A stretch of 64,000 nucleotides of DNA from Armatimonadota bacterium. GTDB lineage: Bacteria; Armatimonadota; HRBIN16. The first letter of the stretch is position 1. Every line of letters begins with the position of its first letter. Under the pieces are notes generated by a model. It searched no databases. It was not told the DNA's origin and was given only the letters and a program-made list of their open reading frames with translations. This document shows, piece after piece, positions 1 through 64,000 of this stretch. A program made the translations under genes and the position numbers. The stretch covers positions 248,001-312,000 of the forward strand of contig BPGU01000001.1 in assembly GCA_026003195.1 (NCBI GenBank), in the 5' to 3' direction.

Positions 1-19
1 GCTCCATGCGTTTCACTCC

Positions 20-418
20 TCATCCCTGATCTTCTTGCCAGCGCACATGCACGGAGAGCGATGCCTGCAAACTCGCTGCCGGCATCCGGGTAATGTGGCT
101 CAGCGCCAGAGCTACCGATTGGGCAATCCGTATCCTTTTGGGATGGCGTACTGGCGGACTACTCGCAGGCAACACCACCTCTGCGTGCGTGTGGTCTGGA
201 AGCATTCTCTCCAGTGTTCGTAAGAGCCTCCACAGTTCGCGTGGGGCAGTGATGGTTGCCCTCTGCAGGTCCAGAACCAGTTCGCGGTATCCACTGTGTG
301 TCAGCGACTGCAGGATGCGCTCACAGTGCCCCAACCTGGCATTGTCCAGCACACCCTGCCACTGCAGCACGGGCACCCCACAGATAATTTGAGTATCGAT
401 GACTGTGCTCTGCGGCAT
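20..418 (-). CDS. STAS-like domain protein
   Basis: A 132-residue protein whose pattern (hydrophobic strand with GVLD, then a helix, then ELVLDLQ) resembles the STAS fold of anti-sigma-factor antagonists. The usual phospho-acceptor serine context is not obvious (ATITAPRELW sits where it would be), so regulation by a kinase is uncertain. I chose the ATG at 418 because AAGGGG lies 8 nt upstream; an in-frame ATG at 424 is too close to that site. It is divergent from the ParB-like gene. STAS is inferred from the overall pattern only; an unrelated small alpha/beta protein is possible. Confidence 0.5.
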   Translation of the reverse strand: MPQSTVIDTQIICGVPVLQWQGVLDNARLGHCERILQSLTHSGYRELVLDLQRATITAPRELWRLLRTLERMLPDHTHAEVVLPASSPPVRHPKRIRIAQSVALALSHITRMPAASLQASLSVHVRWQEDQG

Positions 419-566
419 CCTCATCGCCCCTTTTCTGAGACTATTATCGGTTGTGAGGATGGGGGAGCAGAGGGTTTCTGCTCAGAAAACCGCAAAGATA
501 CGGGTTTTCGGGGAGAGAGGGTGTGGAAAGGAATCTGTGAAGAGATACAGGGAGGGACTTCCTGAG

Positions 567-1751
567 ATGCCAGACATGCAGATGATACCGCTGGAGCAGA
601 TTGTTGCCGGGAAAAACCAACCTCGCCAGACCTTTTACGAGGAGAGCCTGCAGGAGCTGGCGCAGTCCATCAAGGAGCGCGGGGTGCTGGAGCCCATCGT
701 CGTTCGCCCGACGGCGGATGGACGTTACGAAATCGTGATGGGTGAACGTCGCTACCGGGCAGCGCAGATGGCTGGGTTGACCGAAATACCCGCTATTATC
801 CGCGAGCTGAGCGACGAGGAAGCGGCTGCGGACGCGCTTTTGGAGAACTTCCAGCGCGAGGACCTGAACCCCATCGAGCGAGCGCAAGCTATCCAGAAGC
901 TGCTGACCATGATGAGCTGGGAGCAGGTAGCGCGCACGCTGGGGGTGAGCGAAACCACTCTGCGCCGCCACCTGGAGTTGCTGGAACTGCCCCAGGTCAT
1001 TCAGCAGGAGCTGATGAAACCCCCCTCGGCAAACGGCAACAACGGTGCGTTTACCGAAGGGCACGCCCGCGCGCTGCTGCCCCTGAATAAAGAGGTCAGC
1101 ACCCAGCTGCGTCTGGTGGAGAAGGTGCGCAACGAGAAACTCTCCATCGGCGACCTGGAAAAAATCGTGAACGCTATTCAGGAATATCCGAACAAGAAAG
1201 AGGCGTTCCTGCGCGTGCCTTTGCACGTCACCGAGGAGATGCTGAAGCATCTGGGAGCGCACCGTGAACGGCAGCGACCCTACAAGCCACAGACCGCCGA
1301 ACAGCACTTGAAGAACCTGCAGAAGGCGTGTTCGGCGGTGTCGGACCTGCTGGATGACCGCGTGATCGAGTTCATCAATACGCAGCAGATGAACCAGCTG
1401 CTGGCAACAACGGGCGAGCTGCAGCATGAGCTGGAGCAATTCAACCAGCGTGTCCGTACCGCCTTGCAGAACAAAGAGTACGGCTTCCGCGAGGTGTACA
1501 TCCACTGCCCGTTGTGCGGGCGTGTGGAGCTGATTGGCAGCCTGCGGTGCAGTGTGTGCTGGACGGTGCTGCGTCGGTGCTACGACTGCGGCAATTACGA
1601 CCGCACCTACGAGCGATGCGCCGTGACGGGAGCGCAGATATTCGTCAGCGAGGCGGAGAACCCGAAAGAGTACTCCAAGTCGTACAAGTGTCCTGATTAC
1701 AAACCGAAGTTCGAGGTCTTAGCCCGCAAACCCCAGCCCAAAGCAGCCTGA
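567..1751 (+). CDS. ParB/Spo0J-like protein with C-terminal cysteine-rich domain
   Basis: A 394-residue protein. Residues ~5-95 form a ParB N-terminal domain with the NQPR and GERRYRA boxes (the CTP/phosphate-binding box of the family) followed by ENFQREDLNPIE. A KorB/ParB-type helix-turn-helix follows (SWEQVARTLGVSETTLRRH, ~114-132). The last ~80 residues are unusual: CPLC, CSVC, CYDC, a further cysteine and a final KCPDY suggest zinc ribbons where normal ParB has a dimerisation domain. The start at 567 follows GGAGGGACTTCCTGAG; the frame is open further upstream but without a better site. No parA or parS cluster is nearby, so this may be a regulator or nucleoid-occlusion-type protein rather than the chromosomal partition ParB. 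Confidence 0.88.
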   Translation: MPDMQMIPLEQIVAGKNQPRQTFYEESLQELAQSIKERGVLEPIVVRPTADGRYEIVMGERRYRAAQMAGLTEIPAIIRELSDEEAAADALLENFQREDLNPIERAQAIQKLLTMMSWEQVARTLGVSETTLRRHLELLELPQVIQQELMKPPSANGNNGAFTEGHARALLPLNKEVSTQLRLVEKVRNEKLSIGDLEKIVNAIQEYPNKKEAFLRVPLHVTEEMLKHLGAHRERQRPYKPQTAEQHLKNLQKACSAVSDLLDDRVIEFINTQQMNQLLATTGELQHELEQFNQRVRTALQNKEYGFREVYIHCPLCGRVELIGSLRCSVCWTVLRRCYDCGNYDRTYERCAVTGAQIFVSEAENPKEYSKSYKCPDYKPKFEVLARKPQPKAA

Positions 1752-1766
1752 CCCCTCCCGCCCGCA

Positions 1767-1801
1767 CGGGGGTGCGTCTGCCCAGCGCACCCCCGCTTTT
1801 T
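1767..1801 (+). terminator. Rho-independent terminator after the parB-like gene
   Basis: A perfect 10-bp stem (CGGGGGTGCG with CGCACCCCCG) with a 9-nt loop followed by CTTTTT, 15 bp after the stop codon. It ends at the stop of the convergent ispE gene. Confidence 0.85.
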
Positions 1802-1802
1802 G

Positions 1803-2684
1803 TTACCGCCAGCAGAAGGTGCATCTCCACGCGCGGAAGCCTGCTCGTCGCAAGCGCGTGAGAGCGCGCTGTGCGGTCACATCATCGGCATACACGCCCA
1901 TCACTCCGGAGCCGCTTCCACACAGCAAGGCAGATTGCGCCCCGGAAGAGATGATATGCAGTTTGGCGCGTTGTATCTCGGGATGTTCGGTCAGCACTAC
2001 CGCTTCGAAATCGTTGTGCAGCAAGGGAAGCCAGTTCAGCCCTGCCCGCAAGGCGTTGACCATTGCCGGTGTGCGCGGTGGCGGCAGTTCCTCCACCTCG
2101 GCGATGGCGCGTTCCTCATCGATGCGCCCGTACGCCCATGCGGTGGAGACGCCCACTGAAGGAACCGCGATCACCAGCGGGTGGCTGGCAGGCACGGGCA
2201 GGGGAGTGACCACCTCACCAAGCCCCTCTACCAGTGCGGTGCCCCCAAGCAGGAAGAAGGGCACATCCGATCCCAGCGAAATCGCCAGCGATTGTAGCTC
2301 CTTCAGGGAGAGAGGTTGCCCGTACAGGATATTCAGCGCGCGCAGGGTGGTTGCCGCGTTGCTGCTGCCGCCTCCCAATCCCGCTTGCACCGGAATACCC
2401 TTGCGCAGGGTGATATGTATGTGTGGAGGCTCCCCCAGCCGGGCGTAAAAATGTTCGGCGGCACGCCATGCCAGATTCGTCTGGTCGCAGGGAATCGCCG
2501 GGTCTGTACACTCCAGGCGGATGCCTTCCTCACCATCCATCTGCACGGTGACCTCATCCGCCATACTGATCTGCTGCATGACCGATTGAATCAGGTGGTA
2601 GCCGTTGGGCAGGCGTTCCCGCACGTCCAGTGTGAGGTTCACCTTCGCATACGAGGGCAGGGCTACCACGCGATGCCTATCCAT
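1803..2684 (-). CDS. ispE: 4-diphosphocytidyl-2-C-methyl-D-erythritol kinase
   Basis: A 293-residue GHMP kinase of normal length. It phosphorylates CDP-methylerythritol with ATP in the MEP route to isoprenoids, in the cytoplasm. The N-terminal SYAKVNLTLDV and the glycine-rich ATP loop AGLGGGSSNAATTL are diagnostic. The frame stays open 74 codons upstream, but homology begins at the ATG at 2684, which overlaps the end of the upstream membrane-protein gene by 22 nt, suggesting translational coupling. Another MEP gene, dxs, lies elsewhere in this window. Confidence 0.95.
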   Translation of the reverse strand: MDRHRVVALPSYAKVNLTLDVRERLPNGYHLIQSVMQQISMADEVTVQMDGEEGIRLECTDPAIPCDQTNLAWRAAEHFYARLGEPPHIHITLRKGIPVQAGLGGGSSNAATTLRALNILYGQPLSLKELQSLAISLGSDVPFFLLGGTALVEGLGEVVTPLPVPASHPLVIAVPSVGVSTAWAYGRIDEERAIAEVEELPPPRTPAMVNALRAGLNWLPLLHNDFEAVVLTEHPEIQRAKLHIISSGAQSALLCGSGSGVMGVYADDVTAQRALTRLRRAGFRAWRCTFCWR

Positions 2685-3025
2685 AAGCTCAGCACCAATC
2701 CTCCCAGTACCAGCAGTGACGGTATGAGCAGGGAACGTTGTTTGTGCGCGATCGCATAGAGGCAAATCGCCAGAGAGAGCAACATGGGCGTCAGCACCAC
2801 CATCTGCAAGCCTACTTCCAGAAATCCCAGAGGCTCTCCGCGTCGCAGGTTGTGCCAGGCGTCCAGCAGAGAGTGTGTGCGGTGAGGTATATGGTTCTTG
2901 AACCACAGGGAGAGCAGAATACCCGTTGCCAGGAGCAGCACACTTACGGTGTTGCCTGCACGCAGCAACCCCGCGCTCATCGTGTACAGCTTGTCGTCGT
3001 TCTGTTCGGGCGTCTGATTGGACAT
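2663..3025 (-). CDS. Small three-helix membrane protein, DUF1634-like
   Basis: A 120-residue protein with three hydrophobic segments (about residues 23-42, 73-90 and 98-118), resembling DUF1634 membrane proteins of unknown function. The ATG at 3025 is preferred over one at 3046 because a TATAAT sequence lies at 3035-3040 on the minus strand, which would place transcription starts inside the longer version. It overlaps ispE by 22 nt and is probably co-transcribed with it. Function unknown. Confidence 0.65.
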   Translation of the reverse strand: MSNQTPEQNDDKLYTMSAGLLRAGNTVSVLLLATGILLSLWFKNHIPHRTHSLLDAWHNLRRGEPLGFLEVGLQMVVLTPMLLSLAICLYAIAHKQRSLLIPSLLVLGGLVLSLWIGIAW

Positions 3026-3034
3026 GACAGGATT

Positions 3035-3040
3035 ATTATA
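3035..3040 (-). promoter_or_regulatory. Candidate -10 box for the DUF1634-like/ispE transcript
   Basis: A perfect TATAAT on the minus strand 9 nt before the chosen start codon. No good -35 hexamer is seen 16-18 bp upstream, and the spacing would give a nearly leaderless mRNA, so this is tentative. Confidence 0.35.
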
Positions 3041-3132
3041 CTGCATCTACAGTTCACTTCATCGCCGCATAGCGCATCCCCTCTGTATCCCACCAGCGCA
3101 GGGTCACCCGCTCTGCAAAGTCGGCAAGCTCC

Positions 3133-4329
3133 TCAAGGCAAGGCATGTGCTCCCACACGCTGCGCCGCACTCCCCGTCTCTACCGCGAGGTCGCCCTTCT
3201 CTGGGGCGCGCAGGCGCGGGTTCACGCCGTATACTCCTTCCCTTTCAGGGGTCGGGAGTGTCGGCTTGCTTCGCTCTGGCGCATCTTCACAGTACCACCA
3301 GTTTCGGGCGAAAGTAAAGGTGTCGGGAGCGGTGAAGGGACCGATATTCACACCCCCTTCAAACCACTCATCGGAGCGGAAGACGATGAGGTTATCGGTG
3401 AATCGCCCATTGCGGCAGGGCACGAAACCCTCGGCGCGCGTCTCCTGCAGGATGCGAATCGCCCATCGCTTCGGGCGATAGATGGTGTTGAAGCGCACAG
3501 TCGCCCCGTTCACGCCCACGAAGCTCACCGCCGCCGTGGAGCCAATGAAAGTGCATCCCTCCACGGTGATGTTTCGCGCTTCGGCGTGCTCGCCGCCGGT
3601 TTTGAGCGGGGGGCGAAAGAACTGCAAACCGGTGCTGCCGCCGATTTGCATGGCGCGTGCCCCCGCGTGCTCAAATCGACACCGGCGTACGGTGATGCCC
3701 GTACATCCACCTTTCGCCTGAACACCATACCCTTTATCATCCACGAAGCGCAGGGTACATCCTGCAATCAGCCCACGGTGACAGCCCACCATGTCGATGC
3801 CCTGACCGCCGTCGCCCCAGCGTTCTACCGTGCATCCTTCCACGCGAAAATCGGTGACGCCGGAGAGTTTGATGCCGTCGCAGTTGCCCTCGGGACCGAT
3901 GTCTCTGACCGTGATGCCCTGGAGCACAATGTGGTGAGCAGGAGAGTCGTAATGACCACCATCGTCGATATTGAGACCGTTGTAACGCGCACCTGCCAGT
4001 ACCAGATGGCGGATCTCGATGTGGGACACCTTGCTAAGATGCAGGCACTCGCCGCCACCACGAATCACAGGGGGATTGTCCGGCTTTTCTCCCGCGATGA
4101 CGATGGGTTTCCCCGGCGCGCCGTGCACGTTCTCGAAGAACAGCCCTCCCTCATACTCCCCCGAGGCAAGCAGGATAGTATCTCCTGGGCGGGCGTTGCG
4201 TATCGCCTGGCGGAGCTGGCTCACATTGTGCACGCGGGTCACCTGCGCCGCCGTACCGGACGCTACGAGCATGAACATCAGCAGGATGTAGCTCGTTTTG
4301 ACCTGTTTTCGGCGAAGTAGGATGTTCAT
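3133..4329 (-). CDS. Secreted right-handed beta-helix protein, PL6-like
   Basis: A 398-residue protein with an N-terminal signal sequence (ILLMFMLVASGTAAQ) followed by a parallel beta-helix with repeated stretches such as NITVEGCTF and GITVRRCRFEHAG. The opening (NVSQLRQAIRNARPGDTILLASGEYEGG) is typical of polysaccharide lyase family 6 / chondroitinase-B-like proteins and DUF1565 right-handed helices. It probably cleaves or binds an acidic polysaccharide outside the cell; the substrate cannot be read from sequence. The ATG at 4329 overlaps the stop of the DppA-type gene (ATGA), placing it last in a four-gene leftward operon. Confidence 0.75.
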   Translation of the reverse strand: MNILLRRKQVKTSYILLMFMLVASGTAAQVTRVHNVSQLRQAIRNARPGDTILLASGEYEGGLFFENVHGAPGKPIVIAGEKPDNPPVIRGGGECLHLSKVSHIEIRHLVLAGARYNGLNIDDGGHYDSPAHHIVLQGITVRDIGPEGNCDGIKLSGVTDFRVEGCTVERWGDGGQGIDMVGCHRGLIAGCTLRFVDDKGYGVQAKGGCTGITVRRCRFEHAGARAMQIGGSTGLQFFRPPLKTGGEHAEARNITVEGCTFIGSTAAVSFVGVNGATVRFNTIYRPKRWAIRILQETRAEGFVPCRNGRFTDNLIVFRSDEWFEGGVNIGPFTAPDTFTFARNWWYCEDAPERSKPTLPTPEREGVYGVNPRLRAPEKGDLAVETGSAAQRVGAHALP

Positions 4330-5177
4330 GTATCTCCCGCACCCGAATACACGTTGCCCGGTTGCCACGACTCGCAGGGGAACATGTAAATGTCCCTCGG
4401 GTCCTCAATCTTCCATGCCACCGTTCGGGCGTCCACGCGCTGCACGCCGGCGAACTGCGCACGATAGTCCGCCAGTCCGCTGTATGCCCACTCTACCGAG
4501 ACCTCTATCGGCACGGGCACACGCCACGCGTGAGAGCGGTCGGCAGTGCGAATGGCTTCGGCGATGTCGTGACGGATGCGCTCACGCACCTCATCGGGAG
4601 GATACAGTTCACAGGTCGCCCAGCCGGTGCCACGCTTGGTGGGGGTGCAGCGCACGTGTGGGAACAACCGACGTGCCTCTTCGCACAATGCCTCGTCACC
4701 GGATACATATACCAGCGGCACCCCATACGCGCCTGCATACAGAGCAAACTGGCTCATCTCGCCGTGCTCCTGCCCGTTGATGCAGAAGCGGCATATCTCT
4801 TTGGGCGCCTGTGTGTGGTCGATGAAGGCGTTCAGCGTGCCTGCCATGGCGTGCTGCCCAATCATTGCTACTGCCTGTACGCTTTCGTCCAGCCCTTCGA
4901 AGCGAATGGGGGTGAAACTGCTGAACCAGACCAGTTTTGCCCGCGGGTCTAACTTCTCTCGCAGGAAGCCCCGGTTGCGGTTGCGTCCATGCCCGTCAAT
5001 GACGCGTACTTCGGTGGCTCCGGCGTCGAAGCAGCCAGCCACTGCCGCGTTCACATCGGCGGTCAGCTGCTCACGCCCGTAGAGATATTCGGGAGCGTTG
5101 TCGTCGGGATGATAGCACTGGTCCCAGCTGTCGATACCCGCAACGCCTTCCATGTCGGTGCATATCCAGATTATCAT
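4326..5177 (-). CDS. M55-family (DppA-type) D-aminopeptidase
   Basis: A 283-residue metallopeptidase. The N-terminus TDMEGVAG gives D8 and E10, the first two zinc ligands known for DppA; DGHG (H63), GQHAMAG (H109) and the NGQEHGE stretch (E140 likely) fit the rest. The family forms a decameric ring and removes D-amino acids such as D-Ala from peptides, consistent with peptidoglycan peptide recycling. There is no signal peptide. It lies 15 nt downstream of the zincin gene and overlaps the beta-helix gene by 4 nt. Confidence 0.9.
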   Translation of the reverse strand: MIIWICTDMEGVAGIDSWDQCYHPDDNAPEYLYGREQLTADVNAAVAGCFDAGATEVRVIDGHGRNRNRGFLREKLDPRAKLVWFSSFTPIRFEGLDESVQAVAMIGQHAMAGTLNAFIDHTQAPKEICRFCINGQEHGEMSQFALYAGAYGVPLVYVSGDEALCEEARRLFPHVRCTPTKRGTGWATCELYPPDEVRERIRHDIAEAIRTADRSHAWRVPVPIEVSVEWAYSGLADYRAQFAGVQRVDARTVAWKIEDPRDIYMFPCESWQPGNVYSGAGDT

Positions 5178-5192
5178 GGGTGTACCTCTGGC

Positions 5193-5564
5193 TCAGTAAG
5201 CTCCGATCTCACGCAATCGCTCGTCGCTGATACCAAAATGGTGCGCAATCTCGTGAATCAACGTTCGACGGATAGCATCGCGAATCCGCTCCGGGGTGCG
5301 ATAGCGCCGTTCAATCGGTCGCTGGAAGATGGTGATGCGGTCGGGGAAGAGGGGTTCGCCGGAGGTAACGCCTCGCTCGGTGAGCGGCACTCCCTCGTAC
5401 AGCCCGAACAGGTCCTCCCAGGGACGCAATCCCATCTTGCGTCGCTGTTCGGGCGAGGCAGTCCACTCCACCAGCACCTGCACGTTTTTCAGGTGGCGCA
5501 GGATGTCCTCAGGCAGCGAGTCGATGGCTTCCTGCACCAATCCGCGAAACTCCGCAGGCGACAT
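5193..5564 (-). CDS. Minimal zincin metallopeptidase (PF06262-type)
   Basis: A 123-residue protein with HEIAHHFG near its C-terminus (H104, E105, H108), the HExxH zinc motif, followed by ISDERLREIG, as in the minimal zincin family often annotated as metallopeptidase family protein. The upstream DLFGLYEGVPLTER stretch is also typical. The proteolytic substrate is unknown. It starts 3 nt after the stop of the RibD-type gene and is part of the same operon. Confidence 0.88.
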   Translation of the reverse strand: MSPAEFRGLVQEAIDSLPEDILRHLKNVQVLVEWTASPEQRRKMGLRPWEDLFGLYEGVPLTERGVTSGEPLFPDRITIFQRPIERRYRTPERIRDAIRRTLIHEIAHHFGISDERLREIGAY

Positions 5565-5567
5565 CGC

Positions 5568-6287
5568 TCACCCTCGCCTCCTGTAACGCAGATACAGCTC
5601 GCCTTCATGCTCGTACACCGAGAGCAGTTGCATCTGAACTACCTGCTCGCGCGGCAGTCCCGCGCCTTCTACGGTGGTGGTGATGTGGCGTCCCCCCTTC
5701 ACCTTCGGCGCGAGGGTCAAGAACCATTCATCTATCCCCCCCGCAGCGAACATTTCGAAGTTCAGCTCTCCGCCTCCTTCGCACAGCAGCCGCTCGATAC
5801 CCAGCTGGTGGCGCAGGAAAGAGAGCGCTTGAGGAAGGTTCACTCGCTCTGTCCCGCATATCACCACGTGCGCCACTTCTTGCAGGTTTTTACGCTGTTC
5901 CTCAGGCATCCTCTCGGTGGTGAAGACCACCGCTTTGCCGGGCGCCTCGGTGAAGAAGCGAGAACTGGCGGGAATGTCGCCTCTGCCAGTGACCACCGCC
6001 CGCCACAGAGACGAGGGGTAGGTGATATGTCCCACCCGCAGAGTGCTTGCGCCGATCAGCACCGCCTGGGCATTAGCCTGCAGACGCTTCATGAGAGCCT
6101 GGTCCATCGAGCTACCCAGACCGGAGGCGGTGTCTCCTACCTCTCCCAGTGTGATTTTGCCGTCCAGCGTGCTCACCATGTTGAGAAACACATAAGGGCG
6201 GTCCGCAGGGGCGGGAGGGAAGGATAATTGCCGATAGAGCGTCTCTTCGGAGTGTGTTTCACCGGTCATGTCCAGCAGACAGCGCAC
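5568..6287 (-). CDS. RibD C-terminal / dihydrofolate-reductase-like oxidoreductase
   Basis: A 239-residue protein of the RibD C-terminal reductase family. Residues such as VFLNMVSTLDGKITLG near the N-terminus, the LIGASTLRVG stretch, and LLCEGGGELNFEMF near the C-terminus match NADPH-dependent pyrimidine reductases of riboflavin synthesis. It stands alone without a deaminase domain, so it may be a riboflavin-pathway reductase or a related pterin or pyrimidine reductase. GTG at 6287 is preferred because AGGAAAGGAG sits 8 nt upstream; an ATG at 6269 is the alternative. First gene of a four-gene leftward operon. Confidence 0.82.
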   Translation of the reverse strand: MRCLLDMTGETHSEETLYRQLSFPPAPADRPYVFLNMVSTLDGKITLGEVGDTASGLGSSMDQALMKRLQANAQAVLIGASTLRVGHITYPSSLWRAVVTGRGDIPASSRFFTEAPGKAVVFTTERMPEEQRKNLQEVAHVVICGTERVNLPQALSFLRHQLGIERLLCEGGGELNFEMFAAGGIDEWFLTLAPKVKGGRHITTTVEGAGLPREQVVQMQLLSVYEHEGELYLRYRRRG

Positions 6288-6588
6288 GACATCGTCTCCT
6301 TTCCTCAAGGTTTTATCGAGTATACCCGACGAAAGGGCAAAAACCCCCTGAAACAGAGGGAGTGATTCGTCATGAGGCAAACACGCCGCTACACGTGGAT
6401 TGTTGGAGTATGGGCGAATCGGTGCCGCTGACAGGGTGCGGCTTCGGTCGCAACACCCAACCGAGAGGAAAGCAGAAAAAGCTTGCAGCTGGTTCCGAAA
6501 AACTATTGACAAACATTGCACATCAGGTATATACTGCAAGTAAGCCTGTGGAACAGGCGATGGACGAAGGGAGGTTCTTCAAGGTGTC
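6288..6588. other. 301-bp divergent intergenic region
   Basis: Lies between the leftward reductase operon and the rightward broken dockerin gene. Apart from the promoter at 6506-6535 and the GGGAGG at about 6570, I see no gene, repeat or RNA in it. Confidence 0.6.
6506..6535 (+). promoter_or_regulatory. Sigma-70-type promoter for the broken dockerin gene
   Basis: TTGACA at 6506-6511 and TATACT at 6530-6535 with an 18-bp spacer (an overlapping TATATA gives 16 bp). It lies ~55 bp before the TTG start at 6589. Confidence 0.7.
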
Positions 6589-8000
6589 TTGCAAAGCACG
6601 CTTTTCTGTCCCCCCTGGGCAGTTTTCAGCCTGTGCTTGCTGTTGTCTCCCCTGCAAGCGCAAGAACTGTACATCACCCTGCTCAACGGTGACTGTGACG
6701 GCGATAACGAAGTGACCCTCTTGGACTTCGGCATCGTGGTGAGCGCTTTCGGGAGCACACCGAATGACCCCAACTGGGACCCTCGCGCCGATTTGGACGG
6801 TGATTGTGAAGTGACGCTGTTGGACTACGGCATTGTGGTACGCAACTTCGGTGCAATGGGTGCGGAGCCGTTTGACCCCGCGTTGCCTCGGCAGCCTGCA
6901 CCGAGTGAGGGGTATAGTATTAGCGGTATGGTCGATCTGGAGGCGTGGGAAGGGGGACCGCTAACCGTGTGCATCGAGGCGCTGCGCGAGGATGATCCGG
7001 CGCAGGTGGTATACTGGATGGAGGTTCCAACCGACGCTCCTTTTGTCATGAACCTGCCCCAGTCTGGACTATGGAGATATCACATTGCAGTATCCGCCTT
7101 CGGGCTGAGTGCAGCACCGCGGGACAGAACGGTTTACGCCCCGGGCGACGCTATCCGTGTGGTCGCTCAGTATCCCTCATTATGGGAACGATTTAGCGTG
7201 ACATATCCACCTCAGGCAATCGGTTTAAGCGTGCGACTGGTTGATTACGACAACGTGTATATAGAAGGAGGAGACCCTCGTAAAAGATTGCCGGATGGCA
7301 TAACGAATAAGGAAAGGGAAATCCCCGCAAACCTTGTTTGCAGCTGGCAGCTCGTCAGCGGTCAAGGAGAATTGTATCCTGTTGGTGGACAGCTGCCCTT
7401 CCATGACTACGTTTCTTTGCCTAATGCCTTTGTGTAACCGCTTCCTGACGTAGTTTGGGTAAAGTGTACCATCACAGATACCAACCCAGACTACGCACGG
7501 CGGGACGGCGCTTTGACGATAGACTTCGTTTTCCTTATAGTGGGAGAGCCTACCCTGCACATTGGAGCGCAGGCTGACAGCGGCGGAACGCCTGTTGCAT
7601 CGGCGCAAGCATCAAGCATGAATTTACGCACCGAAGCTGGTTCTTGCAGGACTGGCTGGGTTTTGGCGTCGCCGAAATCGGCGGCACCCCACCCAGGTAT
7701 GACGACTGGAAACCAAGAAGCCAGGTTTACGACGACGACGGTGACGCTCTGAGCAATGAGTTTGAAACTCGTATGCAAAACCGATTCCACTGCGACCCTG
7801 GCAACCGTTTCAGCATCATCGAGTGGTGGACAGGAATTCCCGGTGGCAATTTGCGCAATCTGCCCCCGGATGTTAAGGAAGATTTCGAAATGCTGGTCAG
7901 ACTCTGGGGGGACTGGGGTGGCTACCCGGAAGGATTTTACATTATCGGTTCCTTGGATGATAAAGACTGGTCGGTAGGAGGACGTCAGGACCACTGGTAG
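6589..8000 (+). pseudogene. Broken secreted protein: N-terminal dockerin repeats plus zincin-like region
   Basis: A TTG start is followed by a signal peptide (FSLCLLLSPLQAQ) and then two calcium-loop repeats, GDCDGDNEVTLLDFGIVV and LDGDCEVTLLDYGIVV, i.e. a dockerin-like module placed at the N-terminus. The frame is stopped by TAA at 7435-7437 but stays protein-like beyond it (PDVVWVKCTITDTNPDYARR). The reading frame then changes between ~7530 and 7617, and the new frame runs to TAG at 7998-8000. This part encodes HEFTH (7617-7631), a possible HExxH zinc site, and an aspartate-rich stretch VYDDDGDALSNEF. At least one nonsense change and one frameshift are needed to explain it. Originally perhaps a secreted metallopeptidase of ~470 residues. 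Confidence 0.75.
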
Positions 8001-8045
8001 CACGCTCACAAACCATATCCTGTTAACAGGCAAGGAGGCACCTAC

Positions 8046-9452
8046 ATGAAACACGCGAGTCTATTGTGCTTTGTGCTGAGTCTGCTCTTCTGCACTGTAG
8101 GGATGGCAGATTCGCCCTTGAAGGTGCCCAAGACGCTGGTGAAACCTCAGCTGCTGATGGAACCCACACCGCCGGAGGCGATATGGCTATACGACATAGC
8201 GCATACAGCTCCCCACTTGCTGCTGCAGTACATCGATCCCGAAGAGTACTACAACCCCAACAGTCAGGTCTACCCGCCATGGGCAACAAGCATACGCCGT
8301 TGCCGTAATTACGCCATCCTTCTGCTGGGTGACGTAGGCGGACCGGCGTTTATCCCCGCCCTGCTGCAACTTGCCAACCGCTACCGACAGGGCAAGCCGG
8401 AGCGGTTTGGTGAACCGGGCTATCCATCGGACCGGCAGGTCGCCTTTGTGCTGGAGCTCACTGCCGAGCGCATTCGCTACCGGATGATGGGTAGAGAGGC
8501 TTATGTGCAGGAGATGATTCGCTGGCTGCGGACACCGGAACCCGATTCTCCAGCCAACCAGCCGATGCTGGAGTACTTAGACCGGGTGGTGCAGGCGGCG
8601 CGTGCTCTGGGTGTCATCCGCGCCAGTGAGGCGGTGCCCGCGTTGCTGGAGTTGTGGCAGACCCCCCGATGGCACGGCGGGGCTCTGGTAGAGTATCTGG
8701 TACGTCCACTGGCGCGTATTGGCGACAAGCGGGCGATGCCGATGCTGAAACTGGAACTCAGCCGGACGCCTTTATATGGTTGGAGGAACGCCCTGGAGGT
8801 AGGGGAGTTAGATCCGTTGCTGGTCTACTGGCTGATGCGAACAGACGGGATGAGTCTTGAGGAGGCGACATGGGAGTTATTGCGCTCGGCGGCGGAAGAG
8901 AGTAGCTGGCTGAGGCAGGAGCAAATCATAGAAGACTACGTCGGTGCTGTAGCCATACCGTATCTTTTGCGCGCATTGACCGACCCGCCTAAGGGCAGGA
9001 ATGGGGACGTTGCGCAGATAGTTATAGCGAACCTGCTTGGGAAGTGGCGCATCCATGAGGCGGTACCAAAGTTGCGGGGGCTGATGCGCAGTCCGACAGC
9101 ATCGCCGAGCTTGCGCAGCGCTGTGGCGCGAGCTTTAGGTCGTATCGGCGCGCGCGAGGCGCTGGATGACCTGCTCTATGTAGCCACTTATGACCAGCAC
9201 TTCATGCCTCAACTGGGCGCGCTGGAGGCGTTGCGTTTGCTGGGCGATGCGCGCGCGGAGCCGGTACTTCTGGATCTGGCTGGCACCCATCCCGACACGA
9301 GTGTTCGCTTGAACGCCTTCAGAGCGTTGCAGACGTGTGCCACGTTGAGTTCGCTCGCCACGCTTCGCCAGTTGTGGTCGGAGGAAAAGGACGAGAACTT
9401 GAAGGAGATGGTCGAGGTAACCATCAGGGAGGTGCTCAGGAGGAGGCGTTGA
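8046..9452 (+). CDS. Secreted HEAT-repeat protein (paralogue A)
   Basis: A 468-residue protein with a clear signal peptide (LLCFVLSLLFCTVGMADS) followed by alpha-helical HEAT/PBS-lyase-type repeats. Repeat signatures include ARALGRIGAREALDDLL and LEALRLLGDARAEPVLL near the C-terminus and RALGVIRASEAVPALLELW in the middle. The N-terminal ~150 residues (MEPTPPEAIWLYDIAH onwards) are shared with the two paralogues downstream. ATG at 8046 follows AAGGAGGCACCTAC. HEAT repeats usually give a protein-binding scaffold; no catalytic motif is visible. Function unknown. Confidence 0.85.
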   Translation: MKHASLLCFVLSLLFCTVGMADSPLKVPKTLVKPQLLMEPTPPEAIWLYDIAHTAPHLLLQYIDPEEYYNPNSQVYPPWATSIRRCRNYAILLLGDVGGPAFIPALLQLANRYRQGKPERFGEPGYPSDRQVAFVLELTAERIRYRMMGREAYVQEMIRWLRTPEPDSPANQPMLEYLDRVVQAARALGVIRASEAVPALLELWQTPRWHGGALVEYLVRPLARIGDKRAMPMLKLELSRTPLYGWRNALEVGELDPLLVYWLMRTDGMSLEEATWELLRSAAEESSWLRQEQIIEDYVGAVAIPYLLRALTDPPKGRNGDVAQIVIANLLGKWRIHEAVPKLRGLMRSPTASPSLRSAVARALGRIGAREALDDLLYVATYDQHFMPQLGALEALRLLGDARAEPVLLDLAGTHPDTSVRLNAFRALQTCATLSSLATLRQLWSEEKDENLKEMVEVTIREVLRRRR

Positions 9453-9528
9453 ACTCCTTTTCGAGGTTGCCTACACCGCAAAGAGGGCATCTTATCGCGG
9501 AGTACGCAGGGAAACAGGTTCCCACCTA

Positions 9529-9760
9529 TATCGATGCTCTGGGCAACATGGGGGACAGTCGTGCGGAGCCGGTGTTACTGAAACTGCTGAGCGAACACCC
9601 CAACAACAACATCCGCTACAGGGCGGCAGAGACGCTGGCAAAGGTCGGCACCTCTGCAGCGATACCGGTGCTGGAACGGCGGTTACAGGTGGAGTCTTCG
9701 CGGAGCGTGCAGGGGCGCATCAGCTGGGCGTTGCGGATATTACGCCAGAAGACGAGGTAG
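9529..9760 (+). pseudogene. C-terminal fragment of a fourth HEAT-repeat paralogue
   Basis: Encodes the last ~77 residues of paralogue C almost identically (IDALGNMGDSRAEPVLLKLL to ALRILRQKTR; one visible change is RAAETL for GAAETL). An open frame continues upstream but unrelated sequence replaces the rest of the gene, and there is no start or signal peptide. It is the left part of the duplicated block described separately, so it is a gene remnant rather than an expressed protein. Confidence 0.85.
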
Positions 9761-9773
9761 CGTCAAGCAAAAT

Positions 9774-9804
9774 CCCCCTCTCCCGAAAGCTTTCGGGAGG
9801 GGGG
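9774..9804. terminator. Bidirectional hairpin between convergent gene ends
   Basis: A perfect 20-bp palindrome, CTCCCGAAAGCTTTCGGGAG, at 9780-9799, flanked by C- and G-runs that extend the stem. No strong T-tract. The equivalent hairpin is present at 13889-13917. Confidence 0.6.
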
Positions 9805-9818
9805 TAAGAGGGTGAGGG

Positions 9819-9999
9819 CTACTCATCCCCGATTGCGCCGAAGTTGCGCACGAGGATACCGAAGTCGAAGAGGGTCACCTCTGTATCCCCATCCAGGTCG
9901 GCGTTGGGGTTCCAGTTGCCTTCACCCGGCATCGAGCCAAACGCCGCCACCAGTGCGCCGAAGTCAAACAGCGTGACCTCGTTATCGCTGTTAGTAAAG
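9819..9999 (-). pseudogene. Dockerin C-terminal fragment
   Basis: The minus strand encodes DNEVTLFDFGALVAAFGS and LDGDTEVTLFDFGILVRNF ending GAIGDE, identical to the C-terminus of the dockerin protein at 13932-15218. Four residues (GDID) of the first calcium loop are missing because of a 12-bp deletion, and the body of the gene is absent. An open frame runs further upstream into unrelated sequence and the IS edge, so it is not considered functional. Confidence 0.82.
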
Positions 10000-10019
10000 G
10001 AATGGCAGAGGAGCCAAGC

Positions 10020-10044
10020 GGGATTTTTACAGGGTAAAATGGTA
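10020..10044. repeat. Short palindromic element, copy 1
   Basis: Identical over 25 bp to 15389-15413. Its core is the inverted repeat TTTTAC-AGG-GTAAAA. It lies directly against the left end of the IS701-like element. Confidence 0.8.
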
Positions 10045-10050
10045 TAGGAG

Positions 10051-11019
10051 TTACGCAGTTGGCTGCGCGACAGAGAGGGGATGCCTCCAATAGGCACGTA
10101 TCGCATCCCGAATGATGCGCTGCTTCGCCTCATACCAACTCACCCCGCTGCGCAAACGATACGACCCCAACCGCAAAAAGGCACGCAACGCACACTGCAA
10201 GTGCCCCAACCAACACACCGCCTGCCGAACCTGCGCGCGCTCCACCCCGCAACACTGCTTCAAAGCACGATGGTATTCCTCTATACCCCAACCCATCTGT
10301 TCCCACTGCGCACGCTGTGCCTCCGTCATCTCTCAGTCGTCCGTCGCCCAGTATGCCACGTCTCCGTTGGAGGAAACTGTCCGAAATACTTTGACGAAAC
10401 CGAACGCCTTCAGATGAACTATCCGACCCTGCGCGCCTATCTCTACCGTGCCCAGAGGCACGTTCCCTTTCCCATCGGGGTTCACCAAGCGGTTGCTCTT
10501 GAGCCTCGTCAGAAAGTGCCAGCCCAAAGCGCGTATCGCCTTCAGGTTCTCTACCCCAGAAGACCAACTGTCCATCTGAACAGACTTGGGTGTGAAACCG
10601 CGAGCGTGCGCTACCCCAAGCATCGCCCGAAATCACTCGTTCTTCGTCTCTCTCTTGGTATACACCCGATAGTCACAGGGAACGAGCGCCTCCCCTTGTG
10701 TCCACAGCAACGTCAACAGGCAAATGCCTTGGACCACGCGACGGTGTTTGCCACTCCAGTGGTCACAGACCCACTCCATCTGCGGCGCATAGGGCTGGTC
10801 TAAGATGGTGTCGTCGTATCCCCTTCTGCTTGTGTATCCACTGCTGTGCTGGCTGCCACAACGCCTCCGTATCGGTGCCAGCAGGCGGGTGCAGGCATCG
10901 TGTGCGGCTGTGCCGTGTGTCTCGGGTTGGCATCGGGCGGCTTGGGTGCAGGTGAACACCCTTTGGCTGGCGATGAGGAAGTGGATGTAGTCCGTGTCAT
11001 CAGGTTTGGGTGGGTTCAC
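10051..11019 (-). pseudogene. IS701-family transposase, degenerate
   Basis: The minus strand reads from MNPPKPDDTDYIHFLIAS through WSGKHRRVVQGI and WHFLTRLKSNRLVNPDG to WGIEEYHRALKQCCGVERAQ, the order expected for DDE transposases of the IS701/IS4 group. One frame runs the whole length but has in-frame TGA codons at 10633-10635 and 10333-10335. In addition, around 10820-10870 the family-like sequence (DTEALWQPAQQWIHKQKG) lies in another frame, so two compensating frameshifts are present. The gene is almost certainly dead. Confidence 0.85.
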
Positions 11020-11034
11020 GCTGGTTCACTCCTG

Positions 11035-11064
11035 TTGACAGGATTGGCATGGTTGTGTTAGTCT
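11035..11064 (+). promoter_or_regulatory. Possible outward promoter in the IS right end
   Basis: TTGACA at 11035-11040 and TAGTCT at 11059-11064 with an 18-bp spacer, pointing out of the element toward the truncated HEAT gene at 11134. The -10 matches only four of six consensus bases. Confidence 0.35.
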
Positions 11065-11133
11065 GATACTCAGAAAAAGGAGTTGACGTCAACTGCGTAA
11101 CTCCTATCACCTATTAAGGCGAGGTGCAAGTGG

Positions 11134-12417
11134 GTGATGCCAGCTATCTTGTTCGAGCCCACCCCTCACGAGATGGTAGAAATGTATCACCTTGCCCAAA
11201 GAGACCCCGCAGCCTTGTTATCCTACCTGGACGAGGAGTGGCTTGACCGCAAACTGTATGGTGGAACCCCTCCAGATTTGAGCGACGGGTGGCTGCGCTA
11301 CCACTTGCGCCTGTACGCCGTACGTCTGCTAGGTGACAACGCCCCGCCCGAATTAATAGCGCCTCTGGAAGAGTATGCCCAACGGTTCGAGGCACGGGCT
11401 AAAGCAGCCAGGGGTATGAGGGAGGACTTGAAACAGTTCGCGGACGAGGTGCGTTGCGCGTTAGAACGCATCAGATACCGCCTACAGGGCCAGGACGCCT
11501 ACGTGAAAGCGATGATGGAATGGGTACGGACACCAGAGCCTGTTGAATTGCGTCCGGGAGACAACGTGTATCCCATCTGGCAAAAGGTCGAGGAAGGCGC
11601 GCGTGCGCTGGGCGTGTTGCAGGCAAGGGAGGCGGTGCCGGTGCTGATGGAGCGTGTGTCCTCAGACCTCACCAAAATGTGCGGGCGGGCTCTGGCACGC
11701 ATTGGAGACAAGCGAGCGATGGAGGTCTTGCGAGAGTATGTCGGTAGTTGTTTTCCAGTGATTGTGCATGGAGGGATCTACACGCTACCGCTAGAGCCCG
11801 GCGAGCCCGATCCTGCCTGGGTATACTGGCAGATGCGTACGGAAGGCATGAGCCTGGAGCAGGCAATACTGGAGATCGCTTATGAGTCAAGCAAAGGGAA
11901 CCTTCGCCAGCGCGATATCCTCGAGTACATCGGTCAGCCGGCGGTGCCTGTGCTGGTCAAAGTGTTGGAGGACCTGCATAGTCCTGACCATGCCGTTAGT
12001 GTTGCCCTTGACGTGCTCATCACGATGCGTGCGCCAGAAGCCGCTCGCGCTTTTTTGAACATCCTTCGGCGCGGTCCGTATAAGGCGGACGCAGCGCGCG
12101 GACTCGGGTGGCTTGGAGCGCGAGAGGCTTTCGACGACCTGCTGGCTGCAGCAAAGCAAGACAGAGACATGAAGTTACGTGTGGCGGCTATCGAAGCTCT
12201 CGGACGGTTAGAAGACAAACGTGCCGAGCCACTGCTGCTAGATCTCGTGGCGCATCCAGACCCAAACATCCGTGTTATCGCTGCTAAGGCGTTGCATCGA
12301 GCAGGTACGCCTGCTGCTATCCCCAAGCTAGAACAAATCTTGCAAAATGAACCATATCCGGTGATCAGAGGAGCCATGCGTTCGGCGATAAATGTGCTAC
12401 GCCAAAAAGCACGGTGA
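11134..12417 (+). CDS. HEAT-repeat protein (paralogue B), 5' end lost
   Basis: A 427-residue HEAT-repeat protein, with repeats such as EALGRLEDKRAEPLLLDL and ARGLGWLGAREAFDDLL. It begins (GTG, then MPAILFEPTPHEMVEMYHLA) at a point aligning with about residue 30-35 of paralogue C, and only nine in-frame codons separate this from the IS inverted repeat. The signal peptide seen in paralogues A and C is missing. The simplest reading is that IS insertion or later recombination removed the promoter and export signal. If translated, the product would stay in the cytoplasm. The rest of the frame is intact. Confidence 0.8.
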   Translation: MMPAILFEPTPHEMVEMYHLAQRDPAALLSYLDEEWLDRKLYGGTPPDLSDGWLRYHLRLYAVRLLGDNAPPELIAPLEEYAQRFEARAKAARGMREDLKQFADEVRCALERIRYRLQGQDAYVKAMMEWVRTPEPVELRPGDNVYPIWQKVEEGARALGVLQAREAVPVLMERVSSDLTKMCGRALARIGDKRAMEVLREYVGSCFPVIVHGGIYTLPLEPGEPDPAWVYWQMRTEGMSLEQAILEIAYESSKGNLRQRDILEYIGQPAVPVLVKVLEDLHSPDHAVSVALDVLITMRAPEAARAFLNILRRGPYKADAARGLGWLGAREAFDDLLAAAKQDRDMKLRVAAIEALGRLEDKRAEPLLLDLVAHPDPNIRVIAAKALHRAGTPAAIPKLEQILQNEPYPVIRGAMRSAINVLRQKAR

Positions 12418-12450
12418 CCTGCGCCGAGCAGAGATAAGGAGGAAACTAAA

Positions 12451-13875
12451 ATGAGACGCAAAGCGCTGTTCGCCATCGCTTTATGCCCGCTGCTTGCATC
12501 GGTGGTGATGGCGGACTTGCCTCAGCCCAAAGACCCTCTGGTGATGCCCGCTATCGCTCTACGGCAGACGCCAGCACAGTGGGTGCGTATCTACCGCGAG
12601 TCCGAGAAAGACCCCGCTACACTCTTGCGCTACCTGCACGAGCACATCCGCTTCGTCAGCACACGCCAAAGCGCTCCGGTGATAGAACCGCTTTCTGCCC
12701 CTGAAGGTATCCTTCAACTTGAGACCCGAACGTATGTGTTCAACCGGTTAGGGGACGTGGGCACACCCGACCTGATACCCGAGATAGAGCAGTTCATTCA
12801 GCGCAGAAGGGAGATGAACGACTGGGCAACGCAGTCAGACGTGGTATTGGCGCAGTTGAGCATAGAGCGCATTCAGGCTCGCGCGAAGGGTCCGGAGGCT
12901 TACAAGAACACGATGCTGGACTGGGTCAGAAACCCAACAAGCTACCCCGGCGCTCTTACAGCAGGTGAGCGTTGGACATCAATGGCGGTAAAGCGGTTCG
13001 GCTATGGTATACGTGCACTGGCGAAGATGGGTGCAAACGATGCGGTGACAGTAATCTTGGAGGCGCTGGAGAAGGCAAAGCAGCAAATGACGAAGGCACA
13101 GTGGTTCTTCAGCCGTTTCGCTATCCTGCACTGGCTGGCGCAGTTCGAGGACGGCAGGGTTGTAGGCTTACTGGAGGAAGACCTTTTTCTCTTTGGCTCT
13201 GTTGCAGTGCCTTGGGCTGGCTATCATCTTGAACCTGGGGAAAAAGACCCGGAGTGGGCATACTGGCAGATACGCACGAAAGGGATGGATGTTTCGCGCA
13301 CAGTGGAGACAATTCTACAAGCGGCGGGTAACGGGGGACCGGGAAGGTTCAAGTTCCAAATACTGTCTCTGCTCGGTGACCCCGCTATTCCTGCCTTGCT
13401 AAAGTCTGTCGCAGAACCGCTACCGTGTAAGCTGCCTGAGAACGCGCAGGCAGTAGCTATCCGCGCTCTAGGAGAGTTGCGTAGCAGAAATGCGGTGGAG
13501 CCTTTGCTTGGGGTAATTCGAGTGGGTTCACCCAGGCTACGGCGCGAAGCCATTGACGCACTTGGCAAAATCGGCGACCCGGTGGCTTTGCCCAACCTGC
13601 TGGAGCTGGCACAGAGCAACGACTTTTCCCTCCAGATGACGGCTATCGATGCTCTGGGCAACATGGGGGACAGTCGTGCGGAGCCGGTGTTATTGAAACT
13701 GCTGAGCGAGCACCCCAACAACAACATCCGCTACGGGGCAGCAGAGACGCTGGCAAAGGTCGGCACCTCTGCAGCGATACCGGTGCTGGAACGGCGGTTA
13801 CAGGTGGAGTCTTCGCGGAGCGTGCAGGGGCGCATCAGCTGGGCGTTGCGGATATTACGCCAGAAGACGAGGTAG
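12451..13875 (+). CDS. Secreted HEAT-repeat protein (paralogue C)
   Basis: A 474-residue protein with a signal peptide (ALFAIALCPLLASVVMADL) and HEAT repeats, the clearest in the C-terminal third (IDALGKIGDPVALPNLLEL, IDALGNMGDSRAEPVLLKLL, AETLAKVGTSAAIPVLERRL). It starts 33 bp after paralogue B behind AAGGAGG and may be co-transcribed with it. Its last ~77 codons are duplicated at 9529-9760. Function unknown; probably a secreted or periplasmic binding scaffold. Confidence 0.86.
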   Translation: MRRKALFAIALCPLLASVVMADLPQPKDPLVMPAIALRQTPAQWVRIYRESEKDPATLLRYLHEHIRFVSTRQSAPVIEPLSAPEGILQLETRTYVFNRLGDVGTPDLIPEIEQFIQRRREMNDWATQSDVVLAQLSIERIQARAKGPEAYKNTMLDWVRNPTSYPGALTAGERWTSMAVKRFGYGIRALAKMGANDAVTVILEALEKAKQQMTKAQWFFSRFAILHWLAQFEDGRVVGLLEEDLFLFGSVAVPWAGYHLEPGEKDPEWAYWQIRTKGMDVSRTVETILQAAGNGGPGRFKFQILSLLGDPAIPALLKSVAEPLPCKLPENAQAVAIRALGELRSRNAVEPLLGVIRVGSPRLRREAIDALGKIGDPVALPNLLELAQSNDFSLQMTAIDALGNMGDSRAEPVLLKLLSEHPNNNIRYGAAETLAKVGTSAAIPVLERRLQVESSRSVQGRISWALRILRQKTR

Positions 13876-14100
13876 CGTCAAGCAAAATCCCCCCTCCCGA
13901 ATCTTTCGGGAGGGGGGTAAGAAGGTGAGGGCTACTCATCCCCGATTGCGCCGAAGTTGCGCACGAGGATACCGAAGTCGAAGAGGGTCACCTCTGTATC
14001 CCCATCCAGGTCGGCGTTGGGGTTCCAGTTGCCTTCACCCGGCATCGAGCCAAACGCCGCCACCAGTGCGCCGAAGTCAAACAGCGTGACCTCATTATCG
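13644..14100. repeat. Duplicated block, copy 2
   Basis: Near-identical partner of 9529-9987, here within intact genes: the 3' end of HEAT paralogue C, the intergenic hairpin and the 3' end of the convergent dockerin gene. This copy looks ancestral because both genes continue normally past its edges. Confidence 0.92.
13889..13917. terminator. Bidirectional hairpin between HEAT C and dockerin genes
   Basis: A 13-bp stem (CCCCCCTCCCGAA with TTCGGGAGGGGGG) and a TCT loop, between two convergent stop codons. Short A/T runs only, so termination strength is uncertain. Confidence 0.65.
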
Positions 14101-15218
14101 CCGTCGATGTCGCCGTTGGTAAGGGAGACGTCGATGCCCGTCACATCGGCGTCCACCACCTCGACACCGCGCACTACCGTCCGCAGCCAGTGGCTGGCTT
14201 TGAAGGCAATGTCGTAGCTGCCGTTGTCTACGTCCGTGATGGTGTAAAAGCCGTCCGGGTCCAGATAGATGACCTCGCTACGGATGGGGTAACCTCCCAG
14301 ACGCAGTTGCACCTCAATGGGGATGTCTATCACAGGAGCGTCCCAATCGCGCAGTTCCACCCTGCCCGAGATGCTATGGAGCTGGGGCACAATAAAGTAC
14401 TGATTGCCCGGTATGCTGGCGAAGTTCACCAGACGCGGCTCACCGAGATTGCCCCCGCCACCTATCCCCGCCAATACCTGGTTGGACAGGTAGTCGTGCT
14501 GGAAGCCGTTGATGAACACGCAAACCTTGAACGCTCCGCTGGGGTTGCCGAGGGCGCTCAGCGGTATCGCCAGCTCTACACCCGTCATCACGTCCAGACC
14601 GTTGCCCGAACCAGTACCGCCCGTGACGCCTCCTGTGTTGCTGTTATTGATCGTCACACGGATGCCAAACGGGTTGCTCCCATCTACCAGAACACCGTCA
14701 CTCACCGCACCCGTGTTGCCCAGATACAACCCCACACCCGGACTGCCTAACTCCGCATAGTTCGCATACAGACGATACGGCGAACCACCACCGGTGACCC
14801 CCACCCAGAAGTCTGCCTCAAAGTCGGGGTCAAAGGTCAAGCCGTTGCCGCTGCCGTCGTCCCCCATGCGGTTGAGCCCGTTGAAGTCCACATCGGGGTT
14901 GTCTCCGCGCAGGCGGTTCTGCCCGCCGGGGCGGGTGTCGAAGAAGATTTCCAGTTTGTTGAAGTTGGACTCCAGGTTACCCGCCAGCAGCAGGTAGAGC
15001 CACCCACCCTGGACGATGCCGTAGGCGACGTCCAGTTCGGAGCCGTTGGCGTAGTCCACCATGCCCAGGTTGCTGTCGCCGAAGCCGGTCTGGGTGTTTT
15101 GCACGGCGAGTATCCGGTAGACAGGGTCCCAGGAGCCGTCGATGACCGGCTGGGCGAAGGCGTTTGCAGTGTACCACAGGGTGGCAGTCACCGCCAGCAA
15201 CGAAAGCGTGTGTCTCAT
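13932..15218 (-). CDS. Secreted protein with C-terminal dockerin-type repeats
   Basis: A 428-residue protein. A signal peptide (LSLLAVTATLWYTANAFAQ) is followed by a ~270-residue beta-rich domain with a DGSWDP start typical of Armatimonadota/Planctomycetes surface proteins. A carboxypeptidase-regulatory-like beta-sandwich (ISGRVELRDWD to DVDNGSYDIAFKASHWLRT) comes next. The C-terminus has two dockerin-like calcium loops, GDIDGDNEVTLFDFGALV and LDGDTEVTLFDFGILV. The calcium loops suggest anchoring or stability; no cohesin is encoded nearby. ATG at 15218 is preceded by GAAAGGAGGG. Confidence 0.82.
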   Translation of the reverse strand: MRHTLSLLAVTATLWYTANAFAQPVIDGSWDPVYRILAVQNTQTGFGDSNLGMVDYANGSELDVAYGIVQGGWLYLLLAGNLESNFNKLEIFFDTRPGGQNRLRGDNPDVDFNGLNRMGDDGSGNGLTFDPDFEADFWVGVTGGGSPYRLYANYAELGSPGVGLYLGNTGAVSDGVLVDGSNPFGIRVTINNSNTGGVTGGTGSGNGLDVMTGVELAIPLSALGNPSGAFKVCVFINGFQHDYLSNQVLAGIGGGGNLGEPRLVNFASIPGNQYFIVPQLHSISGRVELRDWDAPVIDIPIEVQLRLGGYPIRSEVIYLDPDGFYTITDVDNGSYDIAFKASHWLRTVVRGVEVVDADVTGIDVSLTNGDIDGDNEVTLFDFGALVAAFGSMPGEGNWNPNADLDGDTEVTLFDFGILVRNFGAIGDE

Positions 15219-15388
15219 GTCATACCCTCCTTTCGGGTGAAATGTTGCCGGGTTCTGTGTGAATACGTATTCCTTCCGACTGTATTATCGCTCGACCGGT
15301 CGGGAGAGTCAAGAAACAGGAGGGCGTTCGAAAAATCACGTAGCCCCTATACCCACAACCACCTACACGAAACCCACCATGTTCCACC

Positions 15389-15413
15389 GGGATTTTTACA
15401 GGGTAAAATGGTA
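15389..15413. repeat. Short palindromic element, copy 2
   Basis: Identical over 25 bp to 10020-10044, with the core TTTTAC-AGG-GTAAAA. It lies 30 bp before mgsA and ~170 bp before the divergent dockerin gene. TAAAAT at 15404-15409 could serve as a -10 box for mgsA, in which case the palindrome would overlap its promoter. Confidence 0.75.
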
Positions 15414-15442
15414 GTAACGCAATGACATGCTGAGGGGAGAAC

Positions 15443-15901
15443 ATGCCTGACTTCACCGTGGTTGCCATGCCTGCCAGGAAACGCATCGCGCTGGTGGCGC
15501 ACGATCATAAAAAGGCGGACCTGCTGGAATGGGCGAGTTTCAACCGCGACCTGCTGGCTCAACACATCCTGTACGCCACCGGAACCACGGGCAGAGTGTT
15601 AGAGGAGGCTTTGGGTTTGCCCATTATCAAGCTGCAGAGCGGCCCGCTGGGTGGCGACCAGCAAATCGGGGCAAAAATCGCCGAGGGGGAGATAGATTTC
15701 CTCATCTTCTTCTGGGATCCGCTGGAGCCTCAACCGCACGACCCTGACGTGAAGGCATTGTTGCGCATTGCGGTGGTGTGGAACATCCCCATTGCGTGCA
15801 ATCGCGCTTCGGCGGATTTCATCATCTCCTCTCCGCTGATGTCGGGCGAGTACCGGCGCCACGTGCCCGATTACGGGGAGTATGTGCACCGAGCGATGTA
15901 A
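15443..15901 (+). CDS. mgsA: Methylglyoxal synthase
   Basis: A 152-residue enzyme that converts dihydroxyacetone phosphate to methylglyoxal and phosphate, a bypass of lower glycolysis. [12 protein letters not shown] carries the family's catalytic aspartate and phosphate-binding residues, and [12 protein letters not shown] plus [10 protein letters not shown] are diagnostic. Length is normal. ATG at 15443 follows GAGGGGAGAAC. It is 102 bp upstream of serA, in the same direction. Confidence 0.96.
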
Positions 15902-16003
15902 GGTGCGTTGACGGGTGGCCATGTGGGTGCAGGAGAAAAAGCCTCTCGTGTCCGAATCTTCTCTCTGGACAGCAACAGCCATTCCCACAGGAGGCACGGT
16001 TTG

Positions 16004-17596
16004 ATGGCACGTATTCTGGTCAGCGACCCTATCGCGGAAGCTGGCATCGAGGTCTTGCGACAGGCAGGAGAGGTGGATGTTCGCACTGGGCTGCCGAAGG
16101 AGGATCTCCTCCGCATCATCGGCGAGTACGACGCTCTGGTGGTGCGCAGCGAGACGAAGGTCACCGCAGAGGTCATCGAAGCGGCAACGCGCCTGCGCAT
16201 CATCGGCAGGGCAGGGGTAGGCGTAGACAATATCGACGTGGCGGCAGCGACACAGCGCGGAATTATCGTGGTGAACTCACCGGAGGGCAACACCATCGCC
16301 GCGGCGGAGCTGACGGTGGCGATGATGCTGGCGATGGCACGCAACATCCCGCAGGCAGACCGCAGCCTTCGCACTGGCGAGTGGAAGCGCAGCAAGTTCG
16401 TGGGCACAGAGGTCTACCGCAAGACGCTGGGCATTATCGGGCTGGGCAAAATCGGCAGGGAGGTAGCGCGTCGCGCGAAGGGGTTAGGCATGACGGTGAT
16501 AGCGTACGACCCCTTCACTCCGGCAGAGGTCGCGGAGCGCATCGGCGTCACCCTTACCGACCTGGACTCTCTGCTGGCACAGAGCGATTTCGTGACGATA
16601 CACACCCCCCTGAACGAGCAGACGCGCCACCTTATCAACGCCGAGCGCATCGCGCGCATGAAAGACGGCGCACGCCTCATCAACTGCGCACGCGGTGGCA
16701 TTGTGGACGAGCAGGCGTTAGCGGATGCGCTGCGTTCGGGCAAGCTGGCGGGCGCGGCGGTAGACGTGTTCAGCAAGGAACCACCGACCCCGGATAACCC
16801 CTTGCTGTCGCTGGAGAACTGCGTGGTGACACCACACCTGGGCGCGTCGACCACCGAGGCGCAGGTGAACGTGGCAGTAGACGTGGCGGAGCAGATTGTA
16901 TCGGTGCTGCGGGGTGGACCGGCGCGCAGTGCGGTCAACTTGCCGCCGATCGATCCAGAGGTGCTGCAGCGCATTGCGCCTTACCTCATGCTGGCGGAGA
17001 AAATCGGCAAGCTGCACACACAGCTGGCGCGTGCACCGATGGTGCAGGTGCAGGTGACCTACAGTCCCGATTTTGCGGAGTTGCCCACGGACATCCTGAC
17101 ACGCGCTGTGGTCACGGGCATCCTGCAGCCGGTGCTGAGCGAGCCGGTGAACCCGGTCAACGCGCTGCTGATTGCGCAGAGCCGGGGTATCCACGTTACC
17201 CAGAGCCTGCAGCAACAGACAGAAGCGCACGAGATGTATCCCTCGCTCATTACTGTGACAGCGCAAACCTCCGGGGGTGAAAGGCACGAGGTTGCGGGCA
17301 CGGTGTTTGGGAAAGGCGATGCGCGCATTGTGACGGTGGACGGCTATCGCGTAGATGTCATACCGCGGGGTATCATGCTTTTCACCCGACATACCGACAA
17401 GCCCGGTGTCATCGGGCGCGTGGGCACGTTGCTGGGCAGCCGAAACGTGAACATCGCGGGAATGCACCTGGGGCGTGAGAAGGTGGGCGGCAAGGCGCTG
17501 ATGGTGCTGATGGTGGACGACCCCATTGACGCCTCGTTGCTGGCGGAAATCCGCGCACTGGATGGCATGGAGACCGCACAGGTGGTGGAGCTGTAG
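16004..17596 (+). CDS. serA: D-3-phosphoglycerate dehydrogenase, long ACT-domain form
   Basis: A 530-residue enzyme catalysing the first step of serine synthesis from 3-phosphoglycerate with NAD. The Rossmann motif GLGKIGREVARRAKGLGM, the substrate loop GRAGVGVDNID, NCARGGIVDE and the TPHLGASTTEAQ segment are present. An intervening ASB domain is followed by a C-terminal ACT domain (~residues 455-530, with KPGVIGRVGTLLG), which in this form usually mediates serine feedback. ATG at 16004 follows AGGAGGCACGGTTTG; the open frame upstream has no homology. Confidence 0.96.
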   Translation: MARILVSDPIAEAGIEVLRQAGEVDVRTGLPKEDLLRIIGEYDALVVRSETKVTAEVIEAATRLRIIGRAGVGVDNIDVAAATQRGIIVVNSPEGNTIAAAELTVAMMLAMARNIPQADRSLRTGEWKRSKFVGTEVYRKTLGIIGLGKIGREVARRAKGLGMTVIAYDPFTPAEVAERIGVTLTDLDSLLAQSDFVTIHTPLNEQTRHLINAERIARMKDGARLINCARGGIVDEQALADALRSGKLAGAAVDVFSKEPPTPDNPLLSLENCVVTPHLGASTTEAQVNVAVDVAEQIVSVLRGGPARSAVNLPPIDPEVLQRIAPYLMLAEKIGKLHTQLARAPMVQVQVTYSPDFAELPTDILTRAVVTGILQPVLSEPVNPVNALLIAQSRGIHVTQSLQQQTEAHEMYPSLITVTAQTSGGERHEVAGTVFGKGDARIVTVDGYRVDVIPRGIMLFTRHTDKPGVIGRVGTLLGSRNVNIAGMHLGREKVGGKALMVLMVDDPIDASLLAEIRALDGMETAQVVEL

Positions 17597-17598
17597 CC

Positions 17599-18900
17599 GT
17601 GTCCCGCAAGCGGCGTGCGAAGACGAAGGTGCCTGCTGAGGAACTGCAAACTCTGTCGCCTGCCCTGCTCTGGGCGATTGTGGCGGTGTTTGTGGTCTTC
17701 AGCCTGCTCTTCAATTTCCGCACGCCGGTGGGACGGAACGGCTACTTCCACACTCCGGATGAGGGAGCGCATATCGCTTACGTGCGTTATGTGGCAGAAG
17801 AGGGCAGACTTCCCCGTTTCGAAGGCTACGCGGGCGCGGGCTACGAGGCGCACCAACCGCCCCTGTACTACACGCTGGCAGCGCAGGTGTGGAAGGTGGG
17901 CAAAATGCTGCCTGTTCCGCCTGCCCGCGCGGTACGGATGCTTTCCCTGCTGTTCGGCATCCTGTTGATCCTGACCGTGCATCGCATCGCACGCCTCCTG
18001 ATACCTGAGACGCCCGCTGTTGCACTCATGTCGGCGGGAGTGACCGCCCTGCTGCCGATGCATGTCGCTATCTGTTCGGCGGTGAACAACGACTCGCTGA
18101 CCAACCTGCTGTTCGCGCTGGTGCTGGCGGAGTTCGCCCTGCTGTACACCCAGACAAAGCCTTCGCGCTGGATTGCTCTGCGCATGGGCTTATGGGCAGG
18201 ACTGGCGGGACTGACAAAGGTGACCGCCCTGTTGCTGATACCGGCAATGGTGGTGGGGTGGTTGCTGGTTGCTCGCACGCGCCACACGCGGGTATGGCTG
18301 GGACTGCTGGTGAGCGTGGGGATTGCGCTGGTGATGATGTTCCCCTGGTTCGTGCGCAACATGCAACTCTACGATGACCCCCTGCTGCTTCGGGCTTTCG
18401 AGCGCACCTTTGCAGGCACCGCCCGTGCTGAGCAGTTTTTGAGGGGGGGAGCCAGCATGACAGAGTATCTGCAGCTGGTAGCCAGCTGGACATACCGCTC
18501 CTTCTGGTTTGCCTACGGCACACCGCAGACCGCCGCCAGGGGGCTTCCCAACCTCCTGCCGGACAGAGTGTACCTGGTACTGGGTGTGCTGCACCTGCTG
18601 AGCCTGCTGGGCTTTGCGCTGGCGCTGTGGCGTGAACGAGAGACCTTCGCGGAGGGGGCATACCGCTGGTGGGCGATGGCGGGATTGCTGACGTTGCTGG
18701 TGGTGGGGGCGTTTGTGCGTTTTATTCTGACCTACTTTCAGACGCAGGGACGTTACCTGTATCCTGCGCTGGTGCCCATTGTGCTGGCGCTGGTTCTCGG
18801 ATGGCGTAGCCTGTTTCCCACCCACCTGCGCGTGGCGGCGGATGGCATCCTGCTGCTGGCATTGTTGGCGATAAGCATTCTGGCTGTATCGGTCATCTAG
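17599..18900 (+). CDS. GT39/DUF2142-like integral membrane glycosyltransferase candidate
   Basis: A 433-residue polytopic protein with ~10-11 hydrophobic segments. Near the N-terminus FHTPDEGAHIAYVRYVAEEG holds the PDE..H motif in the first extracytoplasmic loop, where GT-C enzymes (PMT/ArnT/DUF2142 families) carry their catalytic acid. It likely moves a sugar from a polyprenyl-phosphate donor to a lipid or protein at the outer face of the inner membrane; substrate unknown. GTG at 17599 lies 2 nt after the serA stop, implying co-transcription. Confidence 0.75.
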   Translation: MSRKRRAKTKVPAEELQTLSPALLWAIVAVFVVFSLLFNFRTPVGRNGYFHTPDEGAHIAYVRYVAEEGRLPRFEGYAGAGYEAHQPPLYYTLAAQVWKVGKMLPVPPARAVRMLSLLFGILLILTVHRIARLLIPETPAVALMSAGVTALLPMHVAICSAVNNDSLTNLLFALVLAEFALLYTQTKPSRWIALRMGLWAGLAGLTKVTALLLIPAMVVGWLLVARTRHTRVWLGLLVSVGIALVMMFPWFVRNMQLYDDPLLLRAFERTFAGTARAEQFLRGGASMTEYLQLVASWTYRSFWFAYGTPQTAARGLPNLLPDRVYLVLGVLHLLSLLGFALALWRERETFAEGAYRWWAMAGLLTLLVVGAFVRFILTYFQTQGRYLYPALVPIVLALVLGWRSLFPTHLRVAADGILLLALLAISILAVSVI

Positions 18901-18910
18901 GAGGGGAACC

Positions 18911-20902
18911 ATGTATGAACTGCGTTTCCGACAGGTACATCTGGATTTTCACACCTCAGAGAAAATCCCGGGCATTGGCTCGGAGTTCAACGCCGACGAG
19001 TTCGTGGAGACGCTGAAGCGGGCGCGTGTAAACTCGGTGACGCTATTCAGCCGATGCCATCACGGCTGGATTTACCATGAAACACGCTTCCCGAACAAAC
19101 ACCCGCATCTCACCTGCGACCTGCTTGCCCTGCAGATAGAGGCGTGTCACAAGCACGACATCCGCTGTCCCATTTACATCACCGTCGGCTGGGATGAGTA
19201 CATGGCGAGAATGCATCCCGAATGGCTGGAGGTGGACGCCAGCGGCAAGCGATCGGGACCGCCGCCCCTGCAACCCGGCTGGCACAAGCACTGCTTCGCT
19301 TCGCCCTATATCGACTACGTCATCGAACAGACCGACGAGGTGCTGCAGCGTTTTGGGGATGAAGTGGACGGCATCTTCTTTGACATCATCTTCCAGAACG
19401 AGGTGTTCAGCGTGTGGGCACTGCAGGAGTTCGAACGACAGGGTTGGGACCCTGCAGACCCCAGAGCGCAGCAGGCGATGCGCGACCTGCTGGTGAACCG
19501 CACCAAAGAACGTCTCGCATCGGCGGTGCGCGCCCGGAATAAGCGGTGCACCCTTTTCTTCAACGCGGGGCACATCAACCCCTCTATCCGTCCCAGCCTG
19601 CACACCTACACCCATCTGGAGCTGGAGTCCCTGCCGTCAGGAGGGTGGGGCTACGCGCACTTCCCGATTACCATGCGTTATGCGCGCACGTTGGGGCTGG
19701 ACTGCCTCGGCATGACGGGCAAGTTTGCGGTTTCGTGGGGGCACTTCAACAGCTACAAGCCGAAAGCGGCGCTGGAGTACGAGTGCTTCCAGATGCTGGC
19801 GCTGGGTGCGAAGTGCAGTATCGGCGACCAGTTGCATCCGTCGGGCAGGCTGGACCCGGCGACGTATGACCTCATCGGTTCGGTGTACGCACAGGTGGAG
19901 GAGCGCGAAGAGTGGTGTGCGGGAGCGGAACCGATAACCGAGATAGGTGTCTTTAATGTAGAGGTTTTACAGCCTCAACATGTACGGATTCCGCCTGCGA
20001 ACCTGGGAGCATACCGCATCCTGCAGGAGGGCAGGCATCAGTTTGACTTCATCGACGGCGAAAGCGACTGGAGCCGCTACCGCGTGGTGATACTGCCCGA
20101 CGAGGTGGTGCTGGACGATACACTGGCACAGAAGGTGCAGGCATATCTGGATGCGGGCGGTGCGCTGCTGTGTACGGGGCGATCGGGATTGCGCGAGGAC
20201 GGTACCGGTTTTGCCCTGAGCGACTTTCCGGCGGTTTACGAAGGAGAGTTGCCTTATTCTCCCGATTTCGTGCATCCACTGGGCGCGCTGGCGGAGGGCA
20301 TCGCCGAGACGCAGTACGTGATGTACCTGCGCGGGCAAAGGGTGTCACCCGCAGAGGGGGCGGAGGTGCTTGCCGAAATCTGGGAACCCTACTTCAACCG
20401 CACCTACCAGCACTTCTGCAGTCATGCGCATACGCCGGTGGCAGGACGCTCAGAGCTTGCTGCTGCGCTGCGAAAGGGGCGTGTGGTATACCTCACGCAC
20501 CCGGTGTTCAGCACCTTCGCGCAGTACGGGATGCTCTTCTATAAGCAGCTGGTGCTGAACGCGCTGAAGATGTTGCTGCCTGACCCGCTGGTGGTTGCCG
20601 AAGCACCGAGCACCCTGCAGGTAACGTGGAACCGTCAGCCTGCACACCATCGTTCGGTGGTGCATCTGTTGCACTACATCCCCGAACGGCGCACGCTGGC
20701 GGCGGACTATCTGGAAGACGTGATACCGTTATACAACGTGCGGTTGCGTTTGCGCACGGGCGCGCCCCAACGGGTGTATCTGGCTCCCCAACGCGAGCAG
20801 ATACCCTTCCAGATCGAAGGGGAATACATCAGCCTGACCGTGCCCGAGGTGTGCGGACATCAGATGGTGGTGCTGGAGGAAGCATCATCTGGAGAACCGT
20901 AA
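18911..20902 (+). CDS. GHL6-like glycoside hydrolase with beta-galactosidase trimerisation domain
   Basis: A 663-residue protein. The N-terminal ~330 residues look like the TIM barrel of hypothetical glycosyl hydrolase family 6 (LKRARVNSVTLFSRCHHG, PIYITVGWDEY, DGIFFDIIFQNEVFS). Residues ~370-540 resemble the beta-galactosidase trimerisation fold (RVVILPDEVVLDDTLAQKV, AYLDAGGALLCTGRSGLRED). There is no signal peptide, so it probably acts on imported oligosaccharides. Start 18911 follows AGGAGGGGAACC and is 10 nt after the upstream gene. Catalytic residues are not assigned; alpha-L-fucosidase-like and GH42-like activity are both possible. Confidence 0.72.
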   Translation: MYELRFRQVHLDFHTSEKIPGIGSEFNADEFVETLKRARVNSVTLFSRCHHGWIYHETRFPNKHPHLTCDLLALQIEACHKHDIRCPIYITVGWDEYMARMHPEWLEVDASGKRSGPPPLQPGWHKHCFASPYIDYVIEQTDEVLQRFGDEVDGIFFDIIFQNEVFSVWALQEFERQGWDPADPRAQQAMRDLLVNRTKERLASAVRARNKRCTLFFNAGHINPSIRPSLHTYTHLELESLPSGGWGYAHFPITMRYARTLGLDCLGMTGKFAVSWGHFNSYKPKAALEYECFQMLALGAKCSIGDQLHPSGRLDPATYDLIGSVYAQVEEREEWCAGAEPITEIGVFNVEVLQPQHVRIPPANLGAYRILQEGRHQFDFIDGESDWSRYRVVILPDEVVLDDTLAQKVQAYLDAGGALLCTGRSGLREDGTGFALSDFPAVYEGELPYSPDFVHPLGALAEGIAETQYVMYLRGQRVSPAEGAEVLAEIWEPYFNRTYQHFCSHAHTPVAGRSELAAALRKGRVVYLTHPVFSTFAQYGMLFYKQLVLNALKMLLPDPLVVAEAPSTLQVTWNRQPAHHRSVVHLLHYIPERRTLAADYLEDVIPLYNVRLRLRTGAPQRVYLAPQREQIPFQIEGEYISLTVPEVCGHQMVVLEEASSGEP

Positions 20903-21943
20903 CCTCACGAAGCGAGGCACATACAGCTCCGCGTCGTTCCATACCTCGCTTATCTCGAAGGAGTTGGTAGCGTAGGTGACGAGCAGCTCATCAGGTGCGG
21001 AGAGCTCAGGGTGCGCTTTCGCTGCGTAACAGAAGACGTGTTGTCCTTGGTGGATATCGGGGCAACGGTAGGCGGTTTGTGGTTCGCTCCACGCACCTAC
21101 CGGTGAATCCGCCCAGCGCAGACGGATTTCGGGCGAGAGGTCGGCGGGGGAGTACACCAGCGCCCATCGGCGTAAGGCGGGGATATAGCTCACGCTGAAC
21201 TCCGACCCGATGTCGTCGCCTGAAACGGAACATTCGCGCCAGCGGTGGCTCCAGCCATCCGCTGTCCAGAACTGCCACGTGGTAAAATGAGCCATTTTGC
21301 CGACGGGCACACGGGCAACTACCAGTCCTCGTTTCAGAGGAGTATGTGAACGGTCATCGCGAGTGCCGTAAACATACACCCACTGACCGTCGCTCCAGAC
21401 CGCGCTGCCGAACGAGAGCAGGGACCGGGCTTCGCGGTGGTAGAAAGGCAGTTGATGCAGGTGATACCGCCATTGCGGAGGCGGGGGGGAGTGGTCGTAC
21501 ACCTCTGCCAGCCACGCTCCTTGTGAGCGAAAGCCGAACACGCCTGGCTCGCCGGTGGGCATAATATGAGTAAGGAAAAGCCATAATCTTTGACCATCTG
21601 CCATACCGTGCCCAAACCAGAACCAGCCCCGTGAGGCGCGCGGTCGGATGAAAGCGGTGGGATTGTCCCCCTCGCGCTTGCCGAAGAAGAACTGAAGGCG
21701 CGCGGTTTGCGCCTCTTTTCCCTGCTGGATGGCGACCGTGTTGCCCATCACCAGTCGGGCGTTCACGCGCCGACTGTTGCGTACCTCGCCGAAGCAGGTA
21801 TCGCCAAACAACCAGAGTATCCGCTCCCTGTCCAGCGGCACGGAGTAGGCACAATCAGAGCCTATCCATCCCGTCCGCCGATGGAAGAGCCGTTCCCACC
21901 GCGGTTCGGGCAGGGCTTCTATCTGTAGTGAAGACAGGTGCAT
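20885..21943 (-). CDS. DUF4185-type beta-propeller protein
   Basis: A 352-residue protein without a signal peptide. Repeated blade-like stretches with an LWLFGDTCFG motif near the start, then GWFWFGHGMADGQRLWLFL, WVYVYGTRDD and EFSVSYIPALRRWALVYS, match DUF4185, a five-bladed propeller related to glycosidases of clan GH-F/J. A carbohydrate-binding or hydrolytic role is likely but unproven. The 3' end overlaps the convergent GHL6-like gene by 18 bp. GAAGGAGC precedes the ATG. Confidence 0.72.
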   Translation of the reverse strand: MHLSSLQIEALPEPRWERLFHRRTGWIGSDCAYSVPLDRERILWLFGDTCFGEVRNSRRVNARLVMGNTVAIQQGKEAQTARLQFFFGKREGDNPTAFIRPRASRGWFWFGHGMADGQRLWLFLTHIMPTGEPGVFGFRSQGAWLAEVYDHSPPPPQWRYHLHQLPFYHREARSLLSFGSAVWSDGQWVYVYGTRDDRSHTPLKRGLVVARVPVGKMAHFTTWQFWTADGWSHRWRECSVSGDDIGSEFSVSYIPALRRWALVYSPADLSPEIRLRWADSPVGAWSEPQTAYRCPDIHQGQHVFCYAAKAHPELSAPDELLVTYATNSFEISEVWNDAELYVPRFVRLRFSR

Positions 21944-21961
21944 TGCTCCTTCGCAGAGTGC

Positions 21962-22948
21962 TCACTGCGCCTGCACGCTCAGCCCAAGCGCCTCCGCCAC
22001 CTGCCTCAGCGGAACCACCAACTGCCCCTCAAACGGAAACACCGCGCGTTCCAGTTTCACCTTGCCCGAAGGGGTCTGCGCTTCCCAGCCGAACGCCTGC
22101 ACCTGCACCCAGCGTGAACCGCGACGCAGCGGGACCGTCCACACCTCCGACGTGCGGTTGGTCTGGGTGTCCACCCCGAACGGCTGGAGCAAACTCACCG
22201 GAACCACCACCACGCCGTTGAGCGAGGCGATGAGCGGGCTGGAGAGAGGCTTTCCATCCACCAGCAACTGGAGCACGGGCATCGGTTTCACCACCCCTTT
22301 GGGATGGACGAGCAGGCGATAGAGGATGCCCTGGGCGAGCGCTTCGGCAAGGTAGTAATCCGGTGCCCCTACCCGTACCAAGCAATTACCGGCTCGAAAG
22401 TAGACGACACCTCCTTTCCGGTCGGGATTAAGGTTATACCACGCCTCGTCACCGAGTGGTGTTGCTGAAGGTGTACCTCTTTGGAAGATGACAGAACTCA
22501 TCTTGCTGAATGCAGCGTAGGTATATTCTAAGTTGGTGTCACTAATTCGCACCTCGACGTCCGCTGACCCCCTAGCTCTTAAACGAACGTAGTCCGGTAT
22601 TTGACCAGACCAGTACGCCTGCGCATTCGGAATGGGTATCCAGCAACGAGAAATCCACGCTTCCTTCCCCAGCCAAACAAGGGTGTGTCCAGCGGGTTCT
22701 GTGCCGGGTAATATTCCTTTGTCTTTTTCTCTACGTTCTCGTATAACCAAGGTATAACCCGGCAATTCGTCCTCTGCAGGCACGGTCAGTAGCATGTCTG
22801 CAAGTGTGTAACTTAGTATGGACACACCTTTACTATGGACTACCTTCACACCATTCAGCACGAATGATTCGCGGTCAGAGTCAGTCTGTGCATAGCAGGT
22901 GACTACTGTTACCAATAGTAGCAAAACGACTTGCATGTTGTAGATCAT
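21962..22948 (-). CDS. Secreted protein with C-terminal copper-amine-oxidase-N-like domain
   Basis: A 328-residue protein with an N-terminal signal sequence (VVLLLLVTVVTCYAQ). The middle is unrecognised. The C-terminal ~110 residues (LLVDGKPLSSPLIASLNGVV to PLRQVAEALGLSVQAQ) have the pattern of the copper amine oxidase N-terminal stalk domain: two extended repeats, each ending in a PV.LL or PLRQVAEALG helix. This domain is common in secreted or surface proteins and is not itself enzymatic. The start at 22948 (AGGAGG 8 nt upstream) overlaps the broken transglutaminase-like gene by 4 nt. Confidence 0.72.
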   Translation of the reverse strand: MIYNMQVVLLLLVTVVTCYAQTDSDRESFVLNGVKVVHSKGVSILSYTLADMLLTVPAEDELPGYTLVIRERREKDKGILPGTEPAGHTLVWLGKEAWISRCWIPIPNAQAYWSGQIPDYVRLRARGSADVEVRISDTNLEYTYAAFSKMSSVIFQRGTPSATPLGDEAWYNLNPDRKGGVVYFRAGNCLVRVGAPDYYLAEALAQGILYRLLVHPKGVVKPMPVLQLLVDGKPLSSPLIASLNGVVVVPVSLLQPFGVDTQTNRTSEVWTVPLRRGSRWVQVQAFGWEAQTPSGKVKLERAVFPFEGQLVVPLRQVAEALGLSVQAQ

Positions 22949-23590
22949 GGTGGTGACCTCCTTCTCATAAAGAGGTAGAGGAATTGTAAACAGCTATCCC
23001 AAACGAGCGCTGTTCTCGTTTCTATAACGAACTGATGGTATGCCCATTGAGCAGTACCGTCGTATGGTGGCGAAGCTCCCCATGGAGCAACGTCTAACGT
23101 GTGGGTTGTAAAATCATCCAATACCCCATCATGGCCATTCGGCAATCTCTTGACACGAACAGTAGCACTCAGGGGATGGGTACGCTGTACTGCACGGTCA
23201 GACAACCCTAAACTCGTCTGAAGGCATAAAAGGAGATCTGCAAAATCGTTGCACTGCCCGACAGTGCCGTCCAGTTCTAGTCTTTCTAGGCACTGCCGCA
23301 CGTAAAATGTTTCAGAGGTGTCGTCGTAATTGCTTGCGAACCAGATCCCTGCCTGGTACGCTCCCCACAGATGCAACGCATGAGTCACTTTGCGTGCGGC
23401 GGTGGGAGCGTCTTGCGCTTGAGATGCCCACCGGCAGCTATACCTGAGCACGCTCACCCATGCCGGATTCATCGGAGCCTTCGGCGCATCTAACACAATG
23501 AATACCTCCAAACTGTAAGCGGTACTGCGCCCAGCACAGGTTGGACGCCAGCACCAGCAGCAGAGTTACACCCCAAAGGCGTCTGAGCAT
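22945..23590 (-). pseudogene. Transglutaminase-like secreted protein, internal deletion
   Basis: The 5' part (from ATG 23590 behind GGAAGGAGG) encodes the signal peptide LLLVLASNLCWAQYR, the same as in the gene at 24630-25838. Immediately after AQYR about 115 codons found in that gene are missing and the frame changes. The remainder (EVFIVLDAPKAPMNPAWVSV onward) is open to 22945. It keeps a transglutaminase-like triad order: C in VGQCNDFADLL, H in WAYHQFVIE and D in VWDSCLQF. Restart at a TTG (23511) would give a 188-residue cytoplasmic product without a signal peptide. Probably inactive. Confidence 0.72.
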
Positions 23591-23617
23591 GGGTGCCATC
23601 CTCCTTCCGGAGCAAAT

Positions 23618-24604
23618 TCACTGCTTCGCCAAAACCATCTGTCCCTTCTCCCATCGCAAAGCCAGTCCTAACGCTTTCGCTATCCCCTTCGCTTCTACCC
23701 ATCCTTCTCTGCCATCCCACAATACCGGCAAATCCAGAGCAACCTTCCCCTTGCCAACCAACAGCACCCTCGCCCCAATGGGTATCACAACCTTCTTGCC
23801 TCCCCATGAAGCCCAAATGACCCCTAACTTCCTCTCCGCTTTCCCCCCAAACCCTTTCAACAGGGCTTGAACGGGGATAAAGACAGCACCTTCCTTTGTC
23901 CTCTTGCCCTCAAGGTCTTTCCCGTTGACGACCAGACGAACAGTGGGAAGGTCTCTCCAACCCAAAAGGACGAGATGGGCTCTGGCAAGAATCAGCCTTG
24001 CCGCCCATTCGCCTAACTCCAGGTCTTCCCTTGCGATGGGCAAAAAGATGGCTGTCTTCGCCTTCGGTCCACCAATGGGTTGATAATGAACCTCCACTTC
24101 CAATGCTAATTTGTCATCCCAGACGACCAAACTGGCGGTTCCAATTCCGGGAGCGGGTTGCGCTTTCGGATCAGGTGCGGTTGCCCACGATTTCTTTCCG
24201 ATCGGTAATCCTGTCCATGAACCCTGAGGCATTCCTGCTCCATCAGGGTAAATCCGCTGCGAAGTCGTGCTGGAAAGAGCAGCCTCATAAGCCATCTCTG
24301 GGTTTGGAAGAAGAGAAAGACGGATAATGATGTCTGTCCGCTCCTTGCCTGGGAGATCGGGGATCTGCCGAACCAAGCCCTGAACCAGCATAAGTTGGTC
24401 CTTTTGTCCTGCCGGGTGAAAAGTAATCGCACCCTTTGTATTAAAATGGGGAATTTCGTCAGGTTTTAAAGCGATAAAGTCTTTTAGCCTCAGCAGCCTT
24501 TCTACCGCTTCTGGCATTGTTTGACCCCCCAAGAGCACAAAACTAATGACACAGGTGATAAGACAACAAGCAATTAGTGTTGCTACCGGCTTTGCCCGTG
24601 CCAT
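23618..24604 (-). CDS. Secreted protein with copper-amine-oxidase-N-like repeats
   Basis: A 328-residue protein. A signal sequence or anchor (TLIACCLITCVISFVLLGG) is followed by an unrecognised ~190-residue part. The C-terminal ~110 residues (VRLVVNGKDLEGKRTKEGAVFIP and VEAKGIAKALGLALRWEKGQ) are stalk-type repeats, parallel to the C-terminus of the protein at 21962-22948. It is lysine-rich and parts of its DNA are markedly more AT-rich than surrounding genes, which may reflect transfer. It lies 25 nt downstream of the intact transglutaminase-like gene, mirroring the other pair. Confidence 0.7.
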   Translation of the reverse strand: MARAKPVATLIACCLITCVISFVLLGGQTMPEAVERLLRLKDFIALKPDEIPHFNTKGAITFHPAGQKDQLMLVQGLVRQIPDLPGKERTDIIIRLSLLPNPEMAYEAALSSTTSQRIYPDGAGMPQGSWTGLPIGKKSWATAPDPKAQPAPGIGTASLVVWDDKLALEVEVHYQPIGGPKAKTAIFLPIAREDLELGEWAARLILARAHLVLLGWRDLPTVRLVVNGKDLEGKRTKEGAVFIPVQALLKGFGGKAERKLGVIWASWGGKKVVIPIGARVLLVGKGKVALDLPVLWDGREGWVEAKGIAKALGLALRWEKGQMVLAKQ

Positions 24605-24629
24605 TTTACTTCACCCCCTTTCACAAGTT

Positions 24630-25838
24630 TCAAGGTGGTGGCGTATACGGATCAGCGCTTACACCACACTTCCATGTCCCTAAAGACCAAAACGGTGGAA
24701 AGTTTGGATATCGTGGATCATTGGTGGTTTGCTGCGGGGTGTTTACTAGCCCCAATGGGGCTCCTACAATGCGTGGCTTCTGCCAATAGTCAAACTGTGG
24801 CCAAGGATGGATAGGATGATGAGCAGGAGGGTTACGGTAACCATTCCCGTTTAGGTCTTCTTTTTGTGCCGCTGTTGGATCCCAAATCCCTGCATCATTA
24901 CTTGGTGGGTCAGGAGCCCCCGTTAAAACGCAAATTTGATGAAAGCCCCATTCATACGACAAGTAAGTCCAATCCAAAGTGGGGTCGCTACCTATCGGGC
25001 AAATAGGATTTGTGAAGAAGTTACCTGTGTTAGGATCAGCAGTGCCTGTTAATTGTCGCGCAGAGACATCTAAGCCAACACTGCACAAAGCCAGCATGGT
25101 CAGACAAGAGACATCCACACAATTCCCGTCGGTCCATATCCCTGAGTTCCATCTGTCTAAAAGGGCTTTTAGCATAAAAGTGTAGGTAGGATAACGAGGG
25201 GGACCAACTAACCAGTAAGTGTCGGTGTCGCTTGGATAAGCGAACCCGGGTCTTTGGAAGAATACTCCAAAAGTGATGGCTTGAGCAGTATCGTCAAGAT
25301 TGTTTGTCCCCCTCCCCCACCAACAACTGTATCTCAACAAACTCACCCATGCCGGTTTCATCGGAGCCTTCGGTGCATCCAACACCACAAACACCTCCGA
25401 ACTGTATATCGGCGTCAGGTAATACACCGGACCCCAAGCACCCCAGTAGTATATCACATACGAAATCTCCAGCTGGGCGTGGTCTACATGAGCAGGAAGA
25501 TCAGGCAAGGGATACGGCTGCCCGGGAGGTTTCAGGTTGCCTACGCCCGGGTCATTCACGGTGAAATAGACCGTGCCGTCCACCAGACAGCGCAGTCGCG
25601 CAGAGCTCACCTTCCAGCCCAACAGATTGCCCCCACCTTCCAGATATGCGCTCCAGCCAGTTCCCATCTTCACACACAGCGGGTTGCCCAGTGCGTTCAT
25701 GGGAGTAATCAGGTCCTCGCTTCCTTCCGTTTGTCCCCAGCGCAGCGGGTAGAAAGTCCCGTTGAACCGGTATTGCGCCCAGCACAAGTTGGACGCCAGC
25801 ACCAGCAGCAGGGTTACACCCCAAAGGCGTCTGAGCAT
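24630..25838 (-). CDS. Secreted transglutaminase-like protein
   Basis: A 402-residue protein with signal peptide (LLLVLASNLCWAQ). After a ~130-residue beta-rich region comes a papain-fold transglutaminase-like core: C in DGNCVDVSCLTMLALC, H in YEWGFHQICVL and D in AGIWDPTA. The spacing and order C-H-D match the superfamily, known for peptide crosslinking, amidase or protease activity. The C-terminus is proline-rich. ATG 25838 (GGAAGGAAG ~9 nt upstream) is chosen; ATG 25847 is an alternative. The same signal peptide and core recur in the broken copy at 22945-23590. Confidence 0.68.
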   Translation of the reverse strand: MLRRLWGVTLLLVLASNLCWAQYRFNGTFYPLRWGQTEGSEDLITPMNALGNPLCVKMGTGWSAYLEGGGNLLGWKVSSARLRCLVDGTVYFTVNDPGVGNLKPPGQPYPLPDLPAHVDHAQLEISYVIYYWGAWGPVYYLTPIYSSEVFVVLDAPKAPMKPAWVSLLRYSCWWGRGTNNLDDTAQAITFGVFFQRPGFAYPSDTDTYWLVGPPRYPTYTFMLKALLDRWNSGIWTDGNCVDVSCLTMLALCSVGLDVSARQLTGTADPNTGNFFTNPICPIGSDPTLDWTYLSYEWGFHQICVLTGAPDPPSNDAGIWDPTAAQKEDLNGNGYRNPPAHHPIHPWPQFDYWQKPRIVGAPLGLVNTPQQTTNDPRYPNFPPFWSLGTWKCGVSADPYTPPP

Positions 25839-26039
25839 GGGTGCCATCTTCCTTCCAGTATACTTGCCTAGTGTGTCCAACTGCAATATATCACATCAAA
25901 AAAAGTCAAGGTTTTCTTCAGAGTACTTTGTCTCAGTCAGAGTGCCTCCGTGCCCCTATGAGCTGGTGGACAGGCAGCGGTGAAAAATCCCGCAACCGGG
26001 TTCCTCTTTCTTACGTCAATAAGTATCGGTTCAGAGAAC

Positions 26040-27386
26040 ATGATGCGGAAAGGAACAACAGGGGTAATGCTTAGACGAGGAGTGTGGTGGTGCGTGCTAT
26101 TGCTGGCGGCAACCGTGTGGGCGCAGGAGACCGCCCAGGTTCCCCAGCCTCTCACTTTGAAAGACGCCATACGCATCGCTTTACAGAAGCACCCTTCGGT
26201 GGCGATTGCGAAGAACCAGCTGGAGCAGGCAAAGGCACGACGGGTTCAGGCGGAAGCGCGCTATTTTCCGACACTGAGCCCTTCGGTAAACTATGTCAAC
26301 CAGCAGACCCGTACCGCGTTGCCGGGATTCGGCACCCGAGTGGGAAAGATTGACGAGACTCGTTCGGACGTTTCGCTACGGCAGACAGTGTTCGATTCGG
26401 GGCAGCGCGAGATCTCGGCGGCGCAGGCGCGTCGCTCGGTAGAGTCGGCGGAGCAGGCGTATCGGGATGCGGTGCAGCAGAAAGTGCTCAGCGTCACCAC
26501 CGCCTACTATGAGCTCCTGCGCCGCATGGCGTTGCAGAGGGTTGCTGAAGCCAACGTACAGCGCGCCCAGCAGACGGTGGACGTGGTCAGGGCACAGGTA
26601 GAGGTAGGTGTCGCGGCGCAGAAGGATGTGTTACAGGCAGAGGCGGAGCTGGCGAACGCTCAGGTTTCGCTGATTCAGGCGCGTAATCAGGTGCGCCTGG
26701 CGGAAGCGAGCCTGCGCAACGAACTGGGCATCGGTCAAGAAGTGCCTCTACAGGTGGCAGAGGTTGGCGACAGGGAGGCGGAGCAGCTGCCGCCGCTTGG
26801 CTCGCTGGAGGACTATCTGAAGGAGGCTTTCGCACAGCGACCCGACTACCAGCGTCAGCGCATCAGCAGTGAAATCCAGAGGCTCAGCCTGCGTCTGGCG
26901 GAGATACAGGCGGGCATCCAGATACAAAGCGATTTCACCTACGGTCGGCGCATCGACCCCGACCCGGGCGATACGCGCAGCTTCTCCATCACGGCGACCT
27001 ACCCTCTGTTTGACGGAGGGGCGGCGCGTGCGGCGGTACGCGATTCTCGCGCGGGGTATGACAGCGCGCTGCAGCAGCTGGAGCAGATCAAGCTGACGGT
27101 ACGTCTGGACGTGGAGCAGGCATATCTGACGCGAGCGGAAGCGCAGGAACGGCTTAACGCGGCGAAGAAGGCTCTGGAAGCTGCGCAGGTCAACTATCAG
27201 GCTGCGCTGGAGAGCCGTAAGGAAGGTGTCAGTAGCCTGATAGAGGTGATTAACGCGCAGGTGGCTCTGGTTAACGCGGAGACCAATTACGTTCAGGCAA
27301 TCTACGACCTGTTGGCAGCAGACGCGCGGTTGCAACGCGCTATCGGTAAGGACTATGCATTCTCCGAGGGAGGGGGACAGGGATGA
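26040..27386 (+). CDS. TolC-family outer membrane efflux protein
   Basis: About 448 residues with a signal peptide (WWCVLLLAATVWAQ) and two OEP repeats of long helices. Typical features are LTLKDAIRIALQKHP at the start, and a second repeat with RPDYQRQRISSEIQRLSLRLAEIQAG and an aromatic-rich strand region. It forms a trimeric outer-membrane channel that docks to the periplasmic adaptor encoded next. The start is uncertain: ATG 26040 or ATG 26067, the latter directly after AGGGGTA. The stop overlaps the adaptor start by 4 nt. Confidence 0.92.
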   Translation: MMRKGTTGVMLRRGVWWCVLLLAATVWAQETAQVPQPLTLKDAIRIALQKHPSVAIAKNQLEQAKARRVQAEARYFPTLSPSVNYVNQQTRTALPGFGTRVGKIDETRSDVSLRQTVFDSGQREISAAQARRSVESAEQAYRDAVQQKVLSVTTAYYELLRRMALQRVAEANVQRAQQTVDVVRAQVEVGVAAQKDVLQAEAELANAQVSLIQARNQVRLAEASLRNELGIGQEVPLQVAEVGDREAEQLPPLGSLEDYLKEAFAQRPDYQRQRISSEIQRLSLRLAEIQAGIQIQSDFTYGRRIDPDPGDTRSFSITATYPLFDGGAARAAVRDSRAGYDSALQQLEQIKLTVRLDVEQAYLTRAEAQERLNAAKKALEAAQVNYQAALESRKEGVSSLIEVINAQVALVNAETNYVQAIYDLLAADARLQRAIGKDYAFSEGGGQG

Positions 27387-29059
27387 AACGAGCGATTATC
27401 ATCGCCGTGATATTGATTATCATTGTAGCGGGTGGTTCCATCGCATGGAGCCGGCTACGCAATAACAACCAGCCCAAGCCCGAGTACCGTACGGCGAAGG
27501 TGGAACGCGGCACGGTCACCAAGTCGGTCACCGCGGAGGGAACCCTGCAGCCGTTGACAGTGGTGGACGTGAAGTCCAAAGCGGGCGGTATGGTGACCAA
27601 GCTGGCGGTGGACGTGGGCTCGGAGGTGAAGGCAGGGCAGCTGATTGCTCGCATCGACCCCACCGACACCATGACGATGTACGAGCAGGCGCGTGCAGAC
27701 CTGGAGGCGGCGGAAGCTCGCGAGCAGCAGTCCCGGCTGAACCTGCAGCTGCAGGCGGTGCAGAGCGAGGTTGCCGTCTTACAGGCACGAGCCAACTTGG
27801 AATCCGCAAAAGCGCGTCTGGAGCAGGCACGCCGTCAGCTGGCAATGCAGCCGAAGCTCAGCCAGTCGGCGATACAGCAGGCGGAGGCGAGCTACGAAAC
27901 CGCTCTGGAGAACCTGCGCCAGTTGCAGGAGGTGACCATCCCGCAGACCCGCACCGAAGTGCAGGCGCAGTACGAACAGGCAAAGGCGAACTATGAGAAC
28001 GCGGAGAAGAACCTGGCGCGACAGGAGGAGCTGCTGCGCAAAGGGTTCGTCTCGCAACAGGCGGTGGATACTGCGCGTACACAGCGCGATGTGGCAAAAG
28101 CACAGTTCGACACGGCGCAGAAACGGCTGTCCACTTTAGAGCGCGACCTGCAGGCGACGTTGCGCAATGCGGAGAAGCGACTGGAGGAGGCGAAGGCTGC
28201 GCTGGAGTCGGCCAGAACGAATGCCGAGCAGGTCGCGCTGCGCGAGGCGGACGTGAGGCAAGCGGAGGCAGCGGTCAAGCAGGCGGAAGCCGCACTGAAG
28301 CAGGCGGAGGCGAACGCTCTGCAGAACCGCATCCGAGAAGCGGACATCCGTTCGGCGCAGGCGCAAAAAGTGCGCAGCAAAGCCAGCCTGCAGAACGCGC
28401 AGGAGCAGCTGCGCAGCACCACCATCGTTGCCCCGCGCGACGGCGTAGTCATCCAGAAGTACGTGGAAGAGGGAACCATCATCCCGCCCGGAACCAACGT
28501 CTTCTCGCAGGGAACAAGCATCGTGCAAATCGCCGATGTTAGCCGCATGTTCGTGGATGTGCAGGTGGACGAAACCGACATCGCCTTTATCCAAACAGGA
28601 CAAAAGGTGGACGTGACACTGGATGCCTATCCCAGCGAAATCTTCGAGGGCGTGGTAACACGTATTGACCCCCGTGCAGTGGTAGAGCAGAACGTCACCG
28701 TCGTCTATGTGCGCGTGGAGATAGAGAACCCCGATGCCCGCCTGAAGCCCGGCATGAACGCTACCTGCGAGTTCGTGGTGGATCGCAAGGAGGACGTGCT
28801 GATGGTGCCTGCGGAGGCGGTGAAAGAAAACGACGGCAAGTACTACGTGCAGGTGATGGAAGGCGGCGCGCCCAAGCAGCGCGATGTGGAGATCGGGCTG
28901 GAGGGGAACGACACCGTCGAAATCGTCAGCGGGCTGAAGGAGGGCGAAGAGGTGGTAACGCAGGTCATCCAGCCACAGACTCAGCAGCAAAGTAGTGGTG
29001 GTCCACCACGAGGAATGGGCATGCCCATGTTTGGCGGTCCGCCCATGCGCATGAGATAG
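27383..29059 (+). CDS. HlyD/MacA-type periplasmic adaptor with long coiled coil
   Basis: A 558-residue membrane-fusion protein. An N-terminal anchor (AIIIAVILIIIVAGGSIAW) precedes the barrel-sandwich domain, a very long helical hairpin of Ala/Gln/Glu-rich coiled coil (~residues 95-330), the returning lipoyl strand (STTIVAPRDGVVIQKYVEEG) and the beta-barrel (VDETDIAFIQTGQKVDVTLDAY). The C-terminal tail is Gly/Pro/Met-rich. The hairpin is roughly twice the usual MacA length, which would reach further across the periplasm. Overlaps tolC by 4 nt and is 17 nt before the permease gene. Confidence 0.93.
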   Translation: MKRAIIIAVILIIIVAGGSIAWSRLRNNNQPKPEYRTAKVERGTVTKSVTAEGTLQPLTVVDVKSKAGGMVTKLAVDVGSEVKAGQLIARIDPTDTMTMYEQARADLEAAEAREQQSRLNLQLQAVQSEVAVLQARANLESAKARLEQARRQLAMQPKLSQSAIQQAEASYETALENLRQLQEVTIPQTRTEVQAQYEQAKANYENAEKNLARQEELLRKGFVSQQAVDTARTQRDVAKAQFDTAQKRLSTLERDLQATLRNAEKRLEEAKAALESARTNAEQVALREADVRQAEAAVKQAEAALKQAEANALQNRIREADIRSAQAQKVRSKASLQNAQEQLRSTTIVAPRDGVVIQKYVEEGTIIPPGTNVFSQGTSIVQIADVSRMFVDVQVDETDIAFIQTGQKVDVTLDAYPSEIFEGVVTRIDPRAVVEQNVTVVYVRVEIENPDARLKPGMNATCEFVVDRKEDVLMVPAEAVKENDGKYYVQVMEGGAPKQRDVEIGLEGNDTVEIVSGLKEGEEVVTQVIQPQTQQQSSGGPPRGMGMPMFGGPPMRMR

Positions 29060-29076
29060 CGCGAGGAGGTGAGCGC

Positions 29077-30291
29077 ATGAACTTCGTGGAGAACTTCCAG
29101 ATAGCCCTGCGCAGTTTGCTGGCGAACAAGCTGCGCTCCTCGCTAACGATGTTAGGTATCATCATCGGCGTGGGGGCGGTGATCGCCATGATTTCGGTGG
29201 CGCAGGGCGCGCGCGAACAGACCATGCAGCGCATCCAGCAGCTGGGCACCAACGTGCTGGTGGTGTTTCCCGGTCAACAGCGGATGGGGGCGGCATTCGG
29301 CGGCTTTGGCTCCATGCAGATACTGAAACCAGACGATGTGGATGCCATCCGGCGCAGCTGCCCTTCGGTACGCGCTGCCTCGCCTGAAGTACGGCGCAAC
29401 GCGCAGGTGAAGTATAAAAACCGGAACACCAACACCAGCATCGCCGGGGTGTCGCCGGAGTACTCCGAAATCCGCAACTACCCGGTGCAGCAAGGGCGTT
29501 TCATCACCCAGCGCGAGGTGGATAGCATGGCGCGGGTGTGCGTCATCGGGCAGACGGTGTACGAGAACCTGTTCAACGGTTCCTCCTGCATCGGCAAGAC
29601 CATCCGCATCCGGGGCATCGGCTTCAAAGTGGTGGGCTTGCTGGCGCCAAAGGGAGCGCAGGGCTTTGGCAACCCTGATGACATCATCTTCGTGCCGTAT
29701 ACCACCGCCATGCGTCGCCTGTTCGGCGTGGATTTCATCAACAGTATCAGCGTGCAGGCGGTGAGCGAGGAGCGCATGAACTCGGCGTATCAAGAGGTAG
29801 AAGCCCTGATGCGACGTCGTCAGCGATTGAACCCCGGGCAGGACAATAACTTCCGCATCATGAATCAGGCAGAGTTCGTGCAGACAGCGGAAGATGTGTC
29901 GCGCACGTTCACCATGCTGCTGGCGGGCATCGCGAGCGTATCGCTGCTGGTGGGCGGCATCGGTATCATGAACATCATGCTGGTGTCGGTTACCGAGCGC
30001 ACGCGCGAAATCGGCATCCGCAAGGCGGTAGGGGCGAAGCGACGCGACATCCTGCTGCAGTTCCTGATTGAAGCGGTGACGCTGAGCCTCGTCGGTGGGC
30101 TCATCGGCATCGGTGCAGGACTGGGAGCCTCTTATGTGCTGGCGAGCACGTCCGGCTGGCAGGTGCATGTGACTCCGCAGCCCATCCTGCTGGCGTTCGG
30201 CTTTTCGGCAGCAGTAGGTATCTTCTTCGGCATCTATCCGGCGCAGAAAGCGTCGGCGTTGAACCCTATAGAGGCATTACGCTACGAGTAA
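29077..30291 (+). CDS. MacB-type ABC transporter permease (no fused ATPase)
   Basis: A 404-residue protein with the MacB/FtsX four-helix layout: TM1 near residue 20 (SLTMLGIIIGVGAVIAMIS), a large periplasmic domain, and three C-terminal helices around SLLVGGIGIMNIMLVSVTER followed by the TREIGIRKAVGAKRRDI coupling region. Such permeases form mechanotransmitting exporters with a TolC partner and an ATP-binding subunit. No ATPase gene lies in this operon, so the energising subunit must come from elsewhere. GCGAGGAGGTGAGCGC precedes the ATG. Confidence 0.92.
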   Translation: MNFVENFQIALRSLLANKLRSSLTMLGIIIGVGAVIAMISVAQGAREQTMQRIQQLGTNVLVVFPGQQRMGAAFGGFGSMQILKPDDVDAIRRSCPSVRAASPEVRRNAQVKYKNRNTNTSIAGVSPEYSEIRNYPVQQGRFITQREVDSMARVCVIGQTVYENLFNGSSCIGKTIRIRGIGFKVVGLLAPKGAQGFGNPDDIIFVPYTTAMRRLFGVDFINSISVQAVSEERMNSAYQEVEALMRRRQRLNPGQDNNFRIMNQAEFVQTAEDVSRTFTMLLAGIASVSLLVGGIGIMNIMLVSVTERTREIGIRKAVGAKRRDILLQFLIEAVTLSLVGGLIGIGAGLGASYVLASTSGWQVHVTPQPILLAFGFSAAVGIFFGIYPAQKASALNPIEALRYE

Positions 30292-30322
30292 CCAACAACC
30301 ATCCAAAGGGAGGAGCATATTA

Positions 30323-30991
30323 ATGAAACGGTTAGCCTTCTGGACAGGTGTGTTGCTGCTGGTGATCACAGCAGTAGCTGCCATTGCCCAGCCGCCTCCG
30401 GGCGCGGGCGGTTTCCAGATGACACCCGAGATGCAGCGGCAGATGGAAGCGTGGCGCAAATGGCGCGAGGCGCACAAATACACCTTCCAGCTGACCAGCA
30501 CCCTGCGCGCGTTAGAGGAGATCGATAAGGACCCAAAGACCAAACTGACCCCGGCGCAGGCGAAGAAGATCCTGACGGTGTTGCAGCCCTACCGTAACAA
30601 GCCGAAGATGACGCAGGACGACGCCAAGAACGCGCTGAAGGGTATTAAGGCGGCGTTGAACGTGAACCAGCTGAACGCGATCGCGCGTATCGAGGCGGAG
30701 CGGCGCAACCGGCGCGGAGGCTTTGGCGGACCCGGTGGTGGCGGTATGGGAATGAGACCGGGGGGACCTGGTGGACCGCCTGGAGGCGCACCCGGAGCAC
30801 GACCGGGAGGATCGCCCGGAGCGGGTGGCAGACCCAGTGCACCGGGGGGTAACTTCCGTATGCCCGACCCGTCCCAGATGAAGGACTTTAACCCCTTCAA
30901 GCCCGACACCAGCACGCCGTTCGGTCAGCGCGCGGCACAGCGGTGGAACGAGTTTTTCAAGGGGCTACAGCAGCGGGCTTCTGGCAAATAG
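30323..30991 (+). CDS. Small secreted Gly/Pro-rich protein of the efflux operon
   Basis: A 222-residue protein with a signal peptide (FWTGVLLLVITAVAAIAQ). The central ~90 residues are helical and charged and include LTPAQAKKILTVLQPYRNK and ALNVNQLNAIARIEAERR, loosely resembling the Spy/CpxP LTxxQ pattern of periplasmic chaperones. A Gly/Pro/Arg-rich low-complexity stretch (~residues 130-175) follows. It starts 31 nt after the permease gene behind AAAGGGAGGAGC. A role in folding or assembling the exported substrate or adaptor is a guess from context. Confidence 0.7.
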   Translation: MKRLAFWTGVLLLVITAVAAIAQPPPGAGGFQMTPEMQRQMEAWRKWREAHKYTFQLTSTLRALEEIDKDPKTKLTPAQAKKILTVLQPYRNKPKMTQDDAKNALKGIKAALNVNQLNAIARIEAERRNRRGGFGGPGGGGMGMRPGGPGGPPGGAPGARPGGSPGAGGRPSAPGGNFRMPDPSQMKDFNPFKPDTSTPFGQRAAQRWNEFFKGLQQRASGK

Positions 30992-30997
30992 AGCAAG

Positions 30998-31025
30998 TCG
31001 GGGGCGAGGTCTTCCTCGCCCCCGA
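30998..31025. terminator. Hairpin between convergent genes
   Basis: A 12-bp perfect stem (TCGGGGGCGAGG with CCTCGCCCCCGA) with a TCTT loop, 7 bp after the efflux operon. The T-tract is weak, so it may act in both directions or only protect 3' ends. Confidence 0.65.
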
Positions 31026-31054
31026 ATGGTTTATTCCTCGTTGCATCGGTGTCC

Positions 31055-32143
31055 CTATCGCGTTTCGGGTGCCATCCCCGCCGCCGGGTTGTAGTATACG
31101 TTCTGGAAGAAAGCAGGGATGTCCCTGGCGGGGGTATCGATCGGCTGGGGCGGCATCTGCTTGCGCAAGATATCGGCTACGAACCCCAGTATCATCATCA
31201 TCTCTCCACCCGGCGTGCTCGTTGGTACGAGGCAACGCACGCGCACGGTGTGCACGTCGGGGTGTATGGCAAACACCGCTGCTGCGGATAGCCATGCCGT
31301 GCGATGCAAAACATCTTTGTTCACGTCTGAACCATACCCAAAAGTGATCATCAGGTGATTCGCCAGTGGGTCAGTAGATACCACGAGCAGATGAGGTTTC
31401 ACCTCATGTTGGCGCAACCACTCTTGAATCTTCTCTGCCAGCAGGTCGTCCTCTGTGAGCAAGCGTGTTTCTGGGCGGGGTTTCGTCGCGGACGTGCTGA
31501 CCTCAGGCTCGGGTTGGGAGGGGCTCGTGTCCGCAGGGGTTACGTCTGGTGCGGACAAGGTGGATGCAGTGGACGCTTGCTCTGGCAAGCGAGAGGTCGT
31601 GATGCTGAGGAGTGTAGAACCACCGGAAATGCGGCTCTGGAACGCCCAGGTGATGCCAATGGCGATAAGCACCGCGAGCCCCAGTACCGACACGCTAAAG
31701 ATACGCAACATTCGTGCCTGTTTCTGCAGGTGTTCCACCTCTTGCGACTGACTCTGCGCTGTTTGGCGCAGCTCCAGTTCACGCTGCACCTGTTCCAGCC
31801 GCTGGCGGTCTACCACACTATCTGGTGCGAGATCCAGCGCCAGTTTATACCATTGCGCCGCTTCCTCCAGATTGCCCTGGTCGCGGTAGATGTCGCCCAT
31901 CAGCGCGTGTGCGTGCACATTATTAGGGAACTGGCGCAACACGTCCGAGCAAGCGCGCATCGCCTCTTCCCACTGCCCACGCATGCGCAACAGGTTCGCG
32001 TGCGCCAGACGGGGATTGACCATGCGCTCCTCTTCCTCGATCAACAGCGGATCGTCGGTGCCGGATGTTACCGGTAGACCACACTCCGGGCAATGGGTTG
32101 CGTCCTTGCTCAACGGTGCCAGACAATGGTCACAGAAGTTCAT
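31055..32143 (-). CDS. Zinc-ribbon, TPR and single-pass membrane protein
   Basis: A 362-residue protein. The N-terminus has a rubredoxin-like zinc ribbon (CDHCLAPL and CPECGLPV). Two or three TPR units follow (residues ~45-125, with RACSDVLRQFPNNVHAHALM and EEAAQWYKLALDLAPDS), then a coiled segment, one transmembrane helix (~145-170, LGLAVLIAIGITWAF), a Pro/Thr/Ser linker and a C-terminal alpha/beta domain of unknown type. Topology suggests a cytoplasmic TPR part and an extracytoplasmic tail. It starts 18 nt after dut (GGTGGAGAAGC before ATG) and is likely co-transcribed. Confidence 0.72.
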   Translation of the reverse strand: MNFCDHCLAPLSKDATHCPECGLPVTSGTDDPLLIEEEERMVNPRLAHANLLRMRGQWEEAMRACSDVLRQFPNNVHAHALMGDIYRDQGNLEEAAQWYKLALDLAPDSVVDRQRLEQVQRELELRQTAQSQSQEVEHLQKQARMLRIFSVSVLGLAVLIAIGITWAFQSRISGGSTLLSITTSRLPEQASTASTLSAPDVTPADTSPSQPEPEVSTSATKPRPETRLLTEDDLLAEKIQEWLRQHEVKPHLLVVSTDPLANHLMITFGYGSDVNKDVLHRTAWLSAAAVFAIHPDVHTVRVRCLVPTSTPGGEMMMILGFVADILRKQMPPQPIDTPARDIPAFFQNVYYNPAAGMAPETR

Positions 32144-32161
32144 GCTTCTCCACCTCGCCTG

Positions 32162-32620
32162 CTACTCGTGTGCAGAAACTCCGGTACTGCCAAAGCCGCC
32201 TTCCGCCCGTTCCGTTTCAGGCAGACTTTCGACCTCCTGCCAGACCGCTCTGACCACCGGCGCGATTACCAGCTGCGCGATGCGGTCGCCACGACGGATG
32301 GTGATCGGCTCCTGTCCCAGGTTGACCAGAATCACCTGTATTATTCCTCGATAGTCGCTGTCTATCGTGCCCGGTGCGTTCACCATGCTCAAGCCATAGC
32401 GGTCTGCCAGTCCACTGCGCGGGCGCACCTGCGCCTCATAGCCGGGCGGCAGGGCGATACGAATGCCCGTGCTGATACGACGCCTCTCACCGGGTTGCAA
32501 CACCACGGGGTGCTCTACTGCTGCATACAGGTCTGCCCCCGCCGACCCGGGCGTGGCATACTGGGGCAGGGGTAGGTCGGCTGCATCAGGCTCCCGTTGT
32601 ATTAGAACGTGGATGTGCAC
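32162..32620 (-). CDS. dut: dUTP diphosphatase
   Basis: A 152-residue trimeric dUTPase that hydrolyses dUTP to dUMP and pyrophosphate. All five motifs are present in order: PGSAGADLYA, RPRSGLADRYG, APGTIDSDYRG, RGDRIAQLVI and the C-terminal GGFGSTG. GTG at 32620 is chosen because AGGAGG lies 9 nt upstream; the longer open frame has no homology. Confidence 0.96.
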   Translation of the reverse strand: MHIHVLIQREPDAADLPLPQYATPGSAGADLYAAVEHPVVLQPGERRRISTGIRIALPPGYEAQVRPRSGLADRYGLSMVNAPGTIDSDYRGIIQVILVNLGQEPITIRRGDRIAQLVIAPVVRAVWQEVESLPETERAEGGFGSTGVSAHE

Positions 32621-32819
32621 GCAAAGTTCCCTCCTGACGAAGTTACCCGCACACTGTATTGTGCCATGAATGGGAACGGTTTGGCAATGTGAAATCGCAT
32701 CCAATACGATTCTTGCTATCTCCCTCTGAGGGAGAGGCTCTTGCTGAGCGTTCGTATCCTTTTAAGGGTGCGTCAGCACCCGAAGCACTTTGCAACGAGG
32801 TTTGCACACTACCGGGCAC

Positions 32820-32847
32820 TAAAGTTTGCCTACGTACTTTCTGATAA
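32820..32847 (+). promoter_or_regulatory. Sigma-28 (FliA/SigD)-like promoter
   Basis: TAAA at 32820-32823, a 16-bp spacer and TCTGATAA at 32840-32847 closely resemble the flagellar/chemotaxis sigma consensus TAAA-N15/16-GCCGATAA. It lies 37 bp before the start codon of the chemotaxis receptor gene. No better sigma-70 promoter is seen. Confidence 0.6.
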
Positions 32848-32884
32848 TTACTCATGCTAGATATTTCTGGGGAGGTTGTGTCCT

Positions 32885-35278
32885 ATGCACCTTATCTTTG
32901 CGCCAGCCATCCGCTGGATGGAACACCTGTCTCTGGCGAAGAAGATGCTTACAGTAGCAGCAGTGTGCGCCGTGCCGTTGATAGTCTTCTCTTATCTTGT
33001 CTTGCAGGCAACCGGAGAGAATATCCAGCTTGCGCAGCGTGAAAAGGAGGGCACTGCTTTCCTCAAGCCCACCTTCAGCCTGTTACAACATGTTCAGCAG
33101 CATCGAGGTGCGGCAGCGGCTTTGCTAGCGGGTGACCGTTCCTTCCAGACTACCGTGGAGCAGAAGGCTCAGGCTATCGAACAGGATATTCAGGCAATCG
33201 ACAGCGCAGATAGGCGGTACGGAGCACGGTTTGGAGTATCTCGGCAATGGCAGCAGTGGAAACAAGGGTGGCAGGAGCTGCGTCGAAACCTGCATCATCT
33301 CTCGGTAACGCGGTCTACCGAACAGCATACCGCGCTGGTTCAGCAACTGCTACAGATACAACAAGCCATAGCCGATGCTTCCAGCATGAGCCTGGACCCT
33401 GAAATCGATACCTACTATGTGATGTACACCTTTGCCTTTGTATTACCCCCTGCTACTGAATATATGGGGCAAGCGCGAGCTATAGGCATGGGCGCTATTG
33501 CTTCCAAAGACATCTCCACGACACGTGACAGACTTGTTGCCCTGTCCACTCTGATACAGGATAGGGTAGCAACAACCCATACCAGCCTCGACAAGGTAAT
33601 ACACGCCGACCCGACGTTGCGTTCCCGCCTGGGAGAGGCATACAGGCAATACCAGGTCGCAGTGGACAAGTTCACAACTGTGCTAAATGATAGGTTGCTC
33701 AAAGGAGAGGTCGCCGGCATAACACCACAGGACTATTTTCGTCTGGCGACAGAAGCTATCGACTGTCAGTTTGTCCTGATAAACCAGCTGAGCCAGCAGT
33801 TCGACGTCCTCCTGGACAGACGCATTGCCCGTCTCAATATGCGTCGGTGCAGCATGCTGATGATTGCGCTTGTTCCGGTGCTCATAGCGGCGTGGTTATA
33901 CGGAGGTTTCTATCTGGCTATAAGACGCGGAGTGCAGCAACTGCTTTACATCTCACAGAAGATGGCTGTTGGCGACCTGCAGCTGGAGATGAAAATGACT
34001 GGCAGCAAGGAAGAGATAAACCAAATTAGCCAGGCGCTGGGGAGCGTGTTACACTACATGCAACAGCTGGCGCATGCCAGTCAACGCATCGCACAGGGCG
34101 ATCTGACAGTTCAACTCTCGCCCCAGTCTGAGCGAGATGCGCTGGGCAATGCCTTTGCGGAGATGACGCGGAGCTTACGTCAGATGGTCTGCCAGCTGGG
34201 ATCTGGAGCGGAACAGTTATCCTCCTTCGCCCAACAGATCAGTTCCGCCTCAGTACACTCGGCGCAAGCATCTGGAGAGGTTGCGCGGGGCAGCGAGCAA
34301 CTCGCCCAGCAAGCCACTGAAGCCGCTCAGGCGATGGACAACCTCGACCGAGCCATCCGCACCGTGCAACAGGGCAGCGAAACGCAACGCGAAGCCGCCC
34401 AGCAAGCCGAAGAGGGCATGAGACAAGCCGCCCAGGCGGTGGAAGAGGTCGCACGCTCCGCCCAGCAGATGGCTGCCTCCGCCCAGCAAGCCAGCGCCAT
34501 CGCCCAGCAGGGTGGACAGTCGGTGCAGGAGATGTTGCACACCATGCGCCAGATTCAGGAGCAGGCAGAAGCCTCCGCCCAGAAGGTGGCGCAGTTAGAC
34601 CAGCTGGGTCAGCAGATAGGCAACATCGTGCAGACGATCGAGCAGATAGCGGAGCAGACGAACCTGCTGGCGTTGAACGCGGCAATCGAGGCGGCTCGTG
34701 CGGGCGAGCACGGCAGAGGTTTCGCGGTAGTGGCGGACGAGGTACGCAAGTTGGCGGAGCAGGCAGGTGCTGCCACCAAAGAGATTGCGACGTTGATTGG
34801 CAACGTGCGTTCTGGAGTGGAGGAGGCGGTTCGCGCCATGCAAGCCACCGGTGCACAGGTTTCGGACGGTTTCGCCCGCAGTGAGCAGGTCGGTTCCGCG
34901 CTGATGCAGATTGTGGAGTCGGCGCAGCAGGTAGCGGGTGAGGTGCAGTCGGTGACGGCGGTGGCGGAGCAGATGTCGGCGAGCGTGCAGCAGGTATTGG
35001 CGACGGTGAGCACAGTGTTGCAGAGCGCGGAGGAGAACGCCCGTGCGGCGTTAGAGATGGTATCGGGTTCGGAACAGGTGTCTTCGGCGATTGCGTCGGT
35101 AGCGAGCATCAGCGAGGAGGCAGCGGCAAGTGCAGAGGAGTTGAACGCCTCCAGCGAAGAGGTCGCCGCGGCGGCGCAGGAGCTGTTGCAGATGTCGTAT
35201 GAGATGCGAAACCTGGCGAGCCGCTTCGTCGTACAACAAGACAGCAGCTCCCCAGTATCCGCACGCCTCGCTGCGTAG
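32885..35278 (+). CDS. Methyl-accepting chemotaxis protein with NIT-like sensor
   Basis: A 797-residue receptor. After a first TM helix (~residues 20-42) a long helical periplasmic domain contains [13 protein letters not shown] and [17 protein letters not shown], typical of the nitrate/nitrite-sensing (NIT) domain. A second TM (~residues 320-342) leads to HAMP and a long cytoplasmic coiled coil whose hairpin tip reads [35 protein letters not shown] 32885 follows GGGGAGG by 9 nt. There is no C-terminal CheR/CheB tether. No other chemotaxis gene lies in the window. Confidence 0.93.
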
Positions 35279-35335
35279 ATAATGGAAGAGGTGGCAAACT
35301 CACGCTCTACTGCCCTTCTACGTTGCTAGCCTAGT

Positions 35336-35398
35336 GGGGCGCACTGAGGCGCGCACTGCAAGCGTGCTGTGTGTAGTGCGGGTTTCAGCCTGCGCCCC
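35336..35398. repeat. Imperfect inverted repeat between convergent genes
   Basis: GGGGCGCACTGAGGC at the left pairs imperfectly with GCCTGCGCCCC at the right, and CGCACTGCA with TAGTGCG inside, giving a long interrupted stem. It lies between the receptor stop and the end of the convergent oxidoreductase gene, which it slightly overlaps. It may act as a terminator or be a dispersed repeat. Confidence 0.45.
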
Positions 35399-36458
35399 GT
35401 GACACTCCCAACCACTTGCGGTAGATGGCTTCGAAGATACGAATATCCTGAAGTGCGTCCTCGCCAGAAGAACGGAAAGGCTCGCCGGTGCGCACACAGT
35501 GGATAAAGTGTGCTGCCTCGCGCTGGAACGACCACGACCAGCCTTCTTTGGGAAAGAGGCGTGAGTACTCCGCTCCCTCCGCCGAACGGTACACCTCTAC
35601 GGTGGCGCAGGCGTTGCGCAGCAACAGCGAAGGCGAAGTCGCTTTCACCCAGCCCTTCTGGAAGTATGCCTGAGTGTCTTCATCCCACTGGTGTGCCGCC
35701 AGCCCACCCGTCTCCAGAGAAACGCGCACGTTACTCATGCGCAACACCGCAACACCGGTGAAGGCGTCCTCATCCAGGTCCACCGCGGTCACTTCCCAGT
35801 CTTCGCCAACATCCAGTAGCCAGCGTGCGAGGTTCACATTGTGGCAGTACACCTGAAGGTAACCGATATAGCCTTGGTGGTACTTTTCCGGCAGCCAGTC
35901 AGGCACTTCGTTGGGTGCGCTGGGATAGGGTTCGTCCGTACCGATAACCGTCGCGGAGTTTCCCGCCGTCCAGTGTCCCCCGAAGCAGTGAGCGCGCAGG
36001 TAGAAGAGCCTGCCCAGCTCCCCTGACTGGCGGTAGGTATCTATCAGCTGCTTCGCCAGTTCGATGCCTGCGTCGTAGCGCTTCATGTAGGCGACCATCA
36101 GCCGACCGCCTCCTTCACGAGCCGCCTGTAGCATCCGCTCGGCGCGCGCTACTGTCAACGCCATGGGCTTCTCCATATAGACGGGTTTGCCGGCTCGCAG
36201 CGCGTCTTCTGCTACTTGCGCCTGATGCACGAAATGTGCCGAGACCGCTACCGCATCGATGTCGGGGTCTAGCAGCAGTTCGTTGTGCGTGGTGTACACG
36301 CGGGGGATGCCGAACCGCTCCGCGACTTTTTGCGCCAGCTGAGGGCGCATCTCCGCCAGTGCGACCACCTCGCAATCGGGCAGAGCGATAAAATGGGGCA
36401 GGTGTACCGCCTGTGCCATAAAACCCGCGCCGACGTATCCTAATCGAACCTTTTCCAT
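35385..36458 (-). CDS. Gfo/Idh/MocA-family oxidoreductase
   Basis: A 357-residue NAD(P)-dependent enzyme. The Rossmann motif is VRLGYVGAGFMAQAVHLPH, followed by the family's EKPMALTVARAERML segment with the catalytic-region lysine (residues ~94-108). These enzymes oxidise or epimerise sugars, inositols or biliverdin-like substrates; the substrate is not predictable. AAAGGAGGGAGC precedes the ATG, 14 nt after the upstream isomerase gene, suggesting a joint sugar or inositol pathway. Confidence 0.92.
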   Translation of the reverse strand: MEKVRLGYVGAGFMAQAVHLPHFIALPDCEVVALAEMRPQLAQKVAERFGIPRVYTTHNELLLDPDIDAVAVSAHFVHQAQVAEDALRAGKPVYMEKPMALTVARAERMLQAAREGGGRLMVAYMKRYDAGIELAKQLIDTYRQSGELGRLFYLRAHCFGGHWTAGNSATVIGTDEPYPSAPNEVPDWLPEKYHQGYIGYLQVYCHNVNLARWLLDVGEDWEVTAVDLDEDAFTGVAVLRMSNVRVSLETGGLAAHQWDEDTQAYFQKGWVKATSPSLLLRNACATVEVYRSAEGAEYSRLFPKEGWSWSFQREAAHFIHCVRTGEPFRSSGEDALQDIRIFEAIYRKWLGVSRGAG

Positions 36459-36472
36459 CTTGCTCCCTCCTT

Positions 36473-37297
36473 TTAGACCTTCGCCAGCACTGCATCCAGC
36501 GCGGCTTTAGCGTTGCGGATGACGCTCTCGTGCGTGTCCGCCCAGTAGTCCCGATTGAAGATCTCGATGCTCAGGAAACCCCTGTAGCCTACCTCGTTCT
36601 TGAGGATGCGGAACTCCTCCACAAGCGGTATCACGCCATGTCCGGGATAGACGCGATGGCTATCGTTCAGCTGATCGCGCGGCAGGTCGGGGCAGTCGTT
36701 CACATGTACGATGAGCAGCTGTTCTTTCGGTAGTCGGCGTATCTCGTCCAGCGGGATGCCCGACTTGTAGTAGTGGAAGGTATCCATCATGATGCCCACA
36801 TGGCGACTGGTGGATGCTCCTACCACGGCCAGTGCCTGTCGCGGTCCGGGCATAAAGGGTGCGCCGCCGATGGGCTCCAGAGCACATTTCACCTCATACT
36901 GTCCGCTGATCTCGCCATAGCGCTGGGCAGCTTCGCCTGCCCGCTCGATGGCTTCGGCGATACCCATGCCGGGCGGCGGGGCGTCGGCGGTGAAGCAGAG
37001 GAGCGTCTTGCAGCCCAGCTGGCGCGCGATGCGCGCATATTTGTCGATTCGGCGCAGCTGCTCTTCTTGCTGCACCGTATCGAAGGCGAAGAAAGGAAAC
37101 GCCATGATCGCTGCCACCTGAAGGCGATTTCTCGTCAGCTGGCGTTTGAGGTCACTCAGGGAGCGGCGTGTGAGGTAGTCATCGATCCGTCCTGCCTCTA
37201 TCTCCACCCCTTCGTAGCCATACTTGCCCAGCAGGTCTATCGTGGCTTCCAGCGGCTTGTCCGCCCCACAGGTAATCGTGTTGAAGCATGTTTTCAT
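36473..37297 (-). CDS. Sugar phosphate isomerase/epimerase (AP endonuclease 2 fold)
   Basis: A 274-residue TIM-barrel protein of the xylose-isomerase-like family. Landmarks are YGYEGVEIEAGRID, the metal-binding GIMMDTFHYYKSG and LLIVHVNDCPDLPR, and the final RGFLSIEIFNRDYW. It probably acts on keto sugars or inosose-like intermediates together with the downstream Gfo/Idh enzyme. Another, unrelated copy of this fold is at 48690-49523. Confidence 0.9.
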   Translation of the reverse strand: MKTCFNTITCGADKPLEATIDLLGKYGYEGVEIEAGRIDDYLTRRSLSDLKRQLTRNRLQVAAIMAFPFFAFDTVQQEEQLRRIDKYARIARQLGCKTLLCFTADAPPPGMGIAEAIERAGEAAQRYGEISGQYEVKCALEPIGGAPFMPGPRQALAVVGASTSRHVGIMMDTFHYYKSGIPLDEIRRLPKEQLLIVHVNDCPDLPRDQLNDSHRVYPGHGVIPLVEEFRILKNEVGYRGFLSIEIFNRDYWADTHESVIRNAKAALDAVLAKV

Positions 37298-37384
37298 CAG
37301 CTACCTCCCGTTGACGTGCTGCTATTCAGTTCTCCGCTCTCAGATTATTCCTCCATACCAACAATAAGGCATCGGAGAATACCG

Positions 37385-37528
37385 GTGGTACTGGCGGCGG
37401 TCGCCTACTGGGTGAACACACGCCCCAGAACGCTTCCTGAGCCTTCTGCACCCGGTTACTACACGGGTCCAATGAAAGGCAAGGGGGCGAATGCTACCGT
37501 TGCGCCAGAGCAGTTACCACCACGCTAA
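37385..37528 (+). CDS. Possible tiny membrane-associated protein
   Basis: A GTG at 37385 (GGAG 7 nt upstream) opens 47 codons, giving LAAVAYWVNTRPRTLPEPS then GYYTGPMKGKG and a short tail, ending 12 bp before a good terminator. The hydrophobic start is short, so this may be the 3' remnant of a longer single-pass protein whose 5' end was lost. The neighbouring terminator and the protein-like composition are the only support. Confidence 0.35.
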   Translation: MVLAAVAYWVNTRPRTLPEPSAPGYYTGPMKGKGANATVAPEQLPPR

Positions 37529-37539
37529 GTGTGTCCTCA

Positions 37540-37568
37540 GGGCGTCCCGGACGAGGGGCGCCCTTTTT
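37540..37568. terminator. Rho-independent terminator
   Basis: Stem GGGCGTCCC with GGGGCGCCC (one G.U pair), a 6-nt loop and CTTTTT on the plus strand. It sits between the tiny rightward frame and the 3' end of the leftward small membrane protein. Confidence 0.75.
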
Positions 37569-37739
37569 CTACTGCTGGACGACGGCGGACTGGTTACGCG
37601 GAAGCGACTCGTACGACACCCTTGCGCTGTGCCAGAACGCCACAACAGCTATCAACAGCATGACGATGATCACCAGCGCAACCATCCACGCGGGCATATC
37701 CAGCGCGGAACGGTCTTCGGGTTTTCCGTTATGGGACAT
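37569..37739 (-). CDS. Small single-pass membrane protein
   Basis: A 56-residue protein with one hydrophobic helix (WMVALVIIVMLLIAVVAFW, ~residues 18-36) preceded by a charged N-terminal segment. ATG 37739 is preferred; an upstream in-frame ATG (37769) is possible. No family recognised. It resembles in size and layout the proteins at 58482-58646 and 61308-61577. Confidence 0.5.
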   Translation of the reverse strand: MSHNGKPEDRSALDMPAWMVALVIIVMLLIAVVAFWHSARVSYESLPRNQSAVVQQ

Positions 37740-37879
37740 GGTGTTTGCCTCCGAAGGTAGCACTGACACTCCCGCCCTTTACCACTGGAACGAAACCCTT
37801 CGCCATACGGTCATAGTATAATAGATGCAGAGGAGTGTGGCAAGGTTCTCCAGAACGGCTTGAGCAGGAGGGAGAGACG

Positions 37880-38434
37880 ATGCCACAACCCATTTCGGAA
37901 CGACACCCGCTCAGACAGCTGTTCGGCACGCTGGTAGAGCAGGCGTTTACGCGCGTGCTGCAGGAGTACGAGCCAGACGTTTTGCGCTACATCACGAACC
38001 TGCTGACCGAGTTCACCCATATCGACAACGTCTATCGCATCCGCGATGCTCGAGGCAGGGCGTTGCGCGAAGTGGCGGAGATGCTGGCGGAGGGCGATAT
38101 GCTGCTGAACGCCACCTCCTTTGCTCGCGAGCGTGAGGTGCATCGTCACATCGGCGACTTTACGCTGTTCTGGTCGGGGGTGTATCCCGAGGCGATGCCG
38201 CGCTTGCGCCATGCCCTGAGCAAAGATGCGCTGATCGATTACGTGCAGCAGGGCAAGAAATCGTACTACATCGTTTCGACCTTCGAGGAAGGCGAGTGGC
38301 GACATGAGGCGCCGTTATTCCGCAGGCTTTCGGAACGGTTTGAGCTGTATATGTTCGGGCTGAATCTGGTGCGTCAGGGGTGGGAACGTCTTGCCCGCGA
38401 GCATTTTGACCGCTGGCAGCGCGGATTACAGTAG
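37880..38434 (+). CDS. Conserved hypothetical protein
   Basis: A 184-residue soluble, mostly helical protein without a signal peptide or TM segment. ATG 37880 follows GGAGGGAGAGACG. Recognisable stretches include HIGDFTLFWSGVYPEAMPRL and KKSYYIVSTFEEGEWRHEA, which I recall only as a conserved hypothetical family in Acidobacteria-like genomes. No catalytic motif is evident. Its stop overlaps the convergent glycosyltransferase gene by 9 bp. Confidence 0.75.
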   Translation: MPQPISERHPLRQLFGTLVEQAFTRVLQEYEPDVLRYITNLLTEFTHIDNVYRIRDARGRALREVAEMLAEGDMLLNATSFAREREVHRHIGDFTLFWSGVYPEAMPRLRHALSKDALIDYVQQGKKSYYIVSTFEEGEWRHEAPLFRRLSERFELYMFGLNLVRQGWERLAREHFDRWQRGLQ

Positions 38435-39529
38435 ACCCTGATACAACTCCAAGAGACGCCGGATATGCTGGTCTAAAGTATATCGCTCACAGACTACGCG
38501 ACGTGCAGAGGCGGCTATTGCCTGTCTCCTGGGCTCGCTGGCGAGCAGAGAGTGCACCGCATCGGCGAGAGTACGGGGGTTATTCGGGGGTGTCAGGATG
38601 CCGGTGTGCCCATTTTCAAGGATTTCGGCGGGCGCACCTCGGTTTGCTGAGATAACCGCAGTACCGCACGCCATTGCCTCCAGAATCACCAGACCGAACG
38701 GCTCCGGACGGGTACTGCAATGCACCAGCACATCGGCGGCAGCGATGACGGGAGCAATGTCGCGCTGGAATCCCAACCAGCGTATCTGTGGCGGAGCCGA
38801 TTCGCCCATTGCCCTGAGCTTCATCGCGTAGCGATGGTCGCCCATGCTGTCGTCACCCACCAGCCAGAAGACAGCGTCGGGGTGCCGGTGGCGTAGCGCC
38901 TGCGCCATCTGCAAGAAGAGATGCTGTCCCTTGAAGGGCATCACCCGTCCCACGTGAATCACCACCGGAACATCACCAGGCGTGCCCAACCGAAGGCGCA
39001 ACTCCGCACGCGCTGGAGGTTCCAGCGGCTGAAACAGAGAGATGTCTACACCGTGCGGGATGTGGTGCACTCTGGCTTGCAGCGCCTTCCCCATCTGCCT
39101 TTGCAGGGCGCCAGAGTAGGCAACCACCGCCCGGGCATAGCGCTGCGCGACCATCTGCAGCCATATCTTCTGCCAGAGGAAGGGAAACAGGTCATGGATG
39201 GACCACACCATCGGTACTTTCATTTGCCGACAGAGGCGACCGGCAAACCATCCCGCACGCACCGAGTAGGCATGCACCAGGTCGCAGCGGGTGATAGCCT
39301 CACGGAGCCGTTGCAAAGCGTGCTCACTCGGTCTGCCACCTCGACGCGGGGAAGGAATGTCGACGGGGAGCACCTCTACCCCGAGGGCATGCGCCTCCTC
39401 GGCAAGCGCGCCCGGTGGACAAGCCAGAGCTGGTTGCACCTGCTCACGCGGCAGACGTTCCAGCACGCGCAGCAAGCTGATTTCTGCTCCACCCAAGCCC
39501 TGCCACTGGTTCACATAGAGGATGCGCAT
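38426..39529 (-). CDS. Glycosyltransferase family 4 protein
   Basis: A 367-residue GT-B enzyme. The N-terminus MRILYVNQWQGLGGAEISLL carries the GG loop for acceptor recognition. The C-terminal donor domain shows VIHVGRVMPFKGQHL and PFGLVILEAMACGTAVISAN with the E-x7-E-like motif. It probably adds a nucleotide-activated sugar to a surface polysaccharide or lipid carrier. It starts 4 nt after the stop of a second GT gene, so the two likely work together. Confidence 0.92.
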   Translation of the reverse strand: MRILYVNQWQGLGGAEISLLRVLERLPREQVQPALACPPGALAEEAHALGVEVLPVDIPSPRRGGRPSEHALQRLREAITRCDLVHAYSVRAGWFAGRLCRQMKVPMVWSIHDLFPFLWQKIWLQMVAQRYARAVVAYSGALQRQMGKALQARVHHIPHGVDISLFQPLEPPARAELRLRLGTPGDVPVVIHVGRVMPFKGQHLFLQMAQALRHRHPDAVFWLVGDDSMGDHRYAMKLRAMGESAPPQIRWLGFQRDIAPVIAAADVLVHCSTRPEPFGLVILEAMACGTAVISANRGAPAEILENGHTGILTPPNNPRTLADAVHSLLASEPRRQAIAASARRVVCERYTLDQHIRRLLELYQGLL

Positions 39530-39533
39530 GATG

Positions 39534-40634
39534 TTACTCCTGGACATACGCCTCGGCGATTTGCCGGGCGATGATTCGCCAGTCAAACTGCAGGGCAAAT
39601 TCGCGCAGGTGCGCCCGTGCGGTGAACGAACGGCTCTGTTCTGCGCTGAGAAGCACCTTCTCTGCCATCATCTGTGCATCGTTCGGCGGTGCACTGGCAC
39701 AGACCGTGCCTGCCCACTCGTTGAGCGCAGGAGTGTCTGCAATCACCGCCGGAGTGCCACACGCCAGCGATTCCAGCACCGGCAGTCCGAAGCCTTCCCG
39801 CCAGGAGGGAAAAAGCAGCACATCGCAGCTTTGATACAGATCGCGAAGGCGAAGGTCGTCGCAATCGGCTTCCACCTGAAGGCAATCGGCGATATCGAGC
39901 TCACGTATCAATCGTTGATAGGATCGGGACAGGGGCTGTCCAGCCTTGACCCACCTCACCGGATACCCACTGTGGTGCAGGTGCGCTACTGTGCGTAAGA
40001 CAGCAGGGGTGTTTTTGTAGGGAGCGTTCGAGCCGACATGCAGTATCACTATCTCGTGCGGCTGGAAGCCCAGTTGCTCGCGTTTGCGCCTCCGCAGGTC
40101 GTCCGGCAGGAGAGTGAAGAAGTCCACGTCCACGCCGTCGTACACTGTTTTCACCTTCTGAGCAGGCACCGAAAAGAGACGTATCACATCGCTGGCGGTA
40201 GCGCGGCTACAGGCAATAATGGCATCTGCCTCCATAATGCTCTTCACCATCATCCGGTACAACCAGCGTGCGAGCTGTCGGCTCAAGGAGTGGCGATAGA
40301 TGTTCTCCGTCACCAGCGGGATCAGGTCGTGGCAGGTGACAACCTTGCGGTTCGCTGGCGTGACCGGCACCAGAAAGGACTCACTGTGGTCCACCACGTG
40401 CAGCACGTTGCAGCGAGGCAGGCGTGTCGCCAGACGTTGCAGGTGTCGTTGCGTTGCGAGCACATACAGGACGTGGATAGCTGCCGGTGGCAAGCGCCAT
40501 CGGAGGATCCCGGGAGGATGCCTGCTGACATATCGGATGTCAGAGGGTACAGGCAGGTAGCGATGCATTGCCTGTGTGACGCGATTCATGCTGGGTGCAC
40601 TGTGTGGATGTGCTCGCAAAAGCGTGACGTGCAT
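39534..40634 (-). CDS. Glycosyltransferase (GT1/GT4 fold)
   Basis: A 366-residue GT-B protein. KVVTCHDLIPLVTENIYR and ADAIIACSRATASDVIRLF mark the first domain, VILHVGSNAPYKNTPAVLR and FPSWREGFGLPVLESLACGT the donor-binding domain. ATG 40634 begins at the first beta strand (MHVTLLRAH); a GTG at 40655 is an alternative. First of a two-gene leftward operon with the GT4 above. Confidence 0.9.
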   Translation of the reverse strand: MHVTLLRAHPHSAPSMNRVTQAMHRYLPVPSDIRYVSRHPPGILRWRLPPAAIHVLYVLATQRHLQRLATRLPRCNVLHVVDHSESFLVPVTPANRKVVTCHDLIPLVTENIYRHSLSRQLARWLYRMMVKSIMEADAIIACSRATASDVIRLFSVPAQKVKTVYDGVDVDFFTLLPDDLRRRKREQLGFQPHEIVILHVGSNAPYKNTPAVLRTVAHLHHSGYPVRWVKAGQPLSRSYQRLIRELDIADCLQVEADCDDLRLRDLYQSCDVLLFPSWREGFGLPVLESLACGTPAVIADTPALNEWAGTVCASAPPNDAQMMAEKVLLSAEQSRSFTARAHLREFALQFDWRIIARQIAEAYVQE

Positions 40635-40709
40635 AGTGTCGAATCTTTTCGCCACCTCACCATCGAATCACTTCAGGGATCACCCTAGAGAATCCTGTGC
40701 GTTTTACCG

Positions 40710-40997
40710 ATGATAAAAACAGCAAACAAGCGCAACAAAGAGCGAAAAATGAACGGAGAAAAGCAAAAAAGGAACAAGGAAGCAATAAACCCTGAGGTCA
40801 TGAGTGTGCGAGAGCTTGCGGATTATTTGCGGCTATCTGTGCATACAGTCTACCGGCTTGCTGAGCAAGGCAAACTGCCCGGGCGGAAAGTGGGTAAGCA
40901 CTGGCGTTTTCATCGGGACGTGATTGTTGCCTGGCTGGCAACGTACCGCGAGGAGGATGCGCTGTTCGGGGCTTCCTGTGGAGGTATGGATGAATGA
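40710..40997 (+). CDS. MerR/excisionase-family (BldC-like) DNA-binding protein
   Basis: A 95-residue protein with a lysine/asparagine-rich N-terminal tail and an HTH_17 winged-helix domain: MSVRELADYLRLSVHTVYRL, AEQGKLPGRKVGKHWRFHRD, IVAWL. This is the excY/BldC type used both by phage excisionases and by small chromosomal regulators. Starts at 40749 or 40800 are possible. Its last codons overlap the diguanylate cyclase start by 4 nt, so the two are translationally coupled. Probably a regulator rather than an excisionase because no integrase or attachment site is nearby. Confidence 0.85.
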   Translation: MIKTANKRNKERKMNGEKQKRNKEAINPEVMSVRELADYLRLSVHTVYRLAEQGKLPGRKVGKHWRFHRDVIVAWLATYREEDALFGASCGGMDE

Positions 40998-42331
40998 ATT
41001 TCAGGGGAAGTAGAAACCAGCCGGATAGCGGCGACAGCAGGGCTTCTCTCTCACCGCGTCTGGCGTCCCTGCCCCGGCCCACAGCGAAAGCTATAGAGCA
41101 ACTACTGGATACGATGCTTGTCGCGGTGAGGGGAGACACAGGGGCGATCTGGGTGGAGTACGAGCGCTCGGTGTACACGCTCGCTGTGCGTCAGATGACC
41201 ATCCAGAAAATTCATCTGTTGCAACAAATGATCAAAACAGTGGGGCAATCTCTGCCGATAGTCGTCCAGTGTCAGGAACAGACCTATGCGGTCGTCTACG
41301 CCGGTTACCCCCTGCTCCGGGTCTATATCGCAGTGAAGGTAGAGAAAATCGGTTCTCTCCATCACCGTCTCATGCCCCGCTTCGCGCGCCTAGCGCAAAC
41401 TGTACTACAGGCGAGCAGCTCACCCATCGGCACACCAGCGGAGGACCCCGCCTACCAGGCGTATCGGGTTATCGTGGAGAAGTCTTTGAGGAGGCTCTGC
41501 GAGTTGATGCAGGCGACGGGATGTGCCCTGTTGTGGTTCTCTCCCTGGAGCAGCTCCTGGCATCGGTTTACGGTAGGTAGCGTACCGAGCCGGCTGTACC
41601 AGCAGCTCTGGGAAATGCCTTCACCAGGAGATGGGCTAGATGCATGGGTCAGAGATATGCAGAACCTCATCCAGAGTCGTGGCCACTACTGCATTGCTGA
41701 TGAGATGACCGTTCGCGACGTGGTGAAGGGATGTGTCTTCCTGTGGCGCGAAGAGCCACAGGGTGATTTTAGCGCCGATGAAGCAGAGTGGCTGAGAGTG
41801 ACGGTGCAGATGATAGGGGCTTCTCTGGATGTTCTGGAAACGCAGTCGGAACTGCTGCAAAGGGTGTACCAGGACCCGCTGACCGGTCTGTTCAATCGTC
41901 TTTATTTCGAGGTTGCCTATCGGCAGATTCTCCACGGCGCGCAAAGACATCCTCGCCCGGTATCTTTGTTGCTTATGGACATCGATCGTTTCAAGCGCAT
42001 CAACGATACTTACGGACATGAGACCGGTGATATGGTGCTTCAGGTGGTGGGGCAAGTGCTTCAGCAGGTGCGTGCGGGCGACGTTCCCGCGCGCTACGGT
42101 GGCGACGAGTTTGTGATTTTGCTGCCCGATACCGACAAAACAGGGGCGCGGATACTGGCGCAGCGCCTGCAACACGCCTTGAGGCAGGCTATGGGGCAGC
42201 TGGGCTTGCCCTTCGAGGTCACGCTCAGCATCGGATGTGCGACTGTGAACAACGGTGACACCAGTTTGCTTCTGCTGGCGGACCAGGACATGTATGAGCA
42301 GAAGCGAAGCGGAAAGGCAGCCGTAGGATAG
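40994..42331 (+). CDS. GGDEF diguanylate cyclase
   Basis: A 445-residue protein. The N-terminal ~110 residues are of unknown type, residues ~145-275 look like a GAF-type sensor, and the C-terminus is a GGDEF domain with DPLTGLFNRLYFE, DIDRFKRINDTYGHETGD and RYGGDEFVILLPDT. The active-site motif is intact, and RAGD lies exactly five residues before it, matching the RxxD inhibitory c-di-GMP site. It should make c-di-GMP from two GTP with product feedback. No TM or signal peptide, so it acts in the cytoplasm. Confidence 0.94.
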   Translation: MNFRGSRNQPDSGDSRASLSPRLASLPRPTAKAIEQLLDTMLVAVRGDTGAIWVEYERSVYTLAVRQMTIQKIHLLQQMIKTVGQSLPIVVQCQEQTYAVVYAGYPLLRVYIAVKVEKIGSLHHRLMPRFARLAQTVLQASSSPIGTPAEDPAYQAYRVIVEKSLRRLCELMQATGCALLWFSPWSSSWHRFTVGSVPSRLYQQLWEMPSPGDGLDAWVRDMQNLIQSRGHYCIADEMTVRDVVKGCVFLWREEPQGDFSADEAEWLRVTVQMIGASLDVLETQSELLQRVYQDPLTGLFNRLYFEVAYRQILHGAQRHPRPVSLLLMDIDRFKRINDTYGHETGDMVLQVVGQVLQQVRAGDVPARYGGDEFVILLPDTDKTGARILAQRLQHALRQAMGQLGLPFEVTLSIGCATVNNGDTSLLLLADQDMYEQKRSGKAAVG

Positions 42332-42354
42332 TCTCCCAACCTTCTCCCTGTCTG

Positions 42355-42383
42355 TTGACACCTCGTGTGGAGTAAGGTAAACT
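42355..42383 (+). promoter_or_regulatory. Sigma-70 promoter of dxs
   Basis: TTGACA at 42355-42360, a 17-bp spacer and TAAACT at 42378-42383, 39 bp before the dxs start codon. Confidence 0.75.
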
Positions 42384-42422
42384 GATTCCCGTAAGGAAAT
42401 CCCTCAAAGAAGGAGAACGTAC

Positions 42423-44333
42423 GTGCGTTTGCTAGAGTCCGTTCGCTCGCCCGCAGATTTGCGCTCTTTGAGCCGAGAGCAGCTCCAGCAGCTCGCGGCG
42501 GAAATCCGGGAAACCATTATTGAAACCCTCTCCCGCACCGGTGGACACCTGGCGTCTAATCTGGGAACGGTGGAGTTGACCATCGCCCTGCACAGTGTGT
42601 GGCAGATGCCTGAAGACAAGATTATCTGGGATACCGGGCATCAGGCGTATGCGCACAAGCTGCTCACCGGTAGACTGGAGAGGTTCAGCACACTGAGACA
42701 GTATGGTGGTATCAGCGGCTTTTTGCGCCGCGATGAAAGCGAGTATGACTTGTGGGGTGCAGGGCATGCGGGTACCGCTATCTCTGCCGCACTGGGCTTC
42801 GCAAAGGCTCGCGACTTGCGCGGTAGTGATGAGCGAGTGGTAGCAGTGGTGGGCGATGCCGCGTTAACTGCTGGCATGGCGCTGGAGGCGCTGAACAACG
42901 CTGCCGAGGCAAAGACCGACCTGACTGTGGTGCTGAACGATAACGAGATGTCTATTGCGGAGAACGTGGGTGCTCTGGCGACCTTCCTTTCGCGTCTGCG
43001 GGCGCAACCCTGGTACCAGCGGGTAGAGCACCGGGCGAAGGAAGTCCTGGAGGGACTGCCGGGCAAGGCACGTCTACTCGCCAAACACGCCAGAGGGTTG
43101 AAACATGGCATCACGCACATTGTAGCTCCCGAGAACACCGGAGCCATCTTTGAAGAAATGGGTTTTGAATACATCGGTCCGCTGGATGGGCACGATATCG
43201 ACCTGCTGATAGACGTTTTCTCCCACGCCAGGGACCTGAAGGGACCTGTGCTGATACATGTCATCACCGTGAAGGGTAAGGGCTACGAGTTTTCCGAGGC
43301 GGATGCACGCAAATATCACGGCGTCACCCCCTTCTGCGTCCACGACGGCAAGATGGAGAAGAAGCCGGGAGGAGAAACCTATACCCAGGTCTTTGCGGAT
43401 GAGCTGGTACGTATTGCCGAGGAGAATCCCAGGGTGGTAGGCATCACGGCGGCAATGCCTGATGGTACCGGATTGGCGAAGCTGCAGGAAAAGTTTCCAG
43501 ACCGTTACTTCGATGTGGGCATTGCGGAACAACACGCCGTGACCTTTGCTGCGGGATTGGCGGCAGAGGGAGTGATACCGGTGGCGGCGATCTATTCCAC
43601 CTTTTTGCAGCGCGCTTTTGACCAGGTTTTGCACGATGTGGCTATACAGAATCTGCATGTCGTTTTGGCACTGGACCGCGGCGGTCTGGTGGGTGACGAC
43701 GGCGCAACGCACCATGGGGTGTACGACCTTTCCTACCTGCGCCTGATCCCCAATGTCGTGGTGATGGCTCCGAAAGATGGCGAGGAGCTGCGCGCCATGT
43801 TGCGCTTTGCCGTTTCACACCATGGCCCCATTGCGATACGCTACCCAAGGGGTTCGGTGCCTGCGATAGACTGGGGTGTTCCAAACAGTCCCATCGAGCT
43901 GGGAAAAGCGGAGGTATTGCGTGAGGGAAGTGACGCGGTGATTTTCGCCATCGGTTCCATGGTGGCTACGGCGTTTGCCGCAGTGCAGCAGCTGGAGCAG
44001 GAAGGGATGCATGTGGCGCTGGTGAATGCTCGCTTTGCAAAGCCTCTGGATCGCGAGACGATTTTGCGTTTCGCGCATCGTGTCCCCCGTTTTGTGCTGG
44101 TGGAGGAAAACACCGTGTGTGGAGGATTTGGAGCAGGGGTGCTCGAACTGCTGGCACACGAGGGTGTGTCCGGTGTGCAAGTAAGACATCTCGGTATACC
44201 GGATGAGTTCATCGAGCATGGCTCCGTAGATATTCTGCGCAGACTCGTTGGGCTGTCGGCGGAGCATATTGTGGAAGCAGTGCACGCTTTATGTAAGGCT
44301 CCCCGCGAGGCACACGCTGCTCTGGTGGATTGA
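42423..44333 (+). CDS. dxs: 1-deoxy-D-xylulose-5-phosphate synthase
   Basis: A 636-residue thiamine-diphosphate enzyme that joins pyruvate and glyceraldehyde 3-phosphate in the first step of the MEP pathway. GHQAYAHKLLTGR, the TPP motif VVGDAALTAGMALEALNNA ending in ND, and YPRGSVPAIDW in the C-terminal transketolase domain are diagnostic; length is normal. GTG at 42423 follows AAGGAGAACGTAC. Confidence 0.97.
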   Translation: MRLLESVRSPADLRSLSREQLQQLAAEIRETIIETLSRTGGHLASNLGTVELTIALHSVWQMPEDKIIWDTGHQAYAHKLLTGRLERFSTLRQYGGISGFLRRDESEYDLWGAGHAGTAISAALGFAKARDLRGSDERVVAVVGDAALTAGMALEALNNAAEAKTDLTVVLNDNEMSIAENVGALATFLSRLRAQPWYQRVEHRAKEVLEGLPGKARLLAKHARGLKHGITHIVAPENTGAIFEEMGFEYIGPLDGHDIDLLIDVFSHARDLKGPVLIHVITVKGKGYEFSEADARKYHGVTPFCVHDGKMEKKPGGETYTQVFADELVRIAEENPRVVGITAAMPDGTGLAKLQEKFPDRYFDVGIAEQHAVTFAAGLAAEGVIPVAAIYSTFLQRAFDQVLHDVAIQNLHVVLALDRGGLVGDDGATHHGVYDLSYLRLIPNVVVMAPKDGEELRAMLRFAVSHHGPIAIRYPRGSVPAIDWGVPNSPIELGKAEVLREGSDAVIFAIGSMVATAFAAVQQLEQEGMHVALVNARFAKPLDRETILRFAHRVPRFVLVEENTVCGGFGAGVLELLAHEGVSGVQVRHLGIPDEFIEHGSVDILRRLVGLSAEHIVEAVHALCKAPREAHAALVD

Positions 44334-44398
44334 GACGCGGTGAAACTTTATCAACGCCGGCGTGTCGAAGGTGAGAGAGAACCGAGGGGGAGGCAGCT

Positions 44399-44614
44399 AT
44401 GAAAGGCTTGAACATCTATCTGACAATTGGCTTGATACTGCTGACGGCGTCCGTCATAGGCTGGTTGGTTTTGGTGCTGGCGCAGTTTGCTTACTGGTTC
44501 ACCCGCATCGCTGGGGTGATCAGTGTACCGTTCCTGCTGTACGGTTTTTACGTGCAGATCAGGGGAGGGGCGCGCGAACTGCCACCCAGTGAGAGAGGTG
44601 TTCTGGAGGAGTAG
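44399..44614 (+). CDS. Small two-helix membrane protein
   Basis: A 71-residue protein with two hydrophobic segments (ILLTASVIGWLVLVLAQFAYWF and ITGVISVPFLLYGFY-like, ~residues 12-32 and 38-52). ATG 44399 follows GAGGGGGAGGCAGCT. It sits 65 bp after dxs and ends directly against the 3' end of the convergent acetyltransferase. No family recognised. Confidence 0.6.
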   Translation: MKGLNIYLTIGLILLTASVIGWLVLVLAQFAYWFTRIAGVISVPFLLYGFYVQIRGGARELPPSERGVLEE

Positions 44615-45796
44615 TCAGAATCTCTCGCTGATTGTGGTGAACGGATAGTATTTGGGGAACAGCTCATCCAGAATCTCTGCGACGTGAGCATCGGAAAGGG
44701 CGATGAGACCGGCTGAATAGGCTTCGGAAGGGGCGAGGTAGCCGCCAGCTATCTGACTCCATATTTGCACTTTACCCTGTGCCCACCCTGTAGCCTGAAC
44801 AGGTTTGCTGTGGTCTTCGCCTGTAAGAAGTGCCTGCTGTTTTCCGCCCGGAATAAAGCTGTCTTCCACCACAAGGCGTATGGCTCCCTGCCATTTTCTC
44901 CAGTGCGGGCGCAGACAGTCTATCAGGGTCGGCAAGTGAACAATGCGCAGCATATAGGTTGGACGCAGTCCGCCGCGTACATCCAGCAAAAGGTAATCCT
45001 CGTTGTCCGTCATCCATGTGCTCCAGTGCTGAGCATGGTAGACTGGGGCAGCGACACCTATCTTTTCCGCCAGATTCCCGCTGGAAAGATAACTCAGCAA
45101 GGCGCGCTGAGCACGAGATGTGATAAAGATAATCTCCCGAACTTCTACACGATTGCGTGCAGACTGTACGTCGTAAATCAAGTAACCTTCTACCGCTCCG
45201 TGGAAGTCGGCGACCACGCACTGATACTTTTGCCGCAGAATCCATTGCCAGCGAGCTGGCTCGCGCTCGAAGCCACCAGGGGTGTTGTGCAAGTATATAT
45301 CATGCAGGCGGTGCAGATGTGGCAGGTCGCCCTCTCGATAGGGGCGAACAAAGCGGCTTTCCGAGCAGGGTAACAGCAGGTGGGAGGGTATCTCGCACCA
45401 CCATTCGACCGAAGCGATTTCCCAGCCAAACTTCCGATAGTAGCGGGGTGAAAAAGGATATAGCATGGAAAGAGGTACTTTTTTGTCGTACAGGAGTTTG
45501 ATCGTATCCCGCAGGAGCGCACCAGCATAGCCTCTGCGTCGGTACTCCTCATGCGTGGCGACCCCTGCGACACCCGCGAGAGGTATCCGCGCATTGCCCA
45601 GTGCAAACACACCGGGTACCAACGTCAAGCAGGAAATCAGTTTGCCTGTGTCCACAAGCACTCGCCGCTCCAGCAGGTCAAAGAAGGGGTCGGAGTAAAA
45701 TATATCTCGTGCCAGTTCGACGTCGAGGTCAAAAGCGCGACACATCAGTTCCAGCATTTCGTCCAGCTCATGAGGATAGGGAGCGCGTATCTCCAT
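44615..45796 (-). CDS. Eis-like GNAT acetyltransferase with SCP2-type C-terminus
   Basis: A 393-residue protein. The N-terminal GNAT domain includes GVATHEEYRRRGYAGALLRD, the acetyl-CoA pyrophosphate loop, and the YPFSPRYYRKFGWEIA stretch typical of the enhanced-intracellular-survival group. A second degenerate GNAT domain and a C-terminal sterol-carrier-like domain complete the usual three-part layout. It likely acetylates amines or lysines; aminoglycosides are known substrates of some members. ATG 45796 (AGAGGG 8 nt upstream) is chosen over an upstream extension. Confidence 0.88.
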   Translation of the reverse strand: MEIRAPYPHELDEMLELMCRAFDLDVELARDIFYSDPFFDLLERRVLVDTGKLISCLTLVPGVFALGNARIPLAGVAGVATHEEYRRRGYAGALLRDTIKLLYDKKVPLSMLYPFSPRYYRKFGWEIASVEWWCEIPSHLLLPCSESRFVRPYREGDLPHLHRLHDIYLHNTPGGFEREPARWQWILRQKYQCVVADFHGAVEGYLIYDVQSARNRVEVREIIFITSRAQRALLSYLSSGNLAEKIGVAAPVYHAQHWSTWMTDNEDYLLLDVRGGLRPTYMLRIVHLPTLIDCLRPHWRKWQGAIRLVVEDSFIPGGKQQALLTGEDHSKPVQATGWAQGKVQIWSQIAGGYLAPSEAYSAGLIALSDAHVAEILDELFPKYYPFTTISERF

Positions 45797-45851
45797 ACGG
45801 TTAGCCCTCTTGGCAAGATGCATCGGATACAAGGAGTATTGGACGGCACGG

Positions 45852-46070
45852 ATGGAAATCCTTCGTGTACAAATAGGCGATGAGGTGATATTACGCAAGC
45901 CTCATGCTTGTGGAGCCAATCGCTGGCGGGTGGTACGGCTGGGGACAGATGTGGGTCTGGTTTGCACATCCTGCAACAGACGCATCTTGCTGCCCCGCGA
46001 TGAATTCGATCGACGCCTGCGCCAGCGCTTGCCGGGGGAGGAAAGGGAAAATGAAACGCCTGGCGGCTAG
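45852..46070 (+). CDS. DUF951-family small zinc-site protein
   Basis: A 72-residue protein matching DUF951 in layout: VQIGDEVILRKPHACGANRW, then VRLGTDVGLVCTSC and ILLPRDEF. The conserved cysteines (HAC and CTSC) probably bind zinc. The family is widespread next to ribosome- or chromosome-related genes, function unknown. ATG 45852 is chosen; an upstream ATG at 45810 has no ribosome site. It overlaps the next gene by 20 nt. Confidence 0.8.
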   Translation: MEILRVQIGDEVILRKPHACGANRWRVVRLGTDVGLVCTSCNRRILLPRDEFDRRLRQRLPGEERENETPGG

Positions 46071-47133
46071 CATCCTCCTGGGTTGGGGATGCCTGTGTAT
46101 GGCGTATGCGCAGAAGGAGGAGAAAGTGACATGGTCCCTCCAGAGCACACAGGTGTCCCTCGTTCCCTTCCACCAGTTTGTCGGGGCGACGGAGCCTGCC
46201 GACGTTCTGAACGCCATCGCGCGCTGGGCGGGATGGGACGAGGGAGAGAACCTGGTCTGCGAAAGCAGCCATGACCAGCTGTGCGCGGTGGCTCTGCAGT
46301 GGAAGCGAACATGGACACTGGCTTTATGGAACCACTTGCCACAGAAGGTGCAGGTAACGATAGAAGGCGAGCTGCCTGCAGGGGTCTACACCACAGAGCG
46401 TTTGACGCTGGCGAGCGGAGGGGAAATCGTCGCTGTAGAGCGGCGCAACGGGCTGTTGCAGAGCGGGAGGAGTAAAAGAGTGCAGCGGATCGAGTGGCTT
46501 CCCGCTAACACAGGCTTGGTACTGCGCTTTGTGGAGAGAACGCAGAGAATCGATCAAACGCTCTTCGCTCTCAGGAAGTCGATATGGCAAAGCAGAGCGC
46601 CAGCTGGGGTGCTGTCCCGCTGCACTTCGCTCCTGCGTGAGGCAGATAGCCACTGGCATCAGGTGCGGGCAAGCCTGCGCAAGGGAAATGTGCGGATGGG
46701 AGCACGCGGCGTACATCGGATGCTGTTCCTGACGAGTGGGATTAGAGCAGTGGCGTCTCAGTATGCTGTCTTGAAGGAAGTGACCGGCGAGGCAGAGGCG
46801 CTGATTGATTCCCTGTCGGAACTCTCGTCGGCGCTGTTAAACGTGGTCGTGGAGGTATCGCAGAGCGAACAGGCTGTTAGGGTGAAGGTGGTCAACGCTG
46901 GCCACGAAGTCTGGAAAGCGCTGCGGCTTGCCCTGGAGCCATCGTCGGAGGCAGACACGGTAGTGCTGGCAAATATCAGACCGATGGAGCGGGCGGAAGT
47001 CTCTTTCCAGCCTTCAAAGGAGCAGACGATGCCCGTCGTCGTGGTGAGCGTGCTGTTCCACAACGGATATACCCGTCTGAAAGTATCCTGTGGTAGTATG
47101 GACAGTGATGCACAAAAGGAGGCAGAGCCATGA
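46051..47133 (+). CDS. Secreted protein of unknown function
   Basis: A 360-residue protein with a signal peptide (ASILLGWGCLCMAYAQK). It has a beta-rich middle (VTIEGELPAGVYTTERL), a helical part around residues 190-260 and a C-terminal beta-sandwich-like tail (VVVEVSQSEQAVRVKVVNAGHEV). It is followed with a 4-nt overlap by the Ig/TPR gene, so the two products probably act together outside the inner membrane. GGGGAGGAAAGGGAAA precedes the ATG. No family recognised. Confidence 0.7.
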   Translation: MKRLAASILLGWGCLCMAYAQKEEKVTWSLQSTQVSLVPFHQFVGATEPADVLNAIARWAGWDEGENLVCESSHDQLCAVALQWKRTWTLALWNHLPQKVQVTIEGELPAGVYTTERLTLASGGEIVAVERRNGLLQSGRSKRVQRIEWLPANTGLVLRFVERTQRIDQTLFALRKSIWQSRAPAGVLSRCTSLLREADSHWHQVRASLRKGNVRMGARGVHRMLFLTSGIRAVASQYAVLKEVTGEAEALIDSLSELSSALLNVVVEVSQSEQAVRVKVVNAGHEVWKALRLALEPSSEADTVVLANIRPMERAEVSFQPSKEQTMPVVVVSVLFHNGYTRLKVSCGSMDSDAQKEAEP

Positions 47134-48674
47134 GAACGCTATGGTGGTTGACCATCGCGGTCGTGCTGGGGTTTCCACCACGTCTGACGGTGGTTCCCGA
47201 GGCGGGGAGCACGGTGTCGGACATCGTGGAGGTACGCGTCACCTCTAACGAACCGCTCAAGCGAGTGGAGTTTGTGCTGGACGGCAATCTGGTAGGCACT
47301 GATACCACAACGCCCTATACCTGGCAATGGGATACCCTGTCCGTCGCCGAAGGCGAGCATGTACTCACCTTGCGGGTTGTGGACTGGAACGACCGCGTGG
47401 TATCCACAGAGGTGCGCTACCAAGTAGACAACGGCTTGTCGCGGGGGGGAGCTTTCTATCTAGAGGCGTCTCGCGAACACCTGGCGGCGGAACGATGGGA
47501 TGACGCGCTGAAAGCAGCCCGCCGGGCGGTACGCTTGCTGCCGAATGATGGACAGGCACATTATCTACTGGCGCGTGCGTGGCTGGGCGTGTCTCAGTGG
47601 ACAAAAGCGCTGGAGAGCGCGAAGCAGGCGGTCCAGCTCGCACCGTCTCCTGAAGCCTTTGACACTCTGGCACAGGCTCACTTGCGAGTGGCGTTCGCGC
47701 AGATGGTGGACCAGGAGAAGCGATTTGCCTCTTTGCAATCAGCGATAGAGGCCGCCCGGCGGGGTAGGGAGCTGCTTCTGGCTCAAGCCAAAACCCCTCA
47801 GGAGAAGGCGTATGCGCTGACACGTCTGGGCAGACTGGAAGAGGCAGCAAGCGCCTATTTACAGGTTGGTAACAATGCGCAGAACTTTCTCTTGGCGGCG
47901 CGATGTTACCTGCTGGCTGGACGCTGGCAGGATGCGGAGCGAATGTGTAACCTGGCGGAGCGACAAGCAGGAGACAAGACGGTGCTCAGCATCTACCGTG
48001 CGCTGATACAGGCTGCGCGCGTCAAGACCACCGAGGCGCGTCAAGCTCTGGAGAAGCTGATAGAGGACCCCGGTGGGGCAGAAACCCTGCTCACGCTGGC
48101 GCGAGCAGAGGTCGCCCTGCGCGAAATGAAAGCTTCGGAGGCTCTGCGCCTTCTCGTACCACTTCATGCGCAAGGGGTAAAGTCCGATACGCTGGACACG
48201 TTATTGATGATAGCTTATGCCGAAACGCGCGACTTCCCACGCGCCGAAGACCATTTCCAGAGTGCTCTGTTGCGCAATCCGCTGAACTGGCAGGCTCTGG
48301 CGCAGAAGGGCTACGAGACGCTGGCGGTGGGGTCTATAGCAACCGCTGTGCGTTACTTTGAACTGGCAGCAAGCATCCGCCCTGAGGACGCATGGGTGTT
48401 GTGCGGGCAGTCGCTCTGTGCCGAGGACAAGCGGCGTGCCGTGGAACTGGCTCAGAAAGCGGTCAAGCAGTCTCCGGATGACCCCTGGACGCTGGTGGTG
48501 CTGAGTAGTGCTCAGTCGCGCGCGGGGCAGATCGAAGAGGCTTTTCGCAGCATTGAGAGAGCCCGTCGCATGGACCGCGAAAACTACAATATAGGCGTTC
48601 CCCCAGACGTACGTCGCGCCGGGCAGATTGCACGTATTCTGGGCAGGCGACCGATAGCACCTCTCGAGCAGTGA
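47130..48674 (+). CDS. Secreted or anchored protein with Ig-like domain and TPR repeats
   Basis: A 514-residue protein. A short hydrophobic N-terminus (WWLTIAVVLGF) leads into a bacterial Ig-like domain (~residues 20-95, VVPEAGSTVSDIVEVRVTS and VEFVLDGNLVGTDTTTPYTW). At least six TPR-like units follow (for example ARRAVRLLPNDGQAHYLLAR, QAVQLAPSPEAFDTLAQAHL). The combination suggests an extracytoplasmic scaffold. It overlaps the upstream gene by 4 nt and is 15 nt before the isomerase gene. Confidence 0.8.
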   Translation: MRTLWWLTIAVVLGFPPRLTVVPEAGSTVSDIVEVRVTSNEPLKRVEFVLDGNLVGTDTTTPYTWQWDTLSVAEGEHVLTLRVVDWNDRVVSTEVRYQVDNGLSRGGAFYLEASREHLAAERWDDALKAARRAVRLLPNDGQAHYLLARAWLGVSQWTKALESAKQAVQLAPSPEAFDTLAQAHLRVAFAQMVDQEKRFASLQSAIEAARRGRELLLAQAKTPQEKAYALTRLGRLEEAASAYLQVGNNAQNFLLAARCYLLAGRWQDAERMCNLAERQAGDKTVLSIYRALIQAARVKTTEARQALEKLIEDPGGAETLLTLARAEVALREMKASEALRLLVPLHAQGVKSDTLDTLLMIAYAETRDFPRAEDHFQSALLRNPLNWQALAQKGYETLAVGSIATAVRYFELAASIRPEDAWVLCGQSLCAEDKRRAVELAQKAVKQSPDDPWTLVVLSSAQSRAGQIEEAFRSIERARRMDRENYNIGVPPDVRRAGQIARILGRRPIAPLEQ

Positions 48675-48689
48675 AAGGAGAAACAGGCA

Positions 48690-49523
48690 ATGCGCATCGT
48701 CGTCTTCAGCAAGATGTTTCAGCAGTATGACATCGACGGGTTGGCATCTTTGGGGCGTGAGCTGGGTGCAGAGGGTTGGGACCTCGCTGTGCGCAAGGGG
48801 CATCCGGTGAACCCGGACAACGTAGAACATGCGCTTCCTCCTGCGGCGAAGCGCCTGGCGGATTCCGGTCAGCCGGTGCTGGCTGTGACAGGTGAAACAA
48901 GCCTGTTGTATCCCAACACACCGTATGCGGAACCTTTGCTGCGAGCGATGGACACCGCGAACGTGCGTGTTCTCAAGATCGGCTACTTCCTGTTGGACCC
49001 CGGTAAGGGGCAGTACTGGCAGGAGGTGGACAATATCCGTCGTGCACTGGATGGTTGGCAGAGGCTCGCTCGCCGCTATAACGTGAAGGTGGTCTATCAC
49101 ACGCATAGCGGTATGGGATACATGGGTTTGAACGCGGCTGCTCTCATGCATCTTTTGCGCGACTTGGACCCCGCTGCCATCGGGGCGTATCTGGACGCAG
49201 GGCATCTGGTGGTAAACGGGGAGCCTTTCGCGTTCGCTCTGGCGATGGTGAAACCGTACCTCGCTATGGTTGGGTTAAAGGACTATCAACCCATCCTGCA
49301 GCCATCGGGCGATGAACAAAAGCTGGTGTGGGAGTGCGTTCCCGCCGGACAGGGCGGTGTGGCGTGGAGCGAGGTGTTCCGCCTGCTCGCGAAGGAAGGA
49401 TTTACAGGTCCCTGTTCGGTGCATGCAGAGTTTACCGTGCCTGCCGGTGCGTCGCTGGCGAAAATGGTGCAGGCGGAGGTGGCTTACCTGAAGAGGAAGC
49501 GGGATTCTGCAGCAGGCGGGTAA
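48690..49523 (+). CDS. Sugar phosphate isomerase/epimerase
   Basis: A 277-residue TIM-barrel protein with VVYHTHSGMGYMGLNAA, IGAYLDAGHLVVNGEPFA and FTGPCSVHAEF, the metal-binding strands of the xylose-isomerase-like family. Likely substrate is a keto sugar. AAAGGAGAAACAGGCA precedes the ATG. Placed last in a run with the two secreted proteins, which gives no clear pathway hint. Confidence 0.85.
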   Translation: MRIVVFSKMFQQYDIDGLASLGRELGAEGWDLAVRKGHPVNPDNVEHALPPAAKRLADSGQPVLAVTGETSLLYPNTPYAEPLLRAMDTANVRVLKIGYFLLDPGKGQYWQEVDNIRRALDGWQRLARRYNVKVVYHTHSGMGYMGLNAAALMHLLRDLDPAAIGAYLDAGHLVVNGEPFAFALAMVKPYLAMVGLKDYQPILQPSGDEQKLVWECVPAGQGGVAWSEVFRLLAKEGFTGPCSVHAEFTVPAGASLAKMVQAEVAYLKRKRDSAAGG

Positions 49524-49530
49524 TCGGGGC

Positions 49531-49559
49531 TTGCATTTACCCTTTTCTTGCAGTATAAT
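49531..49559 (+). promoter_or_regulatory. Promoter of the rplJ-rplL operon
   Basis: TTGCAT at 49531-49536 and TATAAT at 49554-49559 with a 17-bp spacer, about 200 bp before rplJ. Confidence 0.8.
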
Positions 49560-49569
49560 CATACCGCTT

Positions 49570-49740
49570 GTCCGAAGAAAGCAGGCGCTCGATCAGAGCT
49601 TAATGGGGTTTCCACCTGCCGAGGCGAAGAAAGGAACAACCGGAATATCACGCGGCGCCGCGATGTGAATGCGGCGAGCGCTTGTGGTACGGGGAACTCT
49701 CGCCTCTGGCAGGGTTCCCCGTGATGCTTTTGGGGCGCGA
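49570..49740 (+). promoter_or_regulatory. Ribosomal protein L10 leader (autoregulatory mRNA structure)
   Basis: The 5' untranslated region is long and structured, with GCCGAGGCGAAGAAAGGAAC followed by paired segments (GCGGCGCCGC) and a late hairpin (GGGGAACTCTCGCC ... GGTTCCCC). Position, length and content match the L10-leader class, where the L10-L12 complex binds its own mRNA to repress translation. The exact ends are approximate. Confidence 0.7.
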
Positions 49741-49763
49741 ACCAGAAAGGAGGTGGATACCGC

Positions 49764-50300
49764 GTGCGAGCACAGCCCAATCCGCAAAAAGTGGCGCAGG
49801 TTGAACAGATTCGTCAGTGGCTGAGCACGTCAAAGGGCGTAATCTTCACCGATTATCGCGGGCTGAACGTGTCTCAGATTACCCAGCTGCGCCGACAGCT
49901 TCGCCAGAATCAGGCGGAGTATCGTGTGGTGAAGAACACGCTGTTCAAAATCGCGGCGCAGGAGCTGGTCAGCGATAACCTGGACGACATCCTGGAAGGT
50001 CCGACTGCCGTTGCCTTTATTCACGGCGACGAGGCTGCGACTGCCAAAGCGATCGCAGACGCTATCCGCGACCTGCGCGTGCTGACGATCAAGGGAGCTG
50101 TTCTGGGCGGTAAGCGTTACAGCGCGGACGCGGTTCAGCAGCTGGCAAAGCTGCCGCCACGCGAGGTGCTGATTGCCCAGGTAGTGGGTGGAATGCAGGC
50201 GCCGATTACCGGACTGGTGGGCACTCTGCATGGTATCCTGCGTGACTTCGTATACACCGTTCAGGCGATAGCCGACAAGAAATCTACGCAAAGCGCGTAA
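49764..50300 (+). CDS. rplJ: 50S ribosomal protein L10
   Basis: A 178-residue protein, stalk base of the large subunit that carries the L7/L12 dimers. GVIFTDYRGLNVSQITQLRR and YRVVKNTLFKIAAQE are typical; the C-terminal helix for L12 binding is present. GTG at 49764 follows AAGGAGGTGGATACCGC. It is 15 nt before rplL. Confidence 0.97.
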   Translation: MRAQPNPQKVAQVEQIRQWLSTSKGVIFTDYRGLNVSQITQLRRQLRQNQAEYRVVKNTLFKIAAQELVSDNLDDILEGPTAVAFIHGDEAATAKAIADAIRDLRVLTIKGAVLGGKRYSADAVQQLAKLPPREVLIAQVVGGMQAPITGLVGTLHGILRDFVYTVQAIADKKSTQSA

Positions 50301-50315
50301 GGAGGGAATATCACC

Positions 50316-50714
50316 ATGGCATTGACCAAAGAAGAGATTATCGAAGCCATCAAGAGCATGAGCGTGCTCGAGCTGAACGAGCTGGTCAAGGCGCTGCAGG
50401 AGGAGTTCGGTGTGACGGCGGCTGCCCCGGTAGCGGTGGCTGCAATGCCGGGTATGGCGCCTGCAGCTGGCGCAGCGGCGGAAGCCGCTCCTGAGGAGGA
50501 GAAGACGTCCTTCGATGTCATCCTCAAGTCGGTGGGCGATAAGAAGATCCAGGTCATCAAAGTCGTGCGCGAGATCACCAACCTGGGCTTGAAGGAAGCA
50601 AAGGACCTGGTGGAAAGCGCACCACAGCCCATCAAGCAGGGCGTCACCAAGGAAGAGGCAGAGCAAATCAAGGCGAAGTTCGAAGCCGAAGGCGCCACCG
50701 TCGAAATCCAGTAG
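50316..50714 (+). CDS. rplL: 50S ribosomal protein L7/L12
   Basis: A 132-residue stalk protein that recruits translation factors. The helical N-terminal dimerisation domain ([18 protein letters not shown]), an Ala/Pro/Gly-rich hinge and the C-terminal domain ([20 protein letters not shown]) are all present. GGAGGGAATATCACC precedes the ATG. Confidence 0.98.
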
Positions 50715-50730
50715 TTTCGCTATCTACCTG

Positions 50731-50767
50731 TGCCGGTACCCCCACCGGGGTACCGGCATTGCTTTTT
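50731..50767 (+). terminator. Rho-independent terminator of the rplJL operon
   Basis: A perfect 12-bp stem (TGCCGGTACCCC with GGGGTACCGGCA), a CACC loop and TTGCTTTTT, 16 bp after the rplL stop. Confidence 0.92.
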
Positions 50768-50843
50768 GTCTGCCTCCCCCTCCGACGTCTTTTCCCCTCT
50801 CAACTTGCACATCGTGCTGCGCTTCGTGTAACATGTACCCGCT

Positions 50844-51404
50844 ATGAATCGGGTCAGGCTGGCTGCTGCGCTACTCTGTGGCTGCGTATGGCTCGGCGGC
50901 ATGGGGTGTGCCACACGGCGGGAACACCGGAATACCCCTCCACCGCCGCGTCAGCCAGAACAGCAACGAGCGCACTTGCCCCCTCTGCAGGTGGAAACAG
51001 AGGGACTGCGCCTCATGTGGCTGGAGCCGGGCAACCCCAGCCAGATGGTGTGGGAGGCAGTGGTGCCTCGTGCGGAAGCCAAGAGCGCTCAGGCAGGAGC
51101 AACAGGCGTCTTTGAGAACGTGCAGTGTGTGCTGTACGAAAAGGGACAGCCGACGACCGACCTGCGTGCCGGGCGGGTGCGTGCGTTGCAAAAACAGTGG
51201 CGCATCGAGGCAAGCGACGGCGTTCGCGCCTCTTCCCGGGTGAACGGTGTGCGCCTGCAGGCAAAGGAAGTGATATGGCTGGCACGCCAGAATCGTCTGA
51301 TAGCACGGGGAGATGTGGTTCTCACGGGCAAGCAGTTCAGCCTGCGTGCTCAAGAGGTGGAACTGGATACCGCTTTGCAAGTGATGAGGGTCTCCTCCCC
51401 GTGA
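50844..51404 (+). CDS. LptC-like LPS export periplasmic protein (possible lipoprotein)
   Basis: A 186-residue protein. The N-terminus ends in LGGMGC, a weak lipobox, followed by a Pro/Gln-rich linker. The rest has the repetitive short strands of the LptC/OstA beta-jellyroll (FENVQCVLYEKGQPTTDLRA, GVRLQAKEVIWLARQNRLIA, RGDVVLTGKQFSLRAQEVEL). It would hand LPS from the inner-membrane exporter to the LptA bridge. First gene of a close run with LptA-, LptB- and LptF/G-like genes. A lipid-anchored form differs from the TM-anchored LptC of E. coli. Confidence 0.72.
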   Translation: MNRVRLAAALLCGCVWLGGMGCATRREHRNTPPPPRQPEQQRAHLPPLQVETEGLRLMWLEPGNPSQMVWEAVVPRAEAKSAQAGATGVFENVQCVLYEKGQPTTDLRAGRVRALQKQWRIEASDGVRASSRVNGVRLQAKEVIWLARQNRLIARGDVVLTGKQFSLRAQEVELDTALQVMRVSSP

Positions 51405-51427
51405 GTGTGGCAGAAGGAGTAAAGTGT

Positions 51428-51982
51428 ATGAGATTAACGCTAAAACTGATACCATTGGTCTGGCTCATTGTCGCAGCCTTGCCCGCTCTGGCGCAGGTAC
51501 AGGTTGGACAATACCGGCTCAGCCGCTATCAGCAGATTGTCACCGAGTATAAGAAGGATGGAACCGTTACGGTGAAAGTAACGGGAAATCGCGTGGTGCT
51601 GGAAAGCACCGACGGACAGATGCGTATGGAAGCCAGCGCCATCGTCGCGGAGTCGCGTTTGCAAACAGGGCAGGAGACCCGTTTGCTGCGAGCACGAGCC
51701 GAGGGGCAAGTCACTTTCCGCCTCGTCCAGTCTAAGGAGAAACGCACCGCGCAGGGCAGGGCAGGGGTAGTGCTTTATGACGACGCCACCCGCCAGATAA
51801 CATTGCAGAACGGTGTATTCGTGCAGGTAGACGACCCGCAGTTTCTGGCGACCCAGAGGGGCGATAAAGGAACGATTTACCTGGGAGAGGAGGACTTGCG
51901 CGTGGTGCTGGAGGGCGACCCTGAGCGCACCGAAACCGTCATTCAGCCCAAGCGCCCGCCTGCTGAGGAGAAGAAGGGATGA
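51428..51982 (+). CDS. LptA/OstA-like periplasmic LPS-bridge protein
   Basis: A 184-residue protein with a signal peptide (IPLVWLIVAALPALAQ) and a beta-jellyroll pattern (KDGTVTVKVTGNRVVLESTD, ASAIVAESRLQTGQ, RAGVVLYDDATRQITLQNGV). It probably forms part of the periplasmic bridge carrying LPS. ATG 51428 is supported by the signal peptide; the long open frame upstream is spurious. It overlaps lptB by 4 nt. Confidence 0.75.
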   Translation: MRLTLKLIPLVWLIVAALPALAQVQVGQYRLSRYQQIVTEYKKDGTVTVKVTGNRVVLESTDGQMRMEASAIVAESRLQTGQETRLLRARAEGQVTFRLVQSKEKRTAQGRAGVVLYDDATRQITLQNGVFVQVDDPQFLATQRGDKGTIYLGEEDLRVVLEGDPERTETVIQPKRPPAEEKKG

Positions 51983-52704
51983 AACTGCGCACCCAGAACC
52001 TGGTCAAAATCTACAAAGGAAGGAGGGTGGTGGACGGCGTCTCCATTGAGATGGACGCGGGAGAGATTGTCGGGTTGCTGGGTCCGAACGGTGCGGGAAA
52101 GACCACCACCTTCTATATGATTGTCGGGCTGGTGCACCCGAACGAAGGGCGGGTGTGGCTGGATGAGAGGGAGATCACCCATCTGCCGATGTATGCGCGA
52201 GCGCGAATGGGCATCGGTTATCTGGCACAGGAGCCTTCCGTATTCCGCAAGCTGACCGTAGAAGATAACCTGCGCCTGGTCATGCAGTTGCAGGGCTTGT
52301 CGGAAAAGCAGATTCGCCAGCGCATCGACGACCTGCTGGAGGAGTTCCATATCGCTCATTTGCGTCACTCACGCGGTTACATGTTGTCGGGAGGCGAACG
52401 GCGCAGGGTAGAGGTGGCACGAACGATCGCTGCCTCTCCGCGCTTCATCCTGCTGGACGAACCATTTACGGGGGTAGACCCCATTGCCATCGCGGACCTG
52501 CAACGTATCATCGCGCACCTGCGTGAAAGGCTGGGAGTGGGTATCCTGATTACCGACCATAATGTGCGTGCTACCCTGCGTATTACCGACAGGGCTTACA
52601 TCATCCACAACGGCAAAATCCTGACCGAGGGCGATTCGGACAAGTTGCCCGATGACCCCATCGCCCGGCAGTTCTATCTTGGCGACGAGTACGAGCATAT
52701 CTAA
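51979..52704 (+). CDS. lptB: LPS export ABC transporter ATP-binding protein
   Basis: A 241-residue ABC ATPase. Walker A GPNGAGKTTTF, Q-loop followed by the LptB-typical YLAQEPSVFRKLTVEDNL, signature LSGGERRRVEVAR, Walker B FILLDEPFTGVDP and the H-loop ITDHNVRATL are all present. It powers LPS extraction together with the LptF/G-type permease encoded 3 nt downstream. Confidence 0.96.
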   Translation: MKLRTQNLVKIYKGRRVVDGVSIEMDAGEIVGLLGPNGAGKTTTFYMIVGLVHPNEGRVWLDEREITHLPMYARARMGIGYLAQEPSVFRKLTVEDNLRLVMQLQGLSEKQIRQRIDDLLEEFHIAHLRHSRGYMLSGGERRRVEVARTIAASPRFILLDEPFTGVDPIAIADLQRIIAHLRERLGVGILITDHNVRATLRITDRAYIIHNGKILTEGDSDKLPDDPIARQFYLGDEYEHI

Positions 52705-52707
52705 CCC

Positions 52708-53817
52708 ATGCGGCTGAGAGTGATAGACCGTTTGATACTGCAGGAGCTCATCGGACCGTTCGTGTTCGGTGTGCTGCTGTTCACCACCCTCTTTTTCGCA
52801 GGCGGCAGCCTGTTCCAGCTCACCGAGTATGTGGTGAGGGGAGCCTCGCTGTGGACTGTCGGACGGATGGTGCTGCTCAGCCTGCCTCAGATTATGGTCA
52901 AGACCTTTCCGATGGCGATGTTGCTCTCCTCGTTGTTGTCGTTTGGCAGGCTTTCCAGCGAGAGCGAGGTGGTTGCGCTATATGCTGCCGGCTACAGCCT
53001 GTGGCGCATCGTGACACCGGTGCTGGCGATGGGAGCGGTGGTCAGCGTGCTCGCCATGGGGTTCAACGAGCTGGTGGTTCCCCCGGCGACGGCGGAAATG
53101 TGGCGGTTGCGCACGGCGGTGCTGCGTCAGATTGGCGAGCGGGCACAACCCGTCACCCAAACGGTGATGCGCGAAGGCAAGGTAGAGACCGTGATCACGG
53201 CACAAGGCGGGGTGGATTTGCAGGCGGGTGTCCTCTATGATGTAACCGCCGTTCAGTTTGCGCCTGGGTCGCAAAGCTGGCATCCCGTGCTGATTATCTA
53301 CGCCAAGCGCGCCAAATGGCTGGGCGGCAGAGAGTGGGACCTTTACGACGGTTACTGGATGACAGGAGACGGGCGCATCCGTGCGGAGTTTGCCAGAACG
53401 ACTACGCGGGTACTGAGGGGGGGTATCCGCAAAAGCCTTCGCGAGATAGAAACCGACCTGGTGCCCGACCCCGACAGCCGCAGCTTCCGCCAGACGCTGG
53501 AGCGCATCCGTCGCTATCGGCGGGCAGGGGAGGACACCCGACAGATGGAAGTGGAACTGTACAACAAAATATCCTTGCCTCTCGCCAGCCTCATTTTCGG
53601 TTTCGTCGGCGCGCCGCTGGGCATTCGCAGACAGCGCAGTACGGCTGCCGCTGGATTCGCCCTGAGCATCGTGATTATCTTCCTGTACTGGGCGATGGCG
53701 CAGTATCTGTTTATTCTGGGGCGAGGAGGCAGTGTGTCGCCTCTAGTGGCGAGCTTTTTGCCCGATGTGCTGGGGGCAGTTGCCGGGGTGTTCGTTCTCT
53801 GGAAACGCAGTCGGTGA
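52708..53817 (+). CDS. LptF/LptG (YjgP/YjgQ) family permease
   Basis: A 369-residue membrane protein: three N-terminal TM segments (FGVLLFTTLFFAGGSLFQLT and others), a periplasmic beta-jellyroll (residues ~130-260) and three C-terminal TM segments (LASLIFGFVGAPLGIRRQRS onward). Only one permease gene is present, so either it forms a homodimer or the second is elsewhere. The DRLILQELIGPF start and the coupling region are typical. Confidence 0.93.
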   Translation: MRLRVIDRLILQELIGPFVFGVLLFTTLFFAGGSLFQLTEYVVRGASLWTVGRMVLLSLPQIMVKTFPMAMLLSSLLSFGRLSSESEVVALYAAGYSLWRIVTPVLAMGAVVSVLAMGFNELVVPPATAEMWRLRTAVLRQIGERAQPVTQTVMREGKVETVITAQGGVDLQAGVLYDVTAVQFAPGSQSWHPVLIIYAKRAKWLGGREWDLYDGYWMTGDGRIRAEFARTTTRVLRGGIRKSLREIETDLVPDPDSRSFRQTLERIRRYRRAGEDTRQMEVELYNKISLPLASLIFGFVGAPLGIRRQRSTAAAGFALSIVIIFLYWAMAQYLFILGRGGSVSPLVASFLPDVLGAVAGVFVLWKRSR

Positions 53818-53837
53818 AGCGATAAGGAGGAATAGAT

Positions 53838-55364
53838 ATGCCCGTTCGTACCATTCTCATTGGCATTATCTTCATCGTGGTGAGCGGCTTTATTGCCTAT
53901 TTCGGGGACTGGCTGGGACGCTACCTGGGTAAACGGCGCATCTCCGTGTGGGGCTTGCGTCCACGCCACACCGCGATGCTCATCACCAGCTTCACCGGCT
54001 CGTTCATTGCCCTGCTGACCATTGTGGCAGTGCTGGCTACCGCACAGACGTTCCGGGAAATTATCGTGCGAGGGGAGCGTATTCTGGAGCAATCTCGCCA
54101 GATGCAACGCCAGTATGCGCATCTCCGCAGCGAATATAGCCAGCTCCAGCAGCGTTACGAAGAGGCGGCGCAACGGGTGCGTGAGCAGCAGAGGCAGATG
54201 GAGGAGAACACTCGCCAGCTACAACAGCAGCAGAGACAGCTGGAAGAGGTGCGGTTGCAGCTCCGACAGAGGCAGCAGCAGGTGGCGCAATTGAACCGTC
54301 GCATCGCCGAGCAGAGTCGAGAACTGCAGGTGTTGCAAAAGCAGAACGCTGCTCTGAGAGTAAGCAGTGAGAATCTGCGACAGACCAACCGGGAGCTTCG
54401 GAGACAGGGGCAGTTCTTGCGTGAGCAAAACTCGCTCTATCAGCAAAACAATGCGGATCTGGCATCGCAGAACCTGCGGTACGCCAGCGAAAACGTACAG
54501 TTGAACATGGAGAACGCGCGCCTTCAGCAGCAGGCGGCGCAGCTACGCCAGCAGACCGTGCAGCTCGCCGAACAGAGCCGCCAGTTGCAACAACAAGCAG
54601 ATTCTCTCAGGACTACTATTCAGCAGTTGCAGGAGCAAGAGGAGGAACTGCGCAGTCTCATCGAGCGGCTGGAGCAGATGAAGGAGAAGCCCATTGTGGC
54701 GCGCAAGGACGAAGAGATCGCCCGCAGGGTTATCCCCAACGGTCTGTCGGTGCGCAGTACACGCAGTGAGATCTATCGGTTGCTGGCGGAAGCGGCACGC
54801 ATTGCCCAGGAACGAGGGGCTGCGGCAGGGAACGCGTACCGAGCAGCGTATGTACCTCTCAAACGTATCAGTATGCCCGGTCCGGGAGGGAGTGCGACCG
54901 AAATCGTGGCGGATGAAGCCATGAGCGTAGAGGTACTGGCGGAGCAGATCGCTCGTTCTGACGCGCCGGTGGTGGTACTGGCGGTAGCGGTACGCAATAG
55001 CGTTGCTGGGGAGCCGATTCAGGTGGAACTTCGCCCCTATCGCAACCGCCTGGTGTATCGCAAGGACGAGGAGATTGCCCGCCTGCGGGTCTGGTCGGGG
55101 CGGAGCACGGGTGAGATTGTCAATACGTTGATTGAGTTCCTGCGCGACGAGGTGCGTTCCCGAGCCATCGAGGCGGGTATTATTCCCCGGATCGGTGCAG
55201 ATGGTGAGCCTTCGGTGGGCACGGTTTCGAATGTGCAAATCACCGACCTGGCGGAGCGCATTGCGCGCGAGGGCAGAGGGCGTTACGTGAACGTGGTGGC
55301 TGTCGCAGACGCGGATACCTATTCCGCCGATAGCCTGCGACTGCGTTTCCGGATTGTGCAGTAA
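53838..55364 (+). CDS. DUF3084 coiled-coil membrane protein
   Basis: A 508-residue protein. Two N-terminal TM helices frame the family signature GRYLGKRRISVWGLRPRHTA. A long Gln/Arg/Leu-rich coiled coil covers ~residues 75-285. The C-terminal ~220 residues are an alpha/beta domain containing two VYRKDEEIAR/VARKDEEIARRV-like segments. It follows lptF/G and precedes the YqgF-like gene. DUF3084 occurs next to yqgF-like genes in cyanobacteria and other diderms; a cell-envelope role is inferred. Confidence 0.86.
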   Translation: MPVRTILIGIIFIVVSGFIAYFGDWLGRYLGKRRISVWGLRPRHTAMLITSFTGSFIALLTIVAVLATAQTFREIIVRGERILEQSRQMQRQYAHLRSEYSQLQQRYEEAAQRVREQQRQMEENTRQLQQQQRQLEEVRLQLRQRQQQVAQLNRRIAEQSRELQVLQKQNAALRVSSENLRQTNRELRRQGQFLREQNSLYQQNNADLASQNLRYASENVQLNMENARLQQQAAQLRQQTVQLAEQSRQLQQQADSLRTTIQQLQEQEEELRSLIERLEQMKEKPIVARKDEEIARRVIPNGLSVRSTRSEIYRLLAEAARIAQERGAAAGNAYRAAYVPLKRISMPGPGGSATEIVADEAMSVEVLAEQIARSDAPVVVLAVAVRNSVAGEPIQVELRPYRNRLVYRKDEEIARLRVWSGRSTGEIVNTLIEFLRDEVRSRAIEAGIIPRIGADGEPSVGTVSNVQITDLAERIAREGRGRYVNVVAVADADTYSADSLRLRFRIVQ

Positions 55365-55377
55365 ATCAGGTGTGGGA

Positions 55378-55803
55378 ATGCCAGAGGCAGTGGTATTCGG
55401 TATAGACCCCGGTCGCAGTAAAGTGGGGGTGGCTGTGGTACAGAGCGACGGGCAGGTGCTGTATCGTGCGGTGCTGGCGGTCGAAGAGTTGAGCGGAGAG
55501 TTGTCGCGGCTGTGCGAGCGTTTTCGTCCGCAGAGTGTTGTCGTAGGCGGCGGCACCGGCTTTCGCTCGCTGGAGCCACTGCTCCGACAGGTGTTGTCGG
55601 ATGTGCCCATGCAGGTGGTCAACGAGGCTTTTACCTCAGAGGAAGCGCGACGCCGCTACCTGCGCGAAAATCCACCGAAGGGCTGGCGCAGGCTCATCCC
55701 CTCCTGGTTGCGCACGCCGGACGAACCTTACGACGACTATGTGGCAGTGATTCTGGCGGAGCGATACTGGCGCGAGGTCTCTCAGAGCGAGGTGCAATCA
55801 TGA
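55378..55803 (+). CDS. RuvC/YqgF-like nuclease-fold protein
   Basis: A 141-residue protein with the RNase H-like start VVFGIDPGRSKVGVAVV (first catalytic Asp) and VVVGGGTGFRSLEPLL. NEAFTSEEARRRYL supplies the glutamate and PYDDYVAVILAERY the late acidic residues. It resembles the YqgF/RuvX group, involved in pre-16S rRNA maturation or Holliday-junction resolution, but is a divergent member. It overlaps the next gene by 4 nt. Confidence 0.82.
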   Translation: MPEAVVFGIDPGRSKVGVAVVQSDGQVLYRAVLAVEELSGELSRLCERFRPQSVVVGGGTGFRSLEPLLRQVLSDVPMQVVNEAFTSEEARRRYLRENPPKGWRRLIPSWLRTPDEPYDDYVAVILAERYWREVSQSEVQS

Positions 55804-58490
55804 ACGAGAAGCGCGTAGAGGTGGAATGGCGTTTTGATTCTCCGGATGTGCTGAAGGTATGGAGGGCAAACGGCGAGGTATCGGAGGTGCGTTTTGAGAA
55901 GGGCGCGATGCGCTTTCGCACGACCGGCAACGACCCGATACTGGAGTACGTTCCCCTGCTGGACCTGCCAGCGGTGCCTCATCAGGCAGTGGAAGTCGAG
56001 ATCAAAGCCAGCACCTCTGGCATCGCAGAGCTGTTCTGGAGCAACACCACGCAGTCGCCCTACGGCGGTTTCTTACCCGAAAAGCGCACCGATTTCTCCG
56101 TGCGCGGCGACGGACAGTGGCATACCTATCGCGTGTTTCCTTTCTGGCAGAAAGAGAGGCGAATCGTCCGTCTTCGTTTTGACCCCTATGGCATCGGGGA
56201 GTTTCATCTGCGTGCTCTGCGTGTTGTTCGCCTGGAGGGAGTGGGCGTTCGCGAGGGACAGAGGGCGTTTCTCTTTCGCGGGAATCGCGCGGACTGGCTT
56301 CCGTGGCGCGGCGTGGAGATGCAGACAACGCCGGACGGAACGCGGTTGCGATTATCCGAGCCTGATGGTTTCGTCGGTCGCTGTGTGGACATAGAAGCGG
56401 AGCAAACGCCGATAGTGGTGGTGCAACTTCGTTCGTCGCGGGTGAAGCGATGTTGTCTCGTCTTTGCCACCACCGAGTCGTACGGTATCCAGCAACACAC
56501 TTTCGAGGTTGTCCCCGATGGCAAGTCTCACCTCTACAATATCGATATGCTGGACGCCCGAGGCTGGAGTGGCGAGGTGGTCATGCTGGGGATTCGCCCC
56601 GGCGAGCAGGTGGGGGACGAGGTGGTGCTGGAAGAGGTGAAGGTCACCTCCGAACCTCTGGGTGCTCCCGACCTGCGCGTGTTGTTCTTTGGCATCGAGG
56701 ATGCTCTGCCGCGTACGCAAACCCCTGTGACGGTGACGCTCCGGGCGGTCAACCGGGGAGGGCAGAGCGCGAAGGGATTGCGGGCGACATTGCGACTGCC
56801 AGGCGCCGCGCGCGTTGTACAGCCCCCGCGTCTGTCAGCCACCGAACTGCCTTTCGGCGAGGAGGCGGAGTGGCACTGGTTGGTGACGTTTTCTCGCCCT
56901 GTGAAAGGGACCCTTGCGGCGGAACTTCGGGCAGCCGGTGTACCAGCAATTCAGGCCAGTGCGCCTGTGGAGGTGACGCCACGACTGGCAAAAGGGCAGG
57001 CTCGCGCGGTACCGCCTCCGGTGCCTGTAGCGCCCAGATATCCGGTGGGTGTCTATTACTTCCCCGGCTGGAGAACCGCGGGACAGTGGGCGCCGATTGC
57101 CCGCTTCCCCGAACGCAAGCCAGTGTTGGGATGGTATCGCGAGGGTGACCCGCAAATTGCGGACTGGCATATCAAGTGGGCGGTGGAGCACGGCATCACC
57201 TTCTTTGTCTACGACTGGTACTGGGTGCAGGGCGCACGTCAGCTGGAGCACGCTTTGCATGAGGGCTACTTCCAGAGTAACTACCACAGATATCTGCAGT
57301 TTTGCCTGCTCTGGGCAAACCATAATCCGCCCAATACCTCCTCGCAAGAGGACTGCATCGCCGTCACCCGGCACTGGATAGAGCACTACTTCCATCGTCC
57401 CGAACACTTGCGGGTTGACGGGAAGCCGGTGATGATTATCTTCAGTCCTTATCGGCTGCGGGCGGACATGAGCAGTGAGGGAGTGAAACGTGCCTTCGAC
57501 GCCATGCGCGAGGAGTGTGCGAAGGCGGGGTTGAACGGGCTGTATCTCATCGCCTGTATCGGTGGGGCGGGAGAGGCAGAGGTAGCTGCTCGCGAGGGCT
57601 ACGATGCGGTGAGTGCCTACAACTGGCCTCATCTGGGGATGGTCGGAGATACCCGGTGGGCACCTTTTGAGACGCTTATCGAGGGGTATCGTCAGCATTG
57701 GGAGACCATTGTGCAGAACAGCCCCATTCCTCTGCTACCTCCGGTGAGCGGGGGCTGGGATAGCCGTCCCTGGCACGGACAGGATGCGCTGGTGCGCTAT
57801 GGACGCACGCCGGAGAAGTTCCAAAAGCACCTGCAGGACGCCTTGCAGTTCCTGCAGAAGCACCGGCGCAACGTGGTGCCGATGATACTGATTGAAGCAT
57901 GGAACGAGTGGGGAGAGGGGTCGTACATTGAACCACATCGGGAGTTCGGTTTTGGGTATCTGGATGCCATTCGGCAGGTGTTTACTACCGCACCCCGGAA
58001 GCATGCCGACCTGACCCCTGCAGACGTTGGCTTGCCTGCTCCTCAGGTGGAAATGGTTTCGATGAAGCCGCCACGCTGGGAGTTCACGCAGAGTACCGGC
58101 GGGTGGGATAACGGCATGTACCTCGCTGATGTTCGCATCGAGAACGGTGTGCTGACAACTACCACCACCGGGGACGATCCGGCATTTTTCGGTCCACCGG
58201 TGCGGTTTGCGGCGGCACGCTACCGACGGATCAGGGTGCGGATGCGACTGGAGGCGCCGGGGCAAAGGAGTGAGGATATGGGGCAGATTTTCTGGACGAC
58301 CCGTTCTACCGCCGAAAGTGAGGCAACCAGTGTGAGGTTCTCCGTGCATGTGGATGGTCAATGGCACGATTACGTGCTGTCCCTGAGTGAGAACCCGCGC
58401 TGGCGGGGGACGGTGACACGCCTGCGGCTGGACCCCTGTACGCGCTCCGGCGTGAAGGTGCAGATTGCGCGGATAGAGCTATTACCGTAA
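55800..58490 (+). CDS. Large GH99/WbsX-like glycan-active protein
   Basis: An 896-residue protein without a signal peptide. The first ~400 residues are beta-sandwich modules (two similar interior domains, with RRIVRLRFDPYGIGEFHLRA and a CARDB-like stretch). Residues ~410-725 form a GH99-like/WbsX barrel: GVYYFPGWRTAGQWAP, FFVYDWYWVQGARQLEHAL, LLWANHNPPNTS, LIEAWNEWGEGSYIEPH. The C-terminal ~160 residues repeat the beta-sandwich module (ATRLRLDP-like end). WbsX-type proteins are linked to polysaccharide synthesis; GH99 cleaves mannosidic bonds. Which applies is undetermined. Confidence 0.82.
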   Translation: MNEKRVEVEWRFDSPDVLKVWRANGEVSEVRFEKGAMRFRTTGNDPILEYVPLLDLPAVPHQAVEVEIKASTSGIAELFWSNTTQSPYGGFLPEKRTDFSVRGDGQWHTYRVFPFWQKERRIVRLRFDPYGIGEFHLRALRVVRLEGVGVREGQRAFLFRGNRADWLPWRGVEMQTTPDGTRLRLSEPDGFVGRCVDIEAEQTPIVVVQLRSSRVKRCCLVFATTESYGIQQHTFEVVPDGKSHLYNIDMLDARGWSGEVVMLGIRPGEQVGDEVVLEEVKVTSEPLGAPDLRVLFFGIEDALPRTQTPVTVTLRAVNRGGQSAKGLRATLRLPGAARVVQPPRLSATELPFGEEAEWHWLVTFSRPVKGTLAAELRAAGVPAIQASAPVEVTPRLAKGQARAVPPPVPVAPRYPVGVYYFPGWRTAGQWAPIARFPERKPVLGWYREGDPQIADWHIKWAVEHGITFFVYDWYWVQGARQLEHALHEGYFQSNYHRYLQFCLLWANHNPPNTSSQEDCIAVTRHWIEHYFHRPEHLRVDGKPVMIIFSPYRLRADMSSEGVKRAFDAMREECAKAGLNGLYLIACIGGAGEAEVAAREGYDAVSAYNWPHLGMVGDTRWAPFETLIEGYRQHWETIVQNSPIPLLPPVSGGWDSRPWHGQDALVRYGRTPEKFQKHLQDALQFLQKHRRNVVPMILIEAWNEWGEGSYIEPHREFGFGYLDAIRQVFTTAPRKHADLTPADVGLPAPQVEMVSMKPPRWEFTQSTGGWDNGMYLADVRIENGVLTTTTTGDDPAFFGPPVRFAAARYRRIRVRMRLEAPGQRSEDMGQIFWTTRSTAESEATSVRFSVHVDGQWHDYVLSLSENPRWRGTVTRLRLDPCTRSGVKVQIARIELLP

Positions 58491-58646
58491 CATGCCTGCA
58501 GAGGCGAGGGCAGGCGCCGGGTGGTCTCCCGTGCTGACAGGAGGTGACCACAGCAGCAGCGCGAGTATCACGCTGGCGACAATAAGTATCATGAACAGCA
58601 GGTTGCGCATACTCTCATTATCGGCAGGTTTCCTCTGCTTTCTCAT
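58482..58646 (-). CDS. Tiny single-pass membrane protein
   Basis: A 54-residue protein from an ATG at 58646 (GGGAGAGGC directly upstream). The basic N-terminus MRKQRKPADNESMRNL is followed by one helix, LLFMILIVASVILALLLW, and a short Pro/Ala-rich tail. It overlaps the end of the convergent GH99-like gene by 9 bp. Too short for most gene finders; supported by ribosome site, helix and composition only. Confidence 0.5.
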   Translation of the reverse strand: MRKQRKPADNESMRNLLFMILIVASVILALLLWSPPVSTGDHPAPALASAGMLR

Positions 58647-58743
58647 GCCTCTCCCAGGAAACCCGCATAGCTACCGGTAGTAACGCATCAAGGCTCTCTC
58701 CAGCAGTACCGGTGTTGCTTTTTCCGATGGCGTAAACCAATTT

Positions 58744-58817
58744 TGTCATGCTGAGCGTCAGCAAAGCATCTCAGAGTGTCGCTACAACGAGATTCTTCGC
58801 TTGCGCTCAGAATGACA
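58744..58817. repeat. Dispersed inverted repeat (TGTCATGCTGAG family)
   Basis: A 74-bp element whose ends are imperfect inverted repeats, TGTCATGCTGAGCG at the left and CGCTCAGAATGACA at the right, with an internal GAGATTCTTCGCTTGCGCTC. I recognise this as the widespread intergenic REP/MITE-like repeat found in many bacterial phyla. Only one copy is in the window. Confidence 0.75.
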
Positions 58818-59082
58818 GGGTAGCGTTGCCATCCTTTCGCTGCCAAAACAATCAGTGTTGACAAACTACTAGGAGTTTTCTCAAATCGCTCCTATTTATT
58901 TAGAGATAAAAAGTGTCTTATAGCGGAATTTTTGTTGCAGCTTTCTTTATATAGCCATAATAGAGACTTTTTTTAGAAAAAACAGGTATTTTTACTGGGT
59001 AGAAAAGCCCGTAGTGGCACAGTTTATGCATATATATCGGAAATGGAGGTTTTTCCACTTCACGACAAGGAGGATGGTAAAG
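58818..59082 (+). other. AT-rich leader region of the PEP-CTERM gene
   Basis: About 265 bp, visibly more AT-rich than the rest. It contains TTGACA at 58858-58863 with TCAAAT 17 bp later as a weak promoter candidate, an inverted repeat AGGAG...CTCCT at ~58871-58893, T-rich runs and the palindromic element at 58985-59007. No convincing ORF. A structured leader is possible but matches no riboswitch class I know. Confidence 0.5.
58985..59007. repeat. Palindromic element, imperfect copy 3
   Basis: GGTATTTTTACTGGGTAG followed by AAAAG, aligning with the elements at 10020 and 15389 (18 of 23 positions by eye) and keeping the inverted core TTTTAC-nGG-GTA(g)AAA. It lies 76 bp before the PEP-CTERM gene start. 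Confidence 0.45.
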
Positions 59083-59871
59083 ATGCGCAAACATTTGCTG
59101 TGGCTTTCGGTGCTGGCGTTTCTGACGGTTGCTTCCAGCACATGGGCAGTCAGTATTACCCCCACGTTGGTTGCAGACACCGCCCCGAATGTGTACGGCT
59201 CACCGAACTGGGGACCCTGGTGGACTCAGGCTAAAGCTGACGTCGCGGCGGGCACGTTCATCAACATGCGCAGCGGAGCACACCCCGGCACCACGTATTT
59301 CGAGCCGGAAGAGGAAATCGTGTACAGCACGATGGACCTGGGCAAACGGCTACACTGGATTTACTGGGTGCCCGGTAAAACCATTAGCGATCTCCAGCAG
59401 TGCAACTTCCAGGTTAACTGGATGGTGGACTGGGAAGGTGTCAACTATGTGTATGACTGGAACGCCTACGATTTGATAGTTGCCAACTTGGCAGGCGGCA
59501 TACCGACCAACGGCTGGATACAGCCATCCAGCTGGATCGAATACGACAAGGATAACGATGGCAACCCCGATGGTGTCATCGGCACATTTGGTTTTGCCTG
59601 GTGGGCAACCGATGACGAGGCTCCGCCCTACAATACCGATCCCAACGGCAACGAGTGGTGGGATGAAGTGAACGCTGACGATGTTGCCGCTCTGGCTGCC
59701 CAGATACGCCAGTATCAAACCCACGCCACGGGCTACATTCGCTGGTACTGTGGCCAGGGATGGGAATACAGACTGCTCCAGCTGAACGTCGTCCCCGAGC
59801 CCGGCACGGTGGTATTGTGGCTGAGCGGTTTCGCCGCGCCGGCGTTTGCCCTGTTGCGTCGACGCAAGTAG
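59083..59871 (+). CDS. PEP-CTERM sorting-signal protein
   Basis: A 262-residue exported protein. A signal peptide (LLWLSVLAFLTVASSTWA) is followed by a ~210-residue Trp- and Asp-rich domain of unknown type. The C-terminal tripartite signal is VPEPGT, a hydrophobic helix (VVLWLSGFAAPAFALL) and RRRK. Such signals are cut by an exosortase and tie the protein to exopolysaccharide/biofilm export; no exosortase is in the window. ATG 59083 follows AAGGAGG by 9 nt. Confidence 0.88.
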   Translation: MRKHLLWLSVLAFLTVASSTWAVSITPTLVADTAPNVYGSPNWGPWWTQAKADVAAGTFINMRSGAHPGTTYFEPEEEIVYSTMDLGKRLHWIYWVPGKTISDLQQCNFQVNWMVDWEGVNYVYDWNAYDLIVANLAGGIPTNGWIQPSSWIEYDKDNDGNPDGVIGTFGFAWWATDDEAPPYNTDPNGNEWWDEVNADDVAALAAQIRQYQTHATGYIRWYCGQGWEYRLLQLNVVPEPGTVVLWLSGFAAPAFALLRRRK

Positions 59872-59892
59872 TGCTTCCTTTTCGAAATCATA

Positions 59893-59922
59893 AACCCCTG
59901 CGAACCGTTCGCAGGGGTTTTT
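59893..59922. terminator. Terminator between the PEP-CTERM gene and tmRNA
   Basis: A 13-bp near-perfect stem (AACCCCTGCGAAC with TTCGCAGGGGTT) ending in TTTTT on the plus strand. On the minus strand it lies just after the tmRNA 3' end, with a shorter T-run. Confidence 0.88.
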
Positions 59923-59936
59923 CGCATTAGCAAATC

Positions 59937-60293
59937 TGGTGGAGGCGGAGGGACTCGAACCCTCGTCCAGAGTGATTTGCCCCAGGCGTCTACGAGCGTA
60001 GCCATCGTTTGGCATCTCGCTCTCGGGTACGCCCGATGGCAGGCTTACCCTAGAGCCAGTTCACCCTGCGCTTTCGCCCGAACGGCGGTGAACGCTTCCG
60101 TTCAGGCTAGCCGGCATCGCACACGCCCACATCCGCCTCGGCCGGCAGGAGGCGGCAGGACGGCTGCCTCTAATTAGGCAGCGAGAGCGTACTGAGGAGT
60201 CGCTCTTATTTTTTTGCCGCTTTTTTACGAGGCCAACGGCACCTCGGCTCGCAGCCTGAGCGCGCCTCTACCCTGTCGACACCAATCGCCCCC
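59937..60293 (-). ncRNA. ssrA: Transfer-messenger RNA (tmRNA)
   Basis: A one-piece tmRNA of ~357 nt. The 5' end GGGGGCGATTGGTGTCGACA pairs with the 3' CGCCTCC before CCA (7-bp acceptor stem), and the 3' end has the T-arm GGGTTCGAGTCCC and an encoded CCACCA. The tag frame can be read as GKKIRATPQYALAA followed by TAA at the expected place, ending in the usual ALAA. It rescues stalled ribosomes with SmpB and marks proteins for degradation. The resume codon (GGC) is inferred from position and frame. Confidence 0.95.
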
Positions 60294-60309
60294 ACGGGTA
60301 GCCATCTAT

Positions 60310-60315
60310 ATTATA
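60310..60315 (-). promoter_or_regulatory. -10 box of the tmRNA promoter
   Basis: TATAAT on the minus strand, 16 bp before the mature 5' end of tmRNA. The -35 region is not obvious. Confidence 0.55.
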
Positions 60316-60346
60316 CAACATTCGCTGAGCTTTTGTTTCGCCCTGC

Positions 60347-61171
60347 CTACAAAAAGGTGAACATCTCCCTGAGCCACTCGTCGGTAGGTTGCGTGCCGTA
60401 CTCGCTTATCTGGAAAGCTTCGGCGAACTCGTAGTGCCCACCGGGGATGACTCGTGGTTGGCTCCTCTCACCAGCCACCTTCGCACTGCGAGCATCGCGA
60501 TGCATCCATGCGGTCACCCACTCGCGCATCTGTTCCCGGCTGAGGGGAAGGGGAGACATGCCCATCGTGTAGGGTATCCACTCCGTAAACTGCGACTCGT
60601 GGGCACAGACCATCTCGATCTTGATCGGCATCACCCGGTCGATATTCACCACCACATCGGCGCGAAAGCGGTTTGGCTCGGTGAAATCGTCATGCCAGTA
60701 CAGGATGACCGGCATGCGTTTCAGCGGCGGTGTATCAGGGCATACCAGCGGCACGGTCAGAAGGTACGCCGCGTCCAGCACCAGCTGGGTGGTGACGCGA
60801 TGGTCGCGGTGGTAGTCGTTCGGACGATTCACCAGAATCAGGTCGGGACCTGTGCCTGGCTCACCGAAGGAACGGATGGCGCGTATCATGGAGGAGGTGG
60901 TTTCGTGGGTAACATACACTCCGCCGTCGGGTGCACCCAGACACTGGAACTCCGCACCGATGAGGGCAGCAGCACGCTCCGCTTCCGCCATGCGACGCTC
61001 CACCAGCAACCGGGGGGTCGCCGCATAGTCTGGATGATAGTGCCCCTTACCGCCATCGGTGACACTGAGGAAGCGCACTGCATCGCCCCTCTCTCGCATC
61101 AACGCCATCGTGCCTCCGATACTGCCCTCTACATCGTCGGGGTGTGCTCCGATAGCGAGGATATATCGCAT
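60347..61171 (-). CDS. PIG-L/LmbE-family zinc deacetylase
   Basis: A 274-residue protein with AIGAHPDDVEGSIGG (zinc ligands H and D plus catalytic D) and PNDYHRDHRVTTQLVLDAAY carrying the third ligand. The family de-N-acetylates sugars such as GlcNAc-malate or GlcNAc-inositol, including bacillithiol and mycothiol precursors. The specific substrate is unknown. AGGAGGGAAGA precedes the ATG at 61171; the upstream extension is spurious. Confidence 0.92.
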   Translation of the reverse strand: MRYILAIGAHPDDVEGSIGGTMALMRERGDAVRFLSVTDGGKGHYHPDYAATPRLLVERRMAEAERAAALIGAEFQCLGAPDGGVYVTHETTSSMIRAIRSFGEPGTGPDLILVNRPNDYHRDHRVTTQLVLDAAYLLTVPLVCPDTPPLKRMPVILYWHDDFTEPNRFRADVVVNIDRVMPIKIEMVCAHESQFTEWIPYTMGMSPLPLSREQMREWVTAWMHRDARSAKVAGERSQPRVIPGGHYEFAEAFQISEYGTQPTDEWLREMFTFL

Positions 61172-61307
61172 TCTTCCCTCCTGACGCAGTGGTGTGCCCT
61201 TTTGATTCGTGCAAAGGGGGTTGCTTCCCTCTGACGGGGGGAATTGCAGGAATTGCCCTGTGCGGGTGCGAAAAAAGATGCACTCGTATCTTCGGGAGGT
61301 GGCGGAT

Positions 61308-61577
61308 ATGAAGAAAGAGATTAGCCCGGTCACCGCCGCCATTGTGATACTCGTGGTGGTGGTGATACTGGGGATTATCGGATGGCGCTACTTCTTCGCG
61401 GAACCGGCGCCGCCTGTGATTGACCCTTCACAGATGCCAGTGGGCGGACCGGGCATGCCTCCGCCGGGTATGGCTCCTGGCGGACAACCTGGGGCAGTAG
61501 CTCCGGGGGCGCCGCAGGGACAGCCGGGTGCACCTGCTGCTCCACAACGCCCGCCAGCACCTTCTGAGGGATATTAG
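61308..61577 (+). CDS. Small membrane protein with Pro/Gly-rich tail
   Basis: An 89-residue protein: a short cytoplasmic N-terminus, one helix (VTAAIVILVVVVILGIIGWRYFF, in part) and a ~55-residue Pro/Gly/Ala/Met/Gln-rich extracytoplasmic tail. ATG 61308 follows GGGAGGTGGCGGAT. Divergent from the deacetylase gene. The low-complexity tail resembles that of the efflux adaptor at 27383-29059. Function unknown. Confidence 0.68.
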   Translation: MKKEISPVTAAIVILVVVVILGIIGWRYFFAEPAPPVIDPSQMPVGGPGMPPPGMAPGGQPGAVAPGAPQGQPGAPAAPQRPPAPSEGY

Positions 61578-61631
61578 TATTTCGGATAGCGGGGGTGGGG
61601 AAACACCCCAAACGACAGGGGAGGAGCGGAG

Positions 61632-62714
61632 ATGAACGACGCCAGCCAAACCATGCAGGCGGTGCGTTGTTATGCGCCGCAGGACTACCGTCTGGAGCAG
61701 ATACCTGTGCCCGAACCTCGTCCCGGAGAGGTCATCGTACAGGTGGAAGCCTGTGGTATCTGCGCTGGTGATGTGAAGTGCTTCTATGGGAACCCTTCCA
61801 TCTGGGGAGACGCCACGCGCCCCCGTTATGTGCAGCCACCTGTGGTGCCCGGGCACGAGTTCGTCGGACGGGTGGTTGCATTAGGAGAGGGTGCAGCCGA
61901 ACGTTTTGGTTTGCAAGTGGGCGACCGCGCCATCGCCGAGCAGATTGTGCCCTGTGGCAGGTGCCGGATGTGCGACCGGGGCATGTACTGGCTATGCCGT
62001 GACCGCGAGATTTTCGGTTTCCGCGAGAAGGCACAGGGAGGCTGGGCACAGTATATGCGCTACCCGGCAAACGCGCGGGTGTACCGTATCCCGGAGAATC
62101 TCTCTACCGAACAGGCAGCTCTGGTCGAACCACTGGCGTGTTCCATGCACGCGGTAGACAGGGGGCAGATACAGTTCGGTGATGTGGTGGTTATTGCAGG
62201 CATGGGACCTCTGGGTTTGGGCATGGTGGCGTGCGCCCGCCTCAAGAACCCCGGACTGTTAATCGCACTCGACCTGCGCGACCACCGACTGGAGGTGGCG
62301 AAGCGATTAGGCGCGGATAGGGTGATGAACCCCTCGCGCGATGATGTGCGCGGCGAAATTCGGCGGCTGACCGACGGCTATGGCTGTGATGTGTACATCG
62401 AAGCCACCGGGCATCCTCAGGGCATTTTGCTGGGGCTGGATATCATCCGCAAGGCAGGCAACTTTGTGGTGTTCAGTGTGCTGCAGGAGCCGGTCACGGT
62501 GGATTGGACGATTTTGGGCGATGTGAAGGAGCTGAACGTGTACGGCTCGCACCTGGGACCCTACTGCTATCCGAAGGTGATAGACTACCTGAACCGTGGT
62601 CTGCTGAAGACTGAGGGAATCGTCACACACCAGCTGCCCCTCTCCGAGTTCCGGCACGGTATTGAGATGGTGCACGAGGGGAAGGAGTCCATCAAGGTAT
62701 TGCTGGTACCCTGA
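61632..62714 (+). CDS. Zinc-dependent medium-chain alcohol/polyol dehydrogenase
   Basis: A 360-residue MDR enzyme. The catalytic zinc site has CGICAGDVK and GHEFVGRVVALGEG. The structural zinc uses CGRCRMCDRGMYWLC (four cysteines). The NAD-binding turn is AGMGPLGLGMV. It likely oxidises a polyol or sugar alcohol (sorbitol/threonine dehydrogenase-like). ATG 61632 follows AGGGGAGGAGCGGAG. The low-GC-content gaps seen in horizontally acquired genes are absent. Confidence 0.93.
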   Translation: MNDASQTMQAVRCYAPQDYRLEQIPVPEPRPGEVIVQVEACGICAGDVKCFYGNPSIWGDATRPRYVQPPVVPGHEFVGRVVALGEGAAERFGLQVGDRAIAEQIVPCGRCRMCDRGMYWLCRDREIFGFREKAQGGWAQYMRYPANARVYRIPENLSTEQAALVEPLACSMHAVDRGQIQFGDVVVIAGMGPLGLGMVACARLKNPGLLIALDLRDHRLEVAKRLGADRVMNPSRDDVRGEIRRLTDGYGCDVYIEATGHPQGILLGLDIIRKAGNFVVFSVLQEPVTVDWTILGDVKELNVYGSHLGPYCYPKVIDYLNRGLLKTEGIVTHQLPLSEFRHGIEMVHEGKESIKVLLVP

Positions 62715-62731
62715 GGTGTGCAGGGAGAGGG

Positions 62732-64000
62732 CTACTTCCCCTCTGTGGGGGCGACGACCTCTTGGGGTCTGGTCTCGTACACCTTTTGGAGTGCACGATG
62801 CACAGCGTCTGGACGATAGTAAGCCAGAAGGTCTCTGCCCGTGTTGCGCTCGATTCTGTTTCCAACGTCCCATGCGACGTGTGACTTCGCCTGCTCCGGG
62901 CAGGTGTAGTAACCATCCCCGCTGGCGATGATCCAGCCAGTATCGTCTCCAGCGTACTCCAGGCGCGCAATCAGCCGCCCGTCCTGCCACGAGAACAGTT
63001 TCACTATCGTGCCGTTCTCACCGTGAGCGATAATGCTTCCATCAGGGGAGAGCGCGCAATGGGAGCAAAAATCCCCCGGGGTCCGTCTGTGCTCCCTCTG
63101 ACCGTCAGAGACACGATAGATATCTATCTGTCCACACGCGACAACGTACAGGCGTGAATTATCCGGGGAGAAACCCAGTGTCTGCGCGAGCACAGACGAA
63201 CGCAGTTCGAAAACAGGCTGTATGTGGTGGTCGGAAAGTTTCCACACCGCTATTCCCTCTGACCTTTGCGTCGCCAGCAGGGTACCATCGGAAGAGAGCG
63301 CTGCAATCTGCAATTCGCCGTAGTTGTTGACCCGCGCTATCTCTGTGCCCTGTATATCGTGCAACACCACCTCGCCATCTGCGCTGGCGGAAATAAAGCG
63401 CTGGTCCTCCCCTGTAAAAGCCACATACTGCACGCGCCCGACGTACGGTGCAAGTCGCAGAGGAGCCTGACGTTTCTTGTTCCGGTCCCACCTCAGCACC
63501 TTTCCGTCCGCAGTGCCAGCGAGCAGAGACTCCCCGTCGGGTGAGGTTGCCAGAGCGGTTACAGGCGCGCGCCCCGTGCGGATGACTGCTTCTTTCTCGG
63601 TGCTTGTCGTTTGCCAGATGTGAATGTTCCCCTCCTCATCGCCCACAAACAGATACTTGCCATCGGGCGTGAAGGTCATGCTGTGTACCGGCGAACGAAC
63701 CTTCTCGATCACTCCTTGCAACCTGCTCTCGCCCAGATTCCACAGGCAAATATACTCCTGCTCCTGGGCTATCTGTATCTGTTTGCCGTCCTCCGAAAAG
63801 CCGACGGACTGCACTCGTCCTTTCACCCCAAAACGCCACTCGACGCGCTCCTTCTCTTCTCCGCGGGATGTCTCCCACAGCACCGAATCGCCGTCCTCTG
63901 TGCTGGAGAGCAGGAGGTCTCCCGCTGGTGAAAACGCGAGGGCAACAACAGGCTTCTGCAGGCGGGGCGACCTCCACAACAAGCGTCCTGTTTGCACCTT
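62732..64000 (-). CDS. WD40-repeat protein, N-terminus beyond the window
   Basis: The frame is open to the window edge, giving at least 422 residues. It holds at least seven WD40-type units (for example VVALAFSPAGDLLLSSTEDG and VTALATSPDGESLLAGTADG). The C-terminal ~70 residues (DDTGWIIASGDGYYTCPEQA, YYRPDAVHRAL) resemble the segment that in many multidomain proteins links WD40 propellers to a caspase-like peptidase. Here the protein ends shortly after it with no such domain. The true start lies outside; the GTG at the edge falls inside a repeat. Confidence 0.82.
   Translation of the reverse strand, partial: KVQTGRLLWRSPRLQKPVVALAFSPAGDLLLSSTEDGDSVLWETSRGEEKERVEWRFGVKGRVQSVGFSEDGKQIQIAQEQEYICLWNLGESRLQGVIEKVRSPVHSMTFTPDGKYLFVGDEEGNIHIWQTTSTEKEAVIRTGRAPVTALATSPDGESLLAGTADGKVLRWDRNKKRQAPLRLAPYVGRVQYVAFTGEDQRFISASADGEVVLHDIQGTEIARVNNYGELQIAALSSDGTLLATQRSEGIAVWKLSDHHIQPVFELRSSVLAQTLGFSPDNSRLYVVACGQIDIYRVSDGQREHRRTPGDFCSHCALSPDGSIIAHGENGTIVKLFSWQDGRLIARLEYAGDDTGWIIASGDGYYTCPEQAKSHVAWDVGNRIERNTGRDLLAYYRPDAVHRALQKVYETRPQEVVAPTEGK

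Follow-up and report, generated by a model that had tools for sequence, protein, structure and literature searches.

BldC of Streptomyces (6AMA/6AMK) is a minimal MerR-like winged helix-turn-helix (HTH) protein with no effector domain, and it is described as binding direct repeats as head-to-tail multimers (PMC5859096). In Streptomyces venezuelae, BldC is reported to be a global regulator whose many targets include cdgE, a diguanylate cyclase gene that it activates directly (PMC6428758). Mycobacteriophage Pukovnik Xis (4J2N) and RdfS (PMC11963761) are winged-HTH proteins of the HTH_17 kind. In E. coli, the BluR-BluF-ycgZ and MlrA-DgcM-PdeR systems are described as combining a MerR-like regulator with a partner that carries sensor or c-di-GMP domains, and BluR and MlrA themselves carry C-terminal effector domains (PMC3509220, PMC5052742).

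We analyzed a 64-kb stretch of DNA, called the window here, from an Armatimonadota genome of 4.58 Mb in 29 contigs (G000), together with the other members of a genus sample that comprises ten genomes with G000 counted in. In the window, a gene for a small DNA-binding protein of the HTH_17/excisionase family overlaps a gene for a diguanylate cyclase (DGC). The small protein resembles BldC in being a minimal MerR-like winged HTH without an effector domain, which also sets it apart from BluR and MlrA, and it is of the same HTH_17 winged-HTH kind as Xis and RdfS. Unlike BldC, whose described sites are direct repeats (PMC5859096), it is preceded by a conserved palindrome, and what we find is one overlapping regulator-cyclase gene pair. 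Unlike Xis and RdfS, it has no integrase context and is chromosomal, vertically inherited and paired with a cyclase. Adjacent genes beside a divergent operon are shared with BluR-BluF specifically, whereas the degenerate EAL domain reported for BluF (PMC3509220) differs from the intact GGDEF domain here. As modules, the E. coli systems are not homologous to this pair. Among the open-access papers listed, none describes an HTH_17 or BldC-like gene that shares an operon with a cyclase gene.

Our preferred reading, to which we give about an even chance, is that the pair forms a genus-restricted two-gene module of an autoregulating HTH_17 protein and a sensing cyclase. A precedent in its favor is the direct activation of cdgE by BldC, the nearest solved transcription factor. 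A more specific version is speculative and, in our judgment, doubtful: an effector-less winged HTH of the BldC/Xis type would, through its obligate pairing with the cyclase, respond either to c-di-GMP or to the state of the partner's sensor, giving a self-contained, genus-private autoregulatory switch of transcription. Proteins of the HTH_17 kind abound, most of them carry no annotation beyond "excisionase family", and the input is known for few. A fixed partner enzyme and a candidate operator provide one such protein with a testable job. If the reading is true, regulator-cyclase modules would extend to Armatimonadota, where the papers listed, judged by title and abstract, include no conspicuous study of c-di-GMP.

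Conservation of the gene pair

The open reading frames at 40710-40997 (+) and 40994-42331 (+) share an ATGA overlap in the window, as first described. The cyclase is full length or almost so in nine of the ten genomes of the genus. In all nine, the HTH gene adjoins it, so a lack of conservation, which the preliminary description had named as speaking against it, is not observed; the HTH gene is full length in eight, and G005 keeps its 3' part at a contig start, so that the region 5' of the pair is unassembled in this single draft genome. Neither gene is seen in the remaining genome, G007, which is 77% complete and whose contig stops within the glycosyltransferase gene. The pair appears to be private to the genus. 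The sensor part of the cyclase is present in 9 of 291 genomes of the phylum, all from this one genus, and the close relatives of the HTH protein (E ~1e-50) are confined to the eight genomes with the full-length gene, the next matches being generic HTH_17 proteins at E values of at least 1.9e-17. In 43 of the HTH_17 loci elsewhere in the phylum, viewed with flanks of at most 1.5 kb, there was neither a fusion of HTH_17 to GGDEF nor a neighboring GGDEF gene. Translations read by eye show other combinations in other Armatimonadota, with HTH_17 placed N-terminal to a response-regulator receiver-like domain at two loci (L033, L043) and to a domain resembling type II/IV secretion ATPases at a third (L038).

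The preliminary description took the two genes to be translationally coupled. The ATGA overlap is exact in seven of the nine genomes. Coupling is plausible, and the overlapping genes would then hold the synthesis of the HTH protein and the cyclase in step. However, coupling is not required. The genes are separated by gaps of 5 bp in G004 and 22 bp in G005, and the cyclase has its own Shine-Dalgarno sequence, GGAGG, at 40980-40984 (+), inside the HTH gene close to its 3' end. The arrangement GGAGG-N9-ATG is present in 8/8 genomes, so the cyclase can be translated independently. Downstream, an alignment read by eye places a sigma-70-like promoter of dxs, TTGACA-N17-TAAACT, at 42355-42383 (+). 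Since dxs has its own promoter, the operon probably consists of just the HTH gene and the cyclase gene.

Most relatives show synteny across the entire stretch, over many kilobases, so the adjacency of the two genes by itself proves little and needs no special cause. Inherited synteny alone might thus explain the pair, with the HTH protein acting elsewhere and the upstream palindrome owned by an unrelated dimeric regulator. We consider this improbable, since an overlap or near-overlap in 9/9 genomes suggests a single transcript and since G005 breaks the synteny yet keeps the pair. In G005, dxs lies on a separate contig with ~5.8 kb of upstream sequence that does not contain the pair, and the glycosyltransferase gene has at least ~580 bp upstream, up to the contig end, with no HTH gene there. 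Retention of the pair despite the lost dxs linkage and a glycosyltransferase that is not close argues for an adjacency beyond mere synteny. The pair, kept where its neighbors change, and not its link to polysaccharide genes, appears to be the stable unit, as judged from one draft genome in which an assembly error is possible. On the G005 contig (L086, 1-4356), the pair is followed immediately by hemB (ALAD), then by a gene of the chlorite-dismutase-like (HemQ-like) kind and a radical SAM gene, a setting that hints at a heme-related context in this genome.

The HTH protein and the upstream element

The start of the HTH gene had been placed at ATG 40710, which is probably wrong. This codon falls within the conserved palindrome, and an in-frame ATG occurs at that position in only 4/8 orthologues, against 7/8 for ATG 40752. 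The true start is probably downstream of 40710, leaving a 5' intergenic region of 40635-40751. From the likelier ATG 40752, the gene spans 40752-40997 (+) and encodes 81 amino acids. ATG 40752 itself is not certain as the start, because the 17 codons that follow it show a flat distribution of differences over the three codon positions (45/55/40), compared with 30/11/180 in the HTH core. This segment seems poorly constrained, and a start at ATG 40800 is possible.

The small protein matches Pfam HTH_17 (PF12728) with 63.4 bits against a cut-off of 27 and the excisionase-family model TIGR01764 with 54.9 bits against 28.8. Its nearest solved structures are Pukovnik Xis (4J2N, E 0.053) and BldC (6AMK, E 0.093). 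The earlier label "BldC-like" is thus apt for domain kinship but not for family membership, since the NCBI BldC model NF033787 scores 18.3 bits, far below its cut-off of 77. We consider HTH_17 protein, with Xis and BldC as nearest solved relatives, to be the apt label. An AlphaFold model of the protein was discarded: it was built from four input sequences, was all-helical with a pTM of 0.49, and had no structural match at E <2.

The same family matches raise the question of whether the protein is a remnant, either a recombination directionality factor or the defence component mad1 of a MADS1 system. Besides TIGR01764, PHROG excisionases (best 7.1e-13), PADLOC mad1 (44.1 bits) and the NCBIfam MADS1 model (60.3 bits) point in this direction; the MADS1 score, however, falls short of its cut-off of 80. 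The preliminary description had named an excisionase beside an integrase as the finding that would speak against it. Among the neighboring window genes scanned with Pfam, we found no integrase, recombinase or transposase and no obvious defence gene, and in the relatives the gene is inherited vertically in synteny. All phage and plasmid matches are below 60% identity, none of them reaching 80% coverage. In addition, the HTH core is under strong purifying selection in the eight genomes (pN 0.057 vs pS 0.70). A remnant of this kind is very improbable.

Immediately upstream of the pair, the alignment of the eight genomes that are assembled there reveals a block, TTTRCCGATGATAATAACRGCAAA, that is conserved in 8/8. 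The best 25-column window has an identity of 0.93, compared with 0.77 for the surrounding stretch, and none of 2000 column permutations reaches it. G002 carries an insertion upstream and is misaligned in a longer alignment, and the shorter stretch was used for these identity statistics. The conserved element is an imperfect 24-bp palindrome, TTTACCGAT-GATAAA-AACAGCAAA (40703-40726, no strand assigned), that spans a -10-like hexamer. Of its 72 arm positions, 51 pair (the dyad score), whereas column permutations average 38.9 (sd 3.0). None of the 300 permutations, which preserve the make-up of columns but ignore the kinship of the eight genomes, reaches this score. The best direct repeat in the upstream region, by comparison, is reached by 26/300 permutations and is not significant. 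A short conserved block, CTAGAG, lies at 40685-40690, 12 bp 5' of the palindrome, and reads CTAAAG in two of the eight genomes.

According to the alignment and the permutations, the palindrome is a good candidate operator. It covers ATG 40710 and the -10-like hexamer GATAAT (GATAAA in the window), ahead of which no TTGACA-like -35 element is visible by eye. A site over the -10 region suggests repression. In our preferred reading, the minimal winged-HTH protein would be a local autoregulator: by occupying this palindrome at the -10 region of its own gene, it would set the output of both the HTH protein and the cyclase. In a search of six genomes for a 25-base pattern with up to three mismatches, the palindrome has exactly one match in each, and so gives no sign of a wider regulon. 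A wider regulon was also dropped on the counts of an 18-base core, which has 13-27 matches per genome with up to three mismatches (both strands, eight genomes), compared with 6-16 for a reversed control; among the matches listed, which extend into those of G008 and stop before those of G009, no non-cognate site has fewer than two mismatches. An RNA leader or c-di-GMP riboswitch was rejected as well, as Rfam gives a tmRNA as its sole match in the window. This tmRNA gene is at 59937-60293 (-) and encodes the tag ATPQYALAA.

The form of the element bears on who binds it. BldC uses direct repeats, to which a winged HTH without a dimerization domain would be more naturally suited (PMC5859096). The site here is a palindrome, so a different regulator, a dimeric one, could own it, as the explanation by synteny alone would have it. 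On the other hand, the residues that form the head-to-tail core of BldC, Phe21, Trp31 and Leu43, correspond to L40, L50 and V61, which are hydrophobic and invariant in 8/8 genomes, and BldC Arg30 corresponds to R49, also invariant in 8/8 (both mapped by eye on the alignment to BldC, with an inferred numbering offset). The BldC binding mode therefore stays open for the HTH protein.

The cyclase and its possible contact with the HTH protein

The cyclase (40994-42331, +) was characterized by Pfam, alignment and AlphaFold/Foldseek. Its GGDEF domain scores 142.3 bits in Pfam. The GGDEF, DPLTGxxNR and D-F-K-ND motifs define active cyclases, and all three, including the active-site motif at G369-F373, are invariant in the 9/9 orthologues. 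The RxxD inhibitory site (I-site), R360-D363, lies five residues ahead of GGDEF and is equally invariant, so both motifs reported intact in the preliminary description are intact in all nine. The enzyme is presumably active. Ten GGDEF and three PilZ matches in G000 indicate that c-di-GMP signaling exists in this genome, and the cyclase, as one of ten GGDEF proteins, would feed a common c-di-GMP pool under product feedback at RxxD. It is plausible that the HTH protein and c-di-GMP act in one pathway.

The sensor part is less readily recognized. In the window protein, residues 1-285 match no Pfam family credibly, a GAF match appears in one of nine orthologues (3.8e-4), and a sequence comparison with solved structures gave no match below E 1.5. 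The "GAF-like sensor" of the preliminary description is thus weakly supported by sequence but better supported by modeling. AlphaFold, run on a 15-row alignment (mean pLDDT 79.7, pTM 0.53), predicts a pair of alpha/beta domains together with a long helix and the GGDEF domain. The top Foldseek matches of this model are bacteriophytochrome diguanylate cyclases (E 4.2e-19). The model aligns over residues ~26-441 with the bacteriophytochrome-activated DGC of Idiomarina (5LLW, 6ET7), spanning the sensor domains, the helical linker and GGDEF, although the whole-chain superposition is poor (rmsd ~32 Å). Tandem GAF-like domains at ~28-140 and ~152-280, ahead of the GGDEF domain, are therefore likely as far as the model can tell, and they may sense a soluble cytoplasmic cue. 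Matches in a viral fold library are mostly phage GGDEF proteins.

The main rival to local autoregulation is direct contact, by analogy with BluF/BluR and DgcM/MlrA/PdeR. The cyclase would bind the HTH protein, and the sensor state or c-di-GMP would release the HTH protein or co-activate it on DNA. The gene order of a MerR-like regulator, a protein with sensor or c-di-GMP domains and divergent targets resembles bluR-bluF-ycgZ as described (PMC3509220), DgcM is reported to co-activate the MerR-like MlrA (PMC5052742), and the obligate adjacency and tightly spaced translation of the pair would suit a complex. However, the EAL domain of BluF is degenerate and has lost catalysis while this cyclase retains all motifs, and apart from its winged HTH the small protein carries no effector domain. 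We regard direct contact as possible but unlikely.

The divergent glycosyltransferase

A GT4 glycosyltransferase gene (39534-40634, -; Pfam Glycos_transf_1) is transcribed away from the pair and is a possible target of it. Its start is ATG 40634, as an alternative GTG at 40655 is not conserved by eye, and the divergent arrangement across a ~75-bp gap is confirmed as first drawn. From this arrangement, it had been proposed that the HTH protein and c-di-GMP jointly control the divergent glycosyltransferase genes as a polysaccharide switch. The intergenic region is short, and the GT4 pair is divergent in each of the eight genomes that are assembled 5' of the HTH gene; with the entire neighborhood syntenic, however, divergence alone is weak evidence. 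The palindrome lies ~70 bp from the glycosyltransferase start and over the -10-like hexamer of the HTH gene itself, and nothing in our analysis ties the glycosyltransferases to a known surface polysaccharide. The idea is further weakened by G005, where the ~580 bp of sequence upstream of the glycosyltransferase is free of an HTH gene and the pair sits beside heme-biosynthesis genes. A polysaccharide switch is unlikely in our estimate.

A 199-aa protein encoded near the glycosyltransferases (37835-38434, +), which reaches the cut-off of no Pfam or NCBIfam family, shows 86-94% identity across the genus and is thus far more conserved than the neighboring glycosyltransferases (55-82%). The genes at 45904-47133 (+), 49830-50666 (-) and 51125-51982 (+), with no Pfam match at 1e-3, are retained in several members of the genus at moderate identity.
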